Part shown: positions 1-64,000 of the stretch, in pieces
Layout of the letters: each line of letters starts with the position of its first letter
How positions within the stretch are numbered: the first letter of the stretch is position 1
NCBI RefSeq assembly: GCF_003990725.2
Contig: NZ_CP030065.1
Coordinates: forward strand, 1 to 64,000
DNA length: 64,000 bases
From: Halorubrum sp. PV6
Lineage (GTDB): Archaea > Halobacteriota > Halobacteria > Halobacteriales > Haloferacaceae
Direction of reading: 5' to 3'
Translations under genes and position numbers: made by a program
Notes under the pieces: model-generated
The model's input: the letters and a program-made list of their open reading frames with translations, nothing else
Database searches by the model: none
Told to the model about the DNA's origin: nothing

Positions 1-1470
1 ATGGGTACTGACGACTCCGATGATTCCGCAGAGGAACCGAGACCATCGGAGGACGAACCGACGGCTCAAGCTGAGCTGTCGAGTACGTCGCAGTCGGAGC
101 CATCGCGACAGTCCTCATCGTCTCACATCACAAATGGAGACTCACAACCCGAGGATGAGACTGACTCCGAGAAGCCATCGCAGTCGATCGAGGACATGCT
201 CCTCGAGTTCGACGATCAGGACGGGCTGATTCGGGACCGAGCGCTACTCGATCCCAATTATGTTGTTGAAGAGGACCGCATCGTGGGTCGCGACAAGCAA
301 CTCCAAGAGGTCACCAAGATGCTTCGAGTTGCGCTTGGCGACAATCGACCACCGAACCTATTTCTCTACGGACCATCTGGAACGGGCAAATCGTTAATCA
401 CGAAGGCTGTTTGCCATAATATTAGTCGTATCTGTGAGAGCCGTGATATCCAGTTCGGCACTGTTGAAGTGAACTGCCAGGATCTGGATACGCTCGGTAT
501 TGCCGTGTATGAACTTGTTCAGCAGGCTGCCGACGCGGCAGGTGTCCCTGTCGAGGTTCCGAAACACGGTGTGGCGACGAAGGAGAAGTGGGACGAGCTC
601 TATCGAATTGTCAACGAGCACTTCGACTCCGTTGTGTTCGTCCTCGATGAACTGGACATGCTCGTCGGCCGGCGAGACAAACAAGAGCCTGCATTTTCAC
701 GACTGCTGTATCAACTCTCCCGAGCTGGGGCAAACGACGAGTTGGACGCGTATATTTCGGTCGTTGCCATCTCAAACGACACGAAGATGATGGAGTCTGT
801 CGGGAGCCGCGCTGTCAGTTCGTTTACGCCCGAAGACGTCCATTTTGACGACTACGACGCGAACCAACTCCAAGCAATTCTTCGACGTCGTCAAGATGCG
901 TTCCATGACGACGTTGTCGACGATGACGTGATTCCACTCGCAGCGGCATTCGCAGCACAGACGCATGGTGACGCTAGGAAGGCGATCGATCTCATGCGGG
1001 TCGCCGGCGAATTAGCTGAACGTGAAGGTGACAGTCGCGTTCGTGAGAAACACGTCCGCACCGCACAGGAAAAGGTCGAGAAGAATCGGGTGTTGGAGGT
1101 CGTCCGCGGCATCAGTACACAAAAGAAGCTCTGTCTATACGCAACCGCAGCAGTCGCTTCTCAAACCGGGGGCGGGACCGCCAGGAGTACGACCGGCTAT
1201 CGCGTGTATCAGTATCTGACTGACGCAATCGGCGCCGATCAGTACCACCAAGAAACGTACGTGAATAAGATGAAAGAACTCACGACGTATTCGCTGGTCG
1301 ACTTCGAGCGACGGAGTCACGGTCCCAGCTCTGGGATGTTCCTCGAGTTCCAATTTGGAGAACACCCAGAGACGATTCTCGAAACACTTCGAGAAGATTC
1401 GCGTATTGAGGCGATTTTTGAGGATGAGGTCACCTCTGTCGTCAAAGCGCAGATCCGTAATCAGACGTAG
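1..1470 (+). CDS. orc1: Orc1/Cdc6 family replication initiator
   Basis: A 489-residue AAA+ initiator that should bind the adjacent repeats and load the replicative helicase. The Walker A motif GPSGTGKS lies at residues 124-131, Walker B (VFVLDELD) at about 212-219, and the last ~100 residues fit the winged-helix DNA-binding domain of the family. Residues 1-66 are an acidic, Ser/Glu-rich tail before the conserved part begins. The ATG is the first base of the window, so an upstream start cannot be excluded. Immediately downstream is a gene-free tract with iterons, the usual arrangement of a haloarchaeal plasmid origin. The family is certain; that this copy drives the adjacent origin is inferred from position. 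Confidence 0.93.
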   Translation: MGTDDSDDSAEEPRPSEDEPTAQAELSSTSQSEPSRQSSSSHITNGDSQPEDETDSEKPSQSIEDMLLEFDDQDGLIRDRALLDPNYVVEEDRIVGRDKQLQEVTKMLRVALGDNRPPNLFLYGPSGTGKSLITKAVCHNISRICESRDIQFGTVEVNCQDLDTLGIAVYELVQQAADAAGVPVEVPKHGVATKEKWDELYRIVNEHFDSVVFVLDELDMLVGRRDKQEPAFSRLLYQLSRAGANDELDAYISVVAISNDTKMMESVGSRAVSSFTPEDVHFDDYDANQLQAILRRRQDAFHDDVVDDDVIPLAAAFAAQTHGDARKAIDLMRVAGELAEREGDSRVREKHVRTAQEKVEKNRVLEVVRGISTQKKLCLYATAAVASQTGGGTARSTTGYRVYQYLTDAIGADQYHQETYVNKMKELTTYSLVDFERRSHGPSSGMFLEFQFGEHPETILETLREDSRIEAIFEDEVTSVVKAQIRNQT

Positions 1471-1573
1471 CAGAAATTTCAGTCATATTGTAGCTAGCTG
1501 TCCCCTTCGTGCTCCTTTATCGAGGTTTTCTCTGAGCAACTCGCCACGACCTACCTAATGAGTGGTTTCCAGT

Positions 1574-1698
1574 GCTCTGTTGAATAGCGGTGTTGACCGA
1601 GGAGGTCAAAATTTGAGTCGGTTTGTCAGCGATTGACGCTAGTGGTCTCAAGATCGGCATCGTCTCACCATGGCTCAGAGGTCGCTATTCAACACAGC
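1574..1698. mobile_element. MITE copy 1 (125 bp)
   Basis: Terminal inverted repeats GCTCTGTTGAATAGCG and CGCTATTCAACACAGC enclose about 90 bp without coding capacity. The flanks are GGTTTCCAGT (1564-1573) and AGTTTCCAGT (1699-1708), a 9/10 target duplication. Two further copies lie at 2860-2983 and 2997-3121. This copy separates orc1 from the iterons. Confidence 0.85.
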
Positions 1699-1717
1699 AG
1701 TTTCCAGTAGTTTCCGT

Positions 1718-2157
1718 ACACCCCTCTATCGATGTGTTCGATGTGTCTGCTATCAAGCCACATTCTCTATCTTCTTCAATTGACATTCTTCCTACATCCC
1801 CTTTTTCCATTAGCACTCGTATACACCCCTCTATCGATGTGTATTGGTTGTCTGTTACCGGGCCACAATTGTTATCTGAGTCACCTATTTGAGGCCAATT
1901 AATGCGTTTCCATTAGCACTCGTATACACCCCTCTATCGATGTGTAATTCACCGCTAGAGCCGTCAAAACGAATATATTCGGGGGATAATTATCAGGCGC
2001 TAACCCGATCTATCCAGTCTTGTTGACCTAAGCGACCGACAGCCAACCGCTTGCTCAGAATCTCTATTGACGTGTTCATAAGAACTAGTTCTTGTCGACA
2101 CCCCTCTATCGATGTGTTCAGGAGATCGCATTCAAATACACCCCCCTATCGATGTGT
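1718..2157 (+). repeat. Five iterons, candidate Orc-binding sites
   Basis: The 20-mer ACACCCCTCTATCGATGTGT occurs at 1718-1737, 1823-1842, 1926-1945 and 2098-2117, and with one change (C for the first T) at 2138-2157. All copies have the same orientation. Each combines a C-run (a G-run on the other strand) with the palindrome ATCGAT and ends ACAC/GTGT. Two copies are also preceded by the shared text CCATTAGCACTCGTAT (1808-1822, 1911-1925). Spacing is irregular (about 105, 103, 172, 40 bases), which fits initiator-binding sites and not a CRISPR array. Confidence 0.8.
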
Positions 2158-2430
2158 AACGCAGAATTGGCGGCCCTCAAGTATATTTACGTATCTGTGA
2201 TCAAAACTAGCTGTTCCCCTCCCCCCGGAATCGAAGTGTAATTCTGCTGTCCTGCTGTTCGCTGCGCCAGTTCCCATAGCATCCCCGGCCACTGAAATGA
2301 TGTTTTGCACGCTTAACTACCGAAGGAGATTTTGAAACCGTCTCCCTACAGAAGTCGCATTCGACTTTGACGGGCATGGTTCGGCTTCTCGCCGACCATT
2401 AGATACCGTCATCACTACTGAATGTCAGGG

Positions 2431-2754
2431 CTACTCGTCAGGGTTGACCGGCCCTTTATATTGAGAACGGATACTTTCACCATCTCTCCACTGCCAGTAG
2501 TAGTAGCGATTGTCGTTGATCTCCTTGATCGTGATCGTGGCCTTCGCCGGTACGTCATCCGGAAGATCGTCTGGTCGCTCTTCGACCTCCTCTTGGTCTG
2601 CCGACTCCTCGAGACGGGACTCTCGATCCTTGTACTCGGCGAGCGCTTCAGCGTACGTCGCAACGCCTCGCAGCTGCTCTGGCCCCGACTCGTTGAGCGT
2701 ATTGACGATCTCCGTCGGGAGGTTCGCTGGTGGGGTCGGGGGTTCGTAGGACAT
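2431..2754 (-). CDS. Small acidic protein, DUF6788-like C-terminus
   Basis: A 107-residue protein of unknown function. Residues 1-60 are a Pro/Glu-rich helical segment; the C-terminus (YYYWQWRDGESIRSQYKGPV) resembles the compact beta domain seen in small haloarchaeal plasmid proteins of DUF6788 type, a recognition from memory. A second copy of the gene and its promoter lies at 9451-9852 but is broken. The promoter carries a TTAACCAAC-type operator that is also found before the HTH gene at 4044, so the two are probably coregulated. The ATG follows the operator closely, consistent with a leaderless or short-leader transcript. Confidence 0.6.
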   Translation of the reverse strand: MSYEPPTPPANLPTEIVNTLNESGPEQLRGVATYAEALAEYKDRESRLEESADQEEVEERPDDLPDDVPAKATITIKEINDNRYYYWQWRDGESIRSQYKGPVNPDE

Positions 2755-2765
2755 CGACTACTCTC

Positions 2766-2810
2766 GTGTTAACCAACACGACCCGCGAATCCATAGTTTT
2801 GTTGGTTAAG
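2766..2810. promoter_or_regulatory. Operator with paired TTAACCAAC half-sites
   Basis: GTGTTAACCAACAC (2766-2779, a palindrome with 5-bp arms) is followed by TTTTGTTGGTTAAG (2797-2810), the same motif inverted. It lies just upstream of the minus-strand gene ending at 2754. The same double arrangement precedes the paralogue at 9852, and one version lies between 3928 and 4044. Confidence 0.6.
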
Positions 2811-2859
2811 CCGGTGGAGAGGGTTCTTGCACCTGCTGGATGTAACACTACTCGAAACT

Positions 2860-2983
2860 GCTGTGTTGAATAGCGGTGTTGACCGAGGGGGTCGAAATTT
2901 GAGTCGGTTTGCTAGTGGTTGACGCAAGTGGCCGCAAGATCGGTATTGTCTCATCTGGCTCAGAGGTCGCTATTCAACACAGC
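2860..2983. mobile_element. MITE copy 2 (124 bp)
   Basis: Ends GCTGTGTTGAATAGCG and CGCTATTCAACACAGC, with interior homologous to the copy at 1574 but carrying several substitutions. It is flanked by a perfect 10-bp direct repeat ACTCGAAACT (2850-2859 and 2984-2993), showing that the element transposed here. The homologous unoccupied site is recognisable near 9949-9958. Confidence 0.88.
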
Positions 2984-2996
2984 ACTCGAAACTTCT

Positions 2997-3121
2997 GCTC
3001 TGTTGAATAGCGGTGTTGACCGAGGAGGTCAAAATTTGAGTCGGTTTGTTAGCGGTTGACGCTAGTGGTCTCAAGATCGGCATCGTCTCACCATGGCTCA
3101 GAGGTCGCTATTCAACAGAGC
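2997..3121. mobile_element. MITE copy 3 (125 bp)
   Basis: Nearly identical to copy 1, with ends GCTCTGTTGAATAGCG and CGCTATTCAACAGAGC. The flanks CGAAACTTCT (2987-2996) and AGAGACTTCT (3122-3131) agree at 8 of 10 positions. It sits only 13 bp from copy 2 and supplies the last codons and stop of the minus-strand gene ending at 3098. Confidence 0.85.
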
Positions 3122-3928
3122 AGAGACTTCTTCTTCCTGGCTCGCTTCCCACTCTGGACGTGGTGTCGGAGATGGGAGTTCGTCAACCGCCGTTCGGAGT
3201 TCGTCTTCTGTCGTCCACGGGAAGCATCGATCGTGGAGTTCGAATTTACGGAATTTGTTGAGATGGACCCAACTGTACGTTGCCGGCTCTTCGTCCTCAT
3301 CTGCCCGCTCGTCGATCACATCCCACAACTCCTGTTCGTCGATGTCGAGACCGCTCTCTTGGGCGCGATCGGCGAGCGACTCGACGTTTGCTTGGACTTC
3401 ATCCGCCGACAGATCGTCTGTGAACGCTATCTCAAGGGCGGCCTGAATGACGTGCTGTGGCGAATCAAGGTTCTCGTCAGTCACCCACGCGTAATCACGT
3501 GGAAACACGTACGACTTATCAAAATACGGCGGGTCATCGATCTCGCCCAATTCAGGCGCCTCCCCACCACTCTCCTTCTCGAAGACCCCAACGATGTAGT
3601 CGCTGTACGTCGCGAGCAACGAAAACATGATATCGAACGTATTGAGGCGGTCAGTCGGAAGTTCGAGAAGGTCACCCATGATGAACGGATAGGCACCGAG
3701 CTGCTTCGTGAGTTCGTTCTGGACGGCGCGAAGCCGGCGGATATAGGGGTCGCGATAGCTCCCGAGGATGAAATACGATGTCCGTTGACTCCAGAGATAC
3801 GGCAATTCACGCTGGGTGAACCGCCAAATCTCCCGTTTCTCTGCAGGCTCAAGTTCGATGCCCCCGACGGCCTCGTGAACAACGGTCATAATCTCCCCAG
3901 CGTCCGGCGGCGGGCTTGGGTCGGTCAT
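3098..3928 (-). CDS. Hypothetical protein, C-terminus replaced by MITE
   Basis: A 276-residue acidic, mainly helical protein with no family I can name. The ATG at 3928 is preferred; a TTG five codons upstream would also be in frame. The last residues (SALLNSDL) are encoded by the terminal repeat of the MITE at 2997-3121, so the native C-terminus has been lost and the stop is provided by the element. It is divergent from the HTH gene at 4044 and shares with it an intergenic TTGGTT...AACCAA inverted repeat. It may once have formed a unit with the 107-residue gene at 2431-2754, from which it is now separated by two MITEs. Confidence 0.6.
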   Translation of the reverse strand: MTDPSPPPDAGEIMTVVHEAVGGIELEPAEKREIWRFTQRELPYLWSQRTSYFILGSYRDPYIRRLRAVQNELTKQLGAYPFIMGDLLELPTDRLNTFDIMFSLLATYSDYIVGVFEKESGGEAPELGEIDDPPYFDKSYVFPRDYAWVTDENLDSPQHVIQAALEIAFTDDLSADEVQANVESLADRAQESGLDIDEQELWDVIDERADEDEEPATYSWVHLNKFRKFELHDRCFPWTTEDELRTAVDELPSPTPRPEWEASQEEEVSALLNSDL

Positions 3929-3973
3929 TAGCTGCTGATTCAAACCACACTACCTTATCCCTTCTGAATCACT

Positions 3974-3997
3974 TTGGTTTTTTCTAGATTAACCAAC
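3974..3997. promoter_or_regulatory. Divergent-promoter operator TTGGTT/TTAACCAAC
   Basis: TTGGTT (3974-3979) and TTAACCAAC (3989-3997) form an inverted repeat in the 115-bp gap between the divergent genes at 3928 (minus) and 4044 (plus). The half-site matches those before the genes at 2754 and 9852. A TATA-like stretch lies at about 4010-4017. Confidence 0.55.
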
Positions 3998-4043
3998 TTG
4001 GATGACCCTAACTGTTATAGCGTCCTACCTCGTACCAGCACGT

Positions 4044-4532
4044 ATGAGCGAAACCGACACTGGTGCGGCCGATGCAGGGCCGTTCGCGGAACAGCAGCGG
4101 CTGTTCAAGCTGCTGTCCCAGGACACACGCCATCTCATCATCCAGGAGCTGCTGGGCCATCGCGCCCATTTGATGTCGCTCGCCGAACTCGAGTATATGA
4201 CTGGGAAGAGTCAGGCGGCCATCAAAGACCAGTTGGAGACGTTGATCGACGCCGGGCTCCTCGCACGCTACACGTACGATCCAAGCGAGGGAAAACGTGA
4301 TCTCCCCTCCCAGTTCTACGGATTTACCGAGCGGGGCGTCGAGGTCCTCCACGACTACAAGTATCTCCGCGGCCTCCCGGTCGCACGCGCTCTCTACGAA
4401 AACACGCGTAAGACCGAGAAAATCGAGCGCCACGAATCAGCGCCCCGTCCGGAGCTTCCGGATGCCGTCGCGGAAGCCCTCGAGTTCGACGAGCCCGATC
4501 TCGACGCCGTCGATAGTGGTCCACCCCGATAG
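4044..4532 (+). CDS. Winged-helix transcriptional regulator
   Basis: A 162-residue regulator. Residues ~15-110 read as a winged helix of ArsR/MarR type: LFKLLSQDTRHLIIQELL, then a recognition-helix region around GKSQAAIKDQLETLIDAGLL and a wing near LPSQFYGFTERG. The ATG at 4044 lies about 30 bases after a TATA-like TTATAG; an in-frame ATG at 4002 would put the TATA box inside the gene. The promoter carries the TTAACCAAC motif shared with two other genes, so this protein is the natural candidate for its binder (inference). The acidic, Pro-rich C-terminus has no recognisable domain. Confidence 0.75.
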   Translation: MSETDTGAADAGPFAEQQRLFKLLSQDTRHLIIQELLGHRAHLMSLAELEYMTGKSQAAIKDQLETLIDAGLLARYTYDPSEGKRDLPSQFYGFTERGVEVLHDYKYLRGLPVARALYENTRKTEKIERHESAPRPELPDAVAEALEFDEPDLDAVDSGPPR

Positions 4533-4592
4533 TTCGTCATCGAACAGCACGTTCTGACACTCCAGAGTAGGTACGTTGACTTCGTATCTAGG

Positions 4593-4707
4593 TCAGGACT
4601 CTGTCGGCTCCAGCGTGGCTGGCTCGACGTTGGTCCGGAGGCGATACGTACTGTCTGTTGACCAGTTGTCGGGTCGCGTCGGGTCCAGCAACGAGTAGCC
4701 ACTCGTG
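4593..4707 (-). pseudogene. Duplicated 3' end of the abiEi gene
   Basis: These 115 bases match 8095-8209 almost base for base and encode, on the minus strand, the same C-terminal text (SGYSLLDPTRP...VEPATLEPTES). Nothing else of the antitoxin gene is present here. The match ends exactly where a TnpB remnant begins at 4708, so the fragment was probably moved or left behind by rearrangement at an IS200/IS605 element. Confidence 0.75.
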
Positions 4708-5053
4708 GGCGTTCGACCGTATCTACTACTACCTCGAATATAAAGTCGAGATGTGCGGTGTAGGGGTACTGAAAGAGAACGAGTGGAACACCTCGAAAAC
4801 GTGTTCACGGTGTGGGGACGACACAAAATCGAACCGTGTCGAACGTGGCCTGTACATTTGCTCGTCGTGCGAGTTAGTAGCCAACGCGGATTGTGACAGA
4901 GCGGAGAATATGCGCCAGAGGATAACTCCGAGTCCTCACGGAGAGGATAGGAGCTACGGCTGTGTGGCACAGCCATCGACATACTTGTTCGACCCTGCGG
5001 CACGGGAAGCCTCGCCGTTTACGGCGAGGAGGATGTCACTTGGATTCCAATAA
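4708..5053 (+). pseudogene. TnpB C-terminal remnant (IS200/IS605)
   Basis: The readable frame begins at WAFDRIYYYLEYK and has the TnpB zinc-ribbon (CSRCG, then CSSCELVANAD) with the final RuvC aspartate region NADCDRAENMRQR. The N-terminal three quarters of the nuclease, including the earlier RuvC motifs, are missing. The reading frame runs through the right-end hairpin. It is joined on its left to the duplicated abiEi tail. It cannot encode an active guide-RNA nuclease. Confidence 0.8.
5010..5037 (+). repeat. IS200/IS605 right-end hairpin 1
   Basis: CCTCGCCG-TTTA-CGGCGAGG forms a perfect 8-bp stem (5010-5029) followed by AGGATGTCA. The same structure occurs at 8053 and 18879. In this family the right-end hairpin is the strand-specific transposase substrate and the scaffold of the omega (re) RNA. 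Confidence 0.75.
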
Positions 5054-5097
5054 TTATAGCATGCTGGGATGCCAGTATAGAGTAATAACTCATTAAA

Positions 5098-7761
5098 ATG
5101 GGTACGCACACCAAACCAGTTCGGATCCTCCACGTCGACGACGAGCCGGAACTTGCAGAATTAGTCGCAGTGTACCTCCAGCGCGAAGACGACCGCTTTG
5201 ATATTGAGTCCGTACGGAACGCCGAGGACGGTCTCGAACGACTCGGTGAGGCTGAGTTTGACTGTATCGTCTCCGACCATGACATGCCGGGTCGAAACGG
5301 AATCGAGTTCCTGAAAGCGGTTCGAAGCGACTACTCTGACCTTCCATTTATTCTCTTTACCGGAAAGGGGAGCGAAGAAGTTGCAAGCGAGGCGATTTCA
5401 GCGGGTGTAACGGGGTATCTCCAGAAAGAAACTGGGACCGACCAGTACGTCGTGCTTGCGAACCGCATTACCAACGTCACGAACAAGCACCGCGCAGAGA
5501 AGGAGGCCGAACAGATTCGAACCCGACTGGAAGCGATCACCGCAAACTCGAACGATCTCATTCTCACCGTCGACGCAACACGGACTATCCGGTTTGTGAA
5601 CGATGCCGTCGAAGAGTTGTTCGGGTACGAGCCAGACGCTCTGTCCGGTGAGCCGTTGACTACTCTCCTCCCGACTCGGTATCAAGAGAGTCAATCGGAT
5701 GTACTTACTCAGCTACTGGACGGCGGTGAACACACCCGAGCTCGGACCGCCACAGAACTCACTGGCCAACACAAAGACGGACACGAGATCCCGATCTCTG
5801 CCTCGTTCAGTGCATTCGAGGAGGACGGCGATCGGCGGTTTATCGGCGTGATTCGTGACATCTCGGACCGCGTCGACATGGAGAATGAGCTCCGCGAGCG
5901 CGAACAGCGATTCCGGCAGATGGCCGAGAACATCCAAGAGATGGTTTGGATGACGGATCCGCAGACCGGAGAGGTGCTCTACGTGAACCCAGCTTACGAG
6001 GCGATCTGGGGGCAATCAGTGGACAGCCTGTATCAGAATCCGCAGTCGTTTTTCGACGCGATTCACCCCGCTGATCGGGACCGTGTCGAGGACATCGCCG
6101 ACCCCCACGCCCCCGATGCTTACGAGGAAGAATATCGGATCGCCCGCCCCGACGGCGAAATGCGATGGATCTACGACAGAGCCGTGCCAGTCACGGACGA
6201 ATCCGGAGACATTTACCGAACCGTTGGCATTGCCTCGGACGTCACCGATCGAAAAACCCGCGAAATAGAGTACGACCGAGTTGCTGAACTCCTCGGACAC
6301 ACCGAGCGGATCGCAGACGTCGGTGGGTGGGAGATCGATCCCGAGACCGAGGAGGTCTTTTGGTCCGCCCATCTCTTTGATATCCTCGGGTGGGAAAGCG
6401 AAGACGAACCGCCACTGGAGGAGGCGCTCGATGTCTACCTCGAACAAGATCGATCACGCGTCAGCGACGCGGTCGAGGACGCTCTTACGACGGGTGAGCC
6501 GTTCGCTGTGGAGGCCCGGATTCAACATCCGGACGGCAGTATCCGCTGGCTGAACGTTCGCGGTGAGCCACGCGTCAACGACGGTGCTGTCGTTACGCTC
6601 CGCGGGGCAGTCCACGACATCACAGAACAGAAACGCCGTGAGGAGGTTCTCCGTGAACTGTATGAGACCACGTCGGACCGGCACAAGTCGTTTGATGAGA
6701 AAGTACAGACACTCCTTGAACTCGGACGGAGAGAACTCGACACAGAGTACGGAACCCTCTCGAAGATCCGCGGTGACGAGTATATTTTCGAGTTTGTCGA
6801 TGCGGAGGATGATAGTATCCAGGTAGGTGACGTGGTTCCGGTTTCAGCGACAAACTGTGAATTAGTCGCCAGCACGGAGCAAACCCTCGTGCTTGGTGAC
6901 ATTCAACGGGATGCGCCAGGCGAGACCGACCGCGATGGCTTCTCCGAGTGGGGGATCTCCTGTTACATCGGGGCTCCGGTGTTCGTTGATAACGACGTCT
7001 ACGGTACCTTCTGTTTCTATGATACAACGCCTAGGGACGGCCAATTTTCTGAATGGCAGGAGACCGTCGTCGATCTGATGAGTACATGGGTCAGTAGCGC
7101 ACTACAGCAGCAGCAGGTGACCAACCAGCTACGGGCACAGAACAGGCAATTAAATCAGTTTGCAGGGGTCGTGGCTCATGACCTTCGGAACCCATTAAAC
7201 GTCGTCAGAGGGCGATTAGAACTCGCTCGCAGTGAAGTCGAAAGCGAACACCTCCAGATTGCAGAGCAGGCAGCCGAGCGGATGGAGGAACTGATTGATG
7301 ACCTCCTTCTACTCGGGCGAGCCGGCGAGCAGGTCGGTGAGTTGGAACCAGTGAATCTAACAGAGCTGATACACAACTGTTGGCAGAACGTCTCGACTGG
7401 CGATGCAACGCTTACGGTAGAGAGCACGCGGCGGATATATGCGGACAGTAGCCGTCTTCAACAACTCTTCGAGAACCTGCTTCGAAACGCAATCGAGCAT
7501 GGTGGCGAGGGCGTCTCTATCGTGGTTGGCGAACTAGCCGATGGCTTTTATGTCGAAGACAGCGGCCCGGGTATTCCAGCAGACAAACGAGGTACCGTTT
7601 TCCAGCCTGGATACTCGACGGACGCCGATGGAACTGGGTTTGGGCTCATCATCGTCTCCCAAGTGGCACAGGCCCACGACTGGACGATACATGTGACTGA
7701 CGGCCCGAAGGGCGGGGCGCGATTCGAGATCACTGGCGTCGATTTGATTCCAGAAGCCTGA
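5098..7761 (+). CDS. Response-regulator/PAS/GAF hybrid sensor histidine kinase
   Basis: An 887-residue soluble kinase. Order of domains: receiver (8-120; acidic pair D14/D15, phosphoacceptor D60 in SDHDMPG, T88, K110), three PAS domains (about 140-260, 265-385, 395-510, each ending in a typical DIT/DVT motif), GAF (about 525-670), HisKA with H694 in VVAHDLRNP, and HATPase (N box ENLLRNAIEHGG, G1 EDSGPGIP, G2 GTGFGL). No membrane segments are visible, so it senses a cytoplasmic signal. Such receiver-PAS-kinase proteins are common in haloarchaea, usually without an adjacent partner, and none is adjacent here. It lies between two TnpB remnants. Confidence 0.92.
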   Translation: MGTHTKPVRILHVDDEPELAELVAVYLQREDDRFDIESVRNAEDGLERLGEAEFDCIVSDHDMPGRNGIEFLKAVRSDYSDLPFILFTGKGSEEVASEAISAGVTGYLQKETGTDQYVVLANRITNVTNKHRAEKEAEQIRTRLEAITANSNDLILTVDATRTIRFVNDAVEELFGYEPDALSGEPLTTLLPTRYQESQSDVLTQLLDGGEHTRARTATELTGQHKDGHEIPISASFSAFEEDGDRRFIGVIRDISDRVDMENELREREQRFRQMAENIQEMVWMTDPQTGEVLYVNPAYEAIWGQSVDSLYQNPQSFFDAIHPADRDRVEDIADPHAPDAYEEEYRIARPDGEMRWIYDRAVPVTDESGDIYRTVGIASDVTDRKTREIEYDRVAELLGHTERIADVGGWEIDPETEEVFWSAHLFDILGWESEDEPPLEEALDVYLEQDRSRVSDAVEDALTTGEPFAVEARIQHPDGSIRWLNVRGEPRVNDGAVVTLRGAVHDITEQKRREEVLRELYETTSDRHKSFDEKVQTLLELGRRELDTEYGTLSKIRGDEYIFEFVDAEDDSIQVGDVVPVSATNCELVASTEQTLVLGDIQRDAPGETDRDGFSEWGISCYIGAPVFVDNDVYGTFCFYDTTPRDGQFSEWQETVVDLMSTWVSSALQQQQVTNQLRAQNRQLNQFAGVVAHDLRNPLNVVRGRLELARSEVESEHLQIAEQAAERMEELIDDLLLLGRAGEQVGELEPVNLTELIHNCWQNVSTGDATLTVESTRRIYADSSRLQQLFENLLRNAIEHGGEGVSIVVGELADGFYVEDSGPGIPADKRGTVFQPGYSTDADGTGFGLIIVSQVAQAHDWTIHVTDGPKGGARFEITGVDLIPEA

Positions 7762-7789
7762 GCGAACTACTTCACCACTTTCGCTCACG

Positions 7790-8012
7790 GTTTTTCGCGA
7801 ACCGTGTCGAACGTGGATTGTACGTGTGCGACGACTGCGGGACGGTAGCGAACGCTGATGTGAACGGGGCCGAGAATATCCGACAGAAAGTATCTCCGAG
7901 TCCCGCCATGGATGGTGGTGATAGGAGTAATGGCTGGTTGGCACAGCCATCGACGTTCCTGTTTGACAAGAAGACTGGTGCGTTTGCACCTCAAGAACGG
8001 GCTACGTCGTAA
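7790..8012 (+). pseudogene. TnpB C-terminal remnant (IS200/IS605)
   Basis: Frame FFANRVERGLYVCDDCGTVANADVNGAENIRQKV corresponds to the second half of the TnpB zinc ribbon and the last RuvC motif; it is homologous to the remnant at 4708-5053 but starts later, after the first Cys pair. It is followed by an intact right-end hairpin. It begins just after the kinase stop codon. Confidence 0.75.
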
Positions 8013-8052
8013 ACCACTATATCCCAACCCAGCGGTGCGGTGCCGTGGGAAT

Positions 8053-8082
8053 CCTCGCGCTTCAGCGCGGGGAGGATGTCAA
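8053..8082 (+). repeat. IS200/IS605 right-end hairpin 2
   Basis: CCTCGCGC-TTCA-GCGCGGGG (8053-8072; eight pairs including one G-U) followed by AGGATGTCAA. It lies 13 bases from the stop codon of the antitoxin gene on the opposite strand. Confidence 0.75.
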
Positions 8083-8094
8083 TGATCATCGCGA

Positions 8095-8925
8095 TCAGGA
8101 CTCCGTCGGCTCCAGCGTGGCTGGCTCGACGTTGATTCGGAGGCGATACGTACTGTCGGTTGACCCGTTTTCGGGTCGCGTCGGGTCCAGCAACGAGTAG
8201 CCACTCGTGAACGACGCGACGAGTTCCTCGCGGGCGGGGAAGTCGATGCCGAGCTGGTCGGCGAGGTAGACGATCCGCTTGGTCGCCGCGCCGTTGTCGA
8301 GGCGCTCGAGGTACTCGCCGACCGTGTCCCAGTCGCAACCCCGTTCGTCGGCGGTGCGCATCGCGGTCGCAAGTTCCCGAAGGCCTCCACAGAACTTGGG
8401 GTGGTCCGCACAGTCGACCAGCGTCTTCTCCAGGTCGCTGACCTGAACGGTCGTGCCCTCGATGGATGTCGGCTCAAAGCCGAAGAACTTCCGCTCGGTG
8501 ACTGTCGTGACGCGGTACGGGACACCGTGGATTTCTCGGCTTTGCGCTCGGGTCGGCGTGACGACGTACACCGTCCGGGGAACCTGTTCGGTCAGCCCGT
8601 GGTGGCTGAGGGCGCTGTAGTAGCCGATGTACATCGGCTCGGCGACGTGGGCGGCAATGAGGTACTCGTGGGTCGTGTACACGGCCTCCTCGCCGGCTGT
8701 GAGTGGAATGATGAGATACGTGCCCGGGAAGAGCCGGTCGAGCCAGCCCTTCTCGGTGAGTCGGGAGGCGATCTCGCGGGCGGTGTTTGGGGGGACCTCC
8801 AGCGTCGTCTCGATGTCGTCGACGGAGATGATTTGCTGACCCGCGCCAGCGAGTCGTGCAAGGAGTCGACTTTCTCGAGCCGAGAGACCCTGGCGTATAT
8901 TTTGCGTCTGTTCTATTGTACTCAT
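8095..8925 (-). CDS. abiEi: AbiEi-type antitoxin/transcriptional regulator
   Basis: A 276-residue protein with an N-terminal winged helix (LSARESRLLARLAGAGQQII, then the helix around VPPNTAREIASRLTEKGWL) and the AbiEi-type C-terminal region (YIGYYSALSHHGL, VYVVTPTRA, FGFEPTSIEGTTVQVSDLEKTLVDC). AbiEi proteins normally repress and neutralise the nucleotidyltransferase toxin AbiEii encoded just downstream. Here the downstream position is occupied by TnpB debris and no AbiEii is visible in the window. The ATG at 8925 is preferred to an in-frame ATG at 8955 because a TTTATA box lies some 25 bases upstream of it. The last 115 bases are duplicated at 4593-4707. Confidence 0.8.
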   Translation of the reverse strand: MSTIEQTQNIRQGLSARESRLLARLAGAGQQIISVDDIETTLEVPPNTAREIASRLTEKGWLDRLFPGTYLIIPLTAGEEAVYTTHEYLIAAHVAEPMYIGYYSALSHHGLTEQVPRTVYVVTPTRAQSREIHGVPYRVTTVTERKFFGFEPTSIEGTTVQVSDLEKTLVDCADHPKFCGGLRELATAMRTADERGCDWDTVGEYLERLDNGAATKRIVYLADQLGIDFPAREELVASFTSGYSLLDPTRPENGSTDSTYRLRINVEPATLEPTES

Positions 8926-9155
8926 GCCTGCGCTTCTTACATAGAGTATAAACACGGGCCTGCTTTAGCCTTGCGACTGCCGCGGACGACGGAGACGAGC
9001 AGAATCGGTCTCGTGTAGAGCTGCGGAATGATAATTTGACATTTTGAACACCTGCTGCTGTCCGGCGATCTGAGTCACAGTTAGCGTACTCAATTCGCTG
9101 CTGGGACAAGCAAACGACCTCTTTCCGCGTTTCTAGATAAGAGCGTGAACAGAGA

Positions 9156-9377
9156 TTACTCTTTGTCCTCACGTAGCTCTTCAGCCTTCCACTTGAGTCG
9201 ACGCAGAATCTGCGTTCGATTCTGATGGATGTTCTCGTAGGCAACACACTCTTACAGGGTTTCCATATCCGGGTTCGTCGCGACATCGGCCTTGATCGAT
9301 CGGTAATTCGGTGCTCCAAGACGTTTCTCAGGTGGGAATTCGTCGTCACTCCCGTCGCTAATCGTGGACTGTTCCAT
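9156..9377 (-). pseudogene. Small hypothetical gene with in-frame stop
   Basis: The minus strand reads MEQSTISDGSDDEFPPEKRL..., reaches a TAA at codon 42 (9252-9254), and continues in the same frame as ECVAYENIHQNRTQ...EELREDKE to a TAA at 9156-9158. The amphipathic acidic text on both sides of the stop looks like one 73-codon gene with a single nonsense mutation. Family not recognised. Bases 8926-9155 hold nothing else I can support. Confidence 0.45.
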
Positions 9378-9450
9378 CTCGGTAGCCCTCCACCTCTCTA
9401 GGGCGAGAAAACAGAACAGACGACTACGTCATTGATGCGGTGTCAGCCCA

Positions 9451-9852
9451 TCACCCCTTGGAACCGCTCACGATGCGCGTCTTCGCGCTCTTCGAACTGC
9501 TCGACTTTCTACTGTGTCGTTGCTGACGCGCCCGATGTTCGAGAGCATCCGTTCTCGCCCGCTGGTGATGCTTGTGACTTGTCGGCGCCTTCAGCCTCCG
9601 GCTATTAATATAGAATCTGGGGGCTCTGTTGAAATCCCCTTCTTCAGATAGGTTCTTGCCTGAAACAACTGGTCGCTCTTCGACCTCTTCTTGATCTGCC
9701 GACTCCTTGAGACGGGACTCTCGTTCCTTGTGCTTGGCGAGCGCTTCAGCGTACGTCGCAACGTCTCGTAGCTGCTCCGGCTCCGACTCGTTGAGCGTGG
9801 TGACGATCTCTGTCGGGAGATTCGCTGGTGTGGTCGAGGGTTCGTAGGACAT
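9451..9852 (-). pseudogene. Broken paralogue of the 107-residue gene
   Basis: The first ~60 codons (MSYEPSTTPANLPTEIVTTL through EEVEERP) are nearly identical to the gene at 2431-2754, as is its promoter. After ERP the frame enters a mobile-element end (about 9622-9675) and then unrelated sequence, giving a chimeric tail (VVSGKNLSEEGDFNRAP...). The conserved C-terminal YYYWQW domain is lost. It is therefore a disrupted copy, though the chimera could still be translated to a stop at 9451. Confidence 0.65.
9622..9675 (+). repeat. Orphan left end of the TIR element family
   Basis: GGCTCTGTTGAAATCCCC followed by TTCTTCAGATAGGTTC and CCTGAAACAACTGGTCG matches the left-type end of the elements at 15110-15471 and 17505-18049. 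No matching right end is found nearby, so this is a solo end fused into the pseudogene at 9451-9852. Confidence 0.6.
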
Positions 9853-9863
9853 CAGCTACTCTC

Positions 9864-9908
9864 GTGTTAACCAACACGTCCTACGGGTCCGTAGTTTTGT
9901 TGGTTAAG
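9864..9908. promoter_or_regulatory. Operator copy with TTAACCAAC half-sites
   Basis: GTGTTAACCAACAC (9864-9877) and TTGTTGGTTAAG (about 9897-9908) repeat the arrangement and spacing at 2766-2810, upstream of the broken paralogue. Confidence 0.55.
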
Positions 9909-10012
9909 ACGATGGAGACGGCTCTCGCAATTGCTGGCTGTATCTCTGCTCGAAACTTCATTATAAAGGTAGTTACCCCATTACTAATCTCTCCGACAAC
10001 AGGTATTCAAAC

Positions 10013-10252
10013 ATGGTGGACCGCACTGGAAGATATACAATCGTCGACGAGTGCAACAACCACGGAACGGTCATGCTCCGTGAGTATCCACGCAACGAGA
10101 CGCTGTATGTCGTCGAGTACGACGACCCTGACGTAGAAGAGATGTTATCGTCGCTTGACGCCGGGACAGTCGTGGAAATCGACCTTCGACGTGCGGGCCG
10201 ACGAGGGAACGCGTGGTGTGCCGAATCCGTGCAGCCCGTGGAACTACTGTGA
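10013..10252 (+). CDS. Small hypothetical haloarchaeal protein
   Basis: A 79-residue acidic protein (MVDRTGRYTIVDECNNHGTV...) with alternating strands and the Asp/Glu-rich centre YDDPDVEEMLSSLDAGTVVEI. No signal peptide or membrane segment. It resembles small single-domain haloarchaeal proteins of unknown function; I cannot name a family with confidence. A TATA-like CATTATAAAGG lies about 55 bases upstream. It precedes the cation operon but is separated by 190 bases, so it is probably transcribed on its own. Confidence 0.6.
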   Translation: MVDRTGRYTIVDECNNHGTVMLREYPRNETLYVVEYDDPDVEEMLSSLDAGTVVEIDLRRAGRRGNAWCAESVQPVELL

Positions 10253-10445
10253 CACCGGCGTCACGTAGTCCCGCGGCCGACCAGACCCTTGTCCCGTTTT
10301 GAGTATCTAAAGACGAATGGGTGGCCGTTATCGACGACACACCGGAATCGGACGCTGGAGACTGACGCTAAGTTCTCCCTCCCACAAGCCAGAGTACAGG
10401 AGTGACCCCCGATATTAACCCAGTCGGTCATCTAGCCACACACAA

Positions 10446-10733
10446 ATGACACCTGTGAGACGGCTCGTGCTGGATCTGTTGAAGCCACACGATCCAGATG
10501 TTGTCACGTTTGCTGAATCGGTTGCCGACTGTGGGGGCGTCTCCGGCGTAAATATCGTCTTGGTGGAGACCGACAAAGAGGTTCAAAACGTGAAACTGAC
10601 TATCGAAGGTGACTCAATCCCGGTCGACCGTGTTCACGAGACGGTTGAGGACCTCGGCGGAACGGTCCATTCTATCGATGAAGTGGTCTGTGGGGATATT
10701 ATAGTCGAGGAGAGCGAAACGCCACAGGACTGA
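10446..10733 (+). CDS. DUF211 family protein
   Basis: A 95-residue protein matching the archaeal DUF211 pattern: MTPVRRLVLDLLKPHDPDVV at the start, the SGVNIVLVETDKEVQNVKLTIEG core and the HSIDEVVCGD end. DUF211 proteins are ferredoxin-like alpha/beta folds of unknown biochemical role, reported as possible metal (calcium) binders. It begins a probable four-gene operon (8 bases to the next gene, then two overlaps) with a VIT1-like protein, a P-type ATPase and a CaCA exchanger, which supports a link with divalent cations. Confidence 0.8.
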   Translation: MTPVRRLVLDLLKPHDPDVVTFAESVADCGGVSGVNIVLVETDKEVQNVKLTIEGDSIPVDRVHETVEDLGGTVHSIDEVVCGDIIVEESETPQD

Positions 10734-10741
10734 ACACGTTC

Positions 10742-11323
10742 ATGCTCTCCCGACTGAAACGCTTGCAGAGAGCGCTAACACGCGATGATGTCCGCTCCAT
10801 CTCGCGGCGATACTTCATCTCGAACGGGTTCGATGGCGCCCTCACCAGCGTCGGGGTCACTGTCGGCTCGTATCTCTCGGGCGTCCCCGACGGGCTGACC
10901 GTGTTCAAAATCGGCATCGGGGCAGCGATCGGGCTGGGCACATCTGGCGTCTGGAGCGTCTGGGAGATCGAGCGGGCGGAGAAGCGAGCCGAACTCATGC
11001 GCATCGAGCACGCGATGTTAACCGACCTCGACGAGACACGGATTCAGCGTCAGAAAGCCGGTGCTCGTCGGATAAACGCGTTGATGAGCGGTATCGGGCC
11101 AGTCATCGGCGTCGTACTCCCGATGATCCCATTCCTCTTCGAGGAACCGTTCCTCGGTATGCGCGACGCCACACTGGTTTCTATCAGCGTCGCAGTCGCC
11201 ATCCTCTTTCTATTCGGCGTGTACCTCGCCGATATCTCCGAGCAGAACTGGATCGTTGCCGGTGCCCGGATGGGCTTGGCGGGTATCGTCGTTGCGGTGC
11301 TAAACCTCATTCTCCCTGGATGA
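10742..11323 (+). CDS. VIT1/CCC1 superfamily membrane protein
   Basis: A 193-residue integral membrane protein. The N-terminal cytoplasmic stretch RRYFISNGFDGALTSVGVTVGSYL matches the start of the VIT1/CCC1 (TIGR00267-like) family. Hydrophobic segments lie at about residues 35-70 (two, Gly-rich), 112-130, 143-160 and 170-190, with an acidic loop (EIERAEKRAELMRIEHAML) between them. Family members move iron or manganese, but this archaeal branch has no assigned substrate. Its stop codon overlaps the start of the ATPase gene (ATGA), pointing to translational coupling. Confidence 0.75.
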   Translation: MLSRLKRLQRALTRDDVRSISRRYFISNGFDGALTSVGVTVGSYLSGVPDGLTVFKIGIGAAIGLGTSGVWSVWEIERAEKRAELMRIEHAMLTDLDETRIQRQKAGARRINALMSGIGPVIGVVLPMIPFLFEEPFLGMRDATLVSISVAVAILFLFGVYLADISEQNWIVAGARMGLAGIVVAVLNLILPG

Positions 11324-13971
11324 ATATGACTTGGCACAATCGCTCCACCGATGTCGTATTTGACGATGTAGATAGCGACGCTGATGGACTCTCGACCGAC
11401 GAGGCAGCGCGGCGGCTCGAAGAGGGTGGTGCTAACGAGATCACGAGTGAGGAAGGCCGGGACGCTCTCGAGGTGCTTGTCTCACAGTTTACCAGCGGGT
11501 TGGTGCTCGTCCTCATGGGCGCTGCGATACTCTCGATCACCGTCGGGCACGTCGTCGACGCCGTCCTCATCACGATCATCCTGCTCGCCAACGGCGTCTT
11601 CGGATTCGTTCAGGAGTACCGAGCCGAGCAGAGCCTCGAGGCACTTCGGAAACTAACCGCTCCAAGCGTGACAGTCTACCGCGACGGAACGCGCCAGGAG
11701 GTCGACATCATGGAAATCGTTCCAGGGGACGTGCTGGTGCTCGAACAGGGTGATGCTGTCCCGGCAGATAGCCGGATTGTGGAGTCGATAAGCCTGCAGA
11801 TCGACGAGGCTCCCCTGACCGGCGAGAGCGTTCCCGTCGAGAAATCCACAGAGGTACTCGACAGTGAGACGCCGCTGGCCGAACGCGAGAACATGGTCTA
11901 CCGGGGGACAACCGTCACTCGTGGCCGGGGCGAGGCGGTCGTCGTCGAGGCCGGCATGGCCACAGAGATGGGCACCATCGCGACCGAACTTGCGGCGGCC
12001 GAAACGCGCCAGACGCCCCTCCAGCGCGACCTGGATCGCCTCGGACGACGGATCGGCGTCGGCGTCCTCGTGCTCTCGGCCCTCGTCGTTCCTTTGTTGA
12101 TGCTTCGCGATACCGCCCTTCTGTCTGCGGCCCTGACGGCCATCTCGCTGGCGGTCGCCGCTATCCCGGAGGGATTGCCTGCAGTCGTCACGCTGACACT
12201 GGCGCTTGGCGTCCAGCAGATGGCTGACGAGAACGCCCTCGTCCGGACCCTCCCCGCGGTCGAGTCACTCGGCTCGGTGGAGGTCGTCTGCACCGACAAG
12301 ACTGGCACACTTACCGAGGGGAGGATGCACGTCGACCGCTTCTGGGTTCATGACGAGGTGATTGAAGACGGGTTCGATCCGGCAGACGACCGCGTGGGCA
12401 CCCTGCTCCGGATCGGAGCGCTGTGTAATGACGCCGATGATGAGCGAGGCGAACCGACCGAGCAGGCCTTGTGCCAGGCCGCTATTGAGGTCGGTATCGA
12501 CGTCGACGCACTCCGGAACGACACCCCCCGGAAAGACGAGGTTCCCTTCTCGTCGGACCGCAAGCGGATGGCCACAGTTCACACCGACCGTATCCGGGTG
12601 AAAGGTGCGCCCGAAGTCGTTCTAGAACGGTCGACGCGCGTCTTGACCGCCAGTGGCGTCGAGGATCTGGACGACACGACGCGCACACAGATCCGAGAAC
12701 AGGTCGAGACGTTCGCCGACGACGCGCTGCGCGTCCTCGGGTTCGCTTTCAAGCCGACTGACGACGGTGGCGATCCCGAAGAGAACCTGGTGTTTGTCGG
12801 CCTCCAAGGACTCATCGACCCGGCCCGGACCGAGGTCGCAGACGCCATTGCGGAGACCCACGCCGCGGGTATCGACGTGAAGATGATTACAGGCGACAAT
12901 CGTCACACAGCGCGGGCCATCGGACGCGATATCGGCATCGAGTCCGACGTCCTGACTGGCCCGGAGCTGGACGCAATGGACGACGCCGAGTTACGCGACT
13001 GCGTCGAAGAGGTGGACATCTACGCCCGGGCGACACCGAGTCACAAGGTGCGTATCCTGCGCGCGCTCCAAGACGACGGGCGGACGGTCGCGATGACGGG
13101 CGACGGTGTCAACGACGCACCCGCACTCAAGAATGCCGACGTCGGTATCGCCATGGGCGTCCGGGGGGCAGATGTCGCCAAGCAGGCGAGCGACATCATC
13201 CTCCTTGACGACAACTACGCGACCATCAAGAACGCAATCCGGCGTGGACGGACCATCTTCGACAATATCTGGAAATTCGTCGCCTACCTTCTATCGGCCA
13301 ACCTCGCAGAGGTACTACTCGTGTTCGTCGCGTCCCTCTTTGGCTACCTCATCCTCCCCGCCGTCCAGTTACTCTGGATCAACCTGCTGACGGACGGCCT
13401 CCCAGCACTCGCACTCGGTGCCGACTCCGCGTCCGACGACGTGATGCGCCGAGAACCCCGCGAGTCCACCGGCGGCATCATCGATCGACCGATGGCCACG
13501 CTTATCGGTGGCGTCGGTCTGACAACTACCGTCGTTCTCCTCGGCGTGATGTTTCTCACGCTCGACGGCGCATCGACAGTGACGCCGTACGTCATGTCGA
13601 TGGTGTTCACGGGGTTCGTCGTCTTCGAGTTCGCCAAACTGTACGTGGTTCGCTGGTCCCGGGGAACGTCGCCGCTGACGAACCGCTGGCTGGCGGGGGC
13701 CGTCCTCGCGTCGTTCGTGTTGCATCTGTCAGTGCTGTACACGCCCCTGAATCAGTACTTCGGGACGGTCCCACTGGGCATCGGCGACTGGGGGCGTCTC
13801 CTAACGGCGCTCGCAGTCGCCTTCCCAGGATTCCTCGGAACTGCGTGGTACGTCCGGCAGTCGACTCGTGAACACTGGAGCACCCCGGACCGAGACGGCG
13901 ACGGGTCACTCGGTCGGGAGGGTGACGAACAGTCGAAACGGGTATCGGAGGAGGAGCTCGATGCTCGTTGA
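11320..13971 (+). CDS. P2-type cation-transporting ATPase
   Basis: An 883-residue P-type ATPase. Visible signatures: actuator motif LTGES, phosphorylation motif DKTGTLTEG with D326, the M4 motif [18 protein letters not shown] typical of type-II calcium/manganese pumps, nucleotide-site KGAPE, TGDN and hinge [13 protein letters not shown]. About ten membrane segments are predicted: two pairs before the phosphorylation domain and six after. The PEGL motif and M5-M6 region ([28 protein letters not shown]) favour Ca2+ or Mn2+ export over heavy metals. Start ATGAATATG overlaps the previous stop; its own end overlaps the exchanger start by 11 bases. Confidence 0.9.
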
Positions 13972-14899
13972 ACTCGGCCTGTTCGTCCTCGGCCTCGCGC
14001 TTCTCGTGTTCGGGGCAGATCGCGCCGTGACGTCGGCCGGTGACCTCGCGCTCTACTACGGCGTCTCGCCCTTCTTTATCGGCGTGACGCTCATCTCGGT
14101 CGGCACCTCTGTCCCGGAGATGGTTACGTCGGTCTACGCGGCCTACTACGGTGCCGGTGATCTCGTGGTGGGAAACATCGTCGGGTCGGAGACCGCACAG
14201 ATCACGCTCGCCATCGCCGTGGTCGCGTTCATCGCGCCATTCGTCGTTGAGCGGCGCAACGTCCTCGTCTACGGCAGCGCAATGATTCTGGCGATGATCA
14301 TCATGCTCCTCACGCTCGACGACGGCGTCATCGGTCGGTCAGAAGGGTTTCTGATGATGCTTGCCTACGTCCAGTTCATCCACACGCTCTATACGAACGA
14401 GGGCGGTGAGGAGATCGCCGAGGAAGTCATCGAGAAGGTCACGACACCGCGCGCTGAACTCCCGTGGATCATCGGCGGGCTGACGCTCGTCGTCGTGGGA
14501 GGCCAGCTCATGGTCACGAACGGCGTCGCGCTCGCGCGCCTAGCGGGCATTCCGGAGTACTTGATTGGTCTGCTCACCGGCCTCGGGACGACCCTGCCGG
14601 AGATCGTCGTGGCCGGCATCGCCGCCCACGAGGGCCGAAGCGGCATCTCCGTCGGCTCGATCCTCGGCAGCAACATCACCGACCCCGTCTTCTCGCTGGG
14701 TATCGGTGCGCTGTTTTTCGACGTGACCATTCAGGACGTCGCCGCCCTCCAAGGCTCACTCGTCTACATGCTCGTTGCGTCCGTGCTCGTGTTGGCTCTG
14801 TTCTACTGGCGGGAAGGGATCGATCGCCGGGCAGCTATCGTCTGCCTGCTCCTGTACCTCCCGACATTCGTCGTTATAAATATACCGGCGAGTCTGTAA
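13961..14899 (+). CDS. CaCA family Na+/Ca2+ exchanger
   Basis: A 312-residue membrane antiporter with the two inverted alpha repeats of the CaCA family: alpha-1 SVGTSVPEMVTSVYAAYYG followed by GNIVGSETAQ, and alpha-2 GLGTTLPEIVVAGIAAHEG followed by GSILGSNITDP. These place the ion-coordinating Glu and Asn/Thr residues. About ten hydrophobic helices. The ATG at 13961 is chosen because it begins the conserved first helix ([20 protein letters not shown]); it overlaps the ATPase gene. Together with the pump it would keep cytoplasmic calcium low, one using ATP and the other the Na+ gradient. Confidence 0.9.
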   Translation: MLVELGLFVLGLALLVFGADRAVTSAGDLALYYGVSPFFIGVTLISVGTSVPEMVTSVYAAYYGAGDLVVGNIVGSETAQITLAIAVVAFIAPFVVERRNVLVYGSAMILAMIIMLLTLDDGVIGRSEGFLMMLAYVQFIHTLYTNEGGEEIAEEVIEKVTTPRAELPWIIGGLTLVVVGGQLMVTNGVALARLAGIPEYLIGLLTGLGTTLPEIVVAGIAAHEGRSGISVGSILGSNITDPVFSLGIGALFFDVTIQDVAALQGSLVYMLVASVLVLALFYWREGIDRRAAIVCLLLYLPTFVVINIPASL

Positions 14900-15109
14900 T
14901 TAAATCTGATAGGTGCTATTAACTCGAGGGAAACGCTGCTATCCCTGAAGAACGTGAAACAAGATATTGGGCGCAAGAGACCGATAAGGATTCCGTGCCA
15001 TCGGGCACGTTCTGTTGACTGGGCCATGTGCGAAAAAAGTCGATCCATGGGCGCTACAGCCTGGATGCCGCGCTCCGCGGCATCCGGGAAAGCCCGAATA
15101 GGTGAATCT
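14900..15109. other. Gene-free spacer with stem-loop
   Basis: No gene is supported. A perfect 10-bp stem GGATGCCGCG/CGCGGCATCC with a 3-base loop lies at 15063-15085, about 165 bases after the exchanger stop; it has no T-run after it. Confidence 0.4.
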
Positions 15110-15471
15110 GGGTCTGTTGAAATCCTCAGCAAGTGATATATTCTGACCCAGCTGCGATTAATACAGACGGTGGACTTACTGTCTCCTAACGTCCCCTGAT
15201 AGTACATGAGCGGGGAAAGCAAGACAGGACCGAGCGGGAAAGACACGGGAATAGGGATGGCGATTGGACTTGCGATTGGGGTCGCTATCGGTTCTGCTAC
15301 AAATAATATCGGACTGTGGCTCGCTATCGGAGTGGCAATTGGTGCTGCAATTGGTGTCGGACTGAGTAATCGGGAATAGAACTGTATAATTCTTGATTGC
15401 GGAGTAGGCAGATCTACTGACCAGCTGTTTCACACGAGAACCTGTCTGAAGAAGAGGATTTCAACAGAGCC
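15110..15471. mobile_element. Cargo-bearing mini-element A (362 bp)
   Basis: Begins GGGTCTGTTGAAATCCTC and ends GAGGATTTCAACAGAGCC, i.e. inverted repeats with one mismatch in 18. It is flanked by a perfect 8-bp direct repeat GTGAATCT (15102-15109 and 15472-15479). Beyond the short inverted repeat the two ends differ, and each matches one end of element B (17505-18049). The only gene inside encodes a 57-residue membrane protein; there is no transposase. An 8-bp duplication and a GGCTCTGTTG end are compatible with IS6 or IS1595 type transposases, but the mobilising enzyme is not identified. Confidence 0.85.
15206..15379 (+). CDS. Glycine-zipper mini membrane protein
   Basis: A 57-residue protein: a polar N-terminus (MSGESKTGPSGKDTG) then two hydrophobic stretches with regular small-residue spacing (GMAIGLAIGVAIG and WLAIGVAIGAAIGVG) joined by SATNNIGL. 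This is a glycine-zipper hairpin in the membrane; similar short proteins exist widely and their functions are poorly known. It lies wholly inside mobile element A and is its only gene. The Gly/Ala/Ile periodicity supports real coding. Small glycine-zipper proteins may form channels or bind membranes, but nothing here decides. Confidence 0.65.
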   Translation: MSGESKTGPSGKDTGIGMAIGLAIGVAIGSATNNIGLWLAIGVAIGAAIGVGLSNRE

Positions 15472-15561
15472 GTGAATCTCTACTTCACGTGCTGGCCTCC
15501 CGAGTCACACGAACGCCTCTCCAAACGATGATGACCACTGGCCGGGCAGACAGACGAGGGA

Positions 15562-15592
15562 GCTGAGGGCCGCCAAACCGGCGGCCCTCAGC
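15562..15592. repeat. Perfect 13-bp GC-rich hairpin
   Basis: GCTGAGGGCCGCC (15562-15574), loop AAACC, and its exact complement (15580-15592). A T-rich run (CCTTTCTTTAG) follows 17 bases later. It could be a terminator, a processed RNA structure or an element end; no gene flanks it closely. The rest of 15480-15797 holds no supported gene. Confidence 0.55.
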
Positions 15593-15754
15593 GGTCGGTC
15601 GGAGCCTTTCTTTAGCATCTGCTATCGCTAGACAGCGACCGCACCGCACACACGTTTCGACCGCCTACTGGCTGTGAAACGAACAGATCCCCGGACGGCG
15701 AAATCATTTTGCCGCTAAACGTGGTTTGGTCCGCTAGCAGCGTTTCAATAGGTG

Positions 15755-15811
15755 AAATCCTCTTCTTCAGACAGATTTTACCTGAAACAGTCGGTCGATG
15801 AGAGCTACGTA
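15755..15811 (+). repeat. Solo left-type end of the element A/B family
   Basis: GAAATCCTCTTCTTCAGACAG followed by TTTTACCTGAAACAGTCGGTCGATGAGAG (in two parts) matches the left end of element B, including the inner CGGTCGATGAGAG. The outermost GGCTCTGTT is missing, replaced by TTTCAATAGGT. Confidence 0.55.
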
Positions 15812-15856
15812 CAGATCGCTAACCCGAGGGATAGCCTATATCGAATTATATCAACC

Positions 15857-15997
15857 AGCCTTGTTTAGACGCTCCCGACGGCTGCGGTTAGTTGCTCTCT
15901 TGGATGAACTGAATCACTCCAAAAGTAGCTCTCTACCCGATCTCGTTCGTGGGATAGCGACTGTAGAACACGAACTGCACCGCGTCTAAACAAAGCC
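15857..15997. mobile_element. MITE-like element with GTTTAGACGC ends
   Basis: AGCCTTGTTTAGACGC (15857-15872) and GCGTCTAAACAAAGCC (15982-15997) are inverted repeats matching at 14 of 16 positions around 109 bp. No clear target duplication. A short open frame crosses it but looks incidental. Just outside, 16003-16018 matches (inverted) a sequence near 28230, probably the end of another decayed insertion sequence. Confidence 0.55.
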
Positions 15998-16148
15998 CAC
16001 CCTCTGTATTCAGCACGGCTCCCAGAACAGATTACTAATTGAGAATTTCAATGGAGCCCAATTGCTCTATTTCAATTATCCGGTCCACAGCTATATGTAG
16101 GTAGGAAATGAACTTTCACGATAACATCGGAGAGGCGTTATAACCACA

Positions 16149-17012
16149 ATGACACACCGCATCTGCACAGCTGACGCGGCAGAGGGAGTGGCATACTTTC
16201 AACGCCTCTCGCGGACGTTGTTTTCTCCAGGTACCGATCCAAGTACGAGACTCGAGCAACTGTTTGCGAGTGAGACCGACGAGTTCGGGTTGGAGTACGG
16301 TTTTCTGTCGAGTATCGATGTCAAGAACGGAACAGAGCGCTTTGAGATCGTACATAGTTCCCACGAGATGGTACAACAGAACACCACCATCCCACTTTCA
16401 CAAACATACTGCCGGAAAACGATCACAGACCCGGAGGGGACGATGGCGGTCAGTAATGCCAGTACTGAAGGGTGGGAAGGAGACCCAGCGTACGAGACCT
16501 TTGGTTTGGGAAGTTACCTCGGAACGACGATCATCGTCGACGGCGAGCTCTACGGAACGCTCTGTTATGCGAACACCGCCCCACGCGATCAACCACTCAC
16601 CGGCGAGGAAAAAGCACTTATCGAACTCCAAGGGCAGGCAGTAGAGTATATTTTGACCCTCTGGCACGATCGTCCCGACCAGGAGGAGGGATTCGACGCT
16701 ATCGAACAACGGGTCGCATTCTCTGACGCCATCGATTCGATGATGGAAGCACTCACGAGTCCCGAAAGGCGTACGGTGCTTGCGGCCCTCTTGGAGGAAC
16801 CTACGGGGGTTAGCATCGCCACGCTCGAAGAGCAACTGGACGACGAGACCGCCACCCTCCGTCTGTATCACGTCACGCTCCCCACACTGACAGATGCCGG
16901 CTACATCGACTGGGACGACGATGTCGGTGTCGTGTTTGAGGGACCGAATTTTTCGGAAATACGGCCTCTCGTTGAATTGCTGAAGGAGTACAATATGACC
17001 TTCGTCACCTGA
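16149..17012 (+). CDS. GAF domain-helix-turn-helix regulator
   Basis: A 287-residue soluble regulator. Residues ~20-165 are a GAF domain (YGFLSSIDVKNGTERFEIVH, then the typical LYGTLCYANTAPRD end), homologous in pattern to the GAF domain of the kinase at 5098. Residues ~185-285 are a winged helix of the haloarchaeal DUF7344-like kind (SDAIDSMMEALTSPERRTVL, then VSIATLEEQL and LYHVTLPTLTDAGYIDWD). Such one-component proteins sense light, redox or small ligands and act on transcription; ligand and targets are unknown. It is monocistronic, between mobile-element debris. Confidence 0.82.
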   Translation: MTHRICTADAAEGVAYFQRLSRTLFSPGTDPSTRLEQLFASETDEFGLEYGFLSSIDVKNGTERFEIVHSSHEMVQQNTTIPLSQTYCRKTITDPEGTMAVSNASTEGWEGDPAYETFGLGSYLGTTIIVDGELYGTLCYANTAPRDQPLTGEEKALIELQGQAVEYILTLWHDRPDQEEGFDAIEQRVAFSDAIDSMMEALTSPERRTVLAALLEEPTGVSIATLEEQLDDETATLRLYHVTLPTLTDAGYIDWDDDVGVVFEGPNFSEIRPLVELLKEYNMTFVT

Positions 17013-17167
17013 TCGCCGCCGCGGAAGCCATACTCTTCTACGGGTAAGATCAGAAGACGAGTCAGCCCGTGCCGACTGAGAGTCATACTGTAGCATCACC
17101 CGCCTTGTATCGATACTCAATCCTCAATCGACCCAGAATCCAAACAGAGTAGGGACTCGATTTTTTA

Positions 17168-17350
17168 GTGTTCTACGACGACGCGTTCGGAGAGGAACTT
17201 ACCGAGCTGTGGAACCGAAACCGAACGAAGACCTATTACAGACTCGGTATCGCAACGAAGGAACAGGCTGAGGCAATGTACCGGCTCGCCGACGATATCC
17301 ACCGCCACCTCATCGAGATGACACGGATGTCACACGAGTGTATCTGTTGA
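17168..17350 (+). CDS. Short hypothetical protein, possible remnant
   Basis: Sixty residues from a GTG start (MFYDDAFGEELTELWNRNRTKTYYRLGIATKEQAEAMYRLADDI in part), helical and charged, with three His in DIHRHLIEMTRMSHECIC. Internal composition looks coding, but no ribosome-binding site or TATA box is convincing and the gene may be a fragment. Family not recognised. The 155 bases before it and after it hold nothing supported. Confidence 0.35.
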   Translation: MFYDDAFGEELTELWNRNRTKTYYRLGIATKEQAEAMYRLADDIHRHLIEMTRMSHECIC

Positions 17351-17504
17351 GGCTGACCGGTAAGATGCGTTTCCTGGGTCGCGGGCTACAATCAGGACGA
17401 ATGTCTTCGGGATCAAGAACCGTGTCGGCCGCAAATTCGACGAACTGTTCCAGTAGGAGCTGCCGTGGCTTCTGTTGTGCCTGATGAAAATATTCTGAAT
17501 AATC

Positions 17505-18049
17505 GGCTCTGTTGAAATCCTATTCTTCAGCCATATTCTCACCTGAAACATCCGGTCGATGAGAGTTGCTTCGAATGCCGTAATTTAAGACATTTGGATG
17601 AAACGAACTCAACATGCCCTCCCCAAAGCGTGGTTATATTGCAGCGGCGTTGGTGCTGATTGGCATAGGTGGATTTGCGTATTCGGTGGTCCTGATCGGT
17701 CAGGTCTTAATTGGGGCGGGGTTCACGCTTTCAGCGCTTGTTGTCGCGGCACTGGTGTACTACGGCGATGCTGAACGTCACACGCTCACTCGCGCTAAGG
17801 TCGCTGTCACAGTTGTCTATGGCGTTTTTACGGGCCAGCTGCCGGTGGCTGTCATCGCTGCCTGTGTTGTCTACCTCTCTGCGTGGCTCACGGGAACTGA
17901 CAGCCCGCTCAACTCACCTGACACAGAGATATTCCCGGTTACACAAACGACTACCGATGAGTCGGAATACACTGATTGACAGCCTTGGTCTCTTGTATTG
18001 ACCGCGACTGCGTCGAAATATGTCACTTTCTGAGTATTTCAACAGAGCC
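17505..18049. mobile_element. Cargo-bearing mini-element B (545 bp)
   Basis: Starts GGCTCTGTTGAAATCC and ends ATTTCAACAGAGCC (14-bp perfect inverted repeat), flanked by a perfect 8-bp duplication GAATAATC (17497-17504 and 18050-18057). Its left end (TTCTTCAG...CCTGAAACA..CGGTCGATGAGAG) is homologous to the right end of element A read inward, and its right end (CTCAGAAAGTGACATATTTC read inward) to A's left end, so the two are the same family in opposite orientation. It carries only a 121-residue membrane-protein gene. Confidence 0.88.
17614..17979 (+). CDS. Small multi-pass membrane protein (element cargo)
   Basis: A 121-residue protein with three to four hydrophobic helices (about residues 8-28, 27-48 and 63-92) and a polar, Thr/Asp-rich C-terminal tail ([20 protein letters not shown]). 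No family recognised. A TATA-like TAATTTAA at 17581-17588 lies about 29 bases before the ATG, as expected for a leaderless haloarchaeal transcript, so the gene has its own promoter within the mobile element. It is not similar in sequence to the cargo of element A, although both are small membrane proteins. Confidence 0.65.
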
Positions 18050-18061
18050 GAATAATCATAT

Positions 18062-18900
<839 letters not shown>

Positions 18901-18904
18901 GATG

Positions 18905-19084
18905 TCAACGCCACATAGCCAGAGAGACGTAGGCACCCTGCTTTGCGGTCACCCACTCCGTGGTTCGTTTTCCGCGGTCGGGATGCGCCGGATGCAGAGT
19001 ACACTCGTCCGGTCGGTCGTTGTATCGCGCGACCGTCGCTTTGATGGCTTCTCTGGAACTGTCAAAATCCTCGCTCACTCTCAT
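18905..19084 (-). CDS. DUF7511-like small haloarchaeal protein
   Basis: A 59-residue protein ([20 protein letters not shown] through [13 protein letters not shown]). The pattern [18 protein letters not shown] ... [15 protein letters not shown] is the one I associate with the short haloarchaeal proteins of DUF7511 type, whose function is unknown. The stop codon lies exactly at the right boundary of the TnpB element, so insertion either preserved or slightly altered the C-terminus. The ATG is the first of the frame after an in-frame stop. Confidence 0.6.
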
Positions 19085-19142
19085 CGCTACTGGCGGATGG
19101 GGACTATCCCGGTATTGTAATACTTAGCCTAACAGGTGAATG

Positions 19143-19538
19143 TTAGTCGTGTTGACGGCGCCACAGTGCCCACTTGGCGCGTTCCAACTGCCGAGTCACT
19201 CCTCCGGACGAGATGGCACCGTACACCGCATTGTGCACGAGATTCCTCCTGATCTGCGGCCCGCTCGACTGCGATCGGGTGTTGAGCGCCGCACCCGAAA
19301 ACCAGATCATCAACCACAGACACGCACAGACAATCACGTACCCAACGGCTGCTTGCGATCCGAAGACGGCCATTGACCCGAGGACCGCGAGCGGGAGCGC
19401 GACAAACAGGCCGACCCAGACCGCGGGGTGCATCATGACGATGAACGCGGCCGTCCGGTGCGGCAACCGACGAATGCCGTGAAGGGTCGTCTCCCAACGG
19501 TGGTCGGGTGCTACTCGTGTGGTGTCCGTGGAGGGCAT
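19143..19538 (-). CDS. Hypothetical membrane protein
   Basis: A 131-residue protein with two hydrophobic helices near residues 34-80 (AAFIVMMHPAVWVGLFVALP and GYVIVCACLWLMIWFSGAAL) and a basic, soluble C-terminal part (QIRRNLVHNAVYGAI...ERAKWALWRR). The ATG at 19538 is preferred to a TTG eight codons upstream. No family recognised; no operon partner. Confidence 0.5.
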   Translation of the reverse strand: MPSTDTTRVAPDHRWETTLHGIRRLPHRTAAFIVMMHPAVWVGLFVALPLAVLGSMAVFGSQAAVGYVIVCACLWLMIWFSGAALNTRSQSSGPQIRRNLVHNAVYGAISSGGVTRQLERAKWALWRRQHD

Positions 19539-19586
19539 ATCGTATCTCTCACGAGACGTCAACTAAATACCCCAGTGAGCCTGGTT

Positions 19587-20276
19587 GTGTTCAGATAAGG
19601 ACTGAAAGGTGAGGCGGTGCGTTTTCAAAGTAATCTGTGCCCGAAAACGCCCGACTCGGCGGCCGTTTAGACAAAATCAACTTAGACTTTGTGGAGCGAG
19701 AGGCAACACCGAAACTGCTGGTGAAGCTCAGTATTCAGCTTCATTTGGTTGTATCATCGCTTTCGAATACTGTTTTGTTTCTTGAGGTATTCGGTGTTAA
19801 TCGAGTTCAATCTCCCGTTCACAACTGGGTTCACAAGGCCGATCTACAGCCGGAGTCCGGTCGAAGCCCGAATCACGTTGCGGTCGATGAGACGGTAATT
19901 CGACTTGACAATGAACAGTATTGGCTGTACACTGCTGTTGATCCAGAAACGAATGATCTGCTTCATACACAGCTTGAAACGACAAGAAACAATGCTGTCG
20001 CAGATCGGCTTTTTGCAGATCTCCGCGAGAAACACGACGTAGATGACGCGATCATTCTCGTCGATGGCGCAGCTCCACTTCGGCGAGTCTGTAGAAAACA
20101 CGATCTCGATTTTAGATACCAACGACATGGAAATCTGAACCGCGTCAAACATATCATTTTTTAACGTAAAATACAAAACTATCTATTTCTCAAACTGTTT
20201 TAGCAACGCTGAAGCAGAACAGCAAACGAGTGGCTGCGCTCGTTCGCATTCGCATGGAATCAGCCTATTTGAACAC
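19587..20276 (+). mobile_element. Degenerate IS6-family element
   Basis: Ends GTGTTCAGATAAG (19587) and CCTATTTGAACAC (20276), close to the intact copy at 59055-59744 over the whole length. The transposase frame opens at 19637 (MPENARLGGRLDKINL, HNWVHKADLQPESGRSP, VAVDETVIRL, ILVDGAAPLRRVC) but breaks near 20150 at LNRVKHIIF, so the catalytic Glu region is displaced out of frame and the gene is inactive. No target duplication is seen. Confidence 0.85.
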
Positions 20277-20402
20277 TACCACCTAGATGAGCAAAACTAT
20301 CAACCGTTGAGCATTTTGACAAAGCTGGTTTTCATATTTGAAATCCTCTTGTTCGAAGACGACTGCGACCAGCGGGTAATGTGTGAGTAAAAAGAACGGT
20401 GA

Positions 20403-21515
20403 CTAATCGTCAACTGATGAGATGCCAGGGGAAAGTTCCTCGTCGCTGATGGTGGCTTTCGGTTCCAGCAACTGCGTCCGGTCGAACTGTGCGAGTTCTT
20501 TGCCCGCCACAACCCGCGATGGCCAGTCCGGGTTCGCGAGAGCACTCGTCCCTAGGGTTAAGAGGTCGGCCCCGTCGTCGATCGCCTGGCGTGCTGCGTC
20601 GGGTGTCCCGAGGCTACCATTGGCGATAACGACCGTATTGTCGGTGACGTACTTGACCGCGGCTTCCATAAGCGATGGCCCATCTTCTCCAAACGTTGGC
20701 TCTGTGGCGTAGCGTTCGGTCGTGTGGATGTAGTCTGCCCCAGTGTTTGAGAGCACCTCGAAGAACACCGCTGCTGCCTCTTCGCCCTCAGGCCATACGT
20801 AGCTATAGTCAGTCACCATCGACTGTGACACTCGGACGCCGACGATAAACTCCTCGGGCACAGCCGAAACGACCGAATTGACGACTTCTGCAGGATACTG
20901 CACCCGCGCTTCCGGTGAACCACCGTACTCGTCCTCGCGCCGATTCATTTTGTCTGAAAGGAATTCATTAAGCAGGTAGCCATTGGCGGCGTGAATCTCC
21001 ACGCCGTCAAAGCCGGCCTCGTGAGCGTTTATCGCCGCCGCAACGAACCCCTTTCGGGCAGTTTCGAGGTCTTCCTTGTTGGCTTCCTTCGGCTTGGGGT
21101 AGGGCCCGTTGCCACCGTAGGCTTCGTTCTTTTCACCGTCCGGCTTGACTGCTGACGGGGCAATAGTTTCTTGATCGCTTTCTTGTGGAATCCCCTGATT
21201 CTGGGCACCACAGTGCATTAATTGCGCAAAAATCACCCCGCCAGCGTCGTGTACGGCATCAGTCACGTGAGTCCACGCATCCACGTGATCGTCAGTGACC
21301 AACCCAGGCTGTTTGTTATAGCCCTTACTATAGACGCTATCAGTGTAGACGCCCTCAGTGATAAGAAAGGAGAATCCCCCTTTGGCGAACGTTGTGTAAT
21401 ACTGTGCCATCCTGGAAGTTGCCTGCCCATCGTCCGTTGCACTTACCCGTGTCATCGGAGCTAAGCCGATCCGATTGTTCAGTGTCAGATCGCCTAACGA
21501 TACTGAATCGAACAT
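20403..21515 (-). CDS. Old Yellow Enzyme-family FMN oxidoreductase
   Basis: A 370-residue TIM-barrel flavoenzyme. The start LTLNNRIGLAPMTR (FMN-binding strand), GVIFAQLMHCGAQN (the conserved Q and H), VEIHAANGYLLNEFLSD (the usual HGAHGYL-like signature with an Ala-Asn variation), NRREDEYGG and the phosphate-binding ANGSLGTPDAARQ / DLLTLGTSALANPDWP are all visible. Members reduce alpha,beta-unsaturated carbonyls or dienoyl-CoA with NAD(P)H. No 4Fe-4S domain follows, so it is of the short OYE type and not a 2,4-dienoyl-CoA reductase. It lies 394 bases from, and divergent to, the IclR gene at 21909, and may be under its control. Confidence 0.88.
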   Translation of the reverse strand: MFDSVSLGDLTLNNRIGLAPMTRVSATDDGQATSRMAQYYTTFAKGGFSFLITEGVYTDSVYSKGYNKQPGLVTDDHVDAWTHVTDAVHDAGGVIFAQLMHCGAQNQGIPQESDQETIAPSAVKPDGEKNEAYGGNGPYPKPKEANKEDLETARKGFVAAAINAHEAGFDGVEIHAANGYLLNEFLSDKMNRREDEYGGSPEARVQYPAEVVNSVVSAVPEEFIVGVRVSQSMVTDYSYVWPEGEEAAAVFFEVLSNTGADYIHTTERYATEPTFGEDGPSLMEAAVKYVTDNTVVIANGSLGTPDAARQAIDDGADLLTLGTSALANPDWPSRVVAGKELAQFDRTQLLEPKATISDEELSPGISSVDD

Positions 21516-21609
21516 AGTTGTATATTCTGTTAGGATTCGGTTCGCATTAGATTCTCCGCTCCTTGGAGAAAGGCGTTCAGACGAGAAGTGATTCGTCCCC
21601 GAAATAGAC

Positions 21610-21740
21610 TAATTTGGCCGCTCGTTAGACAAGATCAGCTCAGACTTTGTGGGGGAGAGAACAATACTGCGGCTGTTGATTGAGTTCAGTATTCAGCGTC
21701 ATCTAGCAGAACATTCGTTTCGAGAACGTTATTAGAGAGC
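21610..21740 (+). mobile_element. IS6-family N-terminal remnant
   Basis: GGCCGCTCGTTAGACAAGAT followed by CAGCTCAGACTTTGTGG and TTCAGTATTCAGCGTCATCT aligns with the first third of the IS6 transposase genes at 19637 and 59105. No ends or catalytic region remain. Bases 21741-21860 hold nothing supported. Confidence 0.6.
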
Positions 21741-21860
21741 CAGAAAACAAATTGGAAGAAGTTGAGTGTACAACGCCAATTTTGGCAAATGTAGTGGTCA
21801 AAGTTCTTTATCAGGGCAGGTGTCTTGAGTGATAGGATGCCGCTATCTCGGTAGAGATTG

Positions 21861-21875
21861 TTCACTCACAGTGAA
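21861..21875. promoter_or_regulatory. Perfect palindrome upstream of iclR gene 1
   Basis: TTCACT-CAC-AGTGAA: 6-bp arms around 3 bases, directly followed by the TATA-like TTATGTTATT (21881-21890) and the ATG at 21909. A site overlapping the factor-B recognition element would allow autorepression by the IclR protein (inference). Confidence 0.45.
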
Positions 21876-21908
21876 TAAGTTTATGTTATTTTGTCCCCAC
21901 CGAGCGGT

Positions 21909-22658
21909 ATGCCAATAAAAAATACAATCAGGTCAGACGAGCGAATGCTGGATATCGTTGAAGCACTCAAATCTGAGACAACAGCGAGCGTTACGGCCCT
22001 CGCCACGAAGCTGGGGATGCCGAAAAGTACCGTCCACGCCCATCTGTCGACCCTCAAGGACAGGGGGTATGTAGTACAAAATAACAACCGAAAGTACCGT
22101 CTCAGCCTCCGATTTCTAGACATCGGTATGGACATTCGGGAGACACAGGCAATGTACGACGAGGTCGTTCCGAAGTTGGACGAAATCGCAGAGGAGACTG
22201 GCGAGAAGGCTTGGTGGATTGTTGAGGAAAACGACAAGGCAGTGTTCCTTGCAAATTCACTGGGGAACCGTGCTATTCGAACGAACTCGCGGATCGGACA
22301 GCAAACCGAACTCTACGAACTGGCTGGTGGAATGTCTATTCTCTCTGTGCTCCCAGCAGAGCGTCTTGAGGCGATTCTCGACGGTTACAGTTTCCCCCTC
22401 GCCGATGGTCGGACCCGCGCAGACCTGGAAACAGAGTTGCGAGTGATACAGGATCAGGGGGTTGCATACGGCACGGAGTACTTTTTAAATGGTGTCACAG
22501 GGGTCGGCGCTCCGCTCACCGACACCTCCGGGAACGTCTATGGAGCGATCAGTATCTCGGGTCCTGTCGACCGCTTGGACGACCGCATCGAGGGAGATTA
22601 TGCAGATTTTATTCGAGGAGTCACCGGCGAACTCCGCGTGAACCTATCCCACCAGTGA
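21909..22658 (+). CDS. IclR family transcriptional regulator
   Basis: A 249-residue regulator. Residues ~10-70 are the winged helix (MLDIVEALKSETTASVTALA, then GMPKSTVHAHLSTLKDRGYV), and ~75-245 the IclR effector domain (YDEVVPKLDEIAEETGEKAW; LYELAGGMSILSVLPAER; GAPLTDTSGNVYGAISISGP). The conserved Gly-Ala-Pro...Gly-Ala-Ile-Ser-Ile-Ser-Gly strand pair forms the ligand pocket in this family. The ATG at 21909 is chosen because the TATA-like box lies about 22 bases before it; a TTG at 21891 is unlikely. It is the probable regulator of the adjacent oxidoreductase or ABC-transporter operon. Confidence 0.88.
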   Translation: MPIKNTIRSDERMLDIVEALKSETTASVTALATKLGMPKSTVHAHLSTLKDRGYVVQNNNRKYRLSLRFLDIGMDIRETQAMYDEVVPKLDEIAEETGEKAWWIVEENDKAVFLANSLGNRAIRTNSRIGQQTELYELAGGMSILSVLPAERLEAILDGYSFPLADGRTRADLETELRVIQDQGVAYGTEYFLNGVTGVGAPLTDTSGNVYGAISISGPVDRLDDRIEGDYADFIRGVTGELRVNLSHQ

Positions 22659-22788
22659 GTCCGAATCGTTCGAGATCTAAAATCGCCCTCAAATCCGGCC
22701 CACGGGATTATTGATTGATGATAATCGCAATGAGCGACCGCGTGAAAATGATCTCCCAGTGTGAACGAACTGATCCTGAAAGCAGTTC

Positions 22789-23190
22789 CTACTCCAGCTC
22801 ATGAGGCGCGCTACAGGTCAGAACCGGGCGGTCAGCGTTCAGAATCACAGACTGAGAAACGCTCCCAAACAGCATCTTTCCAGCCGGTGAGCGCTTCCGA
22901 CCTGCAATGCAGATGGCGTCAGCGTCCAGTTCCTCAGCGTGTTGGATGATAGACTCTGCCGGGTCCCCACTGCCTTCACGGAGGTCGACCGGAACATTGG
23001 CTTCTTCGAAGAGTTCCTTCGCACGCTTTACTGAACTGACTTGAACGACTGAGGCCCCTTCAGGATTCTCGCCAAAGTCGTGTAGCAAGTAGACGTGGAT
23101 GTTGTCAGACTCGAAGAGATTGAGAACTGTTTCCGCCTGTTTGATTGCCCGGTCGACGTTCTGGTCGATACCCAATAGCAGATCTTTCAT
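22789..23190 (-). CDS. Universal stress protein (UspA) domain protein
   Basis: A 133-residue Usp domain. It starts MKDLLLGIDQNVDRAIKQAE with the usual first strand, continues with IHVYLLHDFGENPEG, and has the C-terminal signature AGRKRSPAGKMLFGSVSQSVILNADRPVL in pieces corresponding to the ATP-binding G-2x-G-9x-G(S/T) motif (GRKRSPAGKMLFGSVSQ). It probably binds nucleotide. It lies 98 bases downstream of livF, so it may be the last gene of the transporter operon. The ATG at 23190 begins the conserved domain. Confidence 0.85.
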   Translation of the reverse strand: MKDLLLGIDQNVDRAIKQAETVLNLFESDNIHVYLLHDFGENPEGASVVQVSSVKRAKELFEEANVPVDLREGSGDPAESIIQHAEELDADAICIAGRKRSPAGKMLFGSVSQSVILNADRPVLTCSAPHELE

Positions 23191-23287
23191 AGAACATTGT
23201 TCAGTGACTAGTGTAATGTATGTATCGCTACTCTGGTGGTTTCCACGGCTAGTTCGCCGTGTCTGGTGCAGATAAAAGGGGCCGCGC

Positions 23288-24010
23288 TCAGTCTGCCAGC
23301 CCGACGCCAAGGTGTTTGTCGAGTACTTCTTGATCCTCTCGCACGTCTGCAGCCATCCCCTCGTGGACGATTTCCCCTTTTTCCAATATATATGTGTAGT
23401 CGGAGACATCGAGCGCGATGGGGATATTCTGTTCGACCACGAGAATCGTCATCCCCTGATCGTGTAGATCCTGGATTATCTCCTCTATTTGTCTGACAAC
23501 GTAGGGTGCAAGCCCCTCTGTCGGTTCGTCAAGCAAGAGAAGATCTGGGTCTGCGGTCAGTGCTCGTCCAATGGCGAGCATCTGCTGTTCCCCACCCGAG
23601 AGCACTGACCCGTGGCTATTCTCGCGTTCTTTGAGATTCTCGAACATGTCGAGGATTTGGTCGACGGACGGGCCATCGCTGGCATCCACACCGAGTCGCC
23701 CCATCTCGATGTTCTCGCGAACGGTGAGCTCCGAGAAGATGCGTCGTTCTTCGGGAACAAACGCAATGCCGCTCTGAATTGTCTGTTCCGTACTCATCGA
23801 TGTGATGTCTTTGCCGTCGAACGTGATGGTCCCGCCAGTTGGTGAGATGTTACCGATGATAGAACGCAGCGTTGTCGTCTTACCGACCCCGTTGCGTCCG
23901 ACCAGCGAGACGACGCTCCCCCGCTCTACGTTGAGGTTCACACCCTGTAACACCTGCGTCAGGCCGTACCCTGCCTGTACATTTTCCAGCGAAAGGAGTT
24001 TGTCACTCAT
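23288..24010 (-). CDS. livF: LivF-type ABC transporter ATPase
   Basis: A 240-residue ATPase subunit of a branched-chain-amino-acid-type (HAAT) importer. Walker A GRNGVGKTTTL, Q-loop region IAFVPEERRIFSELTVRENI, signature LSGGEQQMLAIGRAL, Walker B LLLLDEPTEGLAP and the switch His region TILVVEQNIP are all present. The PEERRIF and DEPTEGLAP variants identify LivF. Its start overlaps the livG stop by 4 bases. Confidence 0.93.
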   Translation of the reverse strand: MSDKLLSLENVQAGYGLTQVLQGVNLNVERGSVVSLVGRNGVGKTTTLRSIIGNISPTGGTITFDGKDITSMSTEQTIQSGIAFVPEERRIFSELTVRENIEMGRLGVDASDGPSVDQILDMFENLKERENSHGSVLSGGEQQMLAIGRALTADPDLLLLDEPTEGLAPYVVRQIEEIIQDLHDQGMTILVVEQNIPIALDVSDYTYILEKGEIVHEGMAADVREDQEVLDKHLGVGLAD

Positions 24011-24771
24011 TCTCGCGCACCTCCTAGATACGCGTCGCGAACGTCTTCATTGTTCGCTACCTCCTCTGGTGTACCAGTGGCAAGTTCCTGTCCACGCGTC
24101 AACACGGTGATTTTGTCAGAGACACGCATAACGAGGTCAATATCATGCTCAATGAGCATCAGCGACTGGTCCGCAAGCACTTCGCTGATGAGGTTCATCG
24201 TCGACTGCGTTTCCTCGCTGCTCATTCCCGCTGTGGGTTCGTCAAGCATGACTATGTCGGGGTCTGTTGCGAGGACCAGCCCGATCTCGAGGCGACGCTG
24301 ATCGCCGTATGCAAGCGTTTCGGCCTTCTCCTCGCCTCGGTGCCGGAGCCCAATTTGCTCCAGTACCTCCGTTGTCTGCTCGGTGATACCGTCGAAGCTG
24401 TTCTTGTCGCGGAACATTGCTGACACGGGACCGATATCATCGTCGTACACCGACTGTGCCGCGACCCGTACATTTTCACGGACGGTAAGACCGCCGAAGA
24501 CGTTCGTTATTTGGAACGATCGACCGAGACCGCGTCGAACGCGATCGTGCGGGGGCATGGTAGTAATATCCTCGCCTTTGAATAGTACAGCTCCTTCACT
24601 GGGCTTCAGCGCACCTGTGATGAGGTTGAACGTTGTTGTCTTGCCGGCGCCATTTGGGCCGATGACGCTGCGGAACTCTCCGTCTTCGACTGATAACGAG
24701 ATGTCGTCGACGGCGGTGAGCTCGCCGAAGCGCTTCGTCAATTCGTTGGTTTCCAGTACTGCCTCAGTCAT
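24007..24771 (-). CDS. livG: LivG-type ABC transporter ATPase
   Basis: A 254-residue ATPase. Walker A GPNGAGKTTTFNLITG, the LivG hallmark RRGLGRSFQITNVFGGLTVREN, a divergent signature TLAYGDQRRLEIGLVLATDP, Walker B IVMLDEPTAGMSSEET and MLIEHDIDLVMRVSDKI. The ATG at 24771 (MTEAVLETNELTKRFGEL) begins the domain; a longer frame upstream runs through the preceding gene and is not used. It overlaps the permease gene by 8 bases, so livK, permease, livG and livF form one tightly packed operon. Confidence 0.93.
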   Translation of the reverse strand: MTEAVLETNELTKRFGELTAVDDISLSVEDGEFRSVIGPNGAGKTTTFNLITGALKPSEGAVLFKGEDITTMPPHDRVRRGLGRSFQITNVFGGLTVRENVRVAAQSVYDDDIGPVSAMFRDKNSFDGITEQTTEVLEQIGLRHRGEEKAETLAYGDQRRLEIGLVLATDPDIVMLDEPTAGMSSEETQSTMNLISEVLADQSLMLIEHDIDLVMRVSDKITVLTRGQELATGTPEEVANNEDVRDAYLGGARE

Positions 24772-26791
24772 CTGATTGCACCTCCGATTCGTCGATGCCA
24801 ATGCCGGGTTTGCCGCCTTCTCCGAACCGATCAAATCGCTGGACGACCAGCGACGGGACCGAGACGAGACCACGTGGGACGTAGATAACGAACAACACGA
24901 AGATGATACCGATTATCATCCGCCACTGTTCGGTGTACTGCGAGAGTATCTCCTCAGCACCGAAGAACGCGCCCGCGCCGAGCATCGGGCCGAAGAGCGT
25001 TCCCATCCCACCCAACAGGGCGATGACGATTACCTCACCGGAGTGAATCCAGGCCAGCGTCTGGTCAGGCGAGATGACAAACGTTGTTGGACTCGCCGCA
25101 AGGAGCCCACCGGCCAGTCCAGCGATCCCGCCGCTGATAACGAAGGCACGGCGCTTGTATTTGACCGTGTTGTAGCCGATGAACTCCGCGCGCTCCTCAC
25201 TCTCTCGGATTGACTGGATTACACTGCCGAATGGGGCGTCCATCACACGCCGTGCGAACAGGAACGCCAGCACGGCTAGCAACAGCCCAATGTAGTAGAA
25301 GATAATCTGTTGTTCGATCTCGTAGCCCATAAACGCAAAGCTGATCTCCGAGAGAGGGACGCCGAGCCCGGCGATGCCCATCGTCGGTTCAAATCCAAGC
25401 AGGCCGTCGCTGCCGCCCGTGAATCCCAATCGGAACACCGCGTTGTAGAACAGTTCGGCGAACGCGAGCGTGATCATCGCAAAGTACACACCCGACACTC
25501 GAATAGAGAGGCTCCCGACAATCCAAGCGATGACCGCACAGATGAAAATCGCGGTGGCGATCGCTACAACGAACGATGACGTGAAGTGCAACATCACGAG
25601 CGCGGCGGTGTACGCACCGACACCGTAGAACATCGTGTGGCCAAGCGGGACTAGCCCCGCATAGCCCATCACCACATCAAGGCTCAACGCGAAGATCGCC
25701 CAAATGAGAATGTTGTTCATTACGAGCACGTAGTAGCGACTGCCGGTGAACAACAGCAAGATTGGAAAGACGATCATCGCCGCAATGAACAGTATACCGA
25801 GTTTGGTTCTCGTTGAGTCGGTTAGTAACCCACCACTCGACCCAACGAGAATCTCACCCTCCCCGCCCTCAGATTCGTCGCCTCGGGTCCCGAATAGTCC
25901 CTGTGGCTTGACGAGCAACACCCCGATCATGAGCAGGAACACCGTTAGCCCCTGTAGGTTGGGAATCGTCAGCGCAAACCCACCGAGTTCGAAGAGCGTC
26001 GTGCCGTTATAGACGCGCATCATTGTCTGGACGACGCCGACGAGGAGCCCGCCGAAGACCGCACCGCGGAAGCTCCCGAGGCCGCCTAAGACGACGACGA
26101 CGAACGCGGAGATAATGACGCTATTCCCCATGCCGGTGGAGACGCTCTGGTAGCCGCCGAGAACGATGCCGGCGACTGCCGCGAGCGCGGCACCGAATCC
26201 GAACACGAGCGTGTAGTAGCGGTCGATGTCGATGCCGACGTTTCGGACCATCTGGCGGTCCTGTGAGCCGGCCCGAATGATCATCCCGTACTTCGTCCGG
26301 TTGAGCAGGAGCCAAGTGCCGACTGCGAGCACCCCCGCAAATCCGATGATGAAGTAGTTATACAGCGAGAGCTGAATCGAGAAGACACTGATTGACTGGG
26401 TGAGATAGTCCGGCACGACCAGTTGCTGCTGTTCGGTTCCCCAGACCAATTTGATGAGGTCGTTGATGATGAGGACAAGCCCGAACGTTAGCAGAATATG
26501 GTAGAGCGGATTACGACCGTACAGTGGCCGGATGGTGACCCGCTCGATTCCGGCACCGATGACACCAACGATGAGCGGGGCGGCAAGCAGTGCTACCCAG
26601 AACCCGATGCCGCTCCCCAGCGGCGCGATGATACTCAACGCGAAGTACGCACCCAGCGCGAACAGTTCTCCGTGTGAGAAGTTGATGACGTCCATCACGC
26701 CGAAAATAACCGAGAGTCCGGCGGCCAAGAGAACGTACACCATTCCCAGTGTGAGGCCGTTTATCAGTTGTTCGACAAATTGAGCGACCAT
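24764..26791 (-). CDS. livHM: Fused LivH-LivM ABC permease
   Basis: A 675-residue double permease. Residues 1-300 are LivH-like (MVAQFVEQLINGLTLGMVYV, FGVMDVINFSHGELFALGAY, and VVVLGGLGSFRGAVFGGLLVG, the cytoplasmic EAA-like loop). After a polar linker near 300-335 (GTRGDESEGGEGEILVGSSG), residues ~335-650 are LivM-like (YAGLVPLGHTMFYGVGAYTA; RESEERAEFIGYNTVKYKRR; VIVIALLGGMGTLFGPMLGA). Usually these are two genes; here they are one frame without any stop. A tail of ~30 polar residues follows. The fused protein would form the complete membrane channel with one copy each per transporter. Confidence 0.92.
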   Translation of the reverse strand: MVAQFVEQLINGLTLGMVYVLLAAGLSVIFGVMDVINFSHGELFALGAYFALSIIAPLGSGIGFWVALLAAPLIVGVIGAGIERVTIRPLYGRNPLYHILLTFGLVLIINDLIKLVWGTEQQQLVVPDYLTQSISVFSIQLSLYNYFIIGFAGVLAVGTWLLLNRTKYGMIIRAGSQDRQMVRNVGIDIDRYYTLVFGFGAALAAVAGIVLGGYQSVSTGMGNSVIISAFVVVVLGGLGSFRGAVFGGLLVGVVQTMMRVYNGTTLFELGGFALTIPNLQGLTVFLLMIGVLLVKPQGLFGTRGDESEGGEGEILVGSSGGLLTDSTRTKLGILFIAAMIVFPILLLFTGSRYYVLVMNNILIWAIFALSLDVVMGYAGLVPLGHTMFYGVGAYTAALVMLHFTSSFVVAIATAIFICAVIAWIVGSLSIRVSGVYFAMITLAFAELFYNAVFRLGFTGGSDGLLGFEPTMGIAGLGVPLSEISFAFMGYEIEQQIIFYYIGLLLAVLAFLFARRVMDAPFGSVIQSIRESEERAEFIGYNTVKYKRRAFVISGGIAGLAGGLLAASPTTFVISPDQTLAWIHSGEVIVIALLGGMGTLFGPMLGAGAFFGAEEILSQYTEQWRMIIGIIFVLFVIYVPRGLVSVPSLVVQRFDRFGEGGKPGIGIDESEVQSDD

Positions 26792-26797
26792 GGTGGG

Positions 26798-28039
26798 TTA
26801 GTTACAGCCGAGTTCACTTGCTGGCGGAAGTGTCTCACCCGCAGGGATTTCATTGACCAGTTCGACGGCGGGAGATCCACCGTCGTCGATAATTTCGCCC
26901 ATCCATGTCGGGTTGGTCGCCTGACGGTCTTCTTCGCGGAGCGTGATATCTCCGAGGACCGTCTCGTAGGTACCGCCTTCAAGCGTGTCACGTACGTCGT
27001 CAACCTCCGTACTGCCCGCTTCGTTCATCCCTTTTGCTATCAGACGCAGCGAGTCGTACCCGACACGGGAGAAGTTGCCTGGCGAGCCGTCGTATTCGCT
27101 TTCGTAGGCGTCGACAAACTGCTGGTTGTCACCGGTATCCAGCGTCGACAAGTATCGGACGCCACCGTAAGTCTCGACGCTGTTCATGCCGGTTCCAGCA
27201 AGCACGCTCTGGAACGTTTGGGTCGGCCCGATGACAATCTTGTCGTCTGTCAGACCCTGGTCTGCAGCCTGATTAGTGAAACTCACGAGGTCACCGCCGG
27301 TCATGCCTAAGACGACGATGTCGGCATCGGAGTTGCTGATCTGGCTGACGTACGAGCCGTAATTCGACGCGCCGAGTTGCGAGGTCGACACACCAGTTTC
27401 GTTGTACTCTCCGTTCGCGCTGGCCATCCGTTGGCTAACACGGTCATAGACCGACTGACCGTACGCGTAGTCGGCGTAGTGGAACCAGACGTTTGTCCCG
27501 AGCTCGTTGACGCTGTAGGCCGAAATAGCCTCGGCGATCATTGCGGTGTTGGTCTCGAACCGGAAAACCCAGGGGTTACACGCAGACCCGGTGATGGGGA
27601 CTGCGGCCCCGCCCGAGAAATAAACGAACTCCGAAGAGTTCGCGATCTCGTTGATTCCCAGCGCGACTGAGCTCGAAATCGCACCGAGTATGAAATCGGC
27701 TCCTTCTTGCTGGACGAGGCGCTGCACTTCGTCTTGTGCTGCTCTCGCTTCGGTCTCGGTATCACCAGTCACGAGTTCGAATTCGAAGTCGTAGTCGCTG
27801 TTGGCATTGATCTGGCTGACGGCCAGCTCGGCGCCCCGGCGCTGGTTCGGTCCCAGGGAACTGTACGGACCGCTCATTGGATTCACGCTGCCGACAGTTA
27901 TGGTATTTGTTCCGCCAGTTGAACCGCCACTACAGCCGGCGAGTCCAAACGCACCGGCTGCCCCGGCAGTTGCCATGAATTTCCGACGCGAGCTAGTGCT
28001 CGGTACAGTATGATTTGTCTTGTCATGTGTGTCTTTCAT
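26798..28039 (-). CDS. livK: LivK-type solute-binding lipoprotein
   Basis: A 413-residue exported receptor (Peripla_BP_6 type). The N-terminus has a twin-arginine signal (SSRRKFMATAGAAGAFGLAG) ending in a lipobox LAGCSGG, then a Ser/Gly/Thr linker. The core shows GSVNPMSGPYSSLGPNQRRG, IGPTQTFQSVLAGTG and the two-lobe pattern of amino-acid and amide receptors. The ATG at 28039 gives a normal signal length. It is the first gene of the liv operon. Because the family also imports urea, amides and aromatic acids, and the surrounding genes are catabolic, the ligand is probably not leucine (inference). Confidence 0.92.
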   Translation of the reverse strand: MKDTHDKTNHTVPSTSSRRKFMATAGAAGAFGLAGCSGGSTGGTNTITVGSVNPMSGPYSSLGPNQRRGAELAVSQINANSDYDFEFELVTGDTETEARAAQDEVQRLVQQEGADFILGAISSSVALGINEIANSSEFVYFSGGAAVPITGSACNPWVFRFETNTAMIAEAISAYSVNELGTNVWFHYADYAYGQSVYDRVSQRMASANGEYNETGVSTSQLGASNYGSYVSQISNSDADIVVLGMTGGDLVSFTNQAADQGLTDDKIVIGPTQTFQSVLAGTGMNSVETYGGVRYLSTLDTGDNQQFVDAYESEYDGSPGNFSRVGYDSLRLIAKGMNEAGSTEVDDVRDTLEGGTYETVLGDITLREEDRQATNPTWMGEIIDDGGSPAVELVNEIPAGETLPPASELGCN

Positions 28040-28367
28040 ACTCACACCAAAGATTGGCATCCAACTCCTATTAAAACCTTCTGTGGAACAGACAGTCTGA
28101 CCCAATTGAATTTCATCTAATTCTCGGTCTCAAACCGTCAGTGGCGGTCTACTGGTGCCTATTTCGCCCAGCCATTTTTATTGGCGAACTTTGGCTCTGT
28201 TGAAACTCTCAATCGATTGTATGCTCTCGGAACCGTGCTGAATACAGCGCGCGAGTCGCTGAAGTCACTCTCTCACTGAGCGGTCTGCCCGCTCGTGGCT
28301 TGGCATACACCTGTTCGCCCACGTTAAGATTCAGCCCGGTCCACCCCAACCTGAAGTTTTATCCTTC
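28040..28367. other. Intergenic region with mobile-element end
   Basis: No gene. GGCTCTGTTGAAACTCTC at 28194-28211 followed by CCGTGCTGAATACAGCGCG (28230-28248) resembles a terminal repeat of the GGCTCTGTTGAAA type and matches a fragment at about 16003-16018 in inverse orientation. A TATA-like GTTTTATCC lies just before the gene at 28368. Confidence 0.45.
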
Positions 28368-29105
28368 ATGCCGAGGGATGCTCATTGGATGTACAAGCAC
28401 GTAGCTCTACTAGTCAGGCGGGATGGGCTGTCTCACGAGGAGTTCGTCGACTACTGGCAGACAAACCATACGCCCATCGCGAGAAACATCGAAGGCGTCG
28501 TTCGTTACCAACAAGTCCTGCCGACAGACGACACGAACTCTGAGTTCGACGGGCTCGCAGAACTGTACTTCGAGACGCTTGACGACCTTCACGAAGCACT
28601 CGGTAGTCCCGGATCGCGCGACTACGACCCGACGAAAGAGGTCGCAGCCGAGGCCCGCGAGGACGTAGATAATTTCCTCGCGATCGATGAGCGTCCGCGC
28701 ATCATCGGAGAGGAACGAGTCGTCAAAGACGAGGTTGACGGCGACACAGACGGCCTCTACAAGCACTCTGCGTTCCTTGTCCGCCAGGATGGCATGACAC
28801 ATGAAGAGTTCATCGACCACTGGCAGAACACCCATACGCCTATCGCCAGCGAGATCGAGGGCGTCGTCAGGTACAGTCAAGTAATCCCGAGTGATCCCAA
28901 GAACGCTGAATTCGACGGCGTCGCAGAGCTCTACTTCGAGGATCTTGATAAGCTGTACCGTGCGCTTGGAAGCGAAGGATCCCGGGACTATGATGCCCCC
29001 AGCGGCAAGGCAAAGGAAGCCCGTGACGATGTCGACAACTTTCTTGCCATCAACGAGCGTCCACGGTTCATCGGGAAAGAGCGGGTCGTCAAGCGCCAAG
29101 AGTGA
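28368..29105 (+). CDS. Tandem EthD-domain protein
   Basis: A 245-residue protein made of two homologous EthD-type ferredoxin-like domains: 1-122 (MYKHVALLVRRDGLSHEEFV; HTPIARNIEGVVRYQQVLP) and 124-245 (LYKHSAFLVRQDGMTHEEFI; HTPIASEIEGVVRYSQVIP). The halves are about 60-70 percent alike by eye, so the gene arose by internal duplication. EthD-type proteins usually dimerise; here the dimer is in one chain. They accompany oxygenases and degradative enzymes, with poorly defined roles. It is 3 bases from the HD-domain gene, so the two are cotranscribed. A single-domain relative is at 39622-39948. Confidence 0.85.
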   Translation: MPRDAHWMYKHVALLVRRDGLSHEEFVDYWQTNHTPIARNIEGVVRYQQVLPTDDTNSEFDGLAELYFETLDDLHEALGSPGSRDYDPTKEVAAEAREDVDNFLAIDERPRIIGEERVVKDEVDGDTDGLYKHSAFLVRQDGMTHEEFIDHWQNTHTPIASEIEGVVRYSQVIPSDPKNAEFDGVAELYFEDLDKLYRALGSEGSRDYDAPSGKAKEARDDVDNFLAINERPRFIGKERVVKRQE

Positions 29106-29108
29106 CCC

Positions 29109-29699
29109 ATGTTGGAGTATAATACCCAGGTTCGTGAGGCCTTTCCAGAACTCGACAACATTGAGAGCGACGACTTGCGCGAGAAGGTTGTTGAAGCATG
29201 GACGCTCGGACTCAGTCGTGGCGGCTGGCGCGACATCAACGACATTCCCTACGCGTGGAACATCCATGATGTAACCAACGCCGAACACGTCCGTGGTGTC
29301 ACCCGCATCGCTCGTGAAACTGCCGCCGAACAGCGCGAGTTTCACGGCGTAGACCCGGACATGGACGTCATCGTTGCGGCATCGCTTCTTCACGATGTAG
29401 GAAAGTGCTACGAGTACGTCGATTTTGTTGATGATGAAAAACTCATCGAGCCAGACCCCGAGTATGCCACCGCAGAAGTGCCTCACTCGCTGTCTGGCTA
29501 TGCCCTTGCACATGAAGTGGGCTGTCCGCTGGCCGTCCAGCGTGCCATCCCTCATTTCATTGGCGAAATTCCCGCTAGGACGATGGAAGCCGAACTCATC
29601 AAAAGCGCAAACTCTGCCTCCTCGAACGCGATTACCCAGTCTGCGATGGGAATCACACTTAAAGAGTGGGTCGAGAAATACTCTCAGACCCAGGACTGA
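29109..29699 (+). CDS. HD-domain phosphohydrolase-like protein
   Basis: A 196-residue HD protein: EHVRGVTRIARETAAEQREF provides the first His, VAASLLHDVGKCYEYV the HD pair, and ALAHEVGCPLAVQRAIPHFI a later His. Metal-dependent hydrolases of this sort act on phosphate or other esters, but the substrate here cannot be inferred. The N-terminal 50 residues (QVREAFPELDNIESDDLREKVVEAW) recall the small HD proteins that follow amino-acid or amide catabolic genes. It forms a unit with the EthD gene upstream. Confidence 0.8.
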   Translation: MLEYNTQVREAFPELDNIESDDLREKVVEAWTLGLSRGGWRDINDIPYAWNIHDVTNAEHVRGVTRIARETAAEQREFHGVDPDMDVIVAASLLHDVGKCYEYVDFVDDEKLIEPDPEYATAEVPHSLSGYALAHEVGCPLAVQRAIPHFIGEIPARTMEAELIKSANSASSNAITQSAMGITLKEWVEKYSQTQD

Positions 29700-29756
29700 A
29701 CAGTCCCTGACACTTCAGCCCGCAATTATAATGCCGATTAGGTGGTATGTTATGTT

Positions 29757-29933
29757 ATGCCAGTTCCAGGCTACGACCCCGACGATGTGGATGAACTGCT
29801 CGAATCGAAGCTCAGCGAGGCGAAAATCCGCGATCAGCTGTCCGAGAGCGAGTGGCAGTCCTACCAAGACGGTGAGGAGCCGCTGATTGACCTGCTCGGA
29901 GACGACGAAATTGAAGGGATGCTCGGAAAGTAG
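29757..29933 (+). CDS. Small acidic protein of unknown function
   Basis: A 58-residue helical acidic protein (MPVPGYDPDDVDELLESKLS, then AKIRDQLSESEWQSYQDGEE and a C-terminal LLGDDEIEGMLGK). The ATG at 29757 lies close after a TATA-like ATTATAATG; an in-frame GTG-side start 15 bases upstream is less likely. No family recognised. It ends 2 bases from the end of the convergent acylase gene. Confidence 0.55.
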   Translation: MPVPGYDPDDVDELLESKLSEAKIRDQLSESEWQSYQDGEEPLIDLLGDDEIEGMLGK

Positions 29934-29934
29934 C

Positions 29935-32784
29935 TTACTCCTCGCCGCCGCGTTTGTGGAGCCAGACGAGTGCCGACCCGAATACGGCCGCCGCGCCGCT
30001 CAGTACGGTGAACCCCGGGACGCTATCGCCGGTGGTGGTAGTCGCGTCTTCTTCGGAAGCGGGCGTCGAGGGGTCCGGCGTCGACCCGTCCGGTGTTGCC
30101 GTGCTGTCGTCGGATGTGGTAGTGTCGTCGTCCGGTGTCACCGTGTCGGTCTGTCGGGCTATTTCCTGTGTCGACTCGGTAGCGGCGTCGATCTCATCGT
30201 CGCTGAATAGCAGATCCTTGTAGTTGAAGTTCTCGAACATGGAGAGTTGGTCGTCGTAGTGGGGGCCGGTCGACCCGTCCGGTGCGACGTAGCCGTCGTT
30301 ACCCGGCGGGAGGATGTTCTCGGCGGTCGGGTCGTCGCTCATACGGACGAAGTGGTTCTCGGTCCCGCGGTTCATCCGCGCGGTGCTGCCCGCGGAGGTG
30401 ACGCCGATGGGCATCCCGAACAGCGCGAGGTTGTTGAACGTATGAAGCGAGGCGTCGCCGCGCCAGCTCGATGGGTCACCGTCGTACTCACCGCTCAGCG
30501 ACGAGACGGCGGCTTTGAACGCTGAGACGAGTTCGTCGTCGGGGCTGTCACCGACGTAGTCGACGGCGGTGTCAAGCGCCGTCTCGTCGGGGTTGAGAAC
30601 GCGCATCAGCGTCCCGCGGCCGTAGTCGTAGTTCAGGAAGTACGACGCCGGACCGTAGGCGTCGCCGAAGGTCTCGGCGAAGACTTCCTGCAGGATGTGC
30701 GGGAATGTCTCGTTCCAGATGGTGTAGCCAGCAGGGTACTGGCCCTCGTGGTCGTCGCCGTCGGCCTGTGCGAAGTGGTCCCAGGACTCCAGTTCGGCCA
30801 TCGCGGCCTGCTCGGTGTCGGTGAGGTCTGCCGCATCCAGAGCGTCCATCAGGTGTTGTTTGTACCGGATAGCGCGGAGGTCGGTAAAGGAGATGTCGTA
30901 GACAACGTCTTTGAGGAACTCGTAACCGACGCTGCCGGTGTTTGACAGGCGGTGCTCGACCATGTTGATGATTCGCTGGACGCGGTGGTCGGTCGACCAC
31001 GAGTAGCTGAGGTCGCCGTTGTTCCACTCCGGCGCGGGCTTGTTGTTCCACTGTGCCGAGTAGCCTGGGTCGGGGTTGATCGCCGCGGGCACCTCTCCGT
31101 CGGCGGCCCGGAGGTAGTCGTCCTTGGTGAGTTCGTACTGGGTCCCGTCAGCCGGGAGACGGGTGTCGAACTCGACGGATTCGGCGTCGGGGTACCGACC
31201 GAGATGGACATACGCAATGTCGCCGTTGTTGTCCGCCCACATGAAGTTCAGGGCGTAGTCACACCGCTGAGATACTTCCACAAACTCCTCTGCATCCTCG
31301 GCGAACTGCTGTTCGTAATACGCCCGCCAGCAGTTCATGTGTCGCCCCCCGTAGGATTTGGTCTGGGCGATGGCCTGCTCGTTCTCGGGGTCCCAGGTCG
31401 TGATGACGCCGTGGCGGGTGAAGCGGTCGGTGTAGGTCACGTCCTCGCCGCCTGTAACCTCGATGGTTTCCTCATTGGTCTCGATCTCGTACTCCTCGCC
31501 TTGGAAGGTGTAGGTGTCCGGGCTGTCCTCGTTGACGGTAATTGACTCGTTGAACATCTGGAGGCAGTTGTCGATGCCCGCCGTCGAGGTGAACGCACCG
31601 TTGCGGTTGCGCCCGAACATGATGAACGGGTAGCCGGTGACGGTGATGCCGGCGATATCGAACTCCGGGCCGTGCAGCCCCGCCTCGTACATGATAGAAG
31701 GCGTGTTGAAGCCCATCTGTGGGCCGCCCATAAGTATCGACGACCCGCTGTCGGTGATGTCTCCCTGGACCGCCAGCGCGTTCGAGCCGTACTTGATAGG
31801 GAGGCCGAGTTCGTTCAGGCCGGTCGCGAGCGTCCGGACCCGCTCCATCTCGGACTCGTGGACGGCCTGTGGGTCGTCGGGGATGGAGAAGTCCCCACCG
31901 GTGATGCGGTTGCTTGCCTCGACGCGCTCGCCGGTCGCACCGCGGGAGACGTTGACGGAGCTGCTGGGCGTGCTCGTGGTTGACGTTCCCGACGACATTG
32001 GGTTGTCGCGCCTAACTTCGGTGTACGGTGGCGTATAACCCGCGTCCGACTGGACCGTCGACGTCGGTGCGCCAGGGTCGTCACCCCAGTTGAGGTCCTC
32101 TAAGAGTTCCATCGCGCGCTGCTCGTCGCCGGTCTGACCGGTGAGGATGTCGACGACCGTCGCGTTCAGCGTCTCCAACTGGAACCCGCTAAAAAAGGCC
32201 ATGCTCCCGACGAACATCCCGGCGGCGTCTTCCGTCGAGAACTCCTCGGGCTCGAAGCCGCTCTCCTGGAACGCCTGGTGGAACTCCATTTCGTTGCTAT
32301 CCCGGACTTCCCGGATGTAGCGGTTGATTCCGTTTGTAAAGGCCTGCAAAACCTCCCGCTGGTCGGCTTTCAGCTGGTCCTGTGCCTGCGCGTCCAGCGA
32401 CGGCTCCCCAGCCGTGTTGCGACGGGCCGCCTTGTCGAAGGAGACCCAGTCGTTGTCGCCCTCGCCCGCGCCGATGGCTGCGGCGACGGTGCCGTGGTAG
32501 TAGCGCTTGTACAGTTCCAACTGGTAAAGCCGGTCTTCGGCCGTCGCGTAGCCGTAGCCGTAGAACACGGGAGCGCGGCTGTCGGCCTCGCGCGCGTAGA
32601 TGTGCGGGACGCCGTACTCGTCGCGTTTAATCGTGACTGTGGCCTCTCCGCCGTCGGTCTGTGCGTACGCGAGTTCTGTCTGTGTGACGGCACCGATACC
32701 CACTGCACCGGCGACCGCTGTGCCCGCTTTCAGAACGTCACGTCGTGATACGTCTTGCCAGCTACGCTGGGCGTTGTTTGACAT
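29935..32784 (-). CDS. Exported penicillin-acylase-family Ntn hydrolase
   Basis: A 949-residue secreted enzyme. The N-terminus is a Tat signal (SRRDVLKAGTAVAGAVGIGA). The mature part follows the penicillin acylase layout: alpha-chain TIKRDEYGVPHIYAREADSR, a spacer, then the self-cleavage site at YGSNALAVQG with S334 as predicted N-terminal nucleophile, and the beta-chain motifs SILMGGPQMGFNTPSIMYEA and FGRNRNGAFTSTAG. The C-terminus has a Thr/Ser/Asp-rich stalk and PGFTVLSGAAAVFGSALVWL followed by HKRGGEE, a PGF-CTERM-like tail processed by archaeosortase. It thus sits on the cell surface. Relatives cleave acyl-amides such as phenylacetyl amides or acyl-homoserine lactones; the nearby phenylacetate cluster favours the former (inference). 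Confidence 0.88.
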   Translation of the reverse strand: MSNNAQRSWQDVSRRDVLKAGTAVAGAVGIGAVTQTELAYAQTDGGEATVTIKRDEYGVPHIYAREADSRAPVFYGYGYATAEDRLYQLELYKRYYHGTVAAAIGAGEGDNDWVSFDKAARRNTAGEPSLDAQAQDQLKADQREVLQAFTNGINRYIREVRDSNEMEFHQAFQESGFEPEEFSTEDAAGMFVGSMAFFSGFQLETLNATVVDILTGQTGDEQRAMELLEDLNWGDDPGAPTSTVQSDAGYTPPYTEVRRDNPMSSGTSTTSTPSSSVNVSRGATGERVEASNRITGGDFSIPDDPQAVHESEMERVRTLATGLNELGLPIKYGSNALAVQGDITDSGSSILMGGPQMGFNTPSIMYEAGLHGPEFDIAGITVTGYPFIMFGRNRNGAFTSTAGIDNCLQMFNESITVNEDSPDTYTFQGEEYEIETNEETIEVTGGEDVTYTDRFTRHGVITTWDPENEQAIAQTKSYGGRHMNCWRAYYEQQFAEDAEEFVEVSQRCDYALNFMWADNNGDIAYVHLGRYPDAESVEFDTRLPADGTQYELTKDDYLRAADGEVPAAINPDPGYSAQWNNKPAPEWNNGDLSYSWSTDHRVQRIINMVEHRLSNTGSVGYEFLKDVVYDISFTDLRAIRYKQHLMDALDAADLTDTEQAAMAELESWDHFAQADGDDHEGQYPAGYTIWNETFPHILQEVFAETFGDAYGPASYFLNYDYGRGTLMRVLNPDETALDTAVDYVGDSPDDELVSAFKAAVSSLSGEYDGDPSSWRGDASLHTFNNLALFGMPIGVTSAGSTARMNRGTENHFVRMSDDPTAENILPPGNDGYVAPDGSTGPHYDDQLSMFENFNYKDLLFSDDEIDAATESTQEIARQTDTVTPDDDTTTSDDSTATPDGSTPDPSTPASEEDATTTTGDSVPGFTVLSGAAAVFGSALVWLHKRGGEE

Positions 32785-32903
32785 TCATTCGCATGATTCG
32801 TGGGTACATCATAAATTTTTGGGCAATAATCGCAATATGATTCTAATGAGAAAACCGGAGCGACAATACGACTGACACACGGTCGAGCTGGTCGAAATCG
32901 CGG

Positions 32904-33450
32904 TCAGGCCGCGTCGATATCGGCTTCGAGCCTTTCGGCCATATCGAACATTTTGCGGACGGGCCGGGCCTGTTTCTCACTGTGTGTCGTCACATAGTTT
33001 ATTCCGTCGCTGAGCCGGTCCATCCGTTCGACCGCCTTGTCGATGAGGCTAGTCACCGAGGGGCTGACCTCGACGACGGCGACCACGTCACCCTGTCTGT
33101 CCCGGATCGGAACTGCCAACGCCAGCGAGTGGAACAGGTCGGCGTCGGTTGCCGTCCAGATATCCGTCTTGGGGACTGGCTTCCTCTCTTGGAGGACGGT
33201 TTCGGCCAGGGTCTGGTCTTACCACCGGTCTTGAAGACCTCATAGCCGTTCCGTCCGATGACTTCGTATTCATTGTAGTGTAGTAGGTCGACTATGTCGC
33301 TCTTCTAGGCCGTTATCCTGCCTCGTGGTCGATGACGGACACCGGCTCGGGATCCCGCTGGAAAAGCGTCGTAAACGCCCATTTCCAGAACGCGTCGAGA
33401 TTTATCGCGTCACTACTCTCCGCCTCGGGTTCGATGGTCGGCGCTATCTG
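32904..33450 (-). pseudogene. Decayed PAS-domain sensory protein
   Basis: Read in pieces on the minus strand: TIEPEAESSDAINLDAFWKW and FQRDPEPVSVIDHEAG, then (after a stop and shift) DIVDLLHYNEYEVIGRNGYE, then after another shift near 33225 QTLAETVLQERKPVPKTDIW ... ALAVPIRDRQGDVVAVVEVS to the stop at 32904. EVIGRNGYEVF...ETVLQERKPV...VPIRDRQGDVVAVVEVS is the pattern of haloarchaeal PAS domains in transducers and regulators. At least two frameshifts and an in-frame stop make it nonfunctional. The final helical 50 residues could be the start of a signalling helix or a natural end. Confidence 0.6.
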
Positions 33451-33580
33451 TAATAATCCCAACTGTATAGAGACACAGTGGGTGCTTGTCGCCTACTTAG
33501 TTGTGACGAAGCACGCATTCCGCTGCCAGAAAATAGGCGCTCGTCCCTGACTACTCCGAGTCACAGCCCGTCGCGACCGA

Positions 33581-33964
33581 TCATCCAGTCTTGTAGACGC
33601 CGCGAGCATCAGCGACCTGTGCGCCGTCGGCCGCGTACACGTCCACGTCAACGACGCCGACATCGCCGCCAAGTCGGCGGACGTCTGCCTCAGCGCGGAG
33701 GTCCCCGGTGCCAGCTTCGAGGTAGTCGATACGCATATCGATGGTCGGCACCGGCTGATCGACTTTCGAAACGAGCGCAGCTCCGCCGACAGTATCTGCG
33801 AGAGTGAACGTGACGCCACCATGCGCCATTACTCTGTCTTCGTTCCAAGAGAGTTCCTCGCGCATCTCGATGTTGCCTTCGGCGTGTCCGTCGTTGATGG
33901 CAGTCAGTTTCACACCGAGTAACTTTGCAAACGGCATGTTCTCGAAGAACGCTTCGACATCCAT
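33581..33964 (-). CDS. Hotdog-fold thioesterase (PaaI family)
   Basis: A 127-residue single hotdog domain. FENMPFAKLLGVKLTAINDG starts the fold and NEDRVMAHGGVTFTLADTVG is the PaaI/4HBT-II signature (HGG followed by a helix with the acidic residue D). It should hydrolyse acyl-CoA thioesters, for example aromatic CoA esters that accumulate when the pathway stalls. The ATG at 33964 is preferred; the in-frame upstream codons are not conserved-looking. It is monocistronic. A second PaaI-type protein lies at 48773-49171. Confidence 0.82.
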   Translation of the reverse strand: MDVEAFFENMPFAKLLGVKLTAINDGHAEGNIEMREELSWNEDRVMAHGGVTFTLADTVGGAALVSKVDQPVPTIDMRIDYLEAGTGDLRAEADVRRLGGDVGVVDVDVYAADGAQVADARGVYKTG

Positions 33965-34113
33965 AGTCACCTCATCCAATTCTCAGCCGGACGAATAAAC
34001 ATTGCTGCGAAGCGATACCAACCATACGGCAGCGCGTTCCGGACTGCAACGGGAAACATACACGGAAAGAGTTTCCTCGGTGCGGCTGTTCCCCTAGCGT
34101 GATTGGACTCGTC

Positions 34114-34242
34114 TTAGATCTCTTCTGGAAGGCCGAAATAGTGGCAGGTAGTCGAGCCCATACTCTCGTCGGATACCGGGTTGTCTTCGGCGTCGCCGGC
34201 GCAAGCGCCCCAGTCGCGCGCGTCTGCGGAATACTTTACAAC
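34114..34242 (-). pseudogene. C-terminal remnant of an unidentified gene
   Basis: The minus strand reads VKYSADARDWGACAGDAEDN, then PVSDESMGSTTCHYFGLPEE and I to a stop at 34114-34116. Composition and flow look like the end of a real, Cys-containing protein, but upstream the frame is closed and no start exists. Not recognised. Bases 33965-34113 and 34243-34500 hold nothing else that I can support. Confidence 0.35.
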
Positions 34243-34500
34243 TGGGCGTAGCGAGCGCCTCAGCTAACACGGCCATCACTTATCCGAAATAATCTTCCAG
34301 CTTCAACTGGTCGAGGATATCAATCGTGCATAAATCGATGGTCCTCAAAGCAGTCAGAGAGAATACGATCTCTACCGGGAGTGGTGTCATCCGTGTCGTC
34401 ATTGACGAGTCGGACTCACCGACAGCGATCTCGGAAGTGTGGGTGGCGAATTTCGTGTTTCACAGGGAACCGACGGCTGATAGCGACGAGCCTAGCTGCG

Positions 34501-35772
34501 TCAGTGGTCGATGCGAGTAATCTCTTCGACGGGCCACTCGCTGAGGATCTCGACGCCGTTCTCGCGGACGACGACCATTTCCTCGACGCGAACACCCTGG
34601 CGCTCGGCGGGCTGCATGGTTTCGACGGCCATCGTCATTCCTTCCTCGATTTCGATGGGGTGGTCCGGCGAGATACCGCGCCAGATGAGCGGCGTCTCGT
34701 AGAGCTGGAGGCCTAGACCGTGCGCCCAGTGGTTGGTAGTCATCTGCCAGAAGTCGTCGGCGCCGTACCAGTCCATATGTTCGCCCTCTTCGTCCGGGAA
34801 GCCCTTGCAGATCTCGTCGGTGGTCGCGCCCGGCTTGATTCGTTCGAGCACGTCGTAGAGGTCGTCCCGAGCCTTCTCGTAAGCGTCTTTCTGGGGCTGG
34901 GTGGGCTCTCCGACGGAGAACGTCCGATAGTAGCAGGAGCGGTAGCCGAGATAGCCGATGTTGTAGAAGTCAGCGTAGACGAGGTCGTTTGGACGAATGG
35001 CACGGTCAGTAGTGTTGGCCTGATGTTTGGGCCAAGTGTTCGGACCGGAGGTGACGTACCCACCCTGAGCCATCGCGCCGTGGCGCCAGAGTTCACCGAC
35101 AGCCTCACCCCAAACTTCCGCTTCGCGCATTCCTGGTTTGGCGGCCTCGGTGATCTTCTGGAAGCCGGCTTCACAGATGGCCGCGACCTGTCGCAGGCAC
35201 TCAATTTCGTCACGAGTCTTGACCTTCCGAGCGTCGAGCATGATGTCTGTTGCGGCGCTGGTGTCGACATCGACGCCGCGGTCCTCGAACTTCTCAATAA
35301 GGGCAGCGCTACCGACGTCGATGCCCATCGGCTCGCGGGCGACGCCGTACTCCTCCATCGCAGTGTAGACGGTCTCGGCCATCTTGTCCTTAAGCCAGTC
35401 TCGAGCCGACTGTCGTGCAGCTGCGCGCGGAACGTTCCCCAGACCGGGACAAGCGTAGCGAATATCGTCTAGCCACGGACAGTTGAACCGCTGGTTCGAG
35501 GCGTGGTCGGCCGTGTCCCAGTGAACGATGTCGCCGTCTTCGGTCAGGAGCGTGTAGTGGTCAGCACCGCTACCACCAGTCATCGCGAGCCCGGTCACGT
35601 AACGGACGTTCGGGTCGTTGATTAGCAACATCGATCCCAGTTCCGAGTCCTGTAGTCGGTCCAGTGCCTTCTCTTTGCGCTCGCGTCGCATCCGCCGGAC
35701 GTCGATTCGTTCCTCCCAATCGACGGCCATGGTGCCACGCGTGCCTTCCATGTAGTCGCGTTCGTACATCAT
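34501..35772 (-). CDS. M24 family metallopeptidase/creatinase homologue
   Basis: A 423-residue protein with a creatinase-like N-terminal domain (residues ~10-165, SMLLINDPNVRYVTGLAMTG) and a pita-bread C-terminal domain. Candidate metal ligands are D in NDLVYADFYNIGYLG, H in NHWAHGLGLQLYETP, E in GMTMAVETMQP and E in GVRVEEMVVV. The second Asp of the usual DxG pair appears altered (YADFYNIGYLGY), so metal binding may be atypical, as in creatinase-type members without peptidase activity. The ATG at 35772 is chosen over an in-frame GTG at 35784. Given the context it may act on an amide or N-methyl substrate rather than on Xaa-Pro peptides (inference). Confidence 0.78.
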   Translation of the reverse strand: MMYERDYMEGTRGTMAVDWEERIDVRRMRRERKEKALDRLQDSELGSMLLINDPNVRYVTGLAMTGGSGADHYTLLTEDGDIVHWDTADHASNQRFNCPWLDDIRYACPGLGNVPRAAARQSARDWLKDKMAETVYTAMEEYGVAREPMGIDVGSAALIEKFEDRGVDVDTSAATDIMLDARKVKTRDEIECLRQVAAICEAGFQKITEAAKPGMREAEVWGEAVGELWRHGAMAQGGYVTSGPNTWPKHQANTTDRAIRPNDLVYADFYNIGYLGYRSCYYRTFSVGEPTQPQKDAYEKARDDLYDVLERIKPGATTDEICKGFPDEEGEHMDWYGADDFWQMTTNHWAHGLGLQLYETPLIWRGISPDHPIEIEEGMTMAVETMQPAERQGVRVEEMVVVRENGVEILSEWPVEEITRIDH

Positions 35773-35964
35773 AGATCGATACACAGAGGCCCATAATCAA
35801 ACTCCGGATTTCCTCCACCAAGATTTAGCTGACGGACTCTCCTGCTACATACGCATGATAAACGAGACAGACGTACAAGCGGTCAGGCGACAGTCCGTCA
35901 GTGAGAGTTCTTGACGGAGCTCTCGTCGAAGGATATACGTTGGGTTGCGAGTCATCGTATATAC

Positions 35965-36438
35965 ATGTCCAACCATCCGGCAGTCCGCGTCGACCACATC
36001 GGCATCGCTGTCGATTCCATTGAAACCGCTGAAGGCGTCCTCTTTGCCTTTGGCTGTCGGAAGCTCGTTGAGGAATCCGTCGAGGGGAGGTTCCGGTGGG
36101 CGCAGTACGATTTCAATCGTGGGGCATCCCGGCTCGAACTCATCGCACCCGAAGCTGAGGACACGTTCCTGACTAAATACCTTGATGAACACGGCCAGGG
36201 TCTGCACCACGTTACGCTGGAGGTCGCCGATATCGACGCCATCGCTGCAAAGATCAAGACGGCCGGGCTGAACGTCGTCGAGTACCGTGAGTACGACGAC
36301 TGGACGGAGGCGTTCGTCCCGCCGTCGAACCCGACTGGCGCACTCTTCCAGCTGTTCGAGTACCACGACAGCTACGACACGGGACGTCCGGCAAAGGAGA
36401 AACTCTACGTTGACGGCGAGCGCCTCAGCGACGAATAG
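35965..36438 (+). CDS. VOC/glyoxalase superfamily protein
   Basis: A 157-residue protein with two beta-alpha-beta-beta-beta modules. HIGIAVDSIETAEGVLFAFG opens the first with a metal-ligand His, SRLELIAPEAED gives the first Glu, GLHHVTLEVADIDAIAAKIK the second His, and GALFQLFEY the second Glu. This is the arrangement of methylmalonyl-CoA epimerase and related enzymes; length also fits. Whether it epimerises a CoA ester or acts elsewhere in the catabolic island is unknown. The ATG at 35965 begins the domain. Confidence 0.8.
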   Translation: MSNHPAVRVDHIGIAVDSIETAEGVLFAFGCRKLVEESVEGRFRWAQYDFNRGASRLELIAPEAEDTFLTKYLDEHGQGLHHVTLEVADIDAIAAKIKTAGLNVVEYREYDDWTEAFVPPSNPTGALFQLFEYHDSYDTGRPAKEKLYVDGERLSDE

Positions 36439-36462
36439 CGGGAGCCCGTCGGAAGCCCGAGC

Positions 36463-37425
36463 TTAGACCAAGTCGAGACCATTTTGTTCGCGTAGCGTGT
36501 TTATATATGAGCGGAAGCCCGCTTCGAGGCCGTACTCGACCTCGTACCCGAAGTCTTCCTGTGCGGCGGTCATATCGAGGTTCTGCGTCCAGGGAAGCTC
36601 GCCCTCGTCGGATACCTCCAGCTCGGCGTCGGGGATGATTTGACGAACAGTGTCGGCCGCTTCCTGAATTGTCGCGAGGACACCACGGACGTTGTAGATG
36701 CGCTGGCTGAGCGCAGATTCGTCGACGAAGGTTGCCTTGCGGAACGCCTGTGCGATGTCACGAGCATGCTGCCAGTCGATAACCTGGTTGCCGTACTTGA
36801 CACTGAAAGACTCGCCGAGTGCGGGCTTCTCGATGATGTTGGCGAGAAACGCGGAACCGCCAGTCTCGCGGTACGGCCCGTACGCGACGGTTGGACGCAA
36901 CGCGACGTGGTCGACGTCGTAATCCTCGTGGTAGACGCGGGCCTGATGTTCGTTGTACTCCTTAGTCGCGCCGTAGAGGGTGTCGGGATAGACGAGTTCG
37001 TCTTCGTTAACGTACTCTGCGTCGTAGTTATTCGGAGGAGCATACACTGCGGCGCTGGACGCCCAAGTGACCCGTTCGACTTGGTCGTCAAGAGTCCGCG
37101 CAGCCTCGAAAACGGCGTTCGTCCCCTGAATATTCACGTCAAGTGCCGCACGCGGGTTATCGCGTGCGGTGTTCGTAAGCAGGGCCGCGAGATGGACGAT
37201 GTGAGTCGCGCCTGTCTGTTTGACTGCACGTACCACGTCGGTTGGCTCGGAAACATCGCCGCGACGAATTGCTACATCGTTGGAGACGCCGAGCTTCGAA
37301 AGGATTCGGTCGTCCGTCGAAAGGTCGTACGCGACAACTTCGTGACCCGCATCGACAAGATCCTCGACTACGTAAGAACCAAGGAAGCCGGTTCCGCCAG
37401 TAACGAGTACTGTATTGTCTGTCAT
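36463..37425 (-). CDS. NAD-dependent epimerase/dehydratase (extended SDR)
   Basis: A 320-residue extended SDR. NAD-binding TGGTGFLGSYVVEDL at residues ~9-23, D at the end of strand 2 (VVAYDLS) indicating NAD specificity, HLAALLT, catalytic Ser region ASSAAVY and YGATKEYNE with the Tyr-x3-Lys pair, followed by LRPTVAYGPYRETGG. It looks like the UDP-sugar epimerase or L-threonine dehydrogenase branch. In a catabolic setting it may oxidise a hydroxy-acid or hydroxy-amino acid. The ATG at 37425 gives the usual short N-terminus. Confidence 0.85.
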   Translation of the reverse strand: MTDNTVLVTGGTGFLGSYVVEDLVDAGHEVVAYDLSTDDRILSKLGVSNDVAIRRGDVSEPTDVVRAVKQTGATHIVHLAALLTNTARDNPRAALDVNIQGTNAVFEAARTLDDQVERVTWASSAAVYAPPNNYDAEYVNEDELVYPDTLYGATKEYNEHQARVYHEDYDVDHVALRPTVAYGPYRETGGSAFLANIIEKPALGESFSVKYGNQVIDWQHARDIAQAFRKATFVDESALSQRIYNVRGVLATIQEAADTVRQIIPDAELEVSDEGELPWTQNLDMTAAQEDFGYEVEYGLEAGFRSYINTLREQNGLDLV

Positions 37426-37446
37426 CGTTGTGTAAAAACTGCACAC

Positions 37447-37925
37447 GGAGAGATATGAAAAAGGTTGTTATCGGCTGGATTCGGCAACGATCCACCCACT
37501 AGCAGCCATTTTATCCACCCGTCGACAGTACGTGGAATTCAGCGAAATCCTGCGATCCTGGCGGACTCATCGACGTCTTGGGTATCGCATACGATCATGA
37601 CACTGTCGATGGCGGGACGCTTTCCATGTCCGGGCACGTTGGCTGGAACGAGGGGTTCCAAGTTGAAGACGAGGATGCCCATTCAGACGAACAATGGGTT
37701 TGAGGGCGTCAGGGTACTGGTTGACGTCGTCAACAGACGACTCGGTCTGGGGGATAGACCGCTCACTTCCCCTGCCTTCTCGTGAAGCCTGAAGCTCGTT
37801 TGAGGTCACGAAAGCGGCCGACGACGAGACGCCACACTCCCGTCTGAGGATGCTCGGCCATTGGGTCTCGCCCAGAAGATGCGTTCGTCGAAATCGAAGT
37901 TGAACTCCCAGCCGATGGCTGACCG
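37447..37925. other. Gene-free region with probable decayed coding text
   Basis: No intact gene. On the minus strand short runs look protein-like in different frames (for example MGILVFNLEPLVPANVPGHG followed by KRPAIDSVMIVCDTQDVDES, and IGWEFNFDFDERIFWARPNG), suggesting an old gene broken by shifts. I cannot identify it. Confidence 0.35.
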
Positions 37926-39629
37926 TTACTCGTGGAGACCACCGACAGACTCGTAGAACGAAGACTGTAGCGACCTGACCATCTCCTCGTCGCGGTCAAT
38001 CCGCACGTCAATTATAAAGGGCACGTCGGCGCTCGTTCCCTCCGCGAGTGCGTCAGCTAGGCCGTCAGGTGTAACGACCTGAGTCGCCCGTGCGCCAAAG
38101 GCTTCGGCAATCTTCGTGAAGTCGGTGTCGTGGAACTCAACGCCAGCGATGTCGTCATTCTCGTGTTGCATTTGACGGACCATCCCGAGACTGGTGTCGT
38201 TGAGCACGACAAGCGTGGGGGAGACGCCGTGGTCGACGGCAGTCTCGACGCTGGTCATCGTCATCGCGAAGCCGCCGTCACCCGCGACACCAATGACGTC
38301 CTTGTCCGTCGTGATCGCGGCGGAGACGGCAGCAGGGGTTGCCCACCCCATCGCGCCGACGCCGCCACTGCCGAAGTAGGTCCGCGTGGCCGGTGTTTGG
38401 AGATAGTTCAGTAGCCAGAAGCGGTTGTTTCCAGAGTCTGCAGTCACGATGGTGTCCTCGTCAACGACGGCCTCTATCTCTTTGACCGCGCGCTGAGGCT
38501 TGATCGGTGATGCGTCGGATTCACAGCGGGGGTCGTAGAAGGACTCTCGTGCACTCGCAGCGCGGCCATGTGCCCACTCGTTACCAACGCCGTCGGGAAG
38601 CGTTTCAGCCACGTCAGCGAGGCTCTGTTCGCCGTCGCCGATAAGCGCTACGTCGGCGGGATAGACCCAGCCGGCGTTGCGCGTGTCGATGTCAGCATGG
38701 ATGATGGTCTGCTCGTCGGGGCGGATGAAATCCGGTGCCTGCCAGTTGGTGTCCATAGGGTTCATCCGACAGCCCACGATGAGGAGCATGTCAGCCTCGC
38801 TGACAACTTGATTAGCACCCTCGTGGCCGAACGACCCGATAACGCCCGCCGCTAGTTCGTGAGTTTCGGGGAACGTCGACTTCCCGAGATAGGAGGTGAC
38901 AACGGCAGCGTCAGCGGCTTCTGCGAGGATCTGGAGTTCGTCGTAGGCGGCGGCGGCATGGACTCCGTTTCCTGAGATGATGACCGGCCGCTCAGCCTCA
39001 GCGAGTGCGTCGACGGCGGTCGCTACGTCCGCACTGTCGGGTCGGGATTTCCAGTTTCGGACTTGGTCGTGCCCGTCCCAGACGGGCGGCGTGGGGTCCT
39101 CTGGCATCTCCTCGGTAACAGCATCGCCGTCAAGGATGACGGCAGTCGGTCCCGGGCGTCCCGCAGTGGCGTGTTTGAACGCGAGCTGGAGACTGCGGAT
39201 GGTTTCGGTTGGCGAGCGTGGGAACCAATTCTCTTTGGTGTATGCATCGAGCGCGGCGGGCAGGTCGATTCCGCCGTAATCCCCGCGAGATTGCTGGTAG
39301 GGCGCAAGCGTCGAGTACTCTCCACGCTCGCTCGCTTCGGTAATGGTAACCATCGGTGAGGAAGCGAGGTACCCCTCCATCTGCCCGACGGCACCGAGGC
39401 TACCGATCCAAGGGCCCTGCCCGGTGAGCACGCCTGGTTGGCCGGTCAAACGACCACGCATCTCGGCCATGACGCTGGCCTCGCGTTCGTCTCGGGGGCG
39501 GATCATCGTGACATCGTAGTCGGGGACGTGGTCGAGAATCTCGATAACGCGGCCGCCGGGGTAGCCGAAGATGTACTCGACGCCCTGTTCTTCCAACTCT
39601 GCGACGAGGCGCTCGCTAACTTCAGTCAT
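37926..39629 (-). CDS. ThDP-dependent acetolactate-synthase-like enzyme
   Basis: A 567-residue enzyme of the ThDP (TPP) decarboxylase/synthase family with three domains: pyrimidine-binding (1-170; EQGVEYIFGYPGGRVIEILD, candidate catalytic E50 in RDEREASVMAEMRG), central (about 185-320; RPVIISGNGVHAAAAYDELQ) and pyrophosphate-binding (about 350-540; GVAGDGGFAMTMTSVETAVD through LNDTSLG, the GDG-x-N motif). It is not clearly an acetolactate synthase, since the first-domain signature differs; a 2-keto-acid decarboxylase or a lyase is possible. The ATG at 39629 overlaps the EthD gene by 8 bases, so the two are coupled. Confidence 0.83.
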   Translation of the reverse strand: MTEVSERLVAELEEQGVEYIFGYPGGRVIEILDHVPDYDVTMIRPRDEREASVMAEMRGRLTGQPGVLTGQGPWIGSLGAVGQMEGYLASSPMVTITEASERGEYSTLAPYQQSRGDYGGIDLPAALDAYTKENWFPRSPTETIRSLQLAFKHATAGRPGPTAVILDGDAVTEEMPEDPTPPVWDGHDQVRNWKSRPDSADVATAVDALAEAERPVIISGNGVHAAAAYDELQILAEAADAAVVTSYLGKSTFPETHELAAGVIGSFGHEGANQVVSEADMLLIVGCRMNPMDTNWQAPDFIRPDEQTIIHADIDTRNAGWVYPADVALIGDGEQSLADVAETLPDGVGNEWAHGRAASARESFYDPRCESDASPIKPQRAVKEIEAVVDEDTIVTADSGNNRFWLLNYLQTPATRTYFGSGGVGAMGWATPAAVSAAITTDKDVIGVAGDGGFAMTMTSVETAVDHGVSPTLVVLNDTSLGMVRQMQHENDDIAGVEFHDTDFTKIAEAFGARATQVVTPDGLADALAEGTSADVPFIIDVRIDRDEEMVRSLQSSFYESVGGLHE

Positions 39630-39948
39630 ACCGTTCGCCCAACTGCACTGTTTCTTCGACGATGAGACGAGGCCCAGCTTCAAGATCGATGAACTCCGCG
39701 GCGTCGTTTTGAACCGCGTTCCCGATCTCCGAGTCAAAGGCCTCCCCCAACGTGGCCATGTCTTCGAAGTACAGTTCGAGCACTCCGTCGAAGTCAGTGT
39801 TCTCGGGTCGGGTGGGGACCGACGTGACGTACCGTTCGAGTCCTGGCAGGTCCTTCGCAATCTCTGCATGTTCGCCCTGCCAGCGTTCAGCGAACTCCTC
39901 GTGTGTGACTCCGTCCTTGCGGACGAGTAGGTCGACTATTTTTGGCAT
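39622..39948 (-). CDS. Single-domain EthD family protein
   Basis: A 108-residue EthD-type protein (MPKIVDLLVRKDGVTHEEFA, EIAKDLPGLERYVTSVPTRP, DFDGVLELYFEDMATL). It is related to each half of the tandem protein at 28368. It precedes and overlaps the ThDP-enzyme gene. EthD-type proteins occur beside oxygenases and lyases; the exact role is not established. Confidence 0.82.
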   Translation of the reverse strand: MPKIVDLLVRKDGVTHEEFAERWQGEHAEIAKDLPGLERYVTSVPTRPENTDFDGVLELYFEDMATLGEAFDSEIGNAVQNDAAEFIDLEAGPRLIVEETVQLGERYD

Positions 39949-40051
39949 ACGTTGTTGTCATCTTATCCGTGTGACTTTTGTCTATCGGTTATTCGTTCTT
40001 CAATTGATCAGTAGTTTTGGTGCCAATCCGTCCAAGTTTGTCTCGTGCAGC

Positions 40052-40068
40052 GTTCGGCTCTTTCGAAC
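40052..40068. promoter_or_regulatory. GTTC-N9-GAAC palindrome at iclR gene 2
   Basis: GTTCGGCTCTTTCGAAC lies 3 bases before a TATA-like CCTTTGTAAAG (40073-40083) and 36 bases before the IclR start. The same 17-bp architecture recurs at 41165 and 41552. It also lies in the divergent region serving the EthD-ThDP operon. Confidence 0.5.
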
Positions 40069-40104
40069 CAAACCTTTGTAAAGAGCTCGTCCTTAACTAA
40101 GTGT

Positions 40105-40875
40105 ATGACAATGCCAAACAATACTAACAGGCCGGTCGAGACCGTTGAGCGTGCGATAGACATAATCGAATATCTGAAGCAGAATGAGTCAGCGCCTGCC
40201 TCCGAGATCACCGACCACCTCGGCTGTGCAAAGAGTACGGCACACCGGCACCTCAAGACTCTCGAAGCAAACAGTTTCCTTATCGAGAAAGAAGACGAGT
40301 ATCGATTGGGTCTCCGGTTCCTTGACTACGGAACCGTCGCACGAGATAGGTACACACTCTACCGAGAGGCAAAGCCGAAGGTCGACAGCTTGGCTGCCGA
40401 GACGGAGGAGAAAATTTGGTGTGCCGTCGAAGAGCACGGGCGAAGCATCCACATTTACGGGGCGCAGGGAAAACGCTCAGTCCAGACGTACGCCCATGTC
40501 GGTCACCGGAACTACCTCCATCAACACGCGGCGGGTAAAGCGATCCTAGCCAACCTTCCGGACGAAAACATCGAACATGTTATCGACCGCTACGGACTTC
40601 CCGCCCGGACGCCAAACACAATCACTGACAGGGACGAGCTATGGGAGGAAATCGAGTCAATACGGGAGCGGGGCTACGCATTTAATCTGGAGGAGTCTGT
40701 TGAGGGACTGCACGCACTCGGAGCACCCATCACCGACGAGAACGACGCTGCAATCGGCGCAATCAGTATTTCAGGTCCAGCGACTCGTCTCGAAGGTTCA
40801 TTGCTCAGGGACCAACTCCCAGGACTCTTACTCGGTACAGTCAACGAGATCACAATCAATCTGGCACACGTCTGA
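40105..40875 (+). CDS. IclR family transcriptional regulator
   Basis: A 256-residue regulator. Winged helix at residues ~10-70 (VERAIDIIEYLKQNESAPAS, then GCAKSTAHRHLKTLEANSFL) and effector domain to the end (LYREAKPKVDSLAAETEEKI; NYLHQHAAGKAILANLPDEN; GAPITDENDAAIGAISISGP). It is a clear relative of the regulator at 21909. The ATG at 40105 is preferred because the TATA-like box lies about 25 bases upstream; a longer frame starting at 40045 would run through promoter elements. Its position between the ThDP operon and the beta-oxidation genes suggests control of either or both. Confidence 0.88.
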   Translation: MTMPNNTNRPVETVERAIDIIEYLKQNESAPASEITDHLGCAKSTAHRHLKTLEANSFLIEKEDEYRLGLRFLDYGTVARDRYTLYREAKPKVDSLAAETEEKIWCAVEEHGRSIHIYGAQGKRSVQTYAHVGHRNYLHQHAAGKAILANLPDENIEHVIDRYGLPARTPNTITDRDELWEEIESIRERGYAFNLEESVEGLHALGAPITDENDAAIGAISISGPATRLEGSLLRDQLPGLLLGTVNEITINLAHV

Positions 40876-41164
40876 TCCGGTTACTCGGTAGAAACTGCTC
40901 CTCAGTATGCCAGTTCTTGTTACCACTCCGAAAGTACAAGCAGAATAGTTCAAATCACGAGGTCATTATTTCGAGCCTTTCCGCCTGTGTGCTGTGCTAT
41001 TTTGTCGCACGGCCTGTTCATTCTGGTCGAACGGCTTGACAGACATTGAGCCGTACGCCCTAACGGTGCCTGGACAAAATCATGCGTCTTATCAGCAAAG
41101 GTACCGATATCTAGTATGTTGAATCAAGAGTGGTGGCACCGTGACGAGTACCTCAAAAATATTC

Positions 41165-41568
41165 GTTCGAATAAATAGAACGTGTGCCACTGTGCGGGAT
41201 CGATCGGCCAACCAATACGAAAAGAGCGGACCGTACCGAAATTCATTACACTCGTACGGTTGTAATGGAAGCGGGATGTAAATACGATACCGGCCGTCGC
41301 AGCAAGAGTCGCCACGCCGTGTGGCGTGATTTCAGGAGATTCATACCGACAGATCAACACTGAGACCGATGAACGTGAGATTTAGAGCGTCTCTAACAGT
41401 AGATTTGATGAGAGTGAACAACAGCTTCAGGGAACTGTGGCTGTGAACTCCGTATCTTGAAGAAGATGCCGCCTAGGACTCGCCTCGAGGCTGATGAGAG
41501 TCCGGCCAGTACGCTAACCGTCTGTTGTTCACATTAAATAAAGATCAATACGTTCGAATAACTAGAAC
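41165..41568. repeat. Two GTTCGAATAA(A/C)TAGAAC sites
   Basis: GTTCGAATAAATAGAAC (41165-41181) and GTTCGAATAACTAGAAC (41552-41568) differ at one base and share the GTTC-N9-GAAC layout of the site before the IclR gene. Both lie in AT-rich surroundings. Confidence 0.5.
41414..41532. mobile_element. Possible MITE with GTGAACAACAG ends
   Basis: GTGAACAACAG (41414-41424) and CTGTTGTTCAC (41522-41532) form a perfect 11-bp inverted repeat around 97 bp with no coding potential. No clear target duplication, so the assignment as a mobile element is tentative. Confidence 0.4.
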
Positions 41569-41686
41569 AAGCTCATAGGGACAAAAAGTCCGAAAACCGT
41601 TGTACAGTCGGCTTCGCTACGTCAACAAGCACAAAAGTTGCTGTTCGACACTGTAGAACAACTGTACCACTAACACCGCGAGATAG

Positions 41687-42496
41687 TCAGCCGCTGGGCC
41701 ACTCGGGGTCGCGGTCCTCGAAGAACGCGTCGATGCCCTCGTTCTTGTCGCCGGTGGCGAACAGTTGTGCGAAGAGTTCTGCCTCGTACTCGATGCCTGT
41801 CTCAAGATCCATCCGGGACGCAGCCTTGACGGATTTCTTAGCGAATTCGAGCGCGACAGGGCTTTTTTCTGCTATAGCGGCGGCGAGGTCGTACACCCGG
41901 TCGTCGAAGCCGTCGTCGCCGTAGACTTCGTCGACGAGGCCGATGTCAGCGGCTTCCTCGGCGTCAATAAGTTCACCCGTGAGGATGAGTCGCATCGCGT
42001 GGCCCTCACCGACCAGTCGTGGAAGCCGTTGGGTTCCGCCGCCGCCTGGCATGATGCCGAGGTTGATTTCGGGCTGACCGATTTTCGCGTCCTCGTGTGC
42101 GATGCGGAGATCACACGCCTGAATCAGTTCACAGCCCCCGCCGAGCGCGTGCCCGTTGATGCGGGCGATGACCGGCATCGGGCAGTCGTCGACGCACTCG
42201 TAGACCCGCGGTCGCTTGCTGGCTTCACGCTGTTCAAGCGCGTTTCGTTCGCGGAGTTCATTCACGTCGGCGCCGGCAACGAACGCGCCAGAATCTTTAG
42301 CCCCTGTCAAGACAAGCGCGCGAAGATCGCTGTCCGGAACCTCCTCGAGCACCTGCTTGAGCTCCTGCCGGAGTTGTGCGTTAAGCGCGTTTCGTGCGTC
42401 AGGCCGATACAATTCGATGGTCGCGACCTTCTCGACACGGTCACCCATGCTGACGTTGACTGTCTCGCAGTCGGCGGCGGTCTCCTCGATAGACAT
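41687..42496 (-). CDS. Enoyl-CoA hydratase (PaaF-like)
   Basis: A 269-residue crotonase-fold enzyme. Oxyanion-hole motif GAFVAGADVNEL and INGHALGGGCELIQACDLRI, followed by PEINLGIMPGGGGTQRLPRL containing the second catalytic Glu position (the first, in GGGCELIQA, is also present). Both Glu residues support hydratase activity. It overlaps the hydroxyacyl-CoA dehydrogenase gene by one base (TAATG), so the two steps of beta-oxidation are cotranscribed. In the phenylacetate pathway the pair would act on 2,3-dehydroadipyl-CoA. Confidence 0.9.
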   Translation of the reverse strand: MSIEETAADCETVNVSMGDRVEKVATIELYRPDARNALNAQLRQELKQVLEEVPDSDLRALVLTGAKDSGAFVAGADVNELRERNALEQREASKRPRVYECVDDCPMPVIARINGHALGGGCELIQACDLRIAHEDAKIGQPEINLGIMPGGGGTQRLPRLVGEGHAMRLILTGELIDAEEAADIGLVDEVYGDDGFDDRVYDLAAAIAEKSPVALEFAKKSVKAASRMDLETGIEYEAELFAQLFATGDKNEGIDAFFEDRDPEWPSG

Positions 42497-43383
42497 TACG
42501 AGTCACCCCAGTCGCCGCTCGTGCCGACAACTTCGCCGTCTTCCCAGAGATAGAACCCTTCGCCGGACTTCTTGCCGAGCTTTCCAGCACGAACCTTTCG
42601 TTTGAGTATCTGTGGCGGTTTAAATCGCTCACCCAGCTCCTCGCGGAGGTACTCAAGAATATCGAGTCGCACGTCGAGACCGACCACGTCGCCGAGTTCA
42701 ATCGGACCCAGCGGGTGATTATAACCAAGTTCCATCGCCGTATCGATATCCTCCGGTGAGGCGACGCCCTCTTCGACCATCCGCATCGACTCCACACCGA
42801 GCGCAACGCCGAGGCGAGAAGAAGCAAAGCCCGGAGAATCCATCACTTCGATGGGCGTCTTCTCGATCCCTTCCACGAACTGGCGAGCGCGCTCAACCGT
42901 CTCGTCGCTCGACTGCTCTGCAGTGACGATTTCGACCAGTTTCATAATGTGGACCGGATTAAAAAAGTGTAACCCGACTGCCCGGCTGGGATGGTCAAGA
43001 GCGCTGGCAATTTCAGTCAATGACAGCGACGACGTGTTTGATGCGATGATCGTGTCGGGGGCGACGTGTGACTCGACATCTGTCACCGTATCGTGTTTAA
43101 TCCCCATCTCCTCGGGCACTGCTTCGATGACGATGTCTGCGTCGGTTACGGCCGACTCGAGCGATGTGGTGCCTGAGAGGCGGTTAAGCGTCGCATCGGC
43201 TTCGTTCTGTGTTACTTTGTCTCGTTCGATACCCGCCTCAAGATTCGATTCGATGGCGGCCAGACCGTCTGCGACGAACTCCTCGTCGATGTCGCGGACT
43301 TGGACGTCGTGGCCGGCCATGGCCGACACTTGGGCGATGCCGTGGCCCATAGTACCGGCTCCGAGTACAGCTACTTGCATCAT
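42496..43383 (-). CDS. 3-hydroxyacyl-CoA dehydrogenase (PaaH-like)
   Basis: A 295-residue enzyme. NAD-binding VAVLGAGTMGHGIAQVSAMA with D at the end of the next strand (VQVRDIDEE), catalytic His in RAVGLHFFNPVHIMKLVEIV with the SNTSSLSLTEIA motif before it, and the C-terminal dimerisation domain (FASSRLGVALGVESMRMVEE; DTAMELGYNHPLGPIELGDV). It would oxidise 3-hydroxyadipyl-CoA. The start could be the first or second of two adjacent ATGs. It is divergent from the thiolase gene at 43478, with an AT-rich TTTAATATCA box between them. Confidence 0.92.
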   Translation of the reverse strand: MMQVAVLGAGTMGHGIAQVSAMAGHDVQVRDIDEEFVADGLAAIESNLEAGIERDKVTQNEADATLNRLSGTTSLESAVTDADIVIEAVPEEMGIKHDTVTDVESHVAPDTIIASNTSSLSLTEIASALDHPSRAVGLHFFNPVHIMKLVEIVTAEQSSDETVERARQFVEGIEKTPIEVMDSPGFASSRLGVALGVESMRMVEEGVASPEDIDTAMELGYNHPLGPIELGDVVGLDVRLDILEYLREELGERFKPPQILKRKVRAGKLGKKSGEGFYLWEDGEVVGTSGDWGDS

Positions 43384-43477
43384 TTACAGCGACAGTACCG
43401 AAGAACAAAAACATTGCTTGCCCGCCACGCGCCAGCCAGTGATTTAATATCACACCCACAATAGAGTCTAGTCACTG

Positions 43478-44620
43478 ATGGCCGATCCAAAATACCGGGC
43501 CGTTATCGTTGATGCCGTCCGGACACCGCAGGCGCGGAAAGATGGCTCTCTCGCCAGACCGTACCCCGAGGACCTCATCACCACAGTGCTAGACGCACTC
43601 GTCGATCGAACCGGCGTTCCTGCCAGCGATTGGGATGACTTCCGACTGGGCTGTGCGAATCAAGAGGAAGAACAGGGCCGAAACCTCGCCCGGCAAGCGC
43701 TGCTCGCCGGTGGATTCCCCGAGACCGTCCCCGGAGCGACAACTACCCGACTCTGTGGCTCATCGATGACTACCCTCACCGACGCCGCCCGTGCTATCGA
43801 GACGGGAGACGGCGCAGTCTACCCCATCGCTGGCGTCGAACAGATGAGCCGAATTCCCTTCTCGGATTGGCTCCACCCCGCCATCCAGGAGCGCTACGAC
43901 GCCGACCGACTCTCGATGGGCCAGACTGCCGAGACCCTCGCCCGTCGACACGGCATCACCCGTGACGAGCAGGACCGCTTCGCGCTGCGCTCACACAAAC
44001 GGGCCGTTGCGGCCGCTGAGAGTGGCCGGTTCGACGACGAAATCGTCCCCGTCGGTACCGGCGACGAGACGGTCGAGAAAGATACGACGCCCCGACCAGA
44101 CACCTCAATCGAGTCGCTGAGTGAACTGCCGACGGTGTTCCGCGACGACGAGCGCGCGTCGGTGACGCCGGGCAACGCGTCGCCGCTAACAGATGGTGCC
44201 GCAGGGATGCTCGTCACTTCTGAGGCGTACGCCGAAGAGCACGGACTGGATCCTCTCGCACGTGTCGAAACGCGCGCTGTCGCCGGCGTCGACCCGTTGG
44301 TGATGGGTAGGGGCCCAATCCCGGCCTCACGGACCGCACTCAAGAACGCTGACATCACGATGGCCAACATCGATCTCGTGGAACTCAACGAGGCTTTCGC
44401 CGCACAGAGTCTTCACTGCATCGAGGAACTCGAAATTCCCGACGAGAAGGTGAACGTCAACGGTGGCGCAATCGCACTTGGACACCCGCTTGGGTGTTCG
44501 GGGGCGCGCATCTCGACGACGCTACTGCACGAGATGCAAAGACGAAGAGCCGACTACGGTCTCGCGACGATGTGCGTCGGTTTTGGGCAGGGCGTAGCGA
44601 CGGTTTTTAAGCGACTCTAA
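43478..44620 (+). CDS. Acetyl-CoA acyltransferase (thiolase)
   Basis: A 380-residue thiolase. Nucleophile C93 in TTTRLCGSSMTTLTDAAR, VELNEAFAAQSLHCIEEL, GGAIALGHPLGCSGARISTT with the catalytic His, and the second Cys in MCVGFGQGVATVF. All four signatures of a degradative/biosynthetic thiolase are kept. In context it would cleave 3-oxoadipyl-CoA or 3-oxo-5,6-dehydrosuberyl-CoA (PaaJ role), but chain specificity cannot be read from the sequence. It is monocistronic, convergent with the gene at 44622 with one base between. Confidence 0.9.
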   Translation: MADPKYRAVIVDAVRTPQARKDGSLARPYPEDLITTVLDALVDRTGVPASDWDDFRLGCANQEEEQGRNLARQALLAGGFPETVPGATTTRLCGSSMTTLTDAARAIETGDGAVYPIAGVEQMSRIPFSDWLHPAIQERYDADRLSMGQTAETLARRHGITRDEQDRFALRSHKRAVAAAESGRFDDEIVPVGTGDETVEKDTTPRPDTSIESLSELPTVFRDDERASVTPGNASPLTDGAAGMLVTSEAYAEEHGLDPLARVETRAVAGVDPLVMGRGPIPASRTALKNADITMANIDLVELNEAFAAQSLHCIEELEIPDEKVNVNGGAIALGHPLGCSGARISTTLLHEMQRRRADYGLATMCVGFGQGVATVFKRL

Positions 44621-44621
44621 C

Positions 44622-46058
44622 CTAGCGTCGCGTCTCGCTGACCTGCATCTTGAAGCCGTATCGGATAACATCCTCCTGTGAGTAGATACGTCGAACCGTG
44701 GCGTCGACAGCCGTCCCGATGTCGACTTTCGTGTCACCGTTAAGCACCTGCGAAGCGACGCTAACCGTCTCCTTGCCCTTGGGGCCGTCGAGCGCGACGA
44801 CGGCGCTAACGAACGGCCCACTCTTCGACTGCTGTTCGACAAACTCCGGCGGCGCGCCGCCTTGTGCAATAGTAGTCACTGCCTCAACGGTGCCGGTCCC
44901 GGGCAGCTCGACGGCCTCGAAACTCACCGACCGCTCGTTACACTGCTGGCAGGCACCGTCTGGCGGGAAGTTCAGCGCACCACACGCCGAACAGCGACCG
45001 GCGACCAGCCGGTGGCGTTGGTTGATGGTCCGCCGCCAAGAGGGGACGCTAACGTACGCACCGCCACCTTCCGGCTCGTCGCTTGTGATCTCGCCTCGAC
45101 GCCGGAGGTACTCGGCGTAGGACAGTTCGGTCTCGCCATCAACTGCGCTCGCGACCGGGACCGGCCCCTCAAGGAGGATGGCGTTTGCGCCGGCGCCGCT
45201 GCCATAAGCCGCAAGGAGGAGGCGCTTCGTGTCTTCCATGAAGGCCGTCGCAGCACCGATGAACACACTCGCCGCGCCGGTGTCCCCGAGCGAACTCACC
45301 GTCTCCGCGGCGGCGATGGTCTCGGCGTCGATACCGAGCGCTGCGGTCGCTCGATAGGGGAGCTTTCCGTCCGGTGACTGGACTGCAGCGGCACCTACGT
45401 CTTCGAGTGAGTCGTCCAGTGTGTCCACGGCGCCGCCCAGCGTCGTGGTAAACGCCTCGCGGTCATATTGAGTCACGCCTAATCCCGTAGTTTTGTCGTC
45501 GCCGCCGGTTCGGAACCGCGTGCCTGGGTAGGTATCAACGTGAGATGTGCGATCGAGGACCTTTCCGGGACCGTCGCCGTCGACGACCAACGCTGCGCTA
45601 CCGGCACCCGCAGCGTGTTCAACGTCGCTGTCGGGAGCACCTTTTGGACAGTCGCTGATGATGACGAGGCCGATTTTTTCGCCCCAAGGGCCAGCATCGA
45701 GCGCCCCGTTGAGTGCTTGTGCGCCGACGCGGGTGCTGCCTGTCATCGTCCGTGTGGTCACGCTATCGGGGACACCGAGGACGTTCACCAGTCGCGCGGT
45801 GAGGTCCTCTTCTGCCATCGGCGGCGATGTCGTGGCGAAGGCGAGATGGCACACGTCCGCGCCGCTGTAACCGGCGACATCGAGCGCGCGTTCGGCTGCC
45901 TCAACGCCCATCGTAAGCGCGTCCTCGTCGGCCTCGGGGACGGCTTTCTGCTTGACGCCGGCCGCGTTGAAACTGCCCCATGCGTCCTCGAACTCCTCGG
46001 CTACGATGCGGAGTCTCGGCGTGTAGGCGCCGATAGCCGCAATCTGTGCATCGGTCAT
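44622..46058 (-). CDS. HMG-CoA-synthase-like/DUF35 fusion protein
   Basis: A 478-residue fusion. Residues 1-330 have the thiolase fold of archaeal HMG-CoA-synthase-like proteins (IAAIGAYTPRLRIVAEEFED; VCHLAFATTSPPMAEEDLTA; a Thr-rich TRTMTGSTRVGAQALNGALD where the active Cys is expected, so the nucleophile seems absent). Residues ~345-478 are a DUF35 domain with zinc ribbon CSACGALNFPPDGACQQC and an OB fold (PGTGTVEAVTTIAQG). DUF35 proteins bind CoA and bridge thiolases in archaeal acetoacetyl-CoA complexes. Its start overlaps the following thiolase's stop by 4 bases, so the two products probably form a complex. Confidence 0.82.
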   Translation of the reverse strand: MTDAQIAAIGAYTPRLRIVAEEFEDAWGSFNAAGVKQKAVPEADEDALTMGVEAAERALDVAGYSGADVCHLAFATTSPPMAEEDLTARLVNVLGVPDSVTTRTMTGSTRVGAQALNGALDAGPWGEKIGLVIISDCPKGAPDSDVEHAAGAGSAALVVDGDGPGKVLDRTSHVDTYPGTRFRTGGDDKTTGLGVTQYDREAFTTTLGGAVDTLDDSLEDVGAAAVQSPDGKLPYRATAALGIDAETIAAAETVSSLGDTGAASVFIGAATAFMEDTKRLLLAAYGSGAGANAILLEGPVPVASAVDGETELSYAEYLRRRGEITSDEPEGGGAYVSVPSWRRTINQRHRLVAGRCSACGALNFPPDGACQQCNERSVSFEAVELPGTGTVEAVTTIAQGGAPPEFVEQQSKSGPFVSAVVALDGPKGKETVSVASQVLNGDTKVDIGTAVDATVRRIYSQEDVIRYGFKMQVSETRR

Positions 46059-47227
46059 CGTGCCACCTCCCGTTCAAGAACGTGTACGACCGCGCCGCCA
46101 CCGCTCCCGCCGACGTTGTGTGTCAGTCCGAGTGTGGCGTCTTCGACTTGGCGGTCACCGGCCTTCCCGCTAAGTTGTTTGAACGCCTCGGTGACCTGTC
46201 CAGCACCCGTCGCGCCGATGGGGTGCCCCTTCGACTTGAGGCCACCGGAGGCGTTGACCGGAATCTCTCCGTCGAGTTCCGTCTTTCCGTCCTCCAACAT
46301 ACTGGGGGCCTTACCCCGGTCACAGAACCCGAGATCTTCGTATGCCAGCAGTTCTGCGATGGCAAAGCAATCATGCACCTCCGCGAAGTCCAGATCGCCG
46401 GGGTCGATACCGGCCTGATCGTACGCGCTTTGTGCGGCCGACTCCGATGAAGAGATAGCAGTGTAGGTGTCCCGTTGGAAGAGACCGACTCGCTCGCTGG
46501 CCGCACCGACACCGGCGACGCGGATGGGGTCGTCGGTGTACTGGTCGACTACGTCCTCACTGGCGACGAGTACCGCTGCGCCACCGTCAGAGGTCGGACA
46601 GCAGTGATAGAGATTAAGCGGATCTGCGACGACGGGCGCGTTGACCGCGTCCTCAAGCGAACACTCGAAGCCGAGGTGTGCCTTCGGGTTTTTTGCGCCG
46701 TTTGCGTGGTTCTTTACTGCCACCATCGAGAGGTGTTCGGTTGTCGCGTCGTACTTATCCATATAGGCGGAGGCCATCTGTGCGTAAACGCCTGAGAAGG
46801 TGGTTCCGGTCAGGCGTTCCCACTCTGTCTCACCGGAGACGCCCAGCCAGTACTTGGTCACGTCGCTGCTCATATCGGTCATCGATTCGACACCGCCGCC
46901 GATAGCAACGTCAGCCATCCCGCTCTTGACCGCCTGGACGGCCTGTCGCACGGCGTACCCGGACGCGGCACACGCGTTCTCAATACGGGAACTCGGAATC
47001 CCGTGGAGGCCGGCATGCTCGGTGGCGGCCGGACCTGAGAGACCGAGCTGGCGGCCGCCGACACCGAGAGAACCGACGACGGCCTCGTCTATCTCGTCGT
47101 CGTCGATTCCGTTGGGAACGCTACTGACGGCCGCTGCCACGGCGGATGTAAATAACGATCGGTAGCTCTTGTCGGGCATCGCACCGAAGGGTGTCTGCCC
47201 TGCGCCGATGATATACGCATCTCGCAT
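46055..47227 (-). CDS. SCP-x/archaeal-type thiolase
   Basis: A 390-residue thiolase of the lipid-transfer/acetoacetyl-CoA branch: nucleophile Cys in SRIENACAASGYAVRQAVQA, EVHDCFAIAELLAYEDLGF (replacing the NEAF loop), GGLKSKGHPIGATGAGQVTE with the catalytic His, and a Gly-rich end HNVGGSGGGAVVHVLER in place of the second Cys. It pairs with the DUF35 fusion gene that follows (4-base overlap). The ATG at 47227 begins MRDAYIIGAGQTPFG; the longer upstream frame would cover the PaaK promoter. Such pairs condense or cleave 3-oxoacyl-CoA; here the last thiolysis of phenylacetate degradation is a reasonable guess. Confidence 0.85.
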   Translation of the reverse strand: MRDAYIIGAGQTPFGAMPDKSYRSLFTSAVAAAVSSVPNGIDDDEIDEAVVGSLGVGGRQLGLSGPAATEHAGLHGIPSSRIENACAASGYAVRQAVQAVKSGMADVAIGGGVESMTDMSSDVTKYWLGVSGETEWERLTGTTFSGVYAQMASAYMDKYDATTEHLSMVAVKNHANGAKNPKAHLGFECSLEDAVNAPVVADPLNLYHCCPTSDGGAAVLVASEDVVDQYTDDPIRVAGVGAASERVGLFQRDTYTAISSSESAAQSAYDQAGIDPGDLDFAEVHDCFAIAELLAYEDLGFCDRGKAPSMLEDGKTELDGEIPVNASGGLKSKGHPIGATGAGQVTEAFKQLSGKAGDRQVEDATLGLTHNVGGSGGGAVVHVLEREVAR

Positions 47228-47384
47228 AGCTACCCCTTTCGGAGGTGCCGGAAAATAGCTTTTCCTCCGAGAACACCTCTTACCGCCGGATTTTGAATTG
47301 GTCGCCACCGTGTGAGAGTCCGAATCGTGATGACACAACACCTCCCAGATATCAGAGAATTATACCCAAACAATTTTTATGATA

Positions 47385-47404
47385 GGTGTGTAGTCATACA
47401 CCTA
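47385..47404. promoter_or_regulatory. Palindromic operator at the paaK start
   Basis: AGGTGTGTAGTCATACACCT has 6-bp perfect arms (AGGTGT/ACACCT). It lies between a TATA-like TTTTTATGAT (47372-47381) and the ATG at 47408, covering the expected transcription start. A repressor bound there would block initiation. No second copy was found in the window. Confidence 0.5.
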
Positions 47405-47407
47405 CAG

Positions 47408-48697
47408 ATGCCGTATAAAGAAGTAGAGGCCTCAGACCGCGAAGAACTGCGCGAACTACAGGCCGAACGGCTCCGCGAAACGGTCGAAAACGCATACGAG
47501 AACGTCGAGTTCTACAGAGAACAGCTGGACGAGATGGGTGTCACGCCTGAGAACATCCAGAGCGTTGAGGACGTCCGAAAGCTCCCAACAACGACAAAAG
47601 AGGACTTCCGCGACGAGTACCCCGACGGACTCTTCGCAGTTGACAGCGAGAACGTTACACGCCTCCATGCCTCCTCTGGGACTACCGGCAAGCCCAAGAT
47701 AGTCGCTTACACTGACGACGATATCGAGGTCTGGAGCGAAGCCGTCGCTCGCTCACTCGCCGCCAGCGGTGCTAAGGCGGGCGACACGATCCAGAACGCC
47801 TACGGCTACGGGCTCTTCACGGGTGGTTTGGGACTCCACTACGGTATCGAAGAGCTGGGAGCGACCGTTATCCCCATCGGCGGTGGCCAGACCCAGCGTC
47901 AGGTCGAACTGATGATCGACCTCGAAAGCGACGTATTCACGTGCACCCCGTCCTACGCACTGTATCTCGCCGAGACAGCTGAAGAGATGGGCCATGACCC
48001 CGTCGATCTGCCGATTTCGACCATCATCTTCGGAGCGGAGCCCTGTACGGATCCGATGCGTGAGGAAATCGAAGAGCGCCTCGGCGTCAACGGTATCGAC
48101 ATCTATGGCCTCTCAGAGATCGTCGGCCCCGGCGTCTCTTGTGAGTGCCACGAAGCACAGGAAGGGCTACACATCTGGGAGGACCGCTTCCTTCCTGAAG
48201 TCGTGGACCCTCACACCGGCGAACCAGTCGAGGAAGGCGAAGAGGGTGAACTCATTCTCACCACACTCAGTAAGGAGGCGCTCCCGGTGCTTCGGTACCG
48301 GACCGGCGACCTGACGACGCTGAACTACGAGGAGTGTGAATGCGGTCGGACGATGGTTCGGATGGACAACGTCACTGGCCGGGCCGACGACTTGCTTATC
48401 GTCCGCGGGGTGAACCTCTACCCCAGCGAAATCGAACACGTCATTCTAGATCTGGACGGTATCGCCCCGCACTACCGTATTGATCTCTACCGTGAGGGGA
48501 GTCTCGACGTTATGGAACTGACCATCGAGATGAAAGAGGGAACCACGCAGAGCCGCCAGTCGCTTGAGGCCGAGATTACCGAACGCTTGGAAAACGTTCT
48601 GCAGTTCTCGCCTGACGACCTCGATCTGGTGGAACCAGGCGGCATCGCCCGCTCGAAAGTCGGAAAGGTCCAGCGTGTCTACGATCACCGCGAGTGA
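47408..48697 (+). CDS. paaK: Phenylacetate-CoA ligase
   Basis: A 429-residue adenylate-forming ligase converting phenylacetate, ATP and CoA to phenylacetyl-CoA, the entry step. P-loop LHASSGTTGKPKIVAYT, TIIFGAEPCTDPMREEIEER, YGLSEIVGPGVSCEC (the PaaK-type aromatic-acid site), RYRTGDLTTL, and the C-terminal hinge region VTGRADDLLIVRGVNLYPSE with the PaaK-specific C-terminal domain to GIARSKVGKVQRV. Length agrees with bacterial PaaK. The ATG at 47408 (MPYKEVEASDREEL) begins the conserved region and follows an operator-like palindrome; longer upstream codons overlap the promoter. Confidence 0.93.
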   Translation: MPYKEVEASDREELRELQAERLRETVENAYENVEFYREQLDEMGVTPENIQSVEDVRKLPTTTKEDFRDEYPDGLFAVDSENVTRLHASSGTTGKPKIVAYTDDDIEVWSEAVARSLAASGAKAGDTIQNAYGYGLFTGGLGLHYGIEELGATVIPIGGGQTQRQVELMIDLESDVFTCTPSYALYLAETAEEMGHDPVDLPISTIIFGAEPCTDPMREEIEERLGVNGIDIYGLSEIVGPGVSCECHEAQEGLHIWEDRFLPEVVDPHTGEPVEEGEEGELILTTLSKEALPVLRYRTGDLTTLNYEECECGRTMVRMDNVTGRADDLLIVRGVNLYPSEIEHVILDLDGIAPHYRIDLYREGSLDVMELTIEMKEGTTQSRQSLEAEITERLENVLQFSPDDLDLVEPGGIARSKVGKVQRVYDHRE

Positions 48698-48772
48698 TAC
48701 CGCCCGAGGACTGCTCTCGGAGGCTGTCTGTGGAAGCTTAGGGTAGACACCACCCCAACCCAGTTCTGTGCG

Positions 48773-49171
48773 CTATTCCATCCGGTAGACGCGACCTCTG
48801 AACGTTGCAATTCGATCGTCACTCTCATCCGCAACTTCGATTTCGTACTCGGCGGTTTTTCCCGCTAAATGCGTCTCGTTAGCAGTTGCTGTCAGTGTCT
48901 CGCCGACATCAACAGCCTCAAGATAAGAGATGTTTGTCTCCAGTGCGACGGCCGTCGTGCCATGAGAGTTTGACGCCGCCGCAAACGCAGCATCAGCAAG
49001 TGAGTAGATAGCGCCGCCGTGAGGTGTCCCATGGAAGTTCAACAAGTCCTCGGTGACGGTCAGTTCGGTCCGGGCGAAGCCCGAATCAAGTTCGATGAGA
49101 TCGATACCAAGCGTCTCGCAGAACGCATCCGACTTGATGCGCTCGCGGGTCTCATCAGAGGCTCTTGACAT
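48773..49171 (-). CDS. paaI: Hotdog thioesterase PaaI
   Basis: A 132-residue acyl-CoA thioesterase. IKSDAFCETLGIDLIELDSG, then the PaaI signature LLNFHGTPHGGAIYSLADAA with HGG and the catalytic Asp in the following helix, and ASNSHGTTAVALETNISYLE. In the phenylacetate pathway PaaI hydrolyses toxic ring-hydroxylated or dead-end CoA esters. Closer to bacterial PaaI than the copy at 33581. It is monocistronic between paaK and the MaoC gene. Confidence 0.88.
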   Translation of the reverse strand: MSRASDETRERIKSDAFCETLGIDLIELDSGFARTELTVTEDLLNFHGTPHGGAIYSLADAAFAAASNSHGTTAVALETNISYLEAVDVGETLTATANETHLAGKTAEYEIEVADESDDRIATFRGRVYRME

Positions 49172-49262
49172 ACGGTCTCACGTATCACGAGCCGCGATAA
49201 ATACGTGTCGGAGCGGGAAACGGGAGTAAAGTTATCTAGCTGGCCTGAGCAGTCCTTGAGGT

Positions 49263-49724
49263 ATGCCGTACAGTTACGAGCCACATCACTTCGAGGACTT
49301 CGAAGAGGGAGAAGAATTCATCAGCGTCGGCCGCACCGTCACGGAATCAGACTTCGTGATGCACTCAGCGCTGTCAGGTGACTGGACCGAACTCCACACT
49401 AACAAGGAGTACGCCGAAGAGCAGGATTTTGGTGAGCGTATCGCCCATGGTCCGATGACATTCGTCCAAGCGACCGGATTCGTCTACCGGACCGGCATCG
49501 TTGAGCGCACAGCCTACGCCTTCCTCGGAATGAACTACATGGACCTCCCGAACCCGGTCAACATCGGTGACACACTCCAGTTGGAAATGGAAGTCTCCAA
49601 CAAGAAGGGAGTCGGCCGTGAGGACGTGGGACTAGTCGTTCTCGACACGGAGATGGAAAATCAAGATGGAACCACTGTCTTTGAGGGCGATATGAAGTTC
49701 CTCATTAAGAGAAAAGAGGAGTAG
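49263..49724 (+). CDS. MaoC-like hydratase (oxepin-CoA hydrolase part of PaaZ)
   Basis: A 153-residue single-hotdog hydratase. TVTESDFVMHSALSGDWTEL and GERIAHGPMTFVQATGFVYR carry the (R)-hydratase Asp and His positions (D in SGDWTELH, H in IAHGP). Bacterial PaaZ is a fusion of an aldehyde dehydrogenase with a MaoC domain; here a MaoC gene is followed after 151 bases by an aldehyde dehydrogenase gene on the same strand. The function as ring-opening hydrolase is inferred from this context and the family. Length is that of free-standing MaoC proteins. Confidence 0.82.
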   Translation: MPYSYEPHHFEDFEEGEEFISVGRTVTESDFVMHSALSGDWTELHTNKEYAEEQDFGERIAHGPMTFVQATGFVYRTGIVERTAYAFLGMNYMDLPNPVNIGDTLQLEMEVSNKKGVGREDVGLVVLDTEMENQDGTTVFEGDMKFLIKRKEE

Positions 49725-49875
49725 GCACACAAATTCCGACGGACGAACCGTTGGGCCGCCACCTGCCTGTGATCGACGGTCGAAGGTTGGTCTAGAACTG
49801 TCTCTATGGGCTATTGCGAGTGTTGTAGGGAGTCTAACAACAAAAACTAATACGCCGTACACTAACCGTTTCTCC

Positions 49876-51330
49876 GTGAGTAAGTACTCCGGTCCCACAG
49901 ACCTGTATATCGGCGGCGAATGGCGCAGCGCAAACAGCGGTGAGACCATCAGTTCGGTAGACCCAGCCAGCGAAGAGGAATACGCGACGGTCCAGAAGGC
50001 CGATGAGTCTGATGTTGACGACGCTGTTCAGGCGGCAGCGGCCGCCGCCGAGCGCAGCTCCGAGTGGCGCACGATGGATCCCGATGTACGTCGTGAACAC
50101 GTCCGGGGAATGGCCGATGCCATCGAGGCGATGAAAGATGAACTCACGTTCGTCGAGTCGCACGACAACGGCAAAACGCCGTTTGAGGCTGGGTTGGAAA
50201 TAGACATGGTCATCGACACGTTCCGGTATTACGCCGGCTGGTCGGATAAGATCAAAGGCAGCGAAATTCCTGTTTCGGACTCCCGACTCAACTATACGAC
50301 GCGTGACCCGGTCGGCGTCACCGCCCACATCGCCCCCTGGAACTACCCCTTCCAGCTAGCCGGCCGCAGCATCGCGCCAGCGCTGGCGACGGGCAACGCA
50401 GTCGTTCTCAAGCCCTCCAGCGTCACGCCGCTATCGGCGTTATACTATGCGAAAGCCGCAGAGAAAGCCGGTCTCCCTGACGGCGTCGTCAACGTCGTCC
50501 CCGGGTCTGGATCCGGTGCCGGGAGTGCACTCGCCAGCCACGATGGTGTCGATCACGTCACTTTCACCGGGAGCACTGGCGTCGGCAAGTCCATCCAGCG
50601 GGACGCGGCCGAGGCTGTCGCCGACGCAACGCTTGAACTCGGCGGAAAAGGGCCGGCCATCGTCTTCCCGGATGCTGACCTCGATACGGCTTCGCGTGGT
50701 GTGCAGTATGGCATCTTCATGAACGCAGGCCAGATGTGTTGGGCCAACTCCCGCTTAGTCGTTCACGAGGACGTCTACGACGAGATGGTCGAGAAAATGG
50801 CCACCATCGCGGAGGGCATTCCTATCGGCGGTGGCATCGACGACGACGGCCAGATGGGGCCGGTCGTGAACAAAGAGCAGTTGGAAGACGTCCTCGAATA
50901 CATTGAAATCGGTCGCGACGAGGGCGCAACCGTGGCAGCAGGTGGCAGTGTTCCCAACGAAAAGGACGTGGGCTACTTCGTTGAGCCAACAGTGCTTGCC
51001 GACGTGACTAACGACATGACTGTTGCCCGCGAGGAAATCTTCGGCCCGGTACTGTCGGTAATCAAAGTAGAGGACGAGGCAGAGGCGATCGAGGTCGCAA
51101 ACGATTCGCCTTTCGGGTTGACCTCGTGTGTCTGGACCAACGACCTATCGCGTGCCCACAGAGTGGCCGACAGGCTCGACTACGGAATGGTCATGATCAA
51201 CGAAACACCGAACACGTGGCCACAGACGCCATTCGGCGGCACGAAGATGAGCGGCCACGGCCGTGCTCAGGGTGAAGAAGCCATCGAGACGTACACCGAA
51301 GTCAAGAACGTCCACGTCAACCTCGGCTGA
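49876..51330 (+). CDS. Aldehyde dehydrogenase (PaaZ dehydrogenase part)
   Basis: A 484-residue NAD(P)-dependent aldehyde dehydrogenase from a GTG start. APWNYPFQLAGRSIAPALAT, FTGSTGVGKSIQRDAAE, catalytic Glu in LELGGKGPAIVFPDADLD, catalytic Cys in NAGQMCWANSRLVVHED, and EEIFGPVLSVIKVEDEAEAI. It may oxidise the semialdehyde from oxepin-CoA hydrolysis to 3-oxo-5,6-dehydrosuberyl-CoA, the role of the PaaZ N-terminal domain, in partnership with the MaoC protein upstream; a general aldehyde dehydrogenase is the alternative. An IS6 remnant lies downstream. Confidence 0.87.
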   Translation: MSKYSGPTDLYIGGEWRSANSGETISSVDPASEEEYATVQKADESDVDDAVQAAAAAAERSSEWRTMDPDVRREHVRGMADAIEAMKDELTFVESHDNGKTPFEAGLEIDMVIDTFRYYAGWSDKIKGSEIPVSDSRLNYTTRDPVGVTAHIAPWNYPFQLAGRSIAPALATGNAVVLKPSSVTPLSALYYAKAAEKAGLPDGVVNVVPGSGSGAGSALASHDGVDHVTFTGSTGVGKSIQRDAAEAVADATLELGGKGPAIVFPDADLDTASRGVQYGIFMNAGQMCWANSRLVVHEDVYDEMVEKMATIAEGIPIGGGIDDDGQMGPVVNKEQLEDVLEYIEIGRDEGATVAAGGSVPNEKDVGYFVEPTVLADVTNDMTVAREEIFGPVLSVIKVEDEAEAIEVANDSPFGLTSCVWTNDLSRAHRVADRLDYGMVMINETPNTWPQTPFGGTKMSGHGRAQGEEAIETYTEVKNVHVNLG

Positions 51331-51439
51331 CCCCGTCCGCCGCCGGTGCGTTACTTGTTCGCCCGCTTCGTAGTATTATTTTGTAATCTCACTCTCCCAG
51401 TAGGTCCATCCACCGCCGATTAACTCACGTACTCAGCGA

Positions 51440-51992
51440 CTGTTTAATAGTTAGAATCATTTTGTTTAATGTCGGGTTTCAATATTATATTGTCTATTGA
51501 GATATTCGATGCTAGAAATTCCCCGTGATATTCACAGATGGATTTATAAGCCAAATCGATAGCTGCTATCTGACCGGAAGCCGGATACTTTTGTTGTCAA
51601 TGGTATAGCTATTCAACGCGGTTGTATGCAGTGTTGGCTGTACGGTGAACGTCGATCTACAACCAGCTATCTGCGTTCCATACCCGATGAACCAATTATG
51701 TTGAACGCCGGATCAAATCGGGTTTCACTGACTGGCATCATAAGAGGAATATTAATTACACACCCAACTATTCGTTAGATAAGTCCCTGTTCAACAAGTT
51801 TGTCGCAAACACCAACCGAATTTCAGGGCTGATCGCCTGGCAAATCGGAACGGCATTACATATACTTTTTATGAAATAAAAAAGAACTATCATTTTTTAA
51901 ACTATACTAATAATACTAGGTAAGCTTCCTGATCAGCAACTTAGATAGATCGCCTTCGCGTGGAATCAGCTTAGTTGAACACTTCTGTAGAG
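51440..51992 (+). mobile_element. Severely decayed IS6-family element
   Basis: Pieces such as IPRDIHRWIYKPNR (for the usual HNWVHKADLQP), VNGIAIQRGCMQCWLYG (for VAVDETVIRL...YWLYA) and a right end TGGAATCAGCTTAGTTGAACAC (in two parts) correspond to the IS6 copies at 19587 and 59055. Many stops and shifts. It separates the PaaZ-type pair from paaABCD. Confidence 0.65.
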
Positions 51993-52058
51993 AATAACGG
52001 AATTGCGATGAGTACTACAGGCGTGAAGAGCGTAGAACTGAGCCGTCGCCGGGGCGAA

Positions 52059-52226
52059 TCACTCGAACTTTTTGAATTGCTGAAGACACTCGTTGCAGTA
52101 GTGGATGGACTGACACCGCGATGGACCACAGGGGTGTTCTCGCTTGGTGTCGGTTGACTCGCAGTACGGGCACCTAGCACCCGTCAGTTCGCCACTAGTC
52201 GTAACACTTGGATCGGGTTCGCTCAT
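52059..52226 (-). CDS. Stand-alone PaaD-type zinc-ribbon protein
   Basis: A 55-residue protein with CPYCESTDTKREHPCGPSRC and YCNECLQQFKKFE. The pattern CPxC-x10-C-x4-C...YCxxCxxxFxxF is that of the C-terminal zinc ribbon found fused to bacterial PaaD (CPRCxSxxT...C...RCxxCxxPFxxFK). In this genome the ribbon is a separate gene whose ATG overlaps the TGA of the DUF59 PaaD gene (ATGA), so the two parts should be made together. It is the last gene of the paaABCD operon and is likely to help assemble or stabilise the epoxidase. The small size makes it easy to miss. Confidence 0.82.
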   Translation of the reverse strand: MSEPDPSVTTSGELTGARCPYCESTDTKREHPCGPSRCQSIHYCNECLQQFKKFE

Positions 52227-52657
52227 TGGTCGAAACTTATGCCGAAGTCGCGGAGCGCATCTTTGCCCTGTTCGGTGACGAGGTCCATGGACCAGTCGGG
52301 CGACCAGACCAGACGCACGTCGGCCTTGTCAACGCCGTTGACGCTCTCAGCAGCCTGTTCAACGTCCTCAAGTATGAGCTCACGAGCGGGACACCCGCTG
52401 TAAGTCAGCGTCATGTCGATTGTCGCTTCACCGTCGTCAAGCTCCAGTCCGTAGATCAGTCCGAGGTCGACGACACTGATAGGCATCTCAGGATCTTCGA
52501 CTTGGTAGAGTGCGGACCAGATCTCGCGTTCGAGCCCCTCGGCTCCGTCACCGGTGGCAGGCACGTCGCCCGTCGCACGCTCTTTCGTATCGTACTCCGT
52601 GTACGAGCATGCTTTTGCGTTGGCGTCGGCCCGTGGCCGGTCGTAATCGCTACTCAT
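52223..52657 (-). CDS. paaD: PaaD, DUF59/MIP18 subunit of epoxidase system
   Basis: A 144-residue protein whose residues ~45-140 are a DUF59 domain: IWSALYQVEDPEMPISVVDL (the DPE motif), GLIYGLELDDGEATIDMTLT, and YSGCPARELILEDVEQAAES with the conserved Cys. DUF59 proteins handle iron-sulfur or metal centres; PaaD is needed for phenylacetyl-CoA epoxidase activity in bacteria. The usual C-terminal zinc ribbon is absent from this chain and encoded by the next gene. It overlaps paaC by 8 bases. Confidence 0.9.
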   Translation of the reverse strand: MSSDYDRPRADANAKACSYTEYDTKERATGDVPATGDGAEGLEREIWSALYQVEDPEMPISVVDLGLIYGLELDDGEATIDMTLTYSGCPARELILEDVEQAAESVNGVDKADVRLVWSPDWSMDLVTEQGKDALRDFGISFDQ

Positions 52658-53486
52658 CGTCTTCAGGGTCCATGAGCTTGGTCGCTTCGTGTCGACCGAG
52701 GTTCCGGTACGAGGAGACCATCTCCTCGTACAGTTCGTCCCAGTACTCGGTGTGATTGTTGTCCCGGCCAATGGGCGTGGCCGGTTCCTCGTCCGTCGGG
52801 ACGTCGAAACCGAGGTTGGTGAGGAAGTCGGTGATTCGGTCGGTCCACTCCTCGCGCATCTCGTCGAGGGTCATGGTCCGGACACCGAGTTCCACGATAT
52901 CATCTTCCACATCACCAACCGGCTCGAACAAGGTCAGCGCGTACGGGTAGAGATGATCGAGCGCTTTTTCCACGCGGCGACTGGCGTCACTGTCTTGAGC
53001 CATTCGTTGCAGCCAGCTCTCGGCATGTTCGACGTGGTAGCCTTCTTCGCCCTGAATCCGGCTGGTGCGCTCACGGATGACTTTGTAACTTGAATTTTCT
53101 AACGCTGACAGCCGGATGTCCTCGGCCACGTCGTAGAGGTACGCTCGGAGGACCGCGTCTGCCCAGTCGCCCTCTTCGAAGGGAAGCTCGACGAAGGTAC
53201 TGTGTTGGAAGTCCGACGGCTCGCTCTCCCAGAGCAGCGATTCTTCGGAGTAACCGAACTGTTGAATGGCATCGTACCACAGTCGGGCGTGTCCGAGTTC
53301 GTCCTGTGCGTTGTTTGCAAAGGCAAGGTCGGACTCAAGCGTTGGCGCGCGAACCTGCCAAAACGTGTAACGTTCGGCTTGGACGTACTCGTCGTCAGCC
53401 AGTCGGAACAGCTGTGCCTCAACAGCGTTTCGCTCACGCTCGGTAAGGTCATCGGCGCTGCCGAGGTCGGGTTCGGTTGCCGACAT
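52650..53486 (-). CDS. paaC: Phenylacetyl-CoA epoxidase subunit PaaC
   Basis: A 278-residue ferritin-like structural subunit that pairs with PaaA. FRLADDEYVQAERYTFWQVR, ESDLAFANNAQDELGHARLW, EGDWADAVLRAYLYDVAEDI and RIQGEEGYHVEHAESWLQRM show the four-helix core with the PaaC pattern. PaaC lacks a full diiron site in bacteria and is non-catalytic. It overlaps paaB by one base (TAATG) and paaD by eight. Confidence 0.93.
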   Translation of the reverse strand: MSATEPDLGSADDLTERERNAVEAQLFRLADDEYVQAERYTFWQVRAPTLESDLAFANNAQDELGHARLWYDAIQQFGYSEESLLWESEPSDFQHSTFVELPFEEGDWADAVLRAYLYDVAEDIRLSALENSSYKVIRERTSRIQGEEGYHVEHAESWLQRMAQDSDASRRVEKALDHLYPYALTLFEPVGDVEDDIVELGVRTMTLDEMREEWTDRITDFLTNLGFDVPTDEEPATPIGRDNNHTEYWDELYEEMVSSYRNLGRHEATKLMDPEDDE

Positions 53487-54010
53487 TATAGTTCACCTCG
53501 CCGGCGCTCGGCCTCAACCTGCTCACCTTCGGAGGCTGCTACCTCTTCGGCGGCAGGGTCGACGTTGTAGGTCTGTGCGAATCGGTACGCTTTGTCGGTC
53601 GTCCCGCCGAACGCAACTTGGGTCGCGTTTACTTCGCTGAGGAATTGTTCCTCGACGACCCAGAGTTCCTTGTCGTCAGGGTCGGAGAACTCCTCGAGCG
53701 CTAATGCCTTCGCACCGGCCTCGTCAGTCGCCTCAACCGAACCTGCCTCGGTTTGATATCCTTGGAAGTTCGGCGTAAAGACGACCCACACGGCAGTCTC
53801 ACTATCGGCGGTCGACTTGCCCAGGTCTTCACCGGGGGAGATACTCAGTATTTTCTCTTGCGGTGCAACCCACAGCGCGTTCGTCGGTTTGCGCCGGCCG
53901 TGCTGGATGACGGCAAATTGCTTTGCCATCTCTCGGTCGGGTGCGTGCACGTCGCGACAGTATTTGAACTCACCACCTTCGTTTGACTGCCTAAAGACCT
54001 CCCAGATCAT
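53486..54010 (-). CDS. paaB: Phenylacetyl-CoA epoxidase subunit PaaB (long form)
   Basis: A 174-residue protein. Residues 1-55 match PaaB (MIWEVFRQSNEGGEFKYCRD, REMAKQFAVIQHGRRKPTNA, LWVAPQEKILSI). Residues ~72-125 repeat the same plan (AVWVVFTPNFQGYQTEAGSV, AKALALEEFSDPDDKELWVV), so the gene contains a second PaaB-like half; bacterial PaaB is about 95 residues. The C-terminus is a charged tail (EEVAASEGEQVEAERRRGEL). PaaB bridges PaaAC heterodimers in the complex; a two-domain version may replace a dimer (inference). Confidence 0.88.
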   Translation of the reverse strand: MIWEVFRQSNEGGEFKYCRDVHAPDREMAKQFAVIQHGRRKPTNALWVAPQEKILSISPGEDLGKSTADSETAVWVVFTPNFQGYQTEAGSVEATDEAGAKALALEEFSDPDDKELWVVEEQFLSEVNATQVAFGGTTDKAYRFAQTYNVDPAAEEVAASEGEQVEAERRRGEL

Positions 54011-54013
54011 GGT

Positions 54014-54955
54014 CTAGTCGGCCGCCTGTGGGATCGGGCCACTGCCGGTGGTCGTCTGGCTATCCATCATGTCACGGACCCACTGCACGGCTTTCTGCGA
54101 CTGTGCGCGGCCGTTGATCTGCTGTTTGCTACCGTTGTACTCGTTTTTCGAGACGGTGAAGAACTCGTCCCAGTCGAGGTCGTCCTCAACGACTTCGTAG
54201 GTTCCATCACCGTTGTCACGGATTCTCGGCTCGTCAGGGATTTCGAGCCCATACCGCTCCGCCTTGGGCATGTAGGTGTTGAGGAACGAGTTCCGGAGCT
54301 CGTCGTTCGAGGCCGTCTTCAGACCAACTTCCGACGCGAAGCCATGGTGGGTGCTCTTATCATCGGTCGGACCGAAAAATTGCAAGATGCGTGGCCACCA
54401 CTTCTCGAAGGCTTCTTGTGTCATCTCTTGTTCTCTGATGGAACCATTCATCAACTCACGAAGAATGGACTCGCCGTGCTTGACGTGCATCCCCTCTTCG
54501 AAGCAGATCTTGTCCATTGCGTGGGCGTACGGCTCCCAGCTAGACTTTTTGAGCGTTGCCTGGCGACGCATTGCGGCGCCGTCGACAAAGAAGGCGATCA
54601 TTGGCGTCTCGACGTAGCTCTCCATCGGGTAGTGGAAGCAGTTGAGGAACTTCCCGCGACCCTCAGCGAGGTCGTCGAGCATTTCGTCGCGAGTTTTGAT
54701 GCCGAGCGCTTCGGCAGCCCGGTAGAGCATCTGCCCGTGACCAATTTCGTCCTGCGTTTTTGCGCTGAAGGCCATCTTCCGCTCTAGGCTCGGCGCTTTA
54801 CGGATGAACGGGCGCTCCAAGTACGCACCCATGATTTCGCTGTTTGCATGGAATTCGAGCATCCGCGTCGCAGCTTTCCGGTACTCCTCGGGCATGTCGT
54901 CTCGTGGATTGAACGCCCGTGGACCCGCACGTTCTTTGACTTCGTCAATGTTCAT
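54014..54955 (-). CDS. paaA: Phenylacetyl-CoA epoxidase catalytic subunit PaaA
   Basis: A 313-residue diiron oxygenase that epoxidises the ring of phenylacetyl-CoA. Metal ligands are visible in FHANSEIMGAYLERPF (E40), AKTQDEIGHGQMLYRAAEAL (E70, H73) and ICFEEGMHVKHGESILREL (E153 or E154, H157), with another Glu in YPMESYVETPMIAFF. Length matches bacterial PaaA. It is the first gene of a five-gene operon (paaA-B-C-D-ribbon) with gaps of 3 bases or less. No PaaE reductase follows. Divergent to it, 87 bases away, is a Bat-type HTH regulator. Confidence 0.94.
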   Translation of the reverse strand: MNIDEVKERAGPRAFNPRDDMPEEYRKAATRMLEFHANSEIMGAYLERPFIRKAPSLERKMAFSAKTQDEIGHGQMLYRAAEALGIKTRDEMLDDLAEGRGKFLNCFHYPMESYVETPMIAFFVDGAAMRRQATLKKSSWEPYAHAMDKICFEEGMHVKHGESILRELMNGSIREQEMTQEAFEKWWPRILQFFGPTDDKSTHHGFASEVGLKTASNDELRNSFLNTYMPKAERYGLEIPDEPRIRDNGDGTYEVVEDDLDWDEFFTVSKNEYNGSKQQINGRAQSQKAVQWVRDMMDSQTTTGSGPIPQAAD

Positions 54956-55042
54956 GATTCATCATAAGATATTGCTTGTTACCTATTAGTCATTGTCCAG
55001 TCCATAGACGGGTTTTTTAACTTTTCCCCGACATTGTGGAGT

Positions 55043-55747
55043 ATGATCGATGAGTGTCTGATGACCGAGTTCCGGATTGAGGGCGATGACTGCCCACTAG
55101 CCGATGCGACTCGGACGACAGGCACGGCTGTCGACGCAGCCCCGCCGCTGATTCGCAGCGACGGTAACGTGCTTCTTCGGTTCAGTTCCGCCCCTAGCGA
55201 CGATCTAACGGCTTGGCTCGATGAAGACGACCGGATTCGGTATCTTTACAAATCGGACAACGGCGACCGCTACAATTATCGCTGTCTCTCTTTACATCCG
55301 TGTGTCGTCCATGAACTCATCAGCGGCGGGTTCATGGTCGAATCTATCATCTATCAAGACGGAAGCGCCATCGTGACCGGGGCTGTCGTCGGTCACGAGA
55401 TCATGCGGGCGGTGATGGAAACTACCAGTGAGACCGTCGGTGTGAAACTCGAACGGGTGTATGCCCTCCGAGGCGAAGAAGAGAGATCCATAGCGAAGCA
55501 GTGGGACCTCACGCCGGCACAGGAAGAAAGCCTGCGGTACGCGGTTGCTATGGGGTACTTTACAATTCCGCGCGAGGCGACCGCCAGCGAGGTAGCCGCC
55601 GAGATGGGCATCAGCAAGTCCGCGTTCATCGAGCGACTCCATCGTGCTCAGCATAGTCTGCTCATGCAACTGTTTCCTGATATTGCGGACCGGCCGGACC
55701 GGATACGCTCAAGCGGTACCGACGATGGAATCACGGATGACAACTGA
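55043..55747 (+). CDS. Bacterio-opsin activator-type HTH regulator
   Basis: A 234-residue regulator of the haloarchaeal bat-like (HTH_10) family. The N-terminal ~170 residues form the family's sensor-like domain (MTEFRIEGDDCPLADATRTT at the start, HPCVVHELISGGFMVESIIY). The C-terminal HTH_10 is clear: WDLTPAQEESLRYAVAMGYF, IPREATASEVAAEMGISKSA, FIERLHRAQHSLL. Such proteins often activate the neighbouring operon; being divergent from paaA it is the likely pathway regulator (inference). The ATG at 55043 precedes MIDECLMTEF; the second Met at position 7 is an alternative. It is followed after 50 bases by the paaG-like gene, perhaps in one transcript. Confidence 0.85.
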   Translation: MIDECLMTEFRIEGDDCPLADATRTTGTAVDAAPPLIRSDGNVLLRFSSAPSDDLTAWLDEDDRIRYLYKSDNGDRYNYRCLSLHPCVVHELISGGFMVESIIYQDGSAIVTGAVVGHEIMRAVMETTSETVGVKLERVYALRGEEERSIAKQWDLTPAQEESLRYAVAMGYFTIPREATASEVAAEMGISKSAFIERLHRAQHSLLMQLFPDIADRPDRIRSSGTDDGITDDN

Positions 55748-55797
55748 ACGACGGCACGGAGAGCCAGAACAAAGTACACTCACCTGGAAATACACCC

Positions 55798-56559
55798 ATG
55801 CAAATCGACGACGGTCCTGTTCGACGGATTACTTTCGACCGCCCAAACGTTCGAAACGCGATGACGGCGGACGTTGCGATTGAGATCGCTGACGCGCTCA
55901 CTGGCCTAGACCCTGAGACCCACGATGCGGTCGTTATCACAGGTCGAGGCGAAGCATTCAGTGCTGGCGGCGACATTGAGGCTATGGCAGCACGGGACGA
56001 GACGACGTTGGAGGCGTACAATCGTGTGCGCGAGACGCTTGGAGCGGTCGCTGAGAACGCCCTCACTGCGCCGGTGCCGGTTATCAGCAAAGTCAACGGA
56101 GACGCAGTTGGTGCCGGAATGTCTCTGACGGCGGTTTCAGATTTCGCTTACGCCGCCGACTCTGCTCGCTTCGGTGCGACGTTTATCAACGTTGGTCTTA
56201 TTCCGGACATGGGCGCAACGGCGATGCTCCCGCGGATCATTGGCCTCAGAAAGACGAAGGAACTCGCCTTCACCGGGAGTCTCATCGACGCGACCGAGGC
56301 CGCAGCAATGGACCTGATAAACGAAGCAGTACCGGACGAGAAACTCGACGAACGCGTCGACGATCTCGTTGACACACTCCGGGATCGCCCGACAGCGAGC
56401 ATCGGAATGGCGAAGGAGGCCATTCACGACAACCTCGGGCAGTCGTGGCGCGACGGGCTGGCGCAGGAGGGGCGACTTCAAGCGATGGCCTACGACACGC
56501 CGGCCCACGACAAAGGGGTCGAAGCATTCCTAAATGGACAAAAACCAGATTTCAGCTGA
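55798..56559 (+). CDS. paaG: PaaG-like enoyl-CoA isomerase
   Basis: A 253-residue crotonase-fold enzyme. Oxyanion-hole motifs GEAFSAGGDIEAMA and KVNGDAVGAGMSLTAVSDFA, then FINVGLIPDMGATAMLPRII. The first hydratase Glu is replaced (AGMSLTAVS) while the Asp of GLIPD is present, the feature of PaaG and related isomerases as opposed to hydratases. It would convert the ring-1,2-epoxide of phenylacetyl-CoA to oxepin-CoA. It abuts the end of the convergent amidohydrolase gene. Confidence 0.85.
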   Translation: MQIDDGPVRRITFDRPNVRNAMTADVAIEIADALTGLDPETHDAVVITGRGEAFSAGGDIEAMAARDETTLEAYNRVRETLGAVAENALTAPVPVISKVNGDAVGAGMSLTAVSDFAYAADSARFGATFINVGLIPDMGATAMLPRIIGLRKTKELAFTGSLIDATEAAAMDLINEAVPDEKLDERVDDLVDTLRDRPTASIGMAKEAIHDNLGQSWRDGLAQEGRLQAMAYDTPAHDKGVEAFLNGQKPDFS

Positions 56560-57435
56560 TCAAAGGTCAAAAAACTCCTCGGCGTTCTCAAAGAGGATTT
56601 TGCGCTGAATCTCTTCACTGAAGTCGGTGTCCTGTTCGAACGACTCAAGCCACGTCTCGGGGGAAATCATCGGGTAGTCGGTACCGAACATCACTTTATC
56701 TTTGAGCAGTGACCCGGCATATTGGAGGACTTGTTCGTCGATGTATTTCGGAATCCACCCTGAGAGATCCATGTAGACGTTACCCTTCTGCTGACAGATT
56801 GCCAGTTGTTCTTTTTCCCAGGGATAGGCGGGATGGGCAATGAGAATCTGAAGGTCCGGATGCTCCGCCGCGACATCGTCGATAAGCATGGGATTTCCGT
56901 ACTTGACTTTGAGACCGCGCCCGCCGGCGCTGCAGGCGCCCAACGTGGAGTTCCCCCCGTGGAACACGACGGGGACACCGAGATCCTCGATCGTGCTCCA
57001 GAGGTGGTCGTGGCGGTCGTCGGACGGATCGAATCCCTGTGCTATCTGCTGGAATTTGAACCCCGACAGATCGAGGTCCTCCACGCACCGGATGGCCTCC
57101 CGAACGCAGTCGTCTTTCAGGGGGTCGACGCTCCCGAACCCGACGAAGAAATCGGGGTGTTCGTCGCGGACTTCGGCGACGTAGTCGTTCGGCACAGGCG
57201 GATTTCCGGTGTTCGTTTCGGCGTCCCAACCCAGCAAGACGGCGCGACCGACGCCCGCCTCGTGGTACTCGTCGATCATCTCCTCGTAATCCCACGTTTC
57301 CAGGTCCGTTCCGAAGCGATCGGCCGCATCTTGCATCATTTCGCCGCCGGCGTCGTGGAGAAACTCGCTGGTGGGCTGGTGGGCGTGCGTATCGAACAAC
57401 CGGTTCTCGTCCGCACCCGGTAGCGCTCCGCTCAT
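56560..57435 (-). CDS. Amidohydrolase-2 family metal hydrolase
   Basis: A 291-residue TIM-barrel hydrolase or decarboxylase (PF04909-like). Metal-binding HxH in RLFDTHAHQPTSEF, FHGGNSTLG with the third His, IAHPAYPWEKEQL with the fourth, and FGTDYPMISPETWL with the catalytic Asp. Family members hydrolyse or decarboxylate cyclic and aromatic acids. A role in a side branch of aromatic degradation is likely but the reaction is unknown. The ATG at 57435 is preferred over one 27 bases upstream. Confidence 0.83.
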   Translation of the reverse strand: MSGALPGADENRLFDTHAHQPTSEFLHDAGGEMMQDAADRFGTDLETWDYEEMIDEYHEAGVGRAVLLGWDAETNTGNPPVPNDYVAEVRDEHPDFFVGFGSVDPLKDDCVREAIRCVEDLDLSGFKFQQIAQGFDPSDDRHDHLWSTIEDLGVPVVFHGGNSTLGACSAGGRGLKVKYGNPMLIDDVAAEHPDLQILIAHPAYPWEKEQLAICQQKGNVYMDLSGWIPKYIDEQVLQYAGSLLKDKVMFGTDYPMISPETWLESFEQDTDFSEEIQRKILFENAEEFFDL

Positions 57436-57620
57436 ACCGTAAAGATGCGGGCAGCACCACAAAAGTCTACCCGTCTGGTGATGCGATCTCCAGAAGAATT
57501 GGACGCCTACGGTGTGCAGGTCCCTAGTTTAGCGGGTGGCGTTGAAAACCGGCGGTGTCACAGTCCCGCCTTCCGCCGTGTTTGAGAGTGGATCGACGCC
57601 CAGAGCCGGAATCGCGAGGA

Positions 57621-58148
57621 TCACTCAACGACGACAGCGCCTTTCATGTCGATCCCCTCATGGGGGACGCAGACGTACAACACCGAGCCCGGTTCATCGA
57701 AAGTCTGTTTGTACGTCGCACCCTCCTGTGACTTCTGTTCACTTGCGAAGTCAGCACCGTGCCGGGCCACGACGTTGTGGGTACTACCCTGACCGGTCCA
57801 CTCCCACGTGACCGTCGTTCCGCTATCGATACGGATCGCTGCCGGGCTGAAGCCGTAGTACGCGCCGTTGGCTTCAACGCCGACGTCGACAGTGACGGCG
57901 TCGGAGCCTGTTTTGTCGGCAATGCCGTCGTAGTTGTCCGTTTCCGTCAAGAACTCGTCGACAGAGGGAGTCCCTGTCTCACCGTCGGTAGTGTCGTTGG
58001 GCGTCGACTCTGGCGACGATGTGCCGTCACTGGGTTGGTTCGTGTTCTCGGTCGTCGGATTTTCATCGTTACACCCAGCCGCAACACTGGCAACCACTAC
58101 CCCCGCAGTGTGGAGGAGTTTTCGTCTGCTGAATGAACTATCTATCAT
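57621..58148 (-). CDS. Halocyanin-type blue copper lipoprotein
   Basis: A 175-residue exported electron carrier. Tat-like signal SRRKLLHTAGVVVASVAAGC with lipobox Cys26, a Thr/Ser/Pro-rich linker (27-65), and a plastocyanin-fold domain with copper ligands H124 (GSTHNVV), C160, H163 and M168 (YVCVPHEGIDMKG). It would be anchored outside the membrane and pass electrons to or from a redox enzyme. In this window the possible amine-oxidase-like lipoprotein at 59787 is the nearest exported protein; otherwise it may serve respiration. Bases 57436-57620 hold nothing supported. Confidence 0.92.
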   Translation of the reverse strand: MIDSSFSRRKLLHTAGVVVASVAAGCNDENPTTENTNQPSDGTSSPESTPNDTTDGETGTPSVDEFLTETDNYDGIADKTGSDAVTVDVGVEANGAYYGFSPAAIRIDSGTTVTWEWTGQGSTHNVVARHGADFASEQKSQEGATYKQTFDEPGSVLYVCVPHEGIDMKGAVVVE

Positions 58149-58374
58149 TAATTATGTACAAATGAGATCTACACAATATATGTTTTGGTGAGTGGATTGC
58201 GCTGTGAGGGCGCGGCCTTGATCGCACATTTCCGTGGATCCATAGTGTACTTGAGAGGGAGAATCACAGAACAAATTCGGCAGCGATTTCAGTACTTGCT
58301 GCAGGTATTGATGGTGGTGCTACCGGATCGTCCGCACACCACAGGGTCTACCGGCCGCGTTAAGTTTGACGTGA

Positions 58375-59030
58375 ATTGTGGTAGACGGCGAAGGCTTCGA
58401 GCCAGTTTTGAGCTGTCTCTAACGCGACATTGCTGAAACTATTAGCAAACAAAGATTTTCGTCGTTCTATTTCCCAAAAACACGTTCGATAGCGTTCCGA
58501 TTTCCATGTCGACTGATTTAAAATCGATACCCGTCCTCAGTAAGAACTGGTCCAAGATAGTCTGCGTCATTGACGAGAAATTCGACGTTATTCAGCTGGT
58601 AGCGCTAGTGTAGTTCGGTCAGAAACTACCGCGTGGTCTGTTTACTTTCGGTTGGATAGGGGATCTCGTGGAGGATCTCGTTCGTATACGGATCAACCGC
58701 GCCGTACAGCCAGAACTTCTGACCGTGCAGGCGGAGCATCTTTTCGTCAACCGCGAGTTGATCTTCTGAGACAGTAGAGACAGGTTGTAGATCGGCTTTA
58801 TGAACCCAGTTATGGATAGCCATGTGACTCCATTTGATCCCATATTATTCAAGAAATTTACTCACCTCTTGGAGCGACATATTAGTCAAATGATAGCAAA
58901 TTTCCTCTTCAATCGCCCAGCGTGGAGTCCGATCTCGCTCCACAAACGACAAGTCGATCCACGCGATGCCTTCGCTGAGGCGGTCGATTTCGGCCATAAG
59001 CACTCTGAAGTCGAACGTCTCATCCTCTAA
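58375..59030 (-). pseudogene. Decayed IS6-family transposase (second type)
   Basis: On the minus strand: RLSEGIAWIDLSFVERDRTP, MAIHNWVHKADLQPVSTVSE, LAVDEKMLRLHGQKFWLYGA, VNDADYLGPVLTEDGYRF, RHGNRNAIERVFWEIERRKS. The text is a different IS6 subgroup from the copies with GTGTTCAGATAAG ends. Stops at the positions after TESKQTTR and TELH and shifts near the N-terminus and near ERVF make it inactive. Clear ends were not found. Region 58160-58374 upstream holds no supported gene. Confidence 0.75.
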
Positions 59031-59054
59031 CTTTACGCGACCGGTTTACCGGCG

Positions 59055-59744
59055 GTGTTCAGATAAGGTTTGAAAGGTGAGGTGGTGCGTTTTCAAAGTG
59101 TTCTATGCCCGAAAACGACCGCCTCAGCGGCTGTTTAGACGAGATCAACTTAGAGTTTGTGGAGCAAGAGGCAACACCGCAGCTGTTGATGAAGCTCAGT
59201 ATTCAGCTTTATTTAGCAGGATTATCGCTTTCGAATACTGTTTCGTTTCTTGAGGTATTCGGTGTTGAAAGAGTTCGATCAACCGTTCATAACTGGGTTC
59301 ACAAGGCCGACCTACAGCCGGAATCTGGTCGGAGCCCGAATCACGTCGCGGTCGATGAGACGGTGATTCGACTTGACGATGAACAATATTGGCTGTACGC
59401 TGCTGTCGATCCGGAAACGAACGATCTGCTCCATACACAGCTTGAGCCGACGACAAATAACGCCCTCGCGGATCGGTTTTTCGCTGATCTCCGTGACAAA
59501 CACGACATAGATGACGCAACAGTTCTCGTCGATGGATCAGCTTCACTTCAGCGAGCCTGTCGCAAACACGACCTCAATTTCAGATACGAACGACATGGAA
59601 ATCGGAACAGCGTCGAACGTGTCTTTCGTGAGATAAAACGTCGAACTATCTGTTTCTCAAACTGTTTCAGCAACGCCGAAGCAGAAACTGCCGACGAGTG
59701 GCTCAGATCGTTCGCTTTCGCATGGAACCAGCTTATCTGAACAC
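59055..59744 (+). mobile_element. Intact IS6-family insertion sequence
   Basis: A 690-bp element with 13-bp inverted repeats GTGTTCAGATAAG (59055-59067) and CTTATCTGAACAC (59732-59744). Adjacent 8-mers TACCGGCG and TACCGGTT match at 6 of 8, and an 11-bp ACCGGTTTACC lies just outside on both sides. It is inserted next to the older IS6 remnant at 58375-59030, and its right end is only 43 bases from the start of the lipoprotein gene at 59787. Confidence 0.88.
59105..59740 (+). CDS. IS6-family transposase
   Basis: A 211-residue DDE transposase without stops or frameshifts. N-terminal helix-turn-helix region (LSIQLYLAGLSLSNTVSFLE, HNWVHKADLQPESGRSPN), D84 in VAVDETVIRL, D143 in LVDGSASLQRAC and E177 in ERVFREIKRR give the catalytic triad. 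Length is usual for haloarchaeal IS6 transposases. Because it is the only undamaged member here, it may still act and could mobilise the related degenerate copies. Confidence 0.9.
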   Translation: MPENDRLSGCLDEINLEFVEQEATPQLLMKLSIQLYLAGLSLSNTVSFLEVFGVERVRSTVHNWVHKADLQPESGRSPNHVAVDETVIRLDDEQYWLYAAVDPETNDLLHTQLEPTTNNALADRFFADLRDKHDIDDATVLVDGSASLQRACRKHDLNFRYERHGNRNSVERVFREIKRRTICFSNCFSNAEAETADEWLRSFAFAWNQLI

Positions 59745-59786
59745 TACCGGTTTACCACCCCAAATTTATAAGTGATAGTTTTTAGT

Positions 59787-61691
59787 ATGGCCTCATATAG
59801 CATGATCGATAATGATATCCATGAAACGGTCGGACAAGCGAGCAGACGGCAGTTCCTCTCGGCATTAAGTGTCGCAGGAGGTGTCGCACTCGCGGGCTGT
59901 GGTTCGGGGGGCGACGTCACACCCGAAGCAACCTCGTCATCCGGACAGGAGGGCACTGACGCCGACCTGCCGGAACCGGGCGAACGCATCACGTCCGCGC
60001 GACGCATAGGCCCCCGTGATGTGAGTGACTTCGGGTTTCAGGAACTTTGGTCCTATCGGAAGCGCCAGGCCGTCGAAACACTCGTTTCCGATCCCCGCGT
60101 CAACGAGGTCGCCAGCAACTGGGTCGCATCCTTCGAGGCGTACGACCCGCTGACGAACCGACTCGACGCTGTCAGCGTCCAGGGAACGACGGGCATGACC
60201 GTCGATGGCGGACCCGACAATACGCCGTTCGAAGTCACTGCAACGAACCGACAGGTGGCCTACGGACTCGTCGACCGCATAACCGACGAACTCGTCGGCC
60301 TGAAAATAAACGAGCCGACCGATGTCACGTGGACGCGGGGCGACTGGAACGACACCCAGCGTGCCCGCCACGAGACGATGCTCAACAAGGAGGAGATTTG
60401 GCAACACCTGGAGGGTAAGGAGTGGTACCCGATGGTCAAGGCCGCGGAGATCATCACGAGCTACGGGGACTACGCCCACGGCGAGGTCTCCAACCTCGTG
60501 TACTTCGTGATGGACGGCGGCGAGCTCAAGGCGGTCAGCGGCTTCATGGACGTCACCGGAGAGGAGCCGACGCTGCTCGACCTTCACATCGTGAACGACT
60601 TCGCCGAACACCCGGCGCACAGGATGGCCCAGGACACCGCGACCACCGGCGAGACGGTTCTCGGCGAGGTTCCTGAGCCGCCGATGATGCAACGGCCACA
60701 GATTACGGGCCCCAACGGGTTCCACCGCATCGAGGAACCGCCACAGGAGTTCGAACAGGACGGCTGGTCCATCAGCTGGAGCGGTCCCCGGACCGTCGGG
60801 GCGGAAGTGAGGGCTGACTTCAACGGCACGCCGGTGTTCTCGCTCACCGCCCCCTACAGCACGTCCACGTGCTACGACATGCCGGAGCGGAACGGCCGCA
60901 ACACGCGAGAGTGGATGTTCCCCAACGAGGAGCCGGTCATCAGCGGCGAACTCATCTACTGGGATATCCACAGCCTCAGCTTGGGCGGCCCAGGCATCCT
61001 CGGGAAGACCGAGTACCCCTCCACGCAGAGCCGCCCGGGTGGGTTCAACATCCGGACCCACTACCACACCGGTGCAGTCAGGAACGCCCGGGACTTCCAC
61101 TCCGGGCACCGATTTGCCCCGTACAACTACTACATCAACTACCAGTTCTACGAGGACGGCGTCTTCATGCCGGTGTTCCAGCGACACGGGCCCGGCTACG
61201 TCAACGAGTTCTACGAGTACCGCGAGCGCGAGAACGACGGACCTGCCCAGTACTACCTCGAGAACTGGTTGACGAAGCCGACCCCGGGGACGACGGACGG
61301 CGTCGAGACGAGGGTTTTCGACGGCGACGAGTGGCAAACCCCCGGCACCGAGTTCTACCTCGGGAGCAACGACGTGAGCGAAGAACACATAGTTCGGTTC
61401 ACGAACCCTGCCGGCCCCGAGACCATCGACGTCCCCCTCGATAACATGAAGGAGGTCGTCGTCGTCCAGCCAAAAGACGACGAAATCGGGCAGGTGATTC
61501 GTGCCAACCCCGAGAATCCGCAGCCGGAACTGGAGTTCTACCACCCCGCGCAGTACGTCAGCGGCGAGCCGATTCAGGGAAGAGAAGTCTTCTTCTGGTT
61601 GCTGATGGAGGCTCCCACCGACGAGGTGCCACACGCCTCGGGCATCACGACCTACACGCAGCTGGGTGAGTTCAACCTCAGCGGCTACTGA
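59787..61691 (+). CDS. Tat-exported lipoprotein, possible divergent amine oxidase
   Basis: A 634-residue exported protein: Tat-like signal (SRRQFLSALSVAGGVALAGC) with lipobox Cys, an acidic Ser/Thr linker, then a large domain. Two stretches recall copper amine oxidases: WSISWSGPRTVGAEVRADFN (compare the WxxWSLRVGFxxREG strand) and RFAPYNYYINYQFYEDGVFM (compare TVGNYEYxxxWYFYQDG), where N447-Y448 would match the Asn-Tyr of the cofactor motif. However the acidic residue after Tyr is missing and no HxH copper pair follows at the expected place. So it is either an altered member or a different fold. An aldehyde dehydrogenase gene follows 222 bases later. Start: ATG at 59787, with 59802 as alternative; a TATA-like TTATAAGTG lies upstream. 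Confidence 0.5.
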   Translation: MASYSMIDNDIHETVGQASRRQFLSALSVAGGVALAGCGSGGDVTPEATSSSGQEGTDADLPEPGERITSARRIGPRDVSDFGFQELWSYRKRQAVETLVSDPRVNEVASNWVASFEAYDPLTNRLDAVSVQGTTGMTVDGGPDNTPFEVTATNRQVAYGLVDRITDELVGLKINEPTDVTWTRGDWNDTQRARHETMLNKEEIWQHLEGKEWYPMVKAAEIITSYGDYAHGEVSNLVYFVMDGGELKAVSGFMDVTGEEPTLLDLHIVNDFAEHPAHRMAQDTATTGETVLGEVPEPPMMQRPQITGPNGFHRIEEPPQEFEQDGWSISWSGPRTVGAEVRADFNGTPVFSLTAPYSTSTCYDMPERNGRNTREWMFPNEEPVISGELIYWDIHSLSLGGPGILGKTEYPSTQSRPGGFNIRTHYHTGAVRNARDFHSGHRFAPYNYYINYQFYEDGVFMPVFQRHGPGYVNEFYEYRERENDGPAQYYLENWLTKPTPGTTDGVETRVFDGDEWQTPGTEFYLGSNDVSEEHIVRFTNPAGPETIDVPLDNMKEVVVVQPKDDEIGQVIRANPENPQPELEFYHPAQYVSGEPIQGREVFFWLLMEAPTDEVPHASGITTYTQLGEFNLSGY

Positions 61692-61913
61692 GGCCGACCG
61701 CCCAACTCTATGGTTATCGAGCTCATCTTGGTGTACTCCTGAAGCGCAACCACAGCACGGGTCCGATCGGCTCCCCACCGTTCGTAACGAATTATCGAGA
61801 TCTACGTGCTCGCCTTCCGTAGTCTCACGATCAGCCCTCTCAAGGCACTAATATTAATGATCTTTCAATAACTTATTTACTGTCGTCTGCTAACGTTTTA
61901 CACGGTACTCAGT

Positions 61914-63446
61914 ATGAGCATGACAAGCGATAATTCCGAAGAGACGGCTAATGCGATCAAACAACGCCATCGAGATGCCGCTGCAGACGCGGTGCCGGAC
62001 TCTCTCAGGCATTATATCGACGGAGAGTTCGTCGACGGTGACGGCCACGAGGTCATCGAGACGCGAGATCCCACGACGGGCGAAGTGCTCGGTGAAGTGC
62101 CGGCCGGCAACGCTGCCGACATCGACGCCGCCGTCGATGCGGCACAGCGTGCGTTCGAAGGCGGGTGGAACGACGCCTCGCCGGGGGAGCATCAGCGCGT
62201 CCTTTCAGAGATGGCCACCGCCGTCGAAGAGAACCAAGAGACGCTCGCGACGCTCGAAGTGCTCGATACGGGAAAGACGATCACCGAAGCGATGGGCGAT
62301 ATGAGACTGATTGTTGATCACCTCACCTACTACGCCGCTGCTGCCCGCAACGTCAATGGAGAGACACGCCAGACCAACGATCTCTTCGATCGAGAGAAGC
62401 AGGTCTTCACCGTCAAGGAACCCTACGGCGTCGTGGGCGCGATCGTCCCCTGGAACTTCCCGCTCATGATCGCCATCTGGAAGATTGGTCCCGCTATTGC
62501 TGCCGGCAACACGGTAGTTCTCAAACCGTCCGAGGAGACGCCGCTATCTATCCTGAAACTGATGGGACTGGTCGATGACGTGGTTCCGGACGGCGTCGTT
62601 AATGTCGTGACGGGCTACGGCGAGGACGCCGGCGAACCCCTCTCGACGCACGAAGACGTGCCCAAGATCTCCTTCACCGGGTCGACAGAAGTCGGGAAAG
62701 AGATCATCCGCAACTCCGCCGAGGACATCAAGAAGACGACGCTCGAACTTGGCGGGAAAAGTCCCGTCATCGTCTACCCCGACGCAGACATCGAAGAGGC
62801 GGTCGAGGCGGCGATGATGGCTATCTTCTTCAATAAAGGCGAGTGCTGTGCTGCCGGCTCCCGTCTGTTCGTCCACGAGGACGTCGAAGAGCAGTTCCTC
62901 GAGGCCTTCACTACTGCCGCATCCGGTATGAACGTCGGCGATCCGCTGCTCGAAGAGACGGACATGGGGCCAAAAGCCTCCGACGAGCAGGTGCGACGAA
63001 CATACGAGTTCGTCGAGGCCGCTCGCGAGAGCGGCGCGACCATCCGGACCGGCGGTAACGTGCCTGACGACGATCCGCTGGAGAGCGGTGCGTTCTACGA
63101 ACCGACCATTATCGACGACATCGACCACGACCATCCGTCAGTCCAAGAGGAAATCTTCGGTCCGGTCATGGAGACGTTCTCTTGGAGTGACGAGGATGAC
63201 GTGGTCGCGCAGGCGAACGACGTTGACTACGGTCTCGCCGCGGGTGTCATCGCAGGCGACATTACCAATGCCCTTCGAACTGCCCATCGACTCGAAGCCG
63301 GTGTCGTCTGGGTGAACCACTACAACGACGTTTCGGCGGGACAGCCTTTCGGGGGCTACAAACAGTCCGGCACCGGCCGGGAGAACGCGACCGAAGCCAT
63401 CGACGAGTTCACCCAGACCAAAGCGATCAACGTCAATCTCGACTGA
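61914..63446 (+). CDS. NAD-dependent aldehyde dehydrogenase
   Basis: A 510-residue enzyme of the betaine/phenylacetaldehyde dehydrogenase group. VPWNFPLMIAIWKIGPAIAA, FTGSTEVGKEIIRNSAE, catalytic Glu in LELGGKSPVIVYPDADIEE, catalytic Cys in FNKGECCAAGSRLFVHED, EEIFGPVMETFSW and the C-terminal PFGGYKQSGTGRENATEAI. By sequence it is closer to classical soluble aldehyde dehydrogenases than the PaaZ-like one at 49876. With an amine oxidase upstream it could turn phenylacetaldehyde or another aldehyde to the acid (inference). The first of two near ATGs is used. Its promoter lies in 61692-61913, where I see only an AT-rich patch. Confidence 0.9.
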   Translation: MSMTSDNSEETANAIKQRHRDAAADAVPDSLRHYIDGEFVDGDGHEVIETRDPTTGEVLGEVPAGNAADIDAAVDAAQRAFEGGWNDASPGEHQRVLSEMATAVEENQETLATLEVLDTGKTITEAMGDMRLIVDHLTYYAAAARNVNGETRQTNDLFDREKQVFTVKEPYGVVGAIVPWNFPLMIAIWKIGPAIAAGNTVVLKPSEETPLSILKLMGLVDDVVPDGVVNVVTGYGEDAGEPLSTHEDVPKISFTGSTEVGKEIIRNSAEDIKKTTLELGGKSPVIVYPDADIEEAVEAAMMAIFFNKGECCAAGSRLFVHEDVEEQFLEAFTTAASGMNVGDPLLEETDMGPKASDEQVRRTYEFVEAARESGATIRTGGNVPDDDPLESGAFYEPTIIDDIDHDHPSVQEEIFGPVMETFSWSDEDDVVAQANDVDYGLAAGVIAGDITNALRTAHRLEAGVVWVNHYNDVSAGQPFGGYKQSGTGRENATEAIDEFTQTKAINVNLD

Positions 63447-63751
63447 GACGATGTCCCCGATCGTCTGTATCCATCTCGGTGTACGATGTTTTGTGCCTCG
63501 TTTTGGGGCGACTGACGGGAGCCTCAGACGCTCTCACAGGATGATTCCGTCAAGCTAACCGGGAAATGGACGCCGTCTGGCGATATGGCATCGCTCAGAC
63601 GGCTTGCCTGGATGTGTCGAAAGTTGAGGGTGTCATAGAACGAGTAGCACACCAAAGAGCAGGGTGAATGCTGAGGTGGATGAGCTCAGCGACCCAGCAA
63701 GATGATCCTTCAGTAGAGTCTGCTTTGTTGAATCCGATGATGGCGTCGGGG
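63447..63751. other. Spacer up to the IS5-type remnant
   Basis: No intact gene. A hydrophobic text readable on the minus strand (STSAFTLLFGVLLVL) near 63635-63680 may be the end of a lost membrane-protein gene. The probable end of the following insertion sequence lies near 63715-63735 (CTGCTTTGTTGAATCC). Confidence 0.35.
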
Positions 63752-64000
63752 TCACTGTTTGAGAGCTTGTTCGAGGTTGTAGACTGTGGCGGTCACCACG
63801 AGTTGGCAGAATTCTCGGTACCAAGCGCGAGGGTGGACAGCGGGGCCGAACCGACGCTTGATAGCCGAAAAGGCGGTCTCGGCCATCCAGCGCTGGCCGT
63901 ATAATTCGCTGTCCAACCGGGCGTTGTGTGCGTGATCGTACGCAGCAAACAGCCGATGACGCAGCAAGGGCCGGACACCCTTTGAACGGAGGGCGTCCCG
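63752..64000 (-). CDS. IS5-type transposase, C-terminal part (window edge)
   Basis: The last ~82 residues of a transposase running off the right edge: RPLLRHRLFAAYDHAHNARL, GQRWMAETAFSAIKRRFGPA with the catalytic Glu in the Y-(2)-R-(3)-E-(6)-K-like motif (YGQRWMAETAFSAIKRR), then VHPRAWYREFCQLVVTATVY and NLEQALKQ. This is the C-terminal DDE end of haloarchaeal IS5-family (ISH-type) elements. Completeness cannot be judged. Confidence 0.82.
   Translation of the reverse strand, partial: RDALRSKGVRPLLRHRLFAAYDHAHNARLDSELYGQRWMAETAFSAIKRRFGPAVHPRAWYREFCQLVVTATVYNLEQALKQ

Follow-up and report, generated by a model that had tools for sequence, protein, structure and literature searches.

Two transposase-less cassettes of Halorubrum sp. 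PV6 and a haloarchaeal IS5-family group that looks like a shuttle for small membrane-protein genes

Two cassettes, A and B, in a 64,000-nucleotide stretch of Halorubrum sp. PV6 (contig NZ_CP030065.1, positions 1 to 64,000; hereafter the window) are very probably transposase-less members of a haloarchaeal IS5-family group (ISHla2/ISHxa2-like) whose backbone holds one exchangeable cargo slot, and we infer that they are mobilised in trans and that cargo is captured and retained. Because the two ends stay the same while the enclosed genes mostly differ, a tiny membrane protein being the most frequent product, the family has the look of a system for shuttling genes. A sequence-only reading of this DNA had described two elements with a common tip, two unlike subterminal ends and two extra L ends, all of which were located where it had placed them. 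A and B share the 14-bp inverted tip GGCTCTGTTGAAAT, their subterminal ends are of two unlike types (L and R), and each is flanked by an exact 8-bp target duplication.

15102..15109, no strand: target duplication of A, left copy, GTGAATCT; the empty site holds a single copy
15110..15471, minus strand: cassette A, transposase-less, 362 bp; R end left, L end right
15110..15167, plus strand: R end of A, 58 bp; R model match 15110-15167, E 6.7e-16
15206..15379, plus strand: cargo ORF of A, 57 aa, glycine-zipper-like membrane protein
15400..15471, minus strand: L end of A, about 72 bp (length from profile); L model match 15415-15471, E 7.9e-18
15472..15479, no strand: target duplication of A, right copy, GTGAATCT
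17497..17504, no strand: target duplication of B, left copy, GAATAATC; the empty site holds a single copy
17505..18049, plus strand: cassette B, transposase-less, 545 bp; L end left, R end right
17505..17576, plus strand: L end of B, about 72 bp (length from profile); L model match 17505-17563, E 2.7e-18
17614..17979, plus strand: cargo ORF of B, 121 aa, three predicted transmembrane (TM) segments
17992..18049, minus strand: R end of B, 58 bp; R model match 17991-18049, E 2.3e-14
18050..18057, no strand: target duplication of B, right copy, GAATAATC

By sequence comparison, A and B are precise insertions, and their boundaries are proven because empty sites with one 8-bp copy are present in other Halorubrum plasmids. 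For A, the joined flanks and one 8-bp copy were found in the Halorubrum ezzemoulense plasmid NZ_CP034942 (gapless, 80/88 identical), and for B the same arrangement was seen in Halorubrum sp. CBA1229 NZ_CP054586 (gapless, 79/86 identical). Halorubrum salinarum NZ_CP053942 also lacks B (81/93 identical, with four gap positions away from the joint). Empty sites and duplications together indicate that A and B were inserted as units with target duplication. A second copy of A, 93% identical, lies at C2:282343-282699, with no duplication there.

Within the fetched sequence, 97 distinct elements of this kind were delimited from tip to tip, each with a duplication matching at 7 or more of its 8 bases; transposase-less loci were found with models from the own-genome ends and are mostly from Halorubrum, and transposase-bearing loci were the best 80 of 240, plus regions picked among the matches listed. 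Judged from these sequences, the ends are those of an IS5-family group, ISHla2/ISHxa2-like (names taken from database records), and not of IS6. The transposase carries a DDE_Tnp_1 domain (PF01609, E 3.4e-18) and is annotated as IS5 in many database records, and the ISHla2 and ISHxa2 transposases of PLSDB records are 93.8% and 96.0% identical to the query. The 14-bp tips and the exact 8-bp duplications, present in 80 of the 97 elements, give the combination of inverted repeats and short duplication seen in the IS5 family. Transposase-bearing elements are laid out as R end, transposase, variable cargo and L end; the complete backbone consists of the R tip with a 52-bp leader, a transposase gene of about 273 codons, the motif CGGTCAATACAG, the cargo and an L end of about 72 bp. 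The motif following the transposase stop is the inner R end of the transposase-less cassettes, and as the latter join the outer R sequence directly to this same motif, they in effect lack the transposase gene alone. Four transposase-bearing elements run from an R3 tip to an L tip between exact duplications, namely L181 (AGATATGT), L178 (GATTTTCT), L180 (GGAACAGT) and L195 (GAAATAGT).

Transposase homology was present in 39 of the 97 elements (38 relatives at 77% or above and one cousin at 42%), a count that includes L277 and L238, in which the transposase pieces are broken or doubled. Their end types were L/R3 (22), R3 with an unscored end (11), L/L (three), R/R3 (two) and unscored (one). Uninterrupted cognate transposase genes are present in relatives, full-length between such ends. 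The PV6 genome itself holds a single close copy (C2:70259-71077, 95%), and since this copy contains an in-frame TAG, the elements may be immobile in Halorubrum sp. PV6 today. The proposed asymmetric pairing of one L with one R end held as a rule but was not absolute, as the 97 elements include four L/L and two R/R3 pairs, with exact duplications in three of the former and both of the latter. Two of the L/L elements (L192, L216) lie between exact duplications and contain an internal R3 end.

The slot itself has defined edges. Mean identity fell from 0.69 at positions 61-70 to 0.34 at positions 81-90 among 51 L ends, and from 0.76 at positions 51-60 to 0.41 at positions 71-80 among 24 R ends, and the fixed motifs flanking the slot are CGGTCAATACAG on the R side and CGGTCGATGAGAGCTGC on the L side. 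After removal of 24 of the 97 elements on account of end type or slot length, the 73 usable slots contained 61 distinct cargoes, 31 of them on the transposase-less backbone; the earlier picture of conserved asymmetric ends around variable centres was thus largely right. That reading had also named a contrary case, the ends of one IS around decayed pieces of its transposase, and here the ends are indeed those of a single IS5-family group, but transposase pieces do not make up the centres: a tblastn search for transposase remnants in the 31 distinct transposase-less elements, A and B included, gave one match, at E 0.97. In 37 pairs of elements whose transposase genes have a DNA identity of 90% or more (90-96%), no common cargo was seen; one of these pairs, L268/L266, is uninformative, the L266 slot being occupied by another IS. 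The five cargo-sharing pairs in the turnover comparison are an upper figure, since some represent transposase in misoriented slots (L215, L257). A 90-aa gene lies between R and L ends, without transposase or duplication, at C1:1686754-1687217 of the PV6 genome, and the same gene is carried by a transposase-bearing element of Halorubrum trapanicum. It is doubtful, and in our estimation quite unlikely, that the slot is a dedicated exchange site with active cargo swapping at CGGTCAATACAG/CGGTCGATGAGAGCTGC, which would make the group an archaeal gene-cassette system sampling small envelope proteins across haloarchaea.

The suspicion that two small membrane cargoes were no coincidence was borne out. 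An ORF with a TM segment, called by a hydropathy threshold and not by a trained predictor, was present in 44 of the 61 distinct cargoes, as compared with 8.0 expected from shuffled slots (40 dinucleotide-keeping rounds, at most 14) and 10.8 expected from flanking DNA; at least two TM segments were present in 34 of the 61, as compared with 0.3 and 3.6, respectively. As had been anticipated, a wide variety of small membrane genes occupies elements with these ends and 8-bp duplications, and TM ORFs were also found in 24 of the 30 distinct cargoes of transposase-bearing elements. Neither a TM ORF nor a lipobox was seen in 14 of the 61 slots, slot trimming having cut some ORFs, and one common cargo, the G037 group, is non-coding; an Rfam search for an RNA role in L309, L098 and L321 yielded a single match, which was sub-threshold and lay outside the element. 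Family scans covered 35 of the 44 membrane picks, nine doubtful-looking ones being left out. Five Pfam families were matched, with one member each and DUF5518 alone strong, and PADLOC returned two weak matches (best E 0.004), so that defence-like cargo, also suggested earlier, is not the rule, though one own-genome cassette with an exact duplication does hold a HicA toxin gene and an adjoining DUF7387 gene. Other named cargoes include a trypsin-like protease and a rhomboid, and own-genome tip pairs without duplication hold a cold-shock domain protein and DUF1059. The A cargo matched Gly-zipper_Omp weakly (E 5e-4, under Pfam's cut-off). Homologues of the B cargo were found in 15 of 52 genomes of the genus, three of the 15 (its own included) lying within cassettes, each with a different exact duplication, and relatives of the B gene without ends share common flanks in two genomes (L342/L346). 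To judge by dN/dS, the three cargo pairs tested are under purifying selection, with values of 0.34 for the A cargo and its second copy (from six changes), 0.28 for the B cargo and 0.25 for the third pair.

Further ends were present both in the window and throughout the genome. The tip, with at most one mismatch, occurred 48 times in the genome (24 per strand), and since the same letters read backwards gave 0 matches, these occurrences are not due to chance. Within the window, the following were noted in addition to A and B.

9622..9675, plus strand: solo L end; L model match
15745..16058, plus strand: probable decayed cassette, 314 bp; L end 15745-15804, without its tip, opposite an R-like end at 16058
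28193..28252, plus strand: R-like end, related second end type

Two solo L ends had been proposed, at 9622 and 15755. The former does look solo, no partner having been found when one was looked for, and the DNA from 9669 onward has a 92% relative at 2571-2700; the latter (15745-15804) is probably paired with the decayed R-like end at 16058, and no duplication was seen around this element. No partner tip for the R-like end at 28193..28252 was found within the window. Across 52 genomes of the genus, the L model found 996 L ends. As an unselected sample, the better-scoring 79 of 115 L matches, those with E <= 1e-8, were taken from five complete genomes: 29 had a partner tip and a duplication, 18 an R-type partner without duplication, and 32 no partner within 2.7 kb. 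Many L ends in this sample are remnants. Of the 29 duplication-flanked partners, four have poor R-end scores (at most 7.5); these may represent ends of another kind or chance. Promoters pointing inward from both ends were considered and set aside, as TATA-like letters were too sparse for such a claim (13/51 L and 14/24 R ends). Viral contigs gave no match to one exact 23-letter L-end pattern, which is a weak test.

For the exchange of cargo and the movement of the cassettes we propose the following outline. A transposase made elsewhere in the cell would bind the L and R ends and move the cassettes in trans; the outermost ends of neighbouring elements could act as one unit, by which new cargo would be caught; inner DNA would be lost after capture; and cargo would be kept for a benefit to host or element, most often at the cell membrane. 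Outermost ends acting as one unit are supported by L192 and L216 and by C1:1671682-1674706, whose outer GATCACCC copies match and within which lie a rhomboid gene, a further membrane gene and two small elements with ends of the related type.

Ordinary IS decay, with transposases lost, random host DNA picked up, functionless passengers and a membrane bias arising as a by-product of short AT-rich sequence, would suit the many solo or decayed ends (32 of the 79 without partner) and non-coding slots such as those of the G037 group. It is nevertheless improbable, given that shuffling yields 8.0 membrane-ORF slots, and never above 14, against the 44 of 61 observed, that dN/dS was low in the three cargo pairs computed, and that the same bias is seen beside transposase genes (24/30). 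Mobilisation of the ends by an IS6-family transposase was also weighed, as the tip, which we take to resemble IS6/IS26 tips, the 8-bp duplication and the IS6 genes near by in the window all fit it; the genome holds 12 IS6-family matches (six over the cut-off without stops), and the tip pair C2:286789-287714 encloses an IS6 gene. However, the IS6 copies read with their flanks, of about 700 bp, carry tips of their own (approximately GGCGATGTTAAGTTAAGG or GGCAGTGTTCAGATAAGG) and none has the present ends, two sit inside a cassette or its tip, and an IS5-type transposase lies between the present tips in 38 duplication-flanked elements, which leaves IS6 an extremely remote candidate. IS1595 as mobiliser was likewise dropped after the IS5-type transposase was found between the ends.

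It is possible, if rather unlikely, that the cargo serves the transposon or plasmid and not the host, as membrane toxins, surface or entry exclusion factors or transposition regulators. The HicA and DUF7387 genes in a cassette with an exact duplication point in this direction, as does the scarcity of family matches among the 35 membrane cargoes scanned, and a Halorubrum lacusprofundi transposon passenger has been proposed, in the accessible text of PMC10544981, to hinder virus attachment. Against this stand the two weak PADLOC matches among the 35, the host-like appearance of the trypsin-like protease, rhomboid, cold-shock domain protein and DUF1059, and the B gene relatives that lie without ends between common flanks. 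If the preferred reading, a transposase-less backbone with an exchangeable slot, is true, many small orphan membrane-protein genes of haloarchaea would be passengers of one transposon group, crossing species, and annotation of short ORFs near such ends as hypothetical genes may overlook the mobile frame around them. The group would then show concretely how envelope genes can spread, supply a set of testable cassettes whose ends are defined, and amount to a natural experiment that reveals the small proteins worth carrying.

The formal kind of element is already known, as mobile insertion cassette (MIC) and transporter IS (tIS). MICs have IS ends and other genes inside, lack a transposase gene and can be moved by a related IS transposase. 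A and B likewise have both IS ends, no transposase gene and an unrelated gene inserted as a unit, as do other transposase-less elements of the group, and their mobilisation in trans by a related IS transposase would be a further likeness. Unlike MICs, the present group is of the IS5 family and archaeal, has 31 distinct transposase-less cargoes on one backbone, is strongly biased to small membrane proteins and reaches 996 L ends across the 52 genomes of a single genus. The term MIC, e.g., MIC231 of Bacillus cereus, is used in the accessible text of PMC6542083 and PMC3129680, and tIS are described in that of PMC3129680 and PMC7986276 as IS copies with passenger genes. Transposase and unrelated passenger do lie between IS ends in the relatives, though not in A or B themselves, but here the slot has fixed edges, and its passengers differ between copies whose transposase genes are 90-96% identical. 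No description of the exchangeable slot, the membrane bias or the scale was found in the accessible text of the literature searched, ISfinder lying outside that search.

ISHla2 shares the transposase family, and the ISHla2 copy read (L187) has the R3 leader, whereas its L-side end has diverged. A literature search on the names ISHla2 and ISHxa2 found no paper, and in the two PLSDB records the annotation covers the transposase and adjacent RDD-family or hypothetical genes, but no cassette or slot. Haloarchaeal MITEs, of which four of five families are non-coding and below 500 bp, and HqIRS32, an ISH2-type element of about 520 bp with an ORF (both from the accessible text of PMC3119063), are similarly transposase-less with ends common to a transposon. 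The short, non-coding and uniform centre of a MITE was not found here; instead, centres differ between elements and mostly code (61 distinct among 73, 44 with a TM ORF). Integron gene cassettes are interchangeable small cargo genes in a constant frame, a description that fits the present elements as well, but unlike integron cassettes the latter are individually transposable elements, each bounded by two ends and flanked by an 8-bp duplication.

The sequence-only reading had described cassettes A and B as an asymmetric-end family with swappable cargo, of the kind that a system mobilised in trans would leave. Sequence reading and a repeat search confirmed both cassettes, their common 14-bp tip and the two subterminal end types (L and R), arranged as follows.

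15110-15471: cassette A, R end left and L end right, flanked on both sides by GTGAATCT
17505-18049: cassette B, L end left and R end right, flanked on both sides by GAATAATC

At no more than one mismatch, the tip matched the genome 48 times, as against 0 for a reversed-letter control. Empty sites were found in plasmid records of H. ezzemoulense (NZ_CP034942) for A and Halorubrum sp. CBA1229 (NZ_CP054586) for B, where the two flanks, joined around one copy of the 8 bp, aligned without gaps (80/88 and 79/86, respectively). B is also absent from H. salinarum NZ_CP053942 (81/93), the four gap positions all lying away from the joint. Also present in the window are a 127-bp unit (2996-3122) with a related tip, TGCTCTGTTGAATAGCG, at each end and flanks duplicated at 7/8 positions (GAAACTTC/GAGACTTC), which resembles a MITE from a cousin IS5 group; a 139-bp unit (15858-15996) with inverted ends (CTTGTTTAGACGC) within a probable decayed cassette (15745-16058); and, downstream of B, the C-terminal portion of a gene resembling TnpB (IS605/IS1341; 18303-18929). 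Tip TGCTCTGTTGAATAGCG recurs at several further places in the fetched stretches, and a unit very similar to the 139-bp one follows the element ending at C2:287714.

The 300,774-bp contig C2 begins with the window, the second contig (C1) is 2.74 Mb long, and DNA searches with A and B as queries returned many further L and R ends in this genome. Among 29 tip-to-tip intervals examined, five had an exact 8-bp duplication, two matched at 7/8 flank positions and 22, including the second copy of A, at no more than 5/8. Besides A and B, the duplicated intervals were the following.

C2:111704-112032: exact duplication, 52-aa membrane ORF
C2:156985-157743: exact duplication, HicA and DUF7387 genes
C1:1671682-1674706: exact duplication, 3,025-bp unit
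C1:1334048-1335284: 7/8 duplication, 298-aa membrane protein
C1:1712060-1712833: 7/8 duplication, 164-aa protein

A second end type, related to the first and associated with cargoes of its own (L2/R2, e.g. CCTTAGGAACTGATAGGA and CTCAATTAGTGATATGTTCTTGGAGCCGTGCTGAATACAG), was seen in C1:1671682-1674706 and elsewhere.

Profiles of the L and R ends were searched against 97 relatives (52 genomes of the genus and 45 others; E at most 1e-3), and L ends were present in 71. Summed over the rows, the genus held 996 L ends, with at least one in 51 of its 52 genomes and none in G041; outside it they were sparse, with only 43 in 20 of the 45 genomes. As an unselected sample, 79 of the 115 L matches listed for five complete genomes were fetched (E at most 1e-8). 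In 29, the partner was a convergent tip flanked by at least 7 duplicated bases; in 18 it was an R-type end without duplication, and 32 had none within 2.7 kb. Four of the 29 duplication-flanked partners had low scores as R ends. Shuffling the letters of the right flank let 0 or 1 of 79 pass per trial (20 trials).

A 273-aa transposase adjoins an R-like end in one fetched locus (L098). Its relatives lie in elements ordered as R3 tip (the R-side end type of transposase-bearing elements), 52 bp, transposase, variable stretch and L tip, and exact duplications surround four such elements (L181, L178, L180 and L195). The transposase is of the IS5 family (DDE_Tnp_1, E 3.4e-18; ISHla2 and ISHxa2 are named in plasmid records) and, among the best 80 of 240 loci, is spread across haloarchaeal genera. 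The close copy in the own genome has one in-frame TAG, and more distant IS5-type genes there carry related tips, e.g. GGCTGTGTTGAATC. The transposase stop codon is followed by TGAGCGGTCAATACAGG or a variant, and the same CGGTCAATACAG closes the R end of the transposase-less cassettes; as the post-stop motif is thus the inner R-end motif, the transposase gene is what distinguishes the two forms.

IS6 elements were considered as mobilisers on account of IS6 genes near by, but were rejected, the copies read carrying other tips and two lying inside a cassette or its tip. IS6-family elements are nested in a cassette tip at C2:217922-218513 (L084) and in a cassette interior at C2:287026-287595 (L086); a broken one with three stops across the transposase match occupies window 19637-20263, and several copies of about 700 bp occur in the genome. 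At the level of sequence comparison, unit insertion, common ends and, in relatives, a cognate transposase between such ends are established, and the cassettes would have been moved by this transposase acting in trans. The structure and its reading as a trans-mobilised cassette are considered likely.

Mean column identity, taken over 51 L ends, 24 R ends and, for the transposase side, 30 elements, drops about 70-80 bp inward of the L tip, 60-70 bp inward of the R tip and 20-30 bp past the transposase, and the cargo slot therefore has fixed edges. For 97 distinct elements with at least 7/8 duplicated bases, L was paired with R or R3 in 58, at least one end was unscored in 33, and L/L and R/R3 pairs numbered four and two, making L with R a rule with exceptions. 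The L/L exceptions, two of which (L192 and L216) hold an R3 end inside the unit, bear on the pairing rule and so leave the family reading as it is. Among 61 distinct cargo representatives, median element length was 489 bp (302-1279) without and 1524 bp (1160-2134) with transposase.

Clustering the 73 usable slots by DNA similarity gave 61 groups. In 44/61 slots an ORF contained one or more hydrophobic 19-mers, compared with a mean of 8.0 (maximum 14) in shuffles and 10.8 (maximum 17) in flanking DNA (40 rounds each), and in 34/61 an ORF contained two or more, compared with 0.3 and 3.6, respectively. Three further slots had a lipobox-like signal, and 14/61 had neither. When 35 membrane cargoes were scanned (Pfam, PADLOC and NCBIfam), most had no family match; five Pfam families were matched, each by a single cargo, with a strong match for DUF5518 alone (9e-20), and PADLOC and NCBIfam gave two and four weak matches. 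Of the named cargoes, HicA with DUF7387 and Trypsin_2 (L107) had exact duplications, a rhomboid lay within the 3,025-bp unit, and a cold-shock domain, DUF1059 and SHOCT came from own-genome pairs that lacked a duplication. The dN/dS was 0.34 for A against its second copy (six changes), 0.28 for B against the cassette homologue in L168, and 0.25 for a 90-aa gene. One non-coding cargo was common to eight elements, seven of them in a single genome (G037), where it points either way relative to the L and R ends. The G037 copies (L309, L314, L316, L318, L321, L327 and L329) are GC-rich, about 450-520 bp long, with several TATA-like boxes, and could be a small RNA unit.

Turnover was compared in 35 elements with full-length transposase (595 pairs). 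In 37 pairs the DNA identity of the transposase genes was 90% or more, and cargo was common to none by DNA or protein, one pair (L268/L266) being uninformative because the L266 slot is occupied by another IS; across the full set of 595, something was shared in at most five pairs. Homologues of the B gene occurred in 15/52 genomes: three in intact cassettes, each with a different duplication, one in a cassette remnant that had lost both tips (L336), two in shared surroundings without ends (L342 and L346) and nine without a clear end. In the protein tree, L336 grouped with two of the cassettes and the own copy stood apart, a pattern consistent with ends having been lost or with capture having happened more than once. 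Present in 11/52 genomes, the 90-aa gene is bounded by R and L ends with no transposase in the own genome and sits inside a transposase-bearing element in H. trapanicum.

Cargo may be gained by use of the outermost ends as one unit, or through a dedicated reaction that exchanges it at the motifs of the slot, which we regard as unlikely. Outermost-end use is favoured because of three cases. In C1:1671682-1674706, GATCACCC flanks the whole unit, whereas its two elements have unmatched inner flanks, and the 1.7 kb between these elements holds the rhomboid gene and another membrane gene; L192 and L216 look like L/L units mobilised with an R3 end enclosed; and in L300 two elements stand back to back with the same 8 bp between them.

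No paper on the present family was found in the literature searched. The terms mobile insertion cassette and transporter IS are already in established use (PMC3129680, PMC7986276, PMC6542083), four of five Haloquadratum MITE families are non-coding, the exception being of ISH2 type (PMC3119063), and a passenger gene of an H. lacusprofundi transposon, not necessarily of the present family, was proposed to block virus attachment (PMC10544981). The kind is known and the variant, as far as can be told, new, its scale, fixed slot and membrane bias being what would surprise a specialist.

Follow-up and report, generated by a model that had tools for sequence, protein, structure and literature searches.

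Mini-element A of Halorubrum sp. PV6 is very probably a mobile insertion cassette (MIC), a transposase-less derivative of the ISHla2 group of insertion sequences (IS) that kept its passenger gene. It measures 362 bp and lies in the window, the whole 64,000-nucleotide stretch analysed, which comprises positions 1-64000 of replicon C2 (300,774 bp; NZ_CP030065.1). The features of a MIC are present: IS-type ends on both sides, a passenger coding gene and no transposase, insertion as a unit with a target-site duplication (TSD) of the cognate length (8 bp), and a cognate autonomous IS with the same ends. The IS5-type DDE transposase that marks the IS5 family and its ISHla2 group is encoded by the partner and not by element A, which, having no transposase gene, is a derivative and not an IS. 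Nor is it a MITE, a class that is short and non-coding, because its open reading frame (ORF) is under purifying selection.

In the proposed scheme, the parent transposon runs from a 52-bp left end through the transposase gene, the GGTCAATACAG border, and a single variable passenger gene to the right-end module; the cassette has no transposase gene, and its short left-end module is joined straight to the border. An ISHla2-group transposase acting in trans, most likely the agent that mobilises element A, would recognise the common ends and insert the cassette with an 8-bp target duplication, and the 57-aa gene would move together with its own upstream and downstream sequences.

Boundaries, insertion, and copies of element A

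A sequence-only reading had placed inverted ends at 15110-15471 and bordered them with a perfect 8-bp duplication around a unit without a transposase. The coordinates proved exact, with 18-bp arms agreeing at 17/18 positions, the duplication GTGAATCT occupies 15102-15109 and 15472-15479, and the only ORFs wholly inside encode 57 aa (+) and 85 aa (-). When replicon C2 was scanned for inverted 18-mers (at least 16/18) separated by 100-3000 bp and flanked by a perfect 8-bp repeat, five places were found, four of which share the ends of element A, while five mononucleotide shuffles of the replicon yielded none.

The same reading had proposed looking for empty sites with a single target, and these exist in several Halorubrum genomes. 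The joined flanks with one GTGAATCT align without gaps over 300 bp at 92-95% identity in L197 (G117), L202 (G141), L204 (G120), and L208 (G127); the alignments to L209-L211 contain no more than a single small gap. An intact empty site carrying one GTGAATCT identifies element A as a genuine insertion, and it inserted as a unit.

Copies of the cassette occur at four different sites in three species with identical boundaries, 92-96% identity, and lengths of 357-362 bp, namely C2:15110 and C2:282343-282699 in this genome, G131 (L038; another Halorubrum), and G065 (L039; another genus). Matching 8-bp flanks were sought at the other three copies and none were found, which leaves the window copy as the only one with a perfect duplication; the mismatch elsewhere probably arose when the many similar ends later recombined with one another, or through decay. 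Of the 30 best matches to element A, 23 are on the 300-kb replicon and seven on the 2.74-Mb chromosome.

Table 1. Positions in the window of element A, its parts, and two neighbouring cassettes
Feature	Position	Strand	Remarks
Left target-site duplication GTGAATCT	15102..15109	.	Identical to 15472-15479; single copy at empty sites in other Halorubrum
Left terminal inverted repeat GGGTCTGTTGAAATCCTC	15110..15127	+	17/18 vs right arm; same terminus 52 bp 5′ of ISHla2-group transposase genes
Left-end module, 59 bp	15110..15168	+	52/59 vs Halorubrum cassette consensus
Cargo-border motif GCGATTAATACAG, consensus GCGGTCAATACAG	15154..15166	+	Directly behind transposase stop codon in ISHla2-type elements
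Conserved upstream block CGGTGGACTTAC	15168..15179	+	~27-37 bp before ATG; kept in homologues outside the element
Cargo gene for the 57-aa glycine-zipper protein, a predicted transmembrane hairpin of two helices	15206..15379	+	dN/dS, PF13488, AlphaFold2
Right-end module, 65 bp	15407..15471	+	50/65 vs consensus; type common to right ends of many ISHla2-group transposons
Right terminal inverted repeat GAGGATTTCAACAGAGCC	15454..15471	-	17/18 complementary to left arm
Right target-site duplication GTGAATCT	15472..15479	.	Identical to left copy
Decayed cassette, adjoins element A	15745..16058	-	Right-end module at 15745, left-end module at 16058, TSD absent
Second intact cassette, TSD GAATAATC on both sides	17505..18049	-	Ends + TSD; 2 kb from element A
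121-aa 3-TM (three-helix membrane) protein gene, cargo of cassette 17505-18049	17614-17979	+	

The 57-aa cargo gene

The small ORF is a real gene under purifying selection. Simple Nei-Gojobori counts, made on a short gene, gave dN/dS values of 0.09-0.45 in all 55 pairs among eleven haloarchaeal copies, and neither values near 1 nor frameshifts were observed among the copies; one homologue, L034, has a stop inside the reading frame. The product had been described as a 57-residue glycine-zipper membrane protein, a description that the selection and the predicted two-helix hairpin bear out. AlphaFold2, working from a four-sequence alignment, predicts helices at residues 9-32 and 35-56 with a mean pLDDT of 77. 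Family libraries offered on function only sub-threshold glycine-zipper matches (PF13488 at E=5e-4, below that family's cut-off) and weak PHROGs matches. The gene is presumably expressed, and the block CGGTGGACTTAC is plausibly a BRE/TATA-type promoter that would give a leaderless transcript.

A survey of 170 genomes of the family located homologues of the gene at 14 places, at 67-100% identity; the gene lies mostly on DNA that is plasmid-like or mobile. Distant bacterial relatives of the protein at ~44-46% identity, with candidates confirmed only against the stretches scanned, include some in Chloroflexota (L032, L033). The sequence-only reading had called the unit a non-autonomous element with a host-type gene; it is non-autonomous and its gene is real rather than a chance frame, yet "host-type" is too strong, since the gene is mostly on plasmid-like or mobile DNA and ISHla2-type elements with the same ends carry passengers too.

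Several homologues (L040-L046) have no recognisable intact ends, and at L031 a 125-bp gene-less mini-element lies 11 bp downstream of the gene, as might be seen if the 57-aa gene had a mobility or selection of its own and had come to lie between two unrelated end remnants by chance. This is very unlikely, as the four copies of element A move as one 357-362-bp unit whose left and right modules are of the correct type and orientation. The homologues without intact ends share DNA similarity with element A over approximately positions 52-323, and inner remnants of the end modules persist beside L040 and L044, so some of these homologues may be decayed cassettes. Other repeats, of the TGCTGAATAGAG type, flank the homologues L040 and L041 (G042, G039) and may mark another sort of mobile carrier for the gene.

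ISHla2-group transposons and sibling cassettes

The autonomous partner of element A, which the earlier reading had suggested seeking by its ends, is likely an IS5-family transposon of the ISHla2 group. Its transposase is a 273-aa DDE protein (PF01609) that scores 216 bits against NF033579, 'IS5 family transposase' (transpos_IS5_2; cut-off 140), and is annotated on pHLAC01 of Halorubrum lacusprofundi as 'IS5-like element ISHla2 family transposase'. The terminus GGCTCTGTTGAAATCCTC lies 51-52 bp upstream of the transposase start in 25/30 Halorubrum loci and at -52 in all ten named plasmids examined, which represent ten genera; a right end was identified in seven of these plasmids, six of them with a perfect 8-bp duplication. 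Perfect 8-bp duplications at the right-hand terminus were also found in nine Halorubrum elements (L228, L229, L231, L239, L241, L248, L145, L300, and L306). ISHla2-type elements therefore make TSDs of the same length as that of element A. In this genome, the sole ISHla2-type transposase above E 1e-60 (C2:70259-71077) has an in-frame TAG, which makes the present mobility of element A doubtful; it may be stranded now, or may be moved by a transposase entering on another replicon.

In these transposons, ∼300-1600 bp separate the stop codon of the transposase gene from the right end, and the gene located there is almost always a different one. The passengers of 26 distinct transposase-bearing elements fall into 19 families, with five elements lacking a called ORF, and the transposases themselves are mostly 92-100% identical (about 95%) despite the differing passengers. 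An automatic rule assigned 13 of the 19 passenger families to membrane proteins or lipoproteins, a count from which a few more lipoproteins are hidden by trimmed starts. In three ISHla2 copies of H. lacusprofundi the passenger is one and the same 57-aa membrane protein, whose sequence is not related to that of the window protein; a fourth, L295 (G121:C1:341600-344600), carries a 233-aa passenger with a PGF-CTERM motif at its end. This passenger appears to be Hlac_3088, a transposon passenger with PGF-CTERM that is reported to be highly expressed in virus infection and has been proposed as a virus-exclusion factor (PMC10544981). The ISHla2-type elements L230 (G152) and L298 (G122) have a long cargo region.

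Element A does not stand alone: dozens of further single-gene cassettes in Halorubrum lie between the same ends, one of them 2 kb away (Table 1). Replicon C2 and ∼80 stretches chosen for holding an end, not for duplications, were scanned with profiles of the end modules (∼59 bp on the left, ∼65 bp on the right), and the genes lying between paired ends were surveyed as the sequence-only reading had proposed. The sampled Halorubrum DNA yielded 98 end pairs within 3 kb, of which 88 are left/right pairs in inward orientation. Flanking repeats agree at 8/8 positions in 18 of the 88 and at 7/8 in four, against a chance expectation of ∼0.001 pairs for 8/8. Flank searches found contiguous uninterrupted sites for several sibling cassettes, including the joined flanks of 17505-18049 in G122, G136, and G140 at 87-90% identity. 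The 121-aa cargo family of that cassette recurs in another Halorubrum, at L148 2132-2729, with its own perfect TSD AAACGATC. Next to element A, an inverted 25-bp match (15439-15463 / 15753-15777) stems from the right-end module of the decayed cassette.

The cargo of the cassettes is enriched in small membrane proteins and lipoproteins. Among 42 cargo families called by codon usage, 24 were predicted to be membrane proteins or lipoproteins, compared with 7 of 55 size-matched annotated genes of pHLAC01 (Fisher p=6e-6), an effect whose size is approximate because the predictor was a simple hydropathy window with a lipobox rule and the control a single plasmid; ORFs called in pHLAC01 spacers gave 0/13. 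Other cargo includes a cold-shock-domain protein (C2:106860-108000) and, by sequence reading, PIN- and AbrB-type pairs, lipoproteins, and many small membrane proteins. The cassette at C2:156985-157743 (L105), with a perfect TSD CTACGGCA, holds a HicA toxin gene and a gene for a DUF7387 protein, and is thus a toxin-antitoxin-like pair in the form of a minimal mobile cassette.

Transposons and cassettes are linked by common cargo. In four transposons, cargo is shared between transposase-bearing and transposase-less forms at 85-97% DNA identity: L249 877-1273 corresponds to cassette E35 46-442 at 97%, the cargo of L237 to that of E47 at 92.5%, and part of L241 to E89 at 85%, while L230 holds two cargos in a row, each of which is also found alone in a transposase-less cassette (E45, 95.5%; E16, 86%). 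The similarity starts at the transposase stop codon in L249/E35 and L237/E47 and ∼30 bp past it in L230/E45; the L230/E16 match lies far downstream of the stop codon because the E16-type gene is the second cargo. A motif related to GGTCAATACAG (at least 9/11) stands behind the stop codon in 23/32 transposase-bearing elements, and in 65/80 cassettes a GGTCAATACAG-related motif marks the inner edge of the left-end module; the cassette figure is partly built in, as the end profile covers the motif region. A second border motif, GGTCAATACGCAG, precedes the right end in 33/80 cassettes and in only 2/32 transposase-bearing elements, counts that give no support to a direct repeat around every cargo. 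Given the common cargo, the stop-codon junctions, and the border motif, the cassettes are best described as the same transposons minus the transposase gene. The inner half of the left module of element A departs from the ISHla2 left end after ∼20 bp, and no ISHla2-type transposon with the window's 57-aa passenger was found; an origin of element A by loss of the transposase gene would therefore be argued by analogy with these pairs.

Two other IS families were considered as the source of the ends. Transporter ISs with passenger genes are classically found in the IS1595 family, and one 1939-bp element, E22 (L117), has a 309-aa IS1595-type protein between matching ends; descent of element A from this family has a very small probability, as the IS1595-type loci examined show no constant distance to such ends, which are present only at the query locus, 333 bp upstream, with the few other nearby ends scattered. 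The E22 protein was accordingly rejected as the partner and looks like cargo or nesting.

An IS6-family derivative is most improbable, even though the ends GGCTCTGTTG and the 8-bp TSD look IS6-like, archaeal IS6-type termini can start with GG and make 8-bp TSDs (PMC6807381, PMC7986276), and at C2:286789-287714 such ends enclose an IS6-type transposase. That transposase belongs to a 692-bp unit, bounded by ends of its own (GGCGATGTTAAGTTAAG / GGTCGTGTTAACTTAAGC), that recurs intact elsewhere on the plasmid without cassette ends. For the copies seen, this refutes the IS6 reading, and the candidate (C2:286972) was dismissed as the autonomous partner, since it is part of a separate IS nested within an otherwise empty cassette. 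At this locus (L112) the cassette measures 234 bp, and the IS is also present at C2:110620, 217822, and 239522.

A decayed ISHla2-type copy or chance arrangement, with the transposase deleted and the 57-aa frame not a gene, would suit the homologues outside ends, which show that parts can persist without the element, and the decay of many neighbouring elements, but is scarcely credible given the dN/dS values in all 55 homologue pairs, the identical boundaries at four sites together with the empty site, and related proteins down to ∼44% identity in Chloroflexota. The sequence-only reading had allowed that the ends might always accompany a transposase and the small gene be a chance reading, and this came half true: the ends do occur with a transposase, and the gene is not chance.

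Known systems and a possible role of the cassette pool

The interpretation of element A as a transposase-less ISHla2-group cassette has its closest parallel in MIC231 of Bacillus cereus, where IS231-MIC231 elements are modular (De Palmenaer et al. 2004, as cited in PMC3129680). Common to both are IS ends, the absence of a transposase, a passenger, a cognate IS with the same ends, and modular exchange with passenger-carrying ISs. MIC231 is bacterial and belongs to IS231/IS4, whereas the group of element A is the archaeal, IS5-family ISHla2, with a presumed mobilisation; here, moreover, there are very many cargos per genus with a strong bias to small membrane proteins and lipoproteins. Transporter ISs (tIS), e.g., of the IS1595 family (Siguier 2009, as cited in PMC3129680), carry a single additional gene that has no part in transposition, and by this definition the autonomous partner is itself a tIS, but it is of the IS5 family and its passenger differs in almost every copy while the transposase is ∼95% identical. 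ISHla2 and ISHxa2 (IS5-like; Halorubrum lacusprofundi and Halopiger xanaduensis) have the same termini and 8-bp TSD length as element A and, in many copies, its right-end module, whereas element A has no transposase and a diverged inner left end.

Haloarchaea also have coding mini-elements. The ISH2-type elements of Halobacterium and Haloquadratum (HqIRS32) carry a non-transposase ORF (PMC3119063), and like element A they are transposase-less; they are ∼520 bp long with one conserved ORF family, whereas the family of element A holds a pool of different cargos. The earlier claim that a gene-carrying mini-element is unusual in archaea must be tempered accordingly, given these elements and the dozens of sibling cassettes. 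Haloarchaeal MITEs (MITEHarch3 in ISfinder; Haloquadratum MITEs) are likewise short and non-autonomous with IS-derived ends, but are non-coding, whereas element A carries a selected gene.

A search of the open-access full-text literature found no description of the ISHla2-type cassette pool. Transporter ISs and MICs are known as categories from bacteria, as single cases; the archaeal scale, the cargo turnover, and the cargo bias look new. A single IS5-type group, present on plasmids from numerous haloarchaeal genera, apparently serves as a carrier whose one slot takes interchangeable genes, and its relatives that lack a transposase apparently disseminate the same cargos in the form of minimal cassettes. 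If true, this would be an archaeal counterpart of integron gene cassettes, by function and not by mechanism, and a route for small, mostly unannotated envelope genes between species. A broader and distinctly tentative suggestion is that ISHla2-group transposons and cassettes might form a haloarchaea-wide cargo-swapping system, in which a near-constant transposase is followed by one slot behind TGAGCGGTCAATACAG (left border at the stop codon) that is repeatedly refilled, mostly with small membrane proteins and lipoproteins, and that the pool may serve envelope-level defence or competition, e.g., virus exclusion. How cargo enters the slot, what role the border motif plays, and whether cargo protects from viruses are testable questions raised by these data.

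Elsewhere in the window, at 2859-2984, a mini-element of 126 bp represents a different end family: its inverted ends are TGCTGTGTTGAATAGCGG, its perfect 8-bp duplication is CTCGAAAC, and a second, related copy follows it directly.
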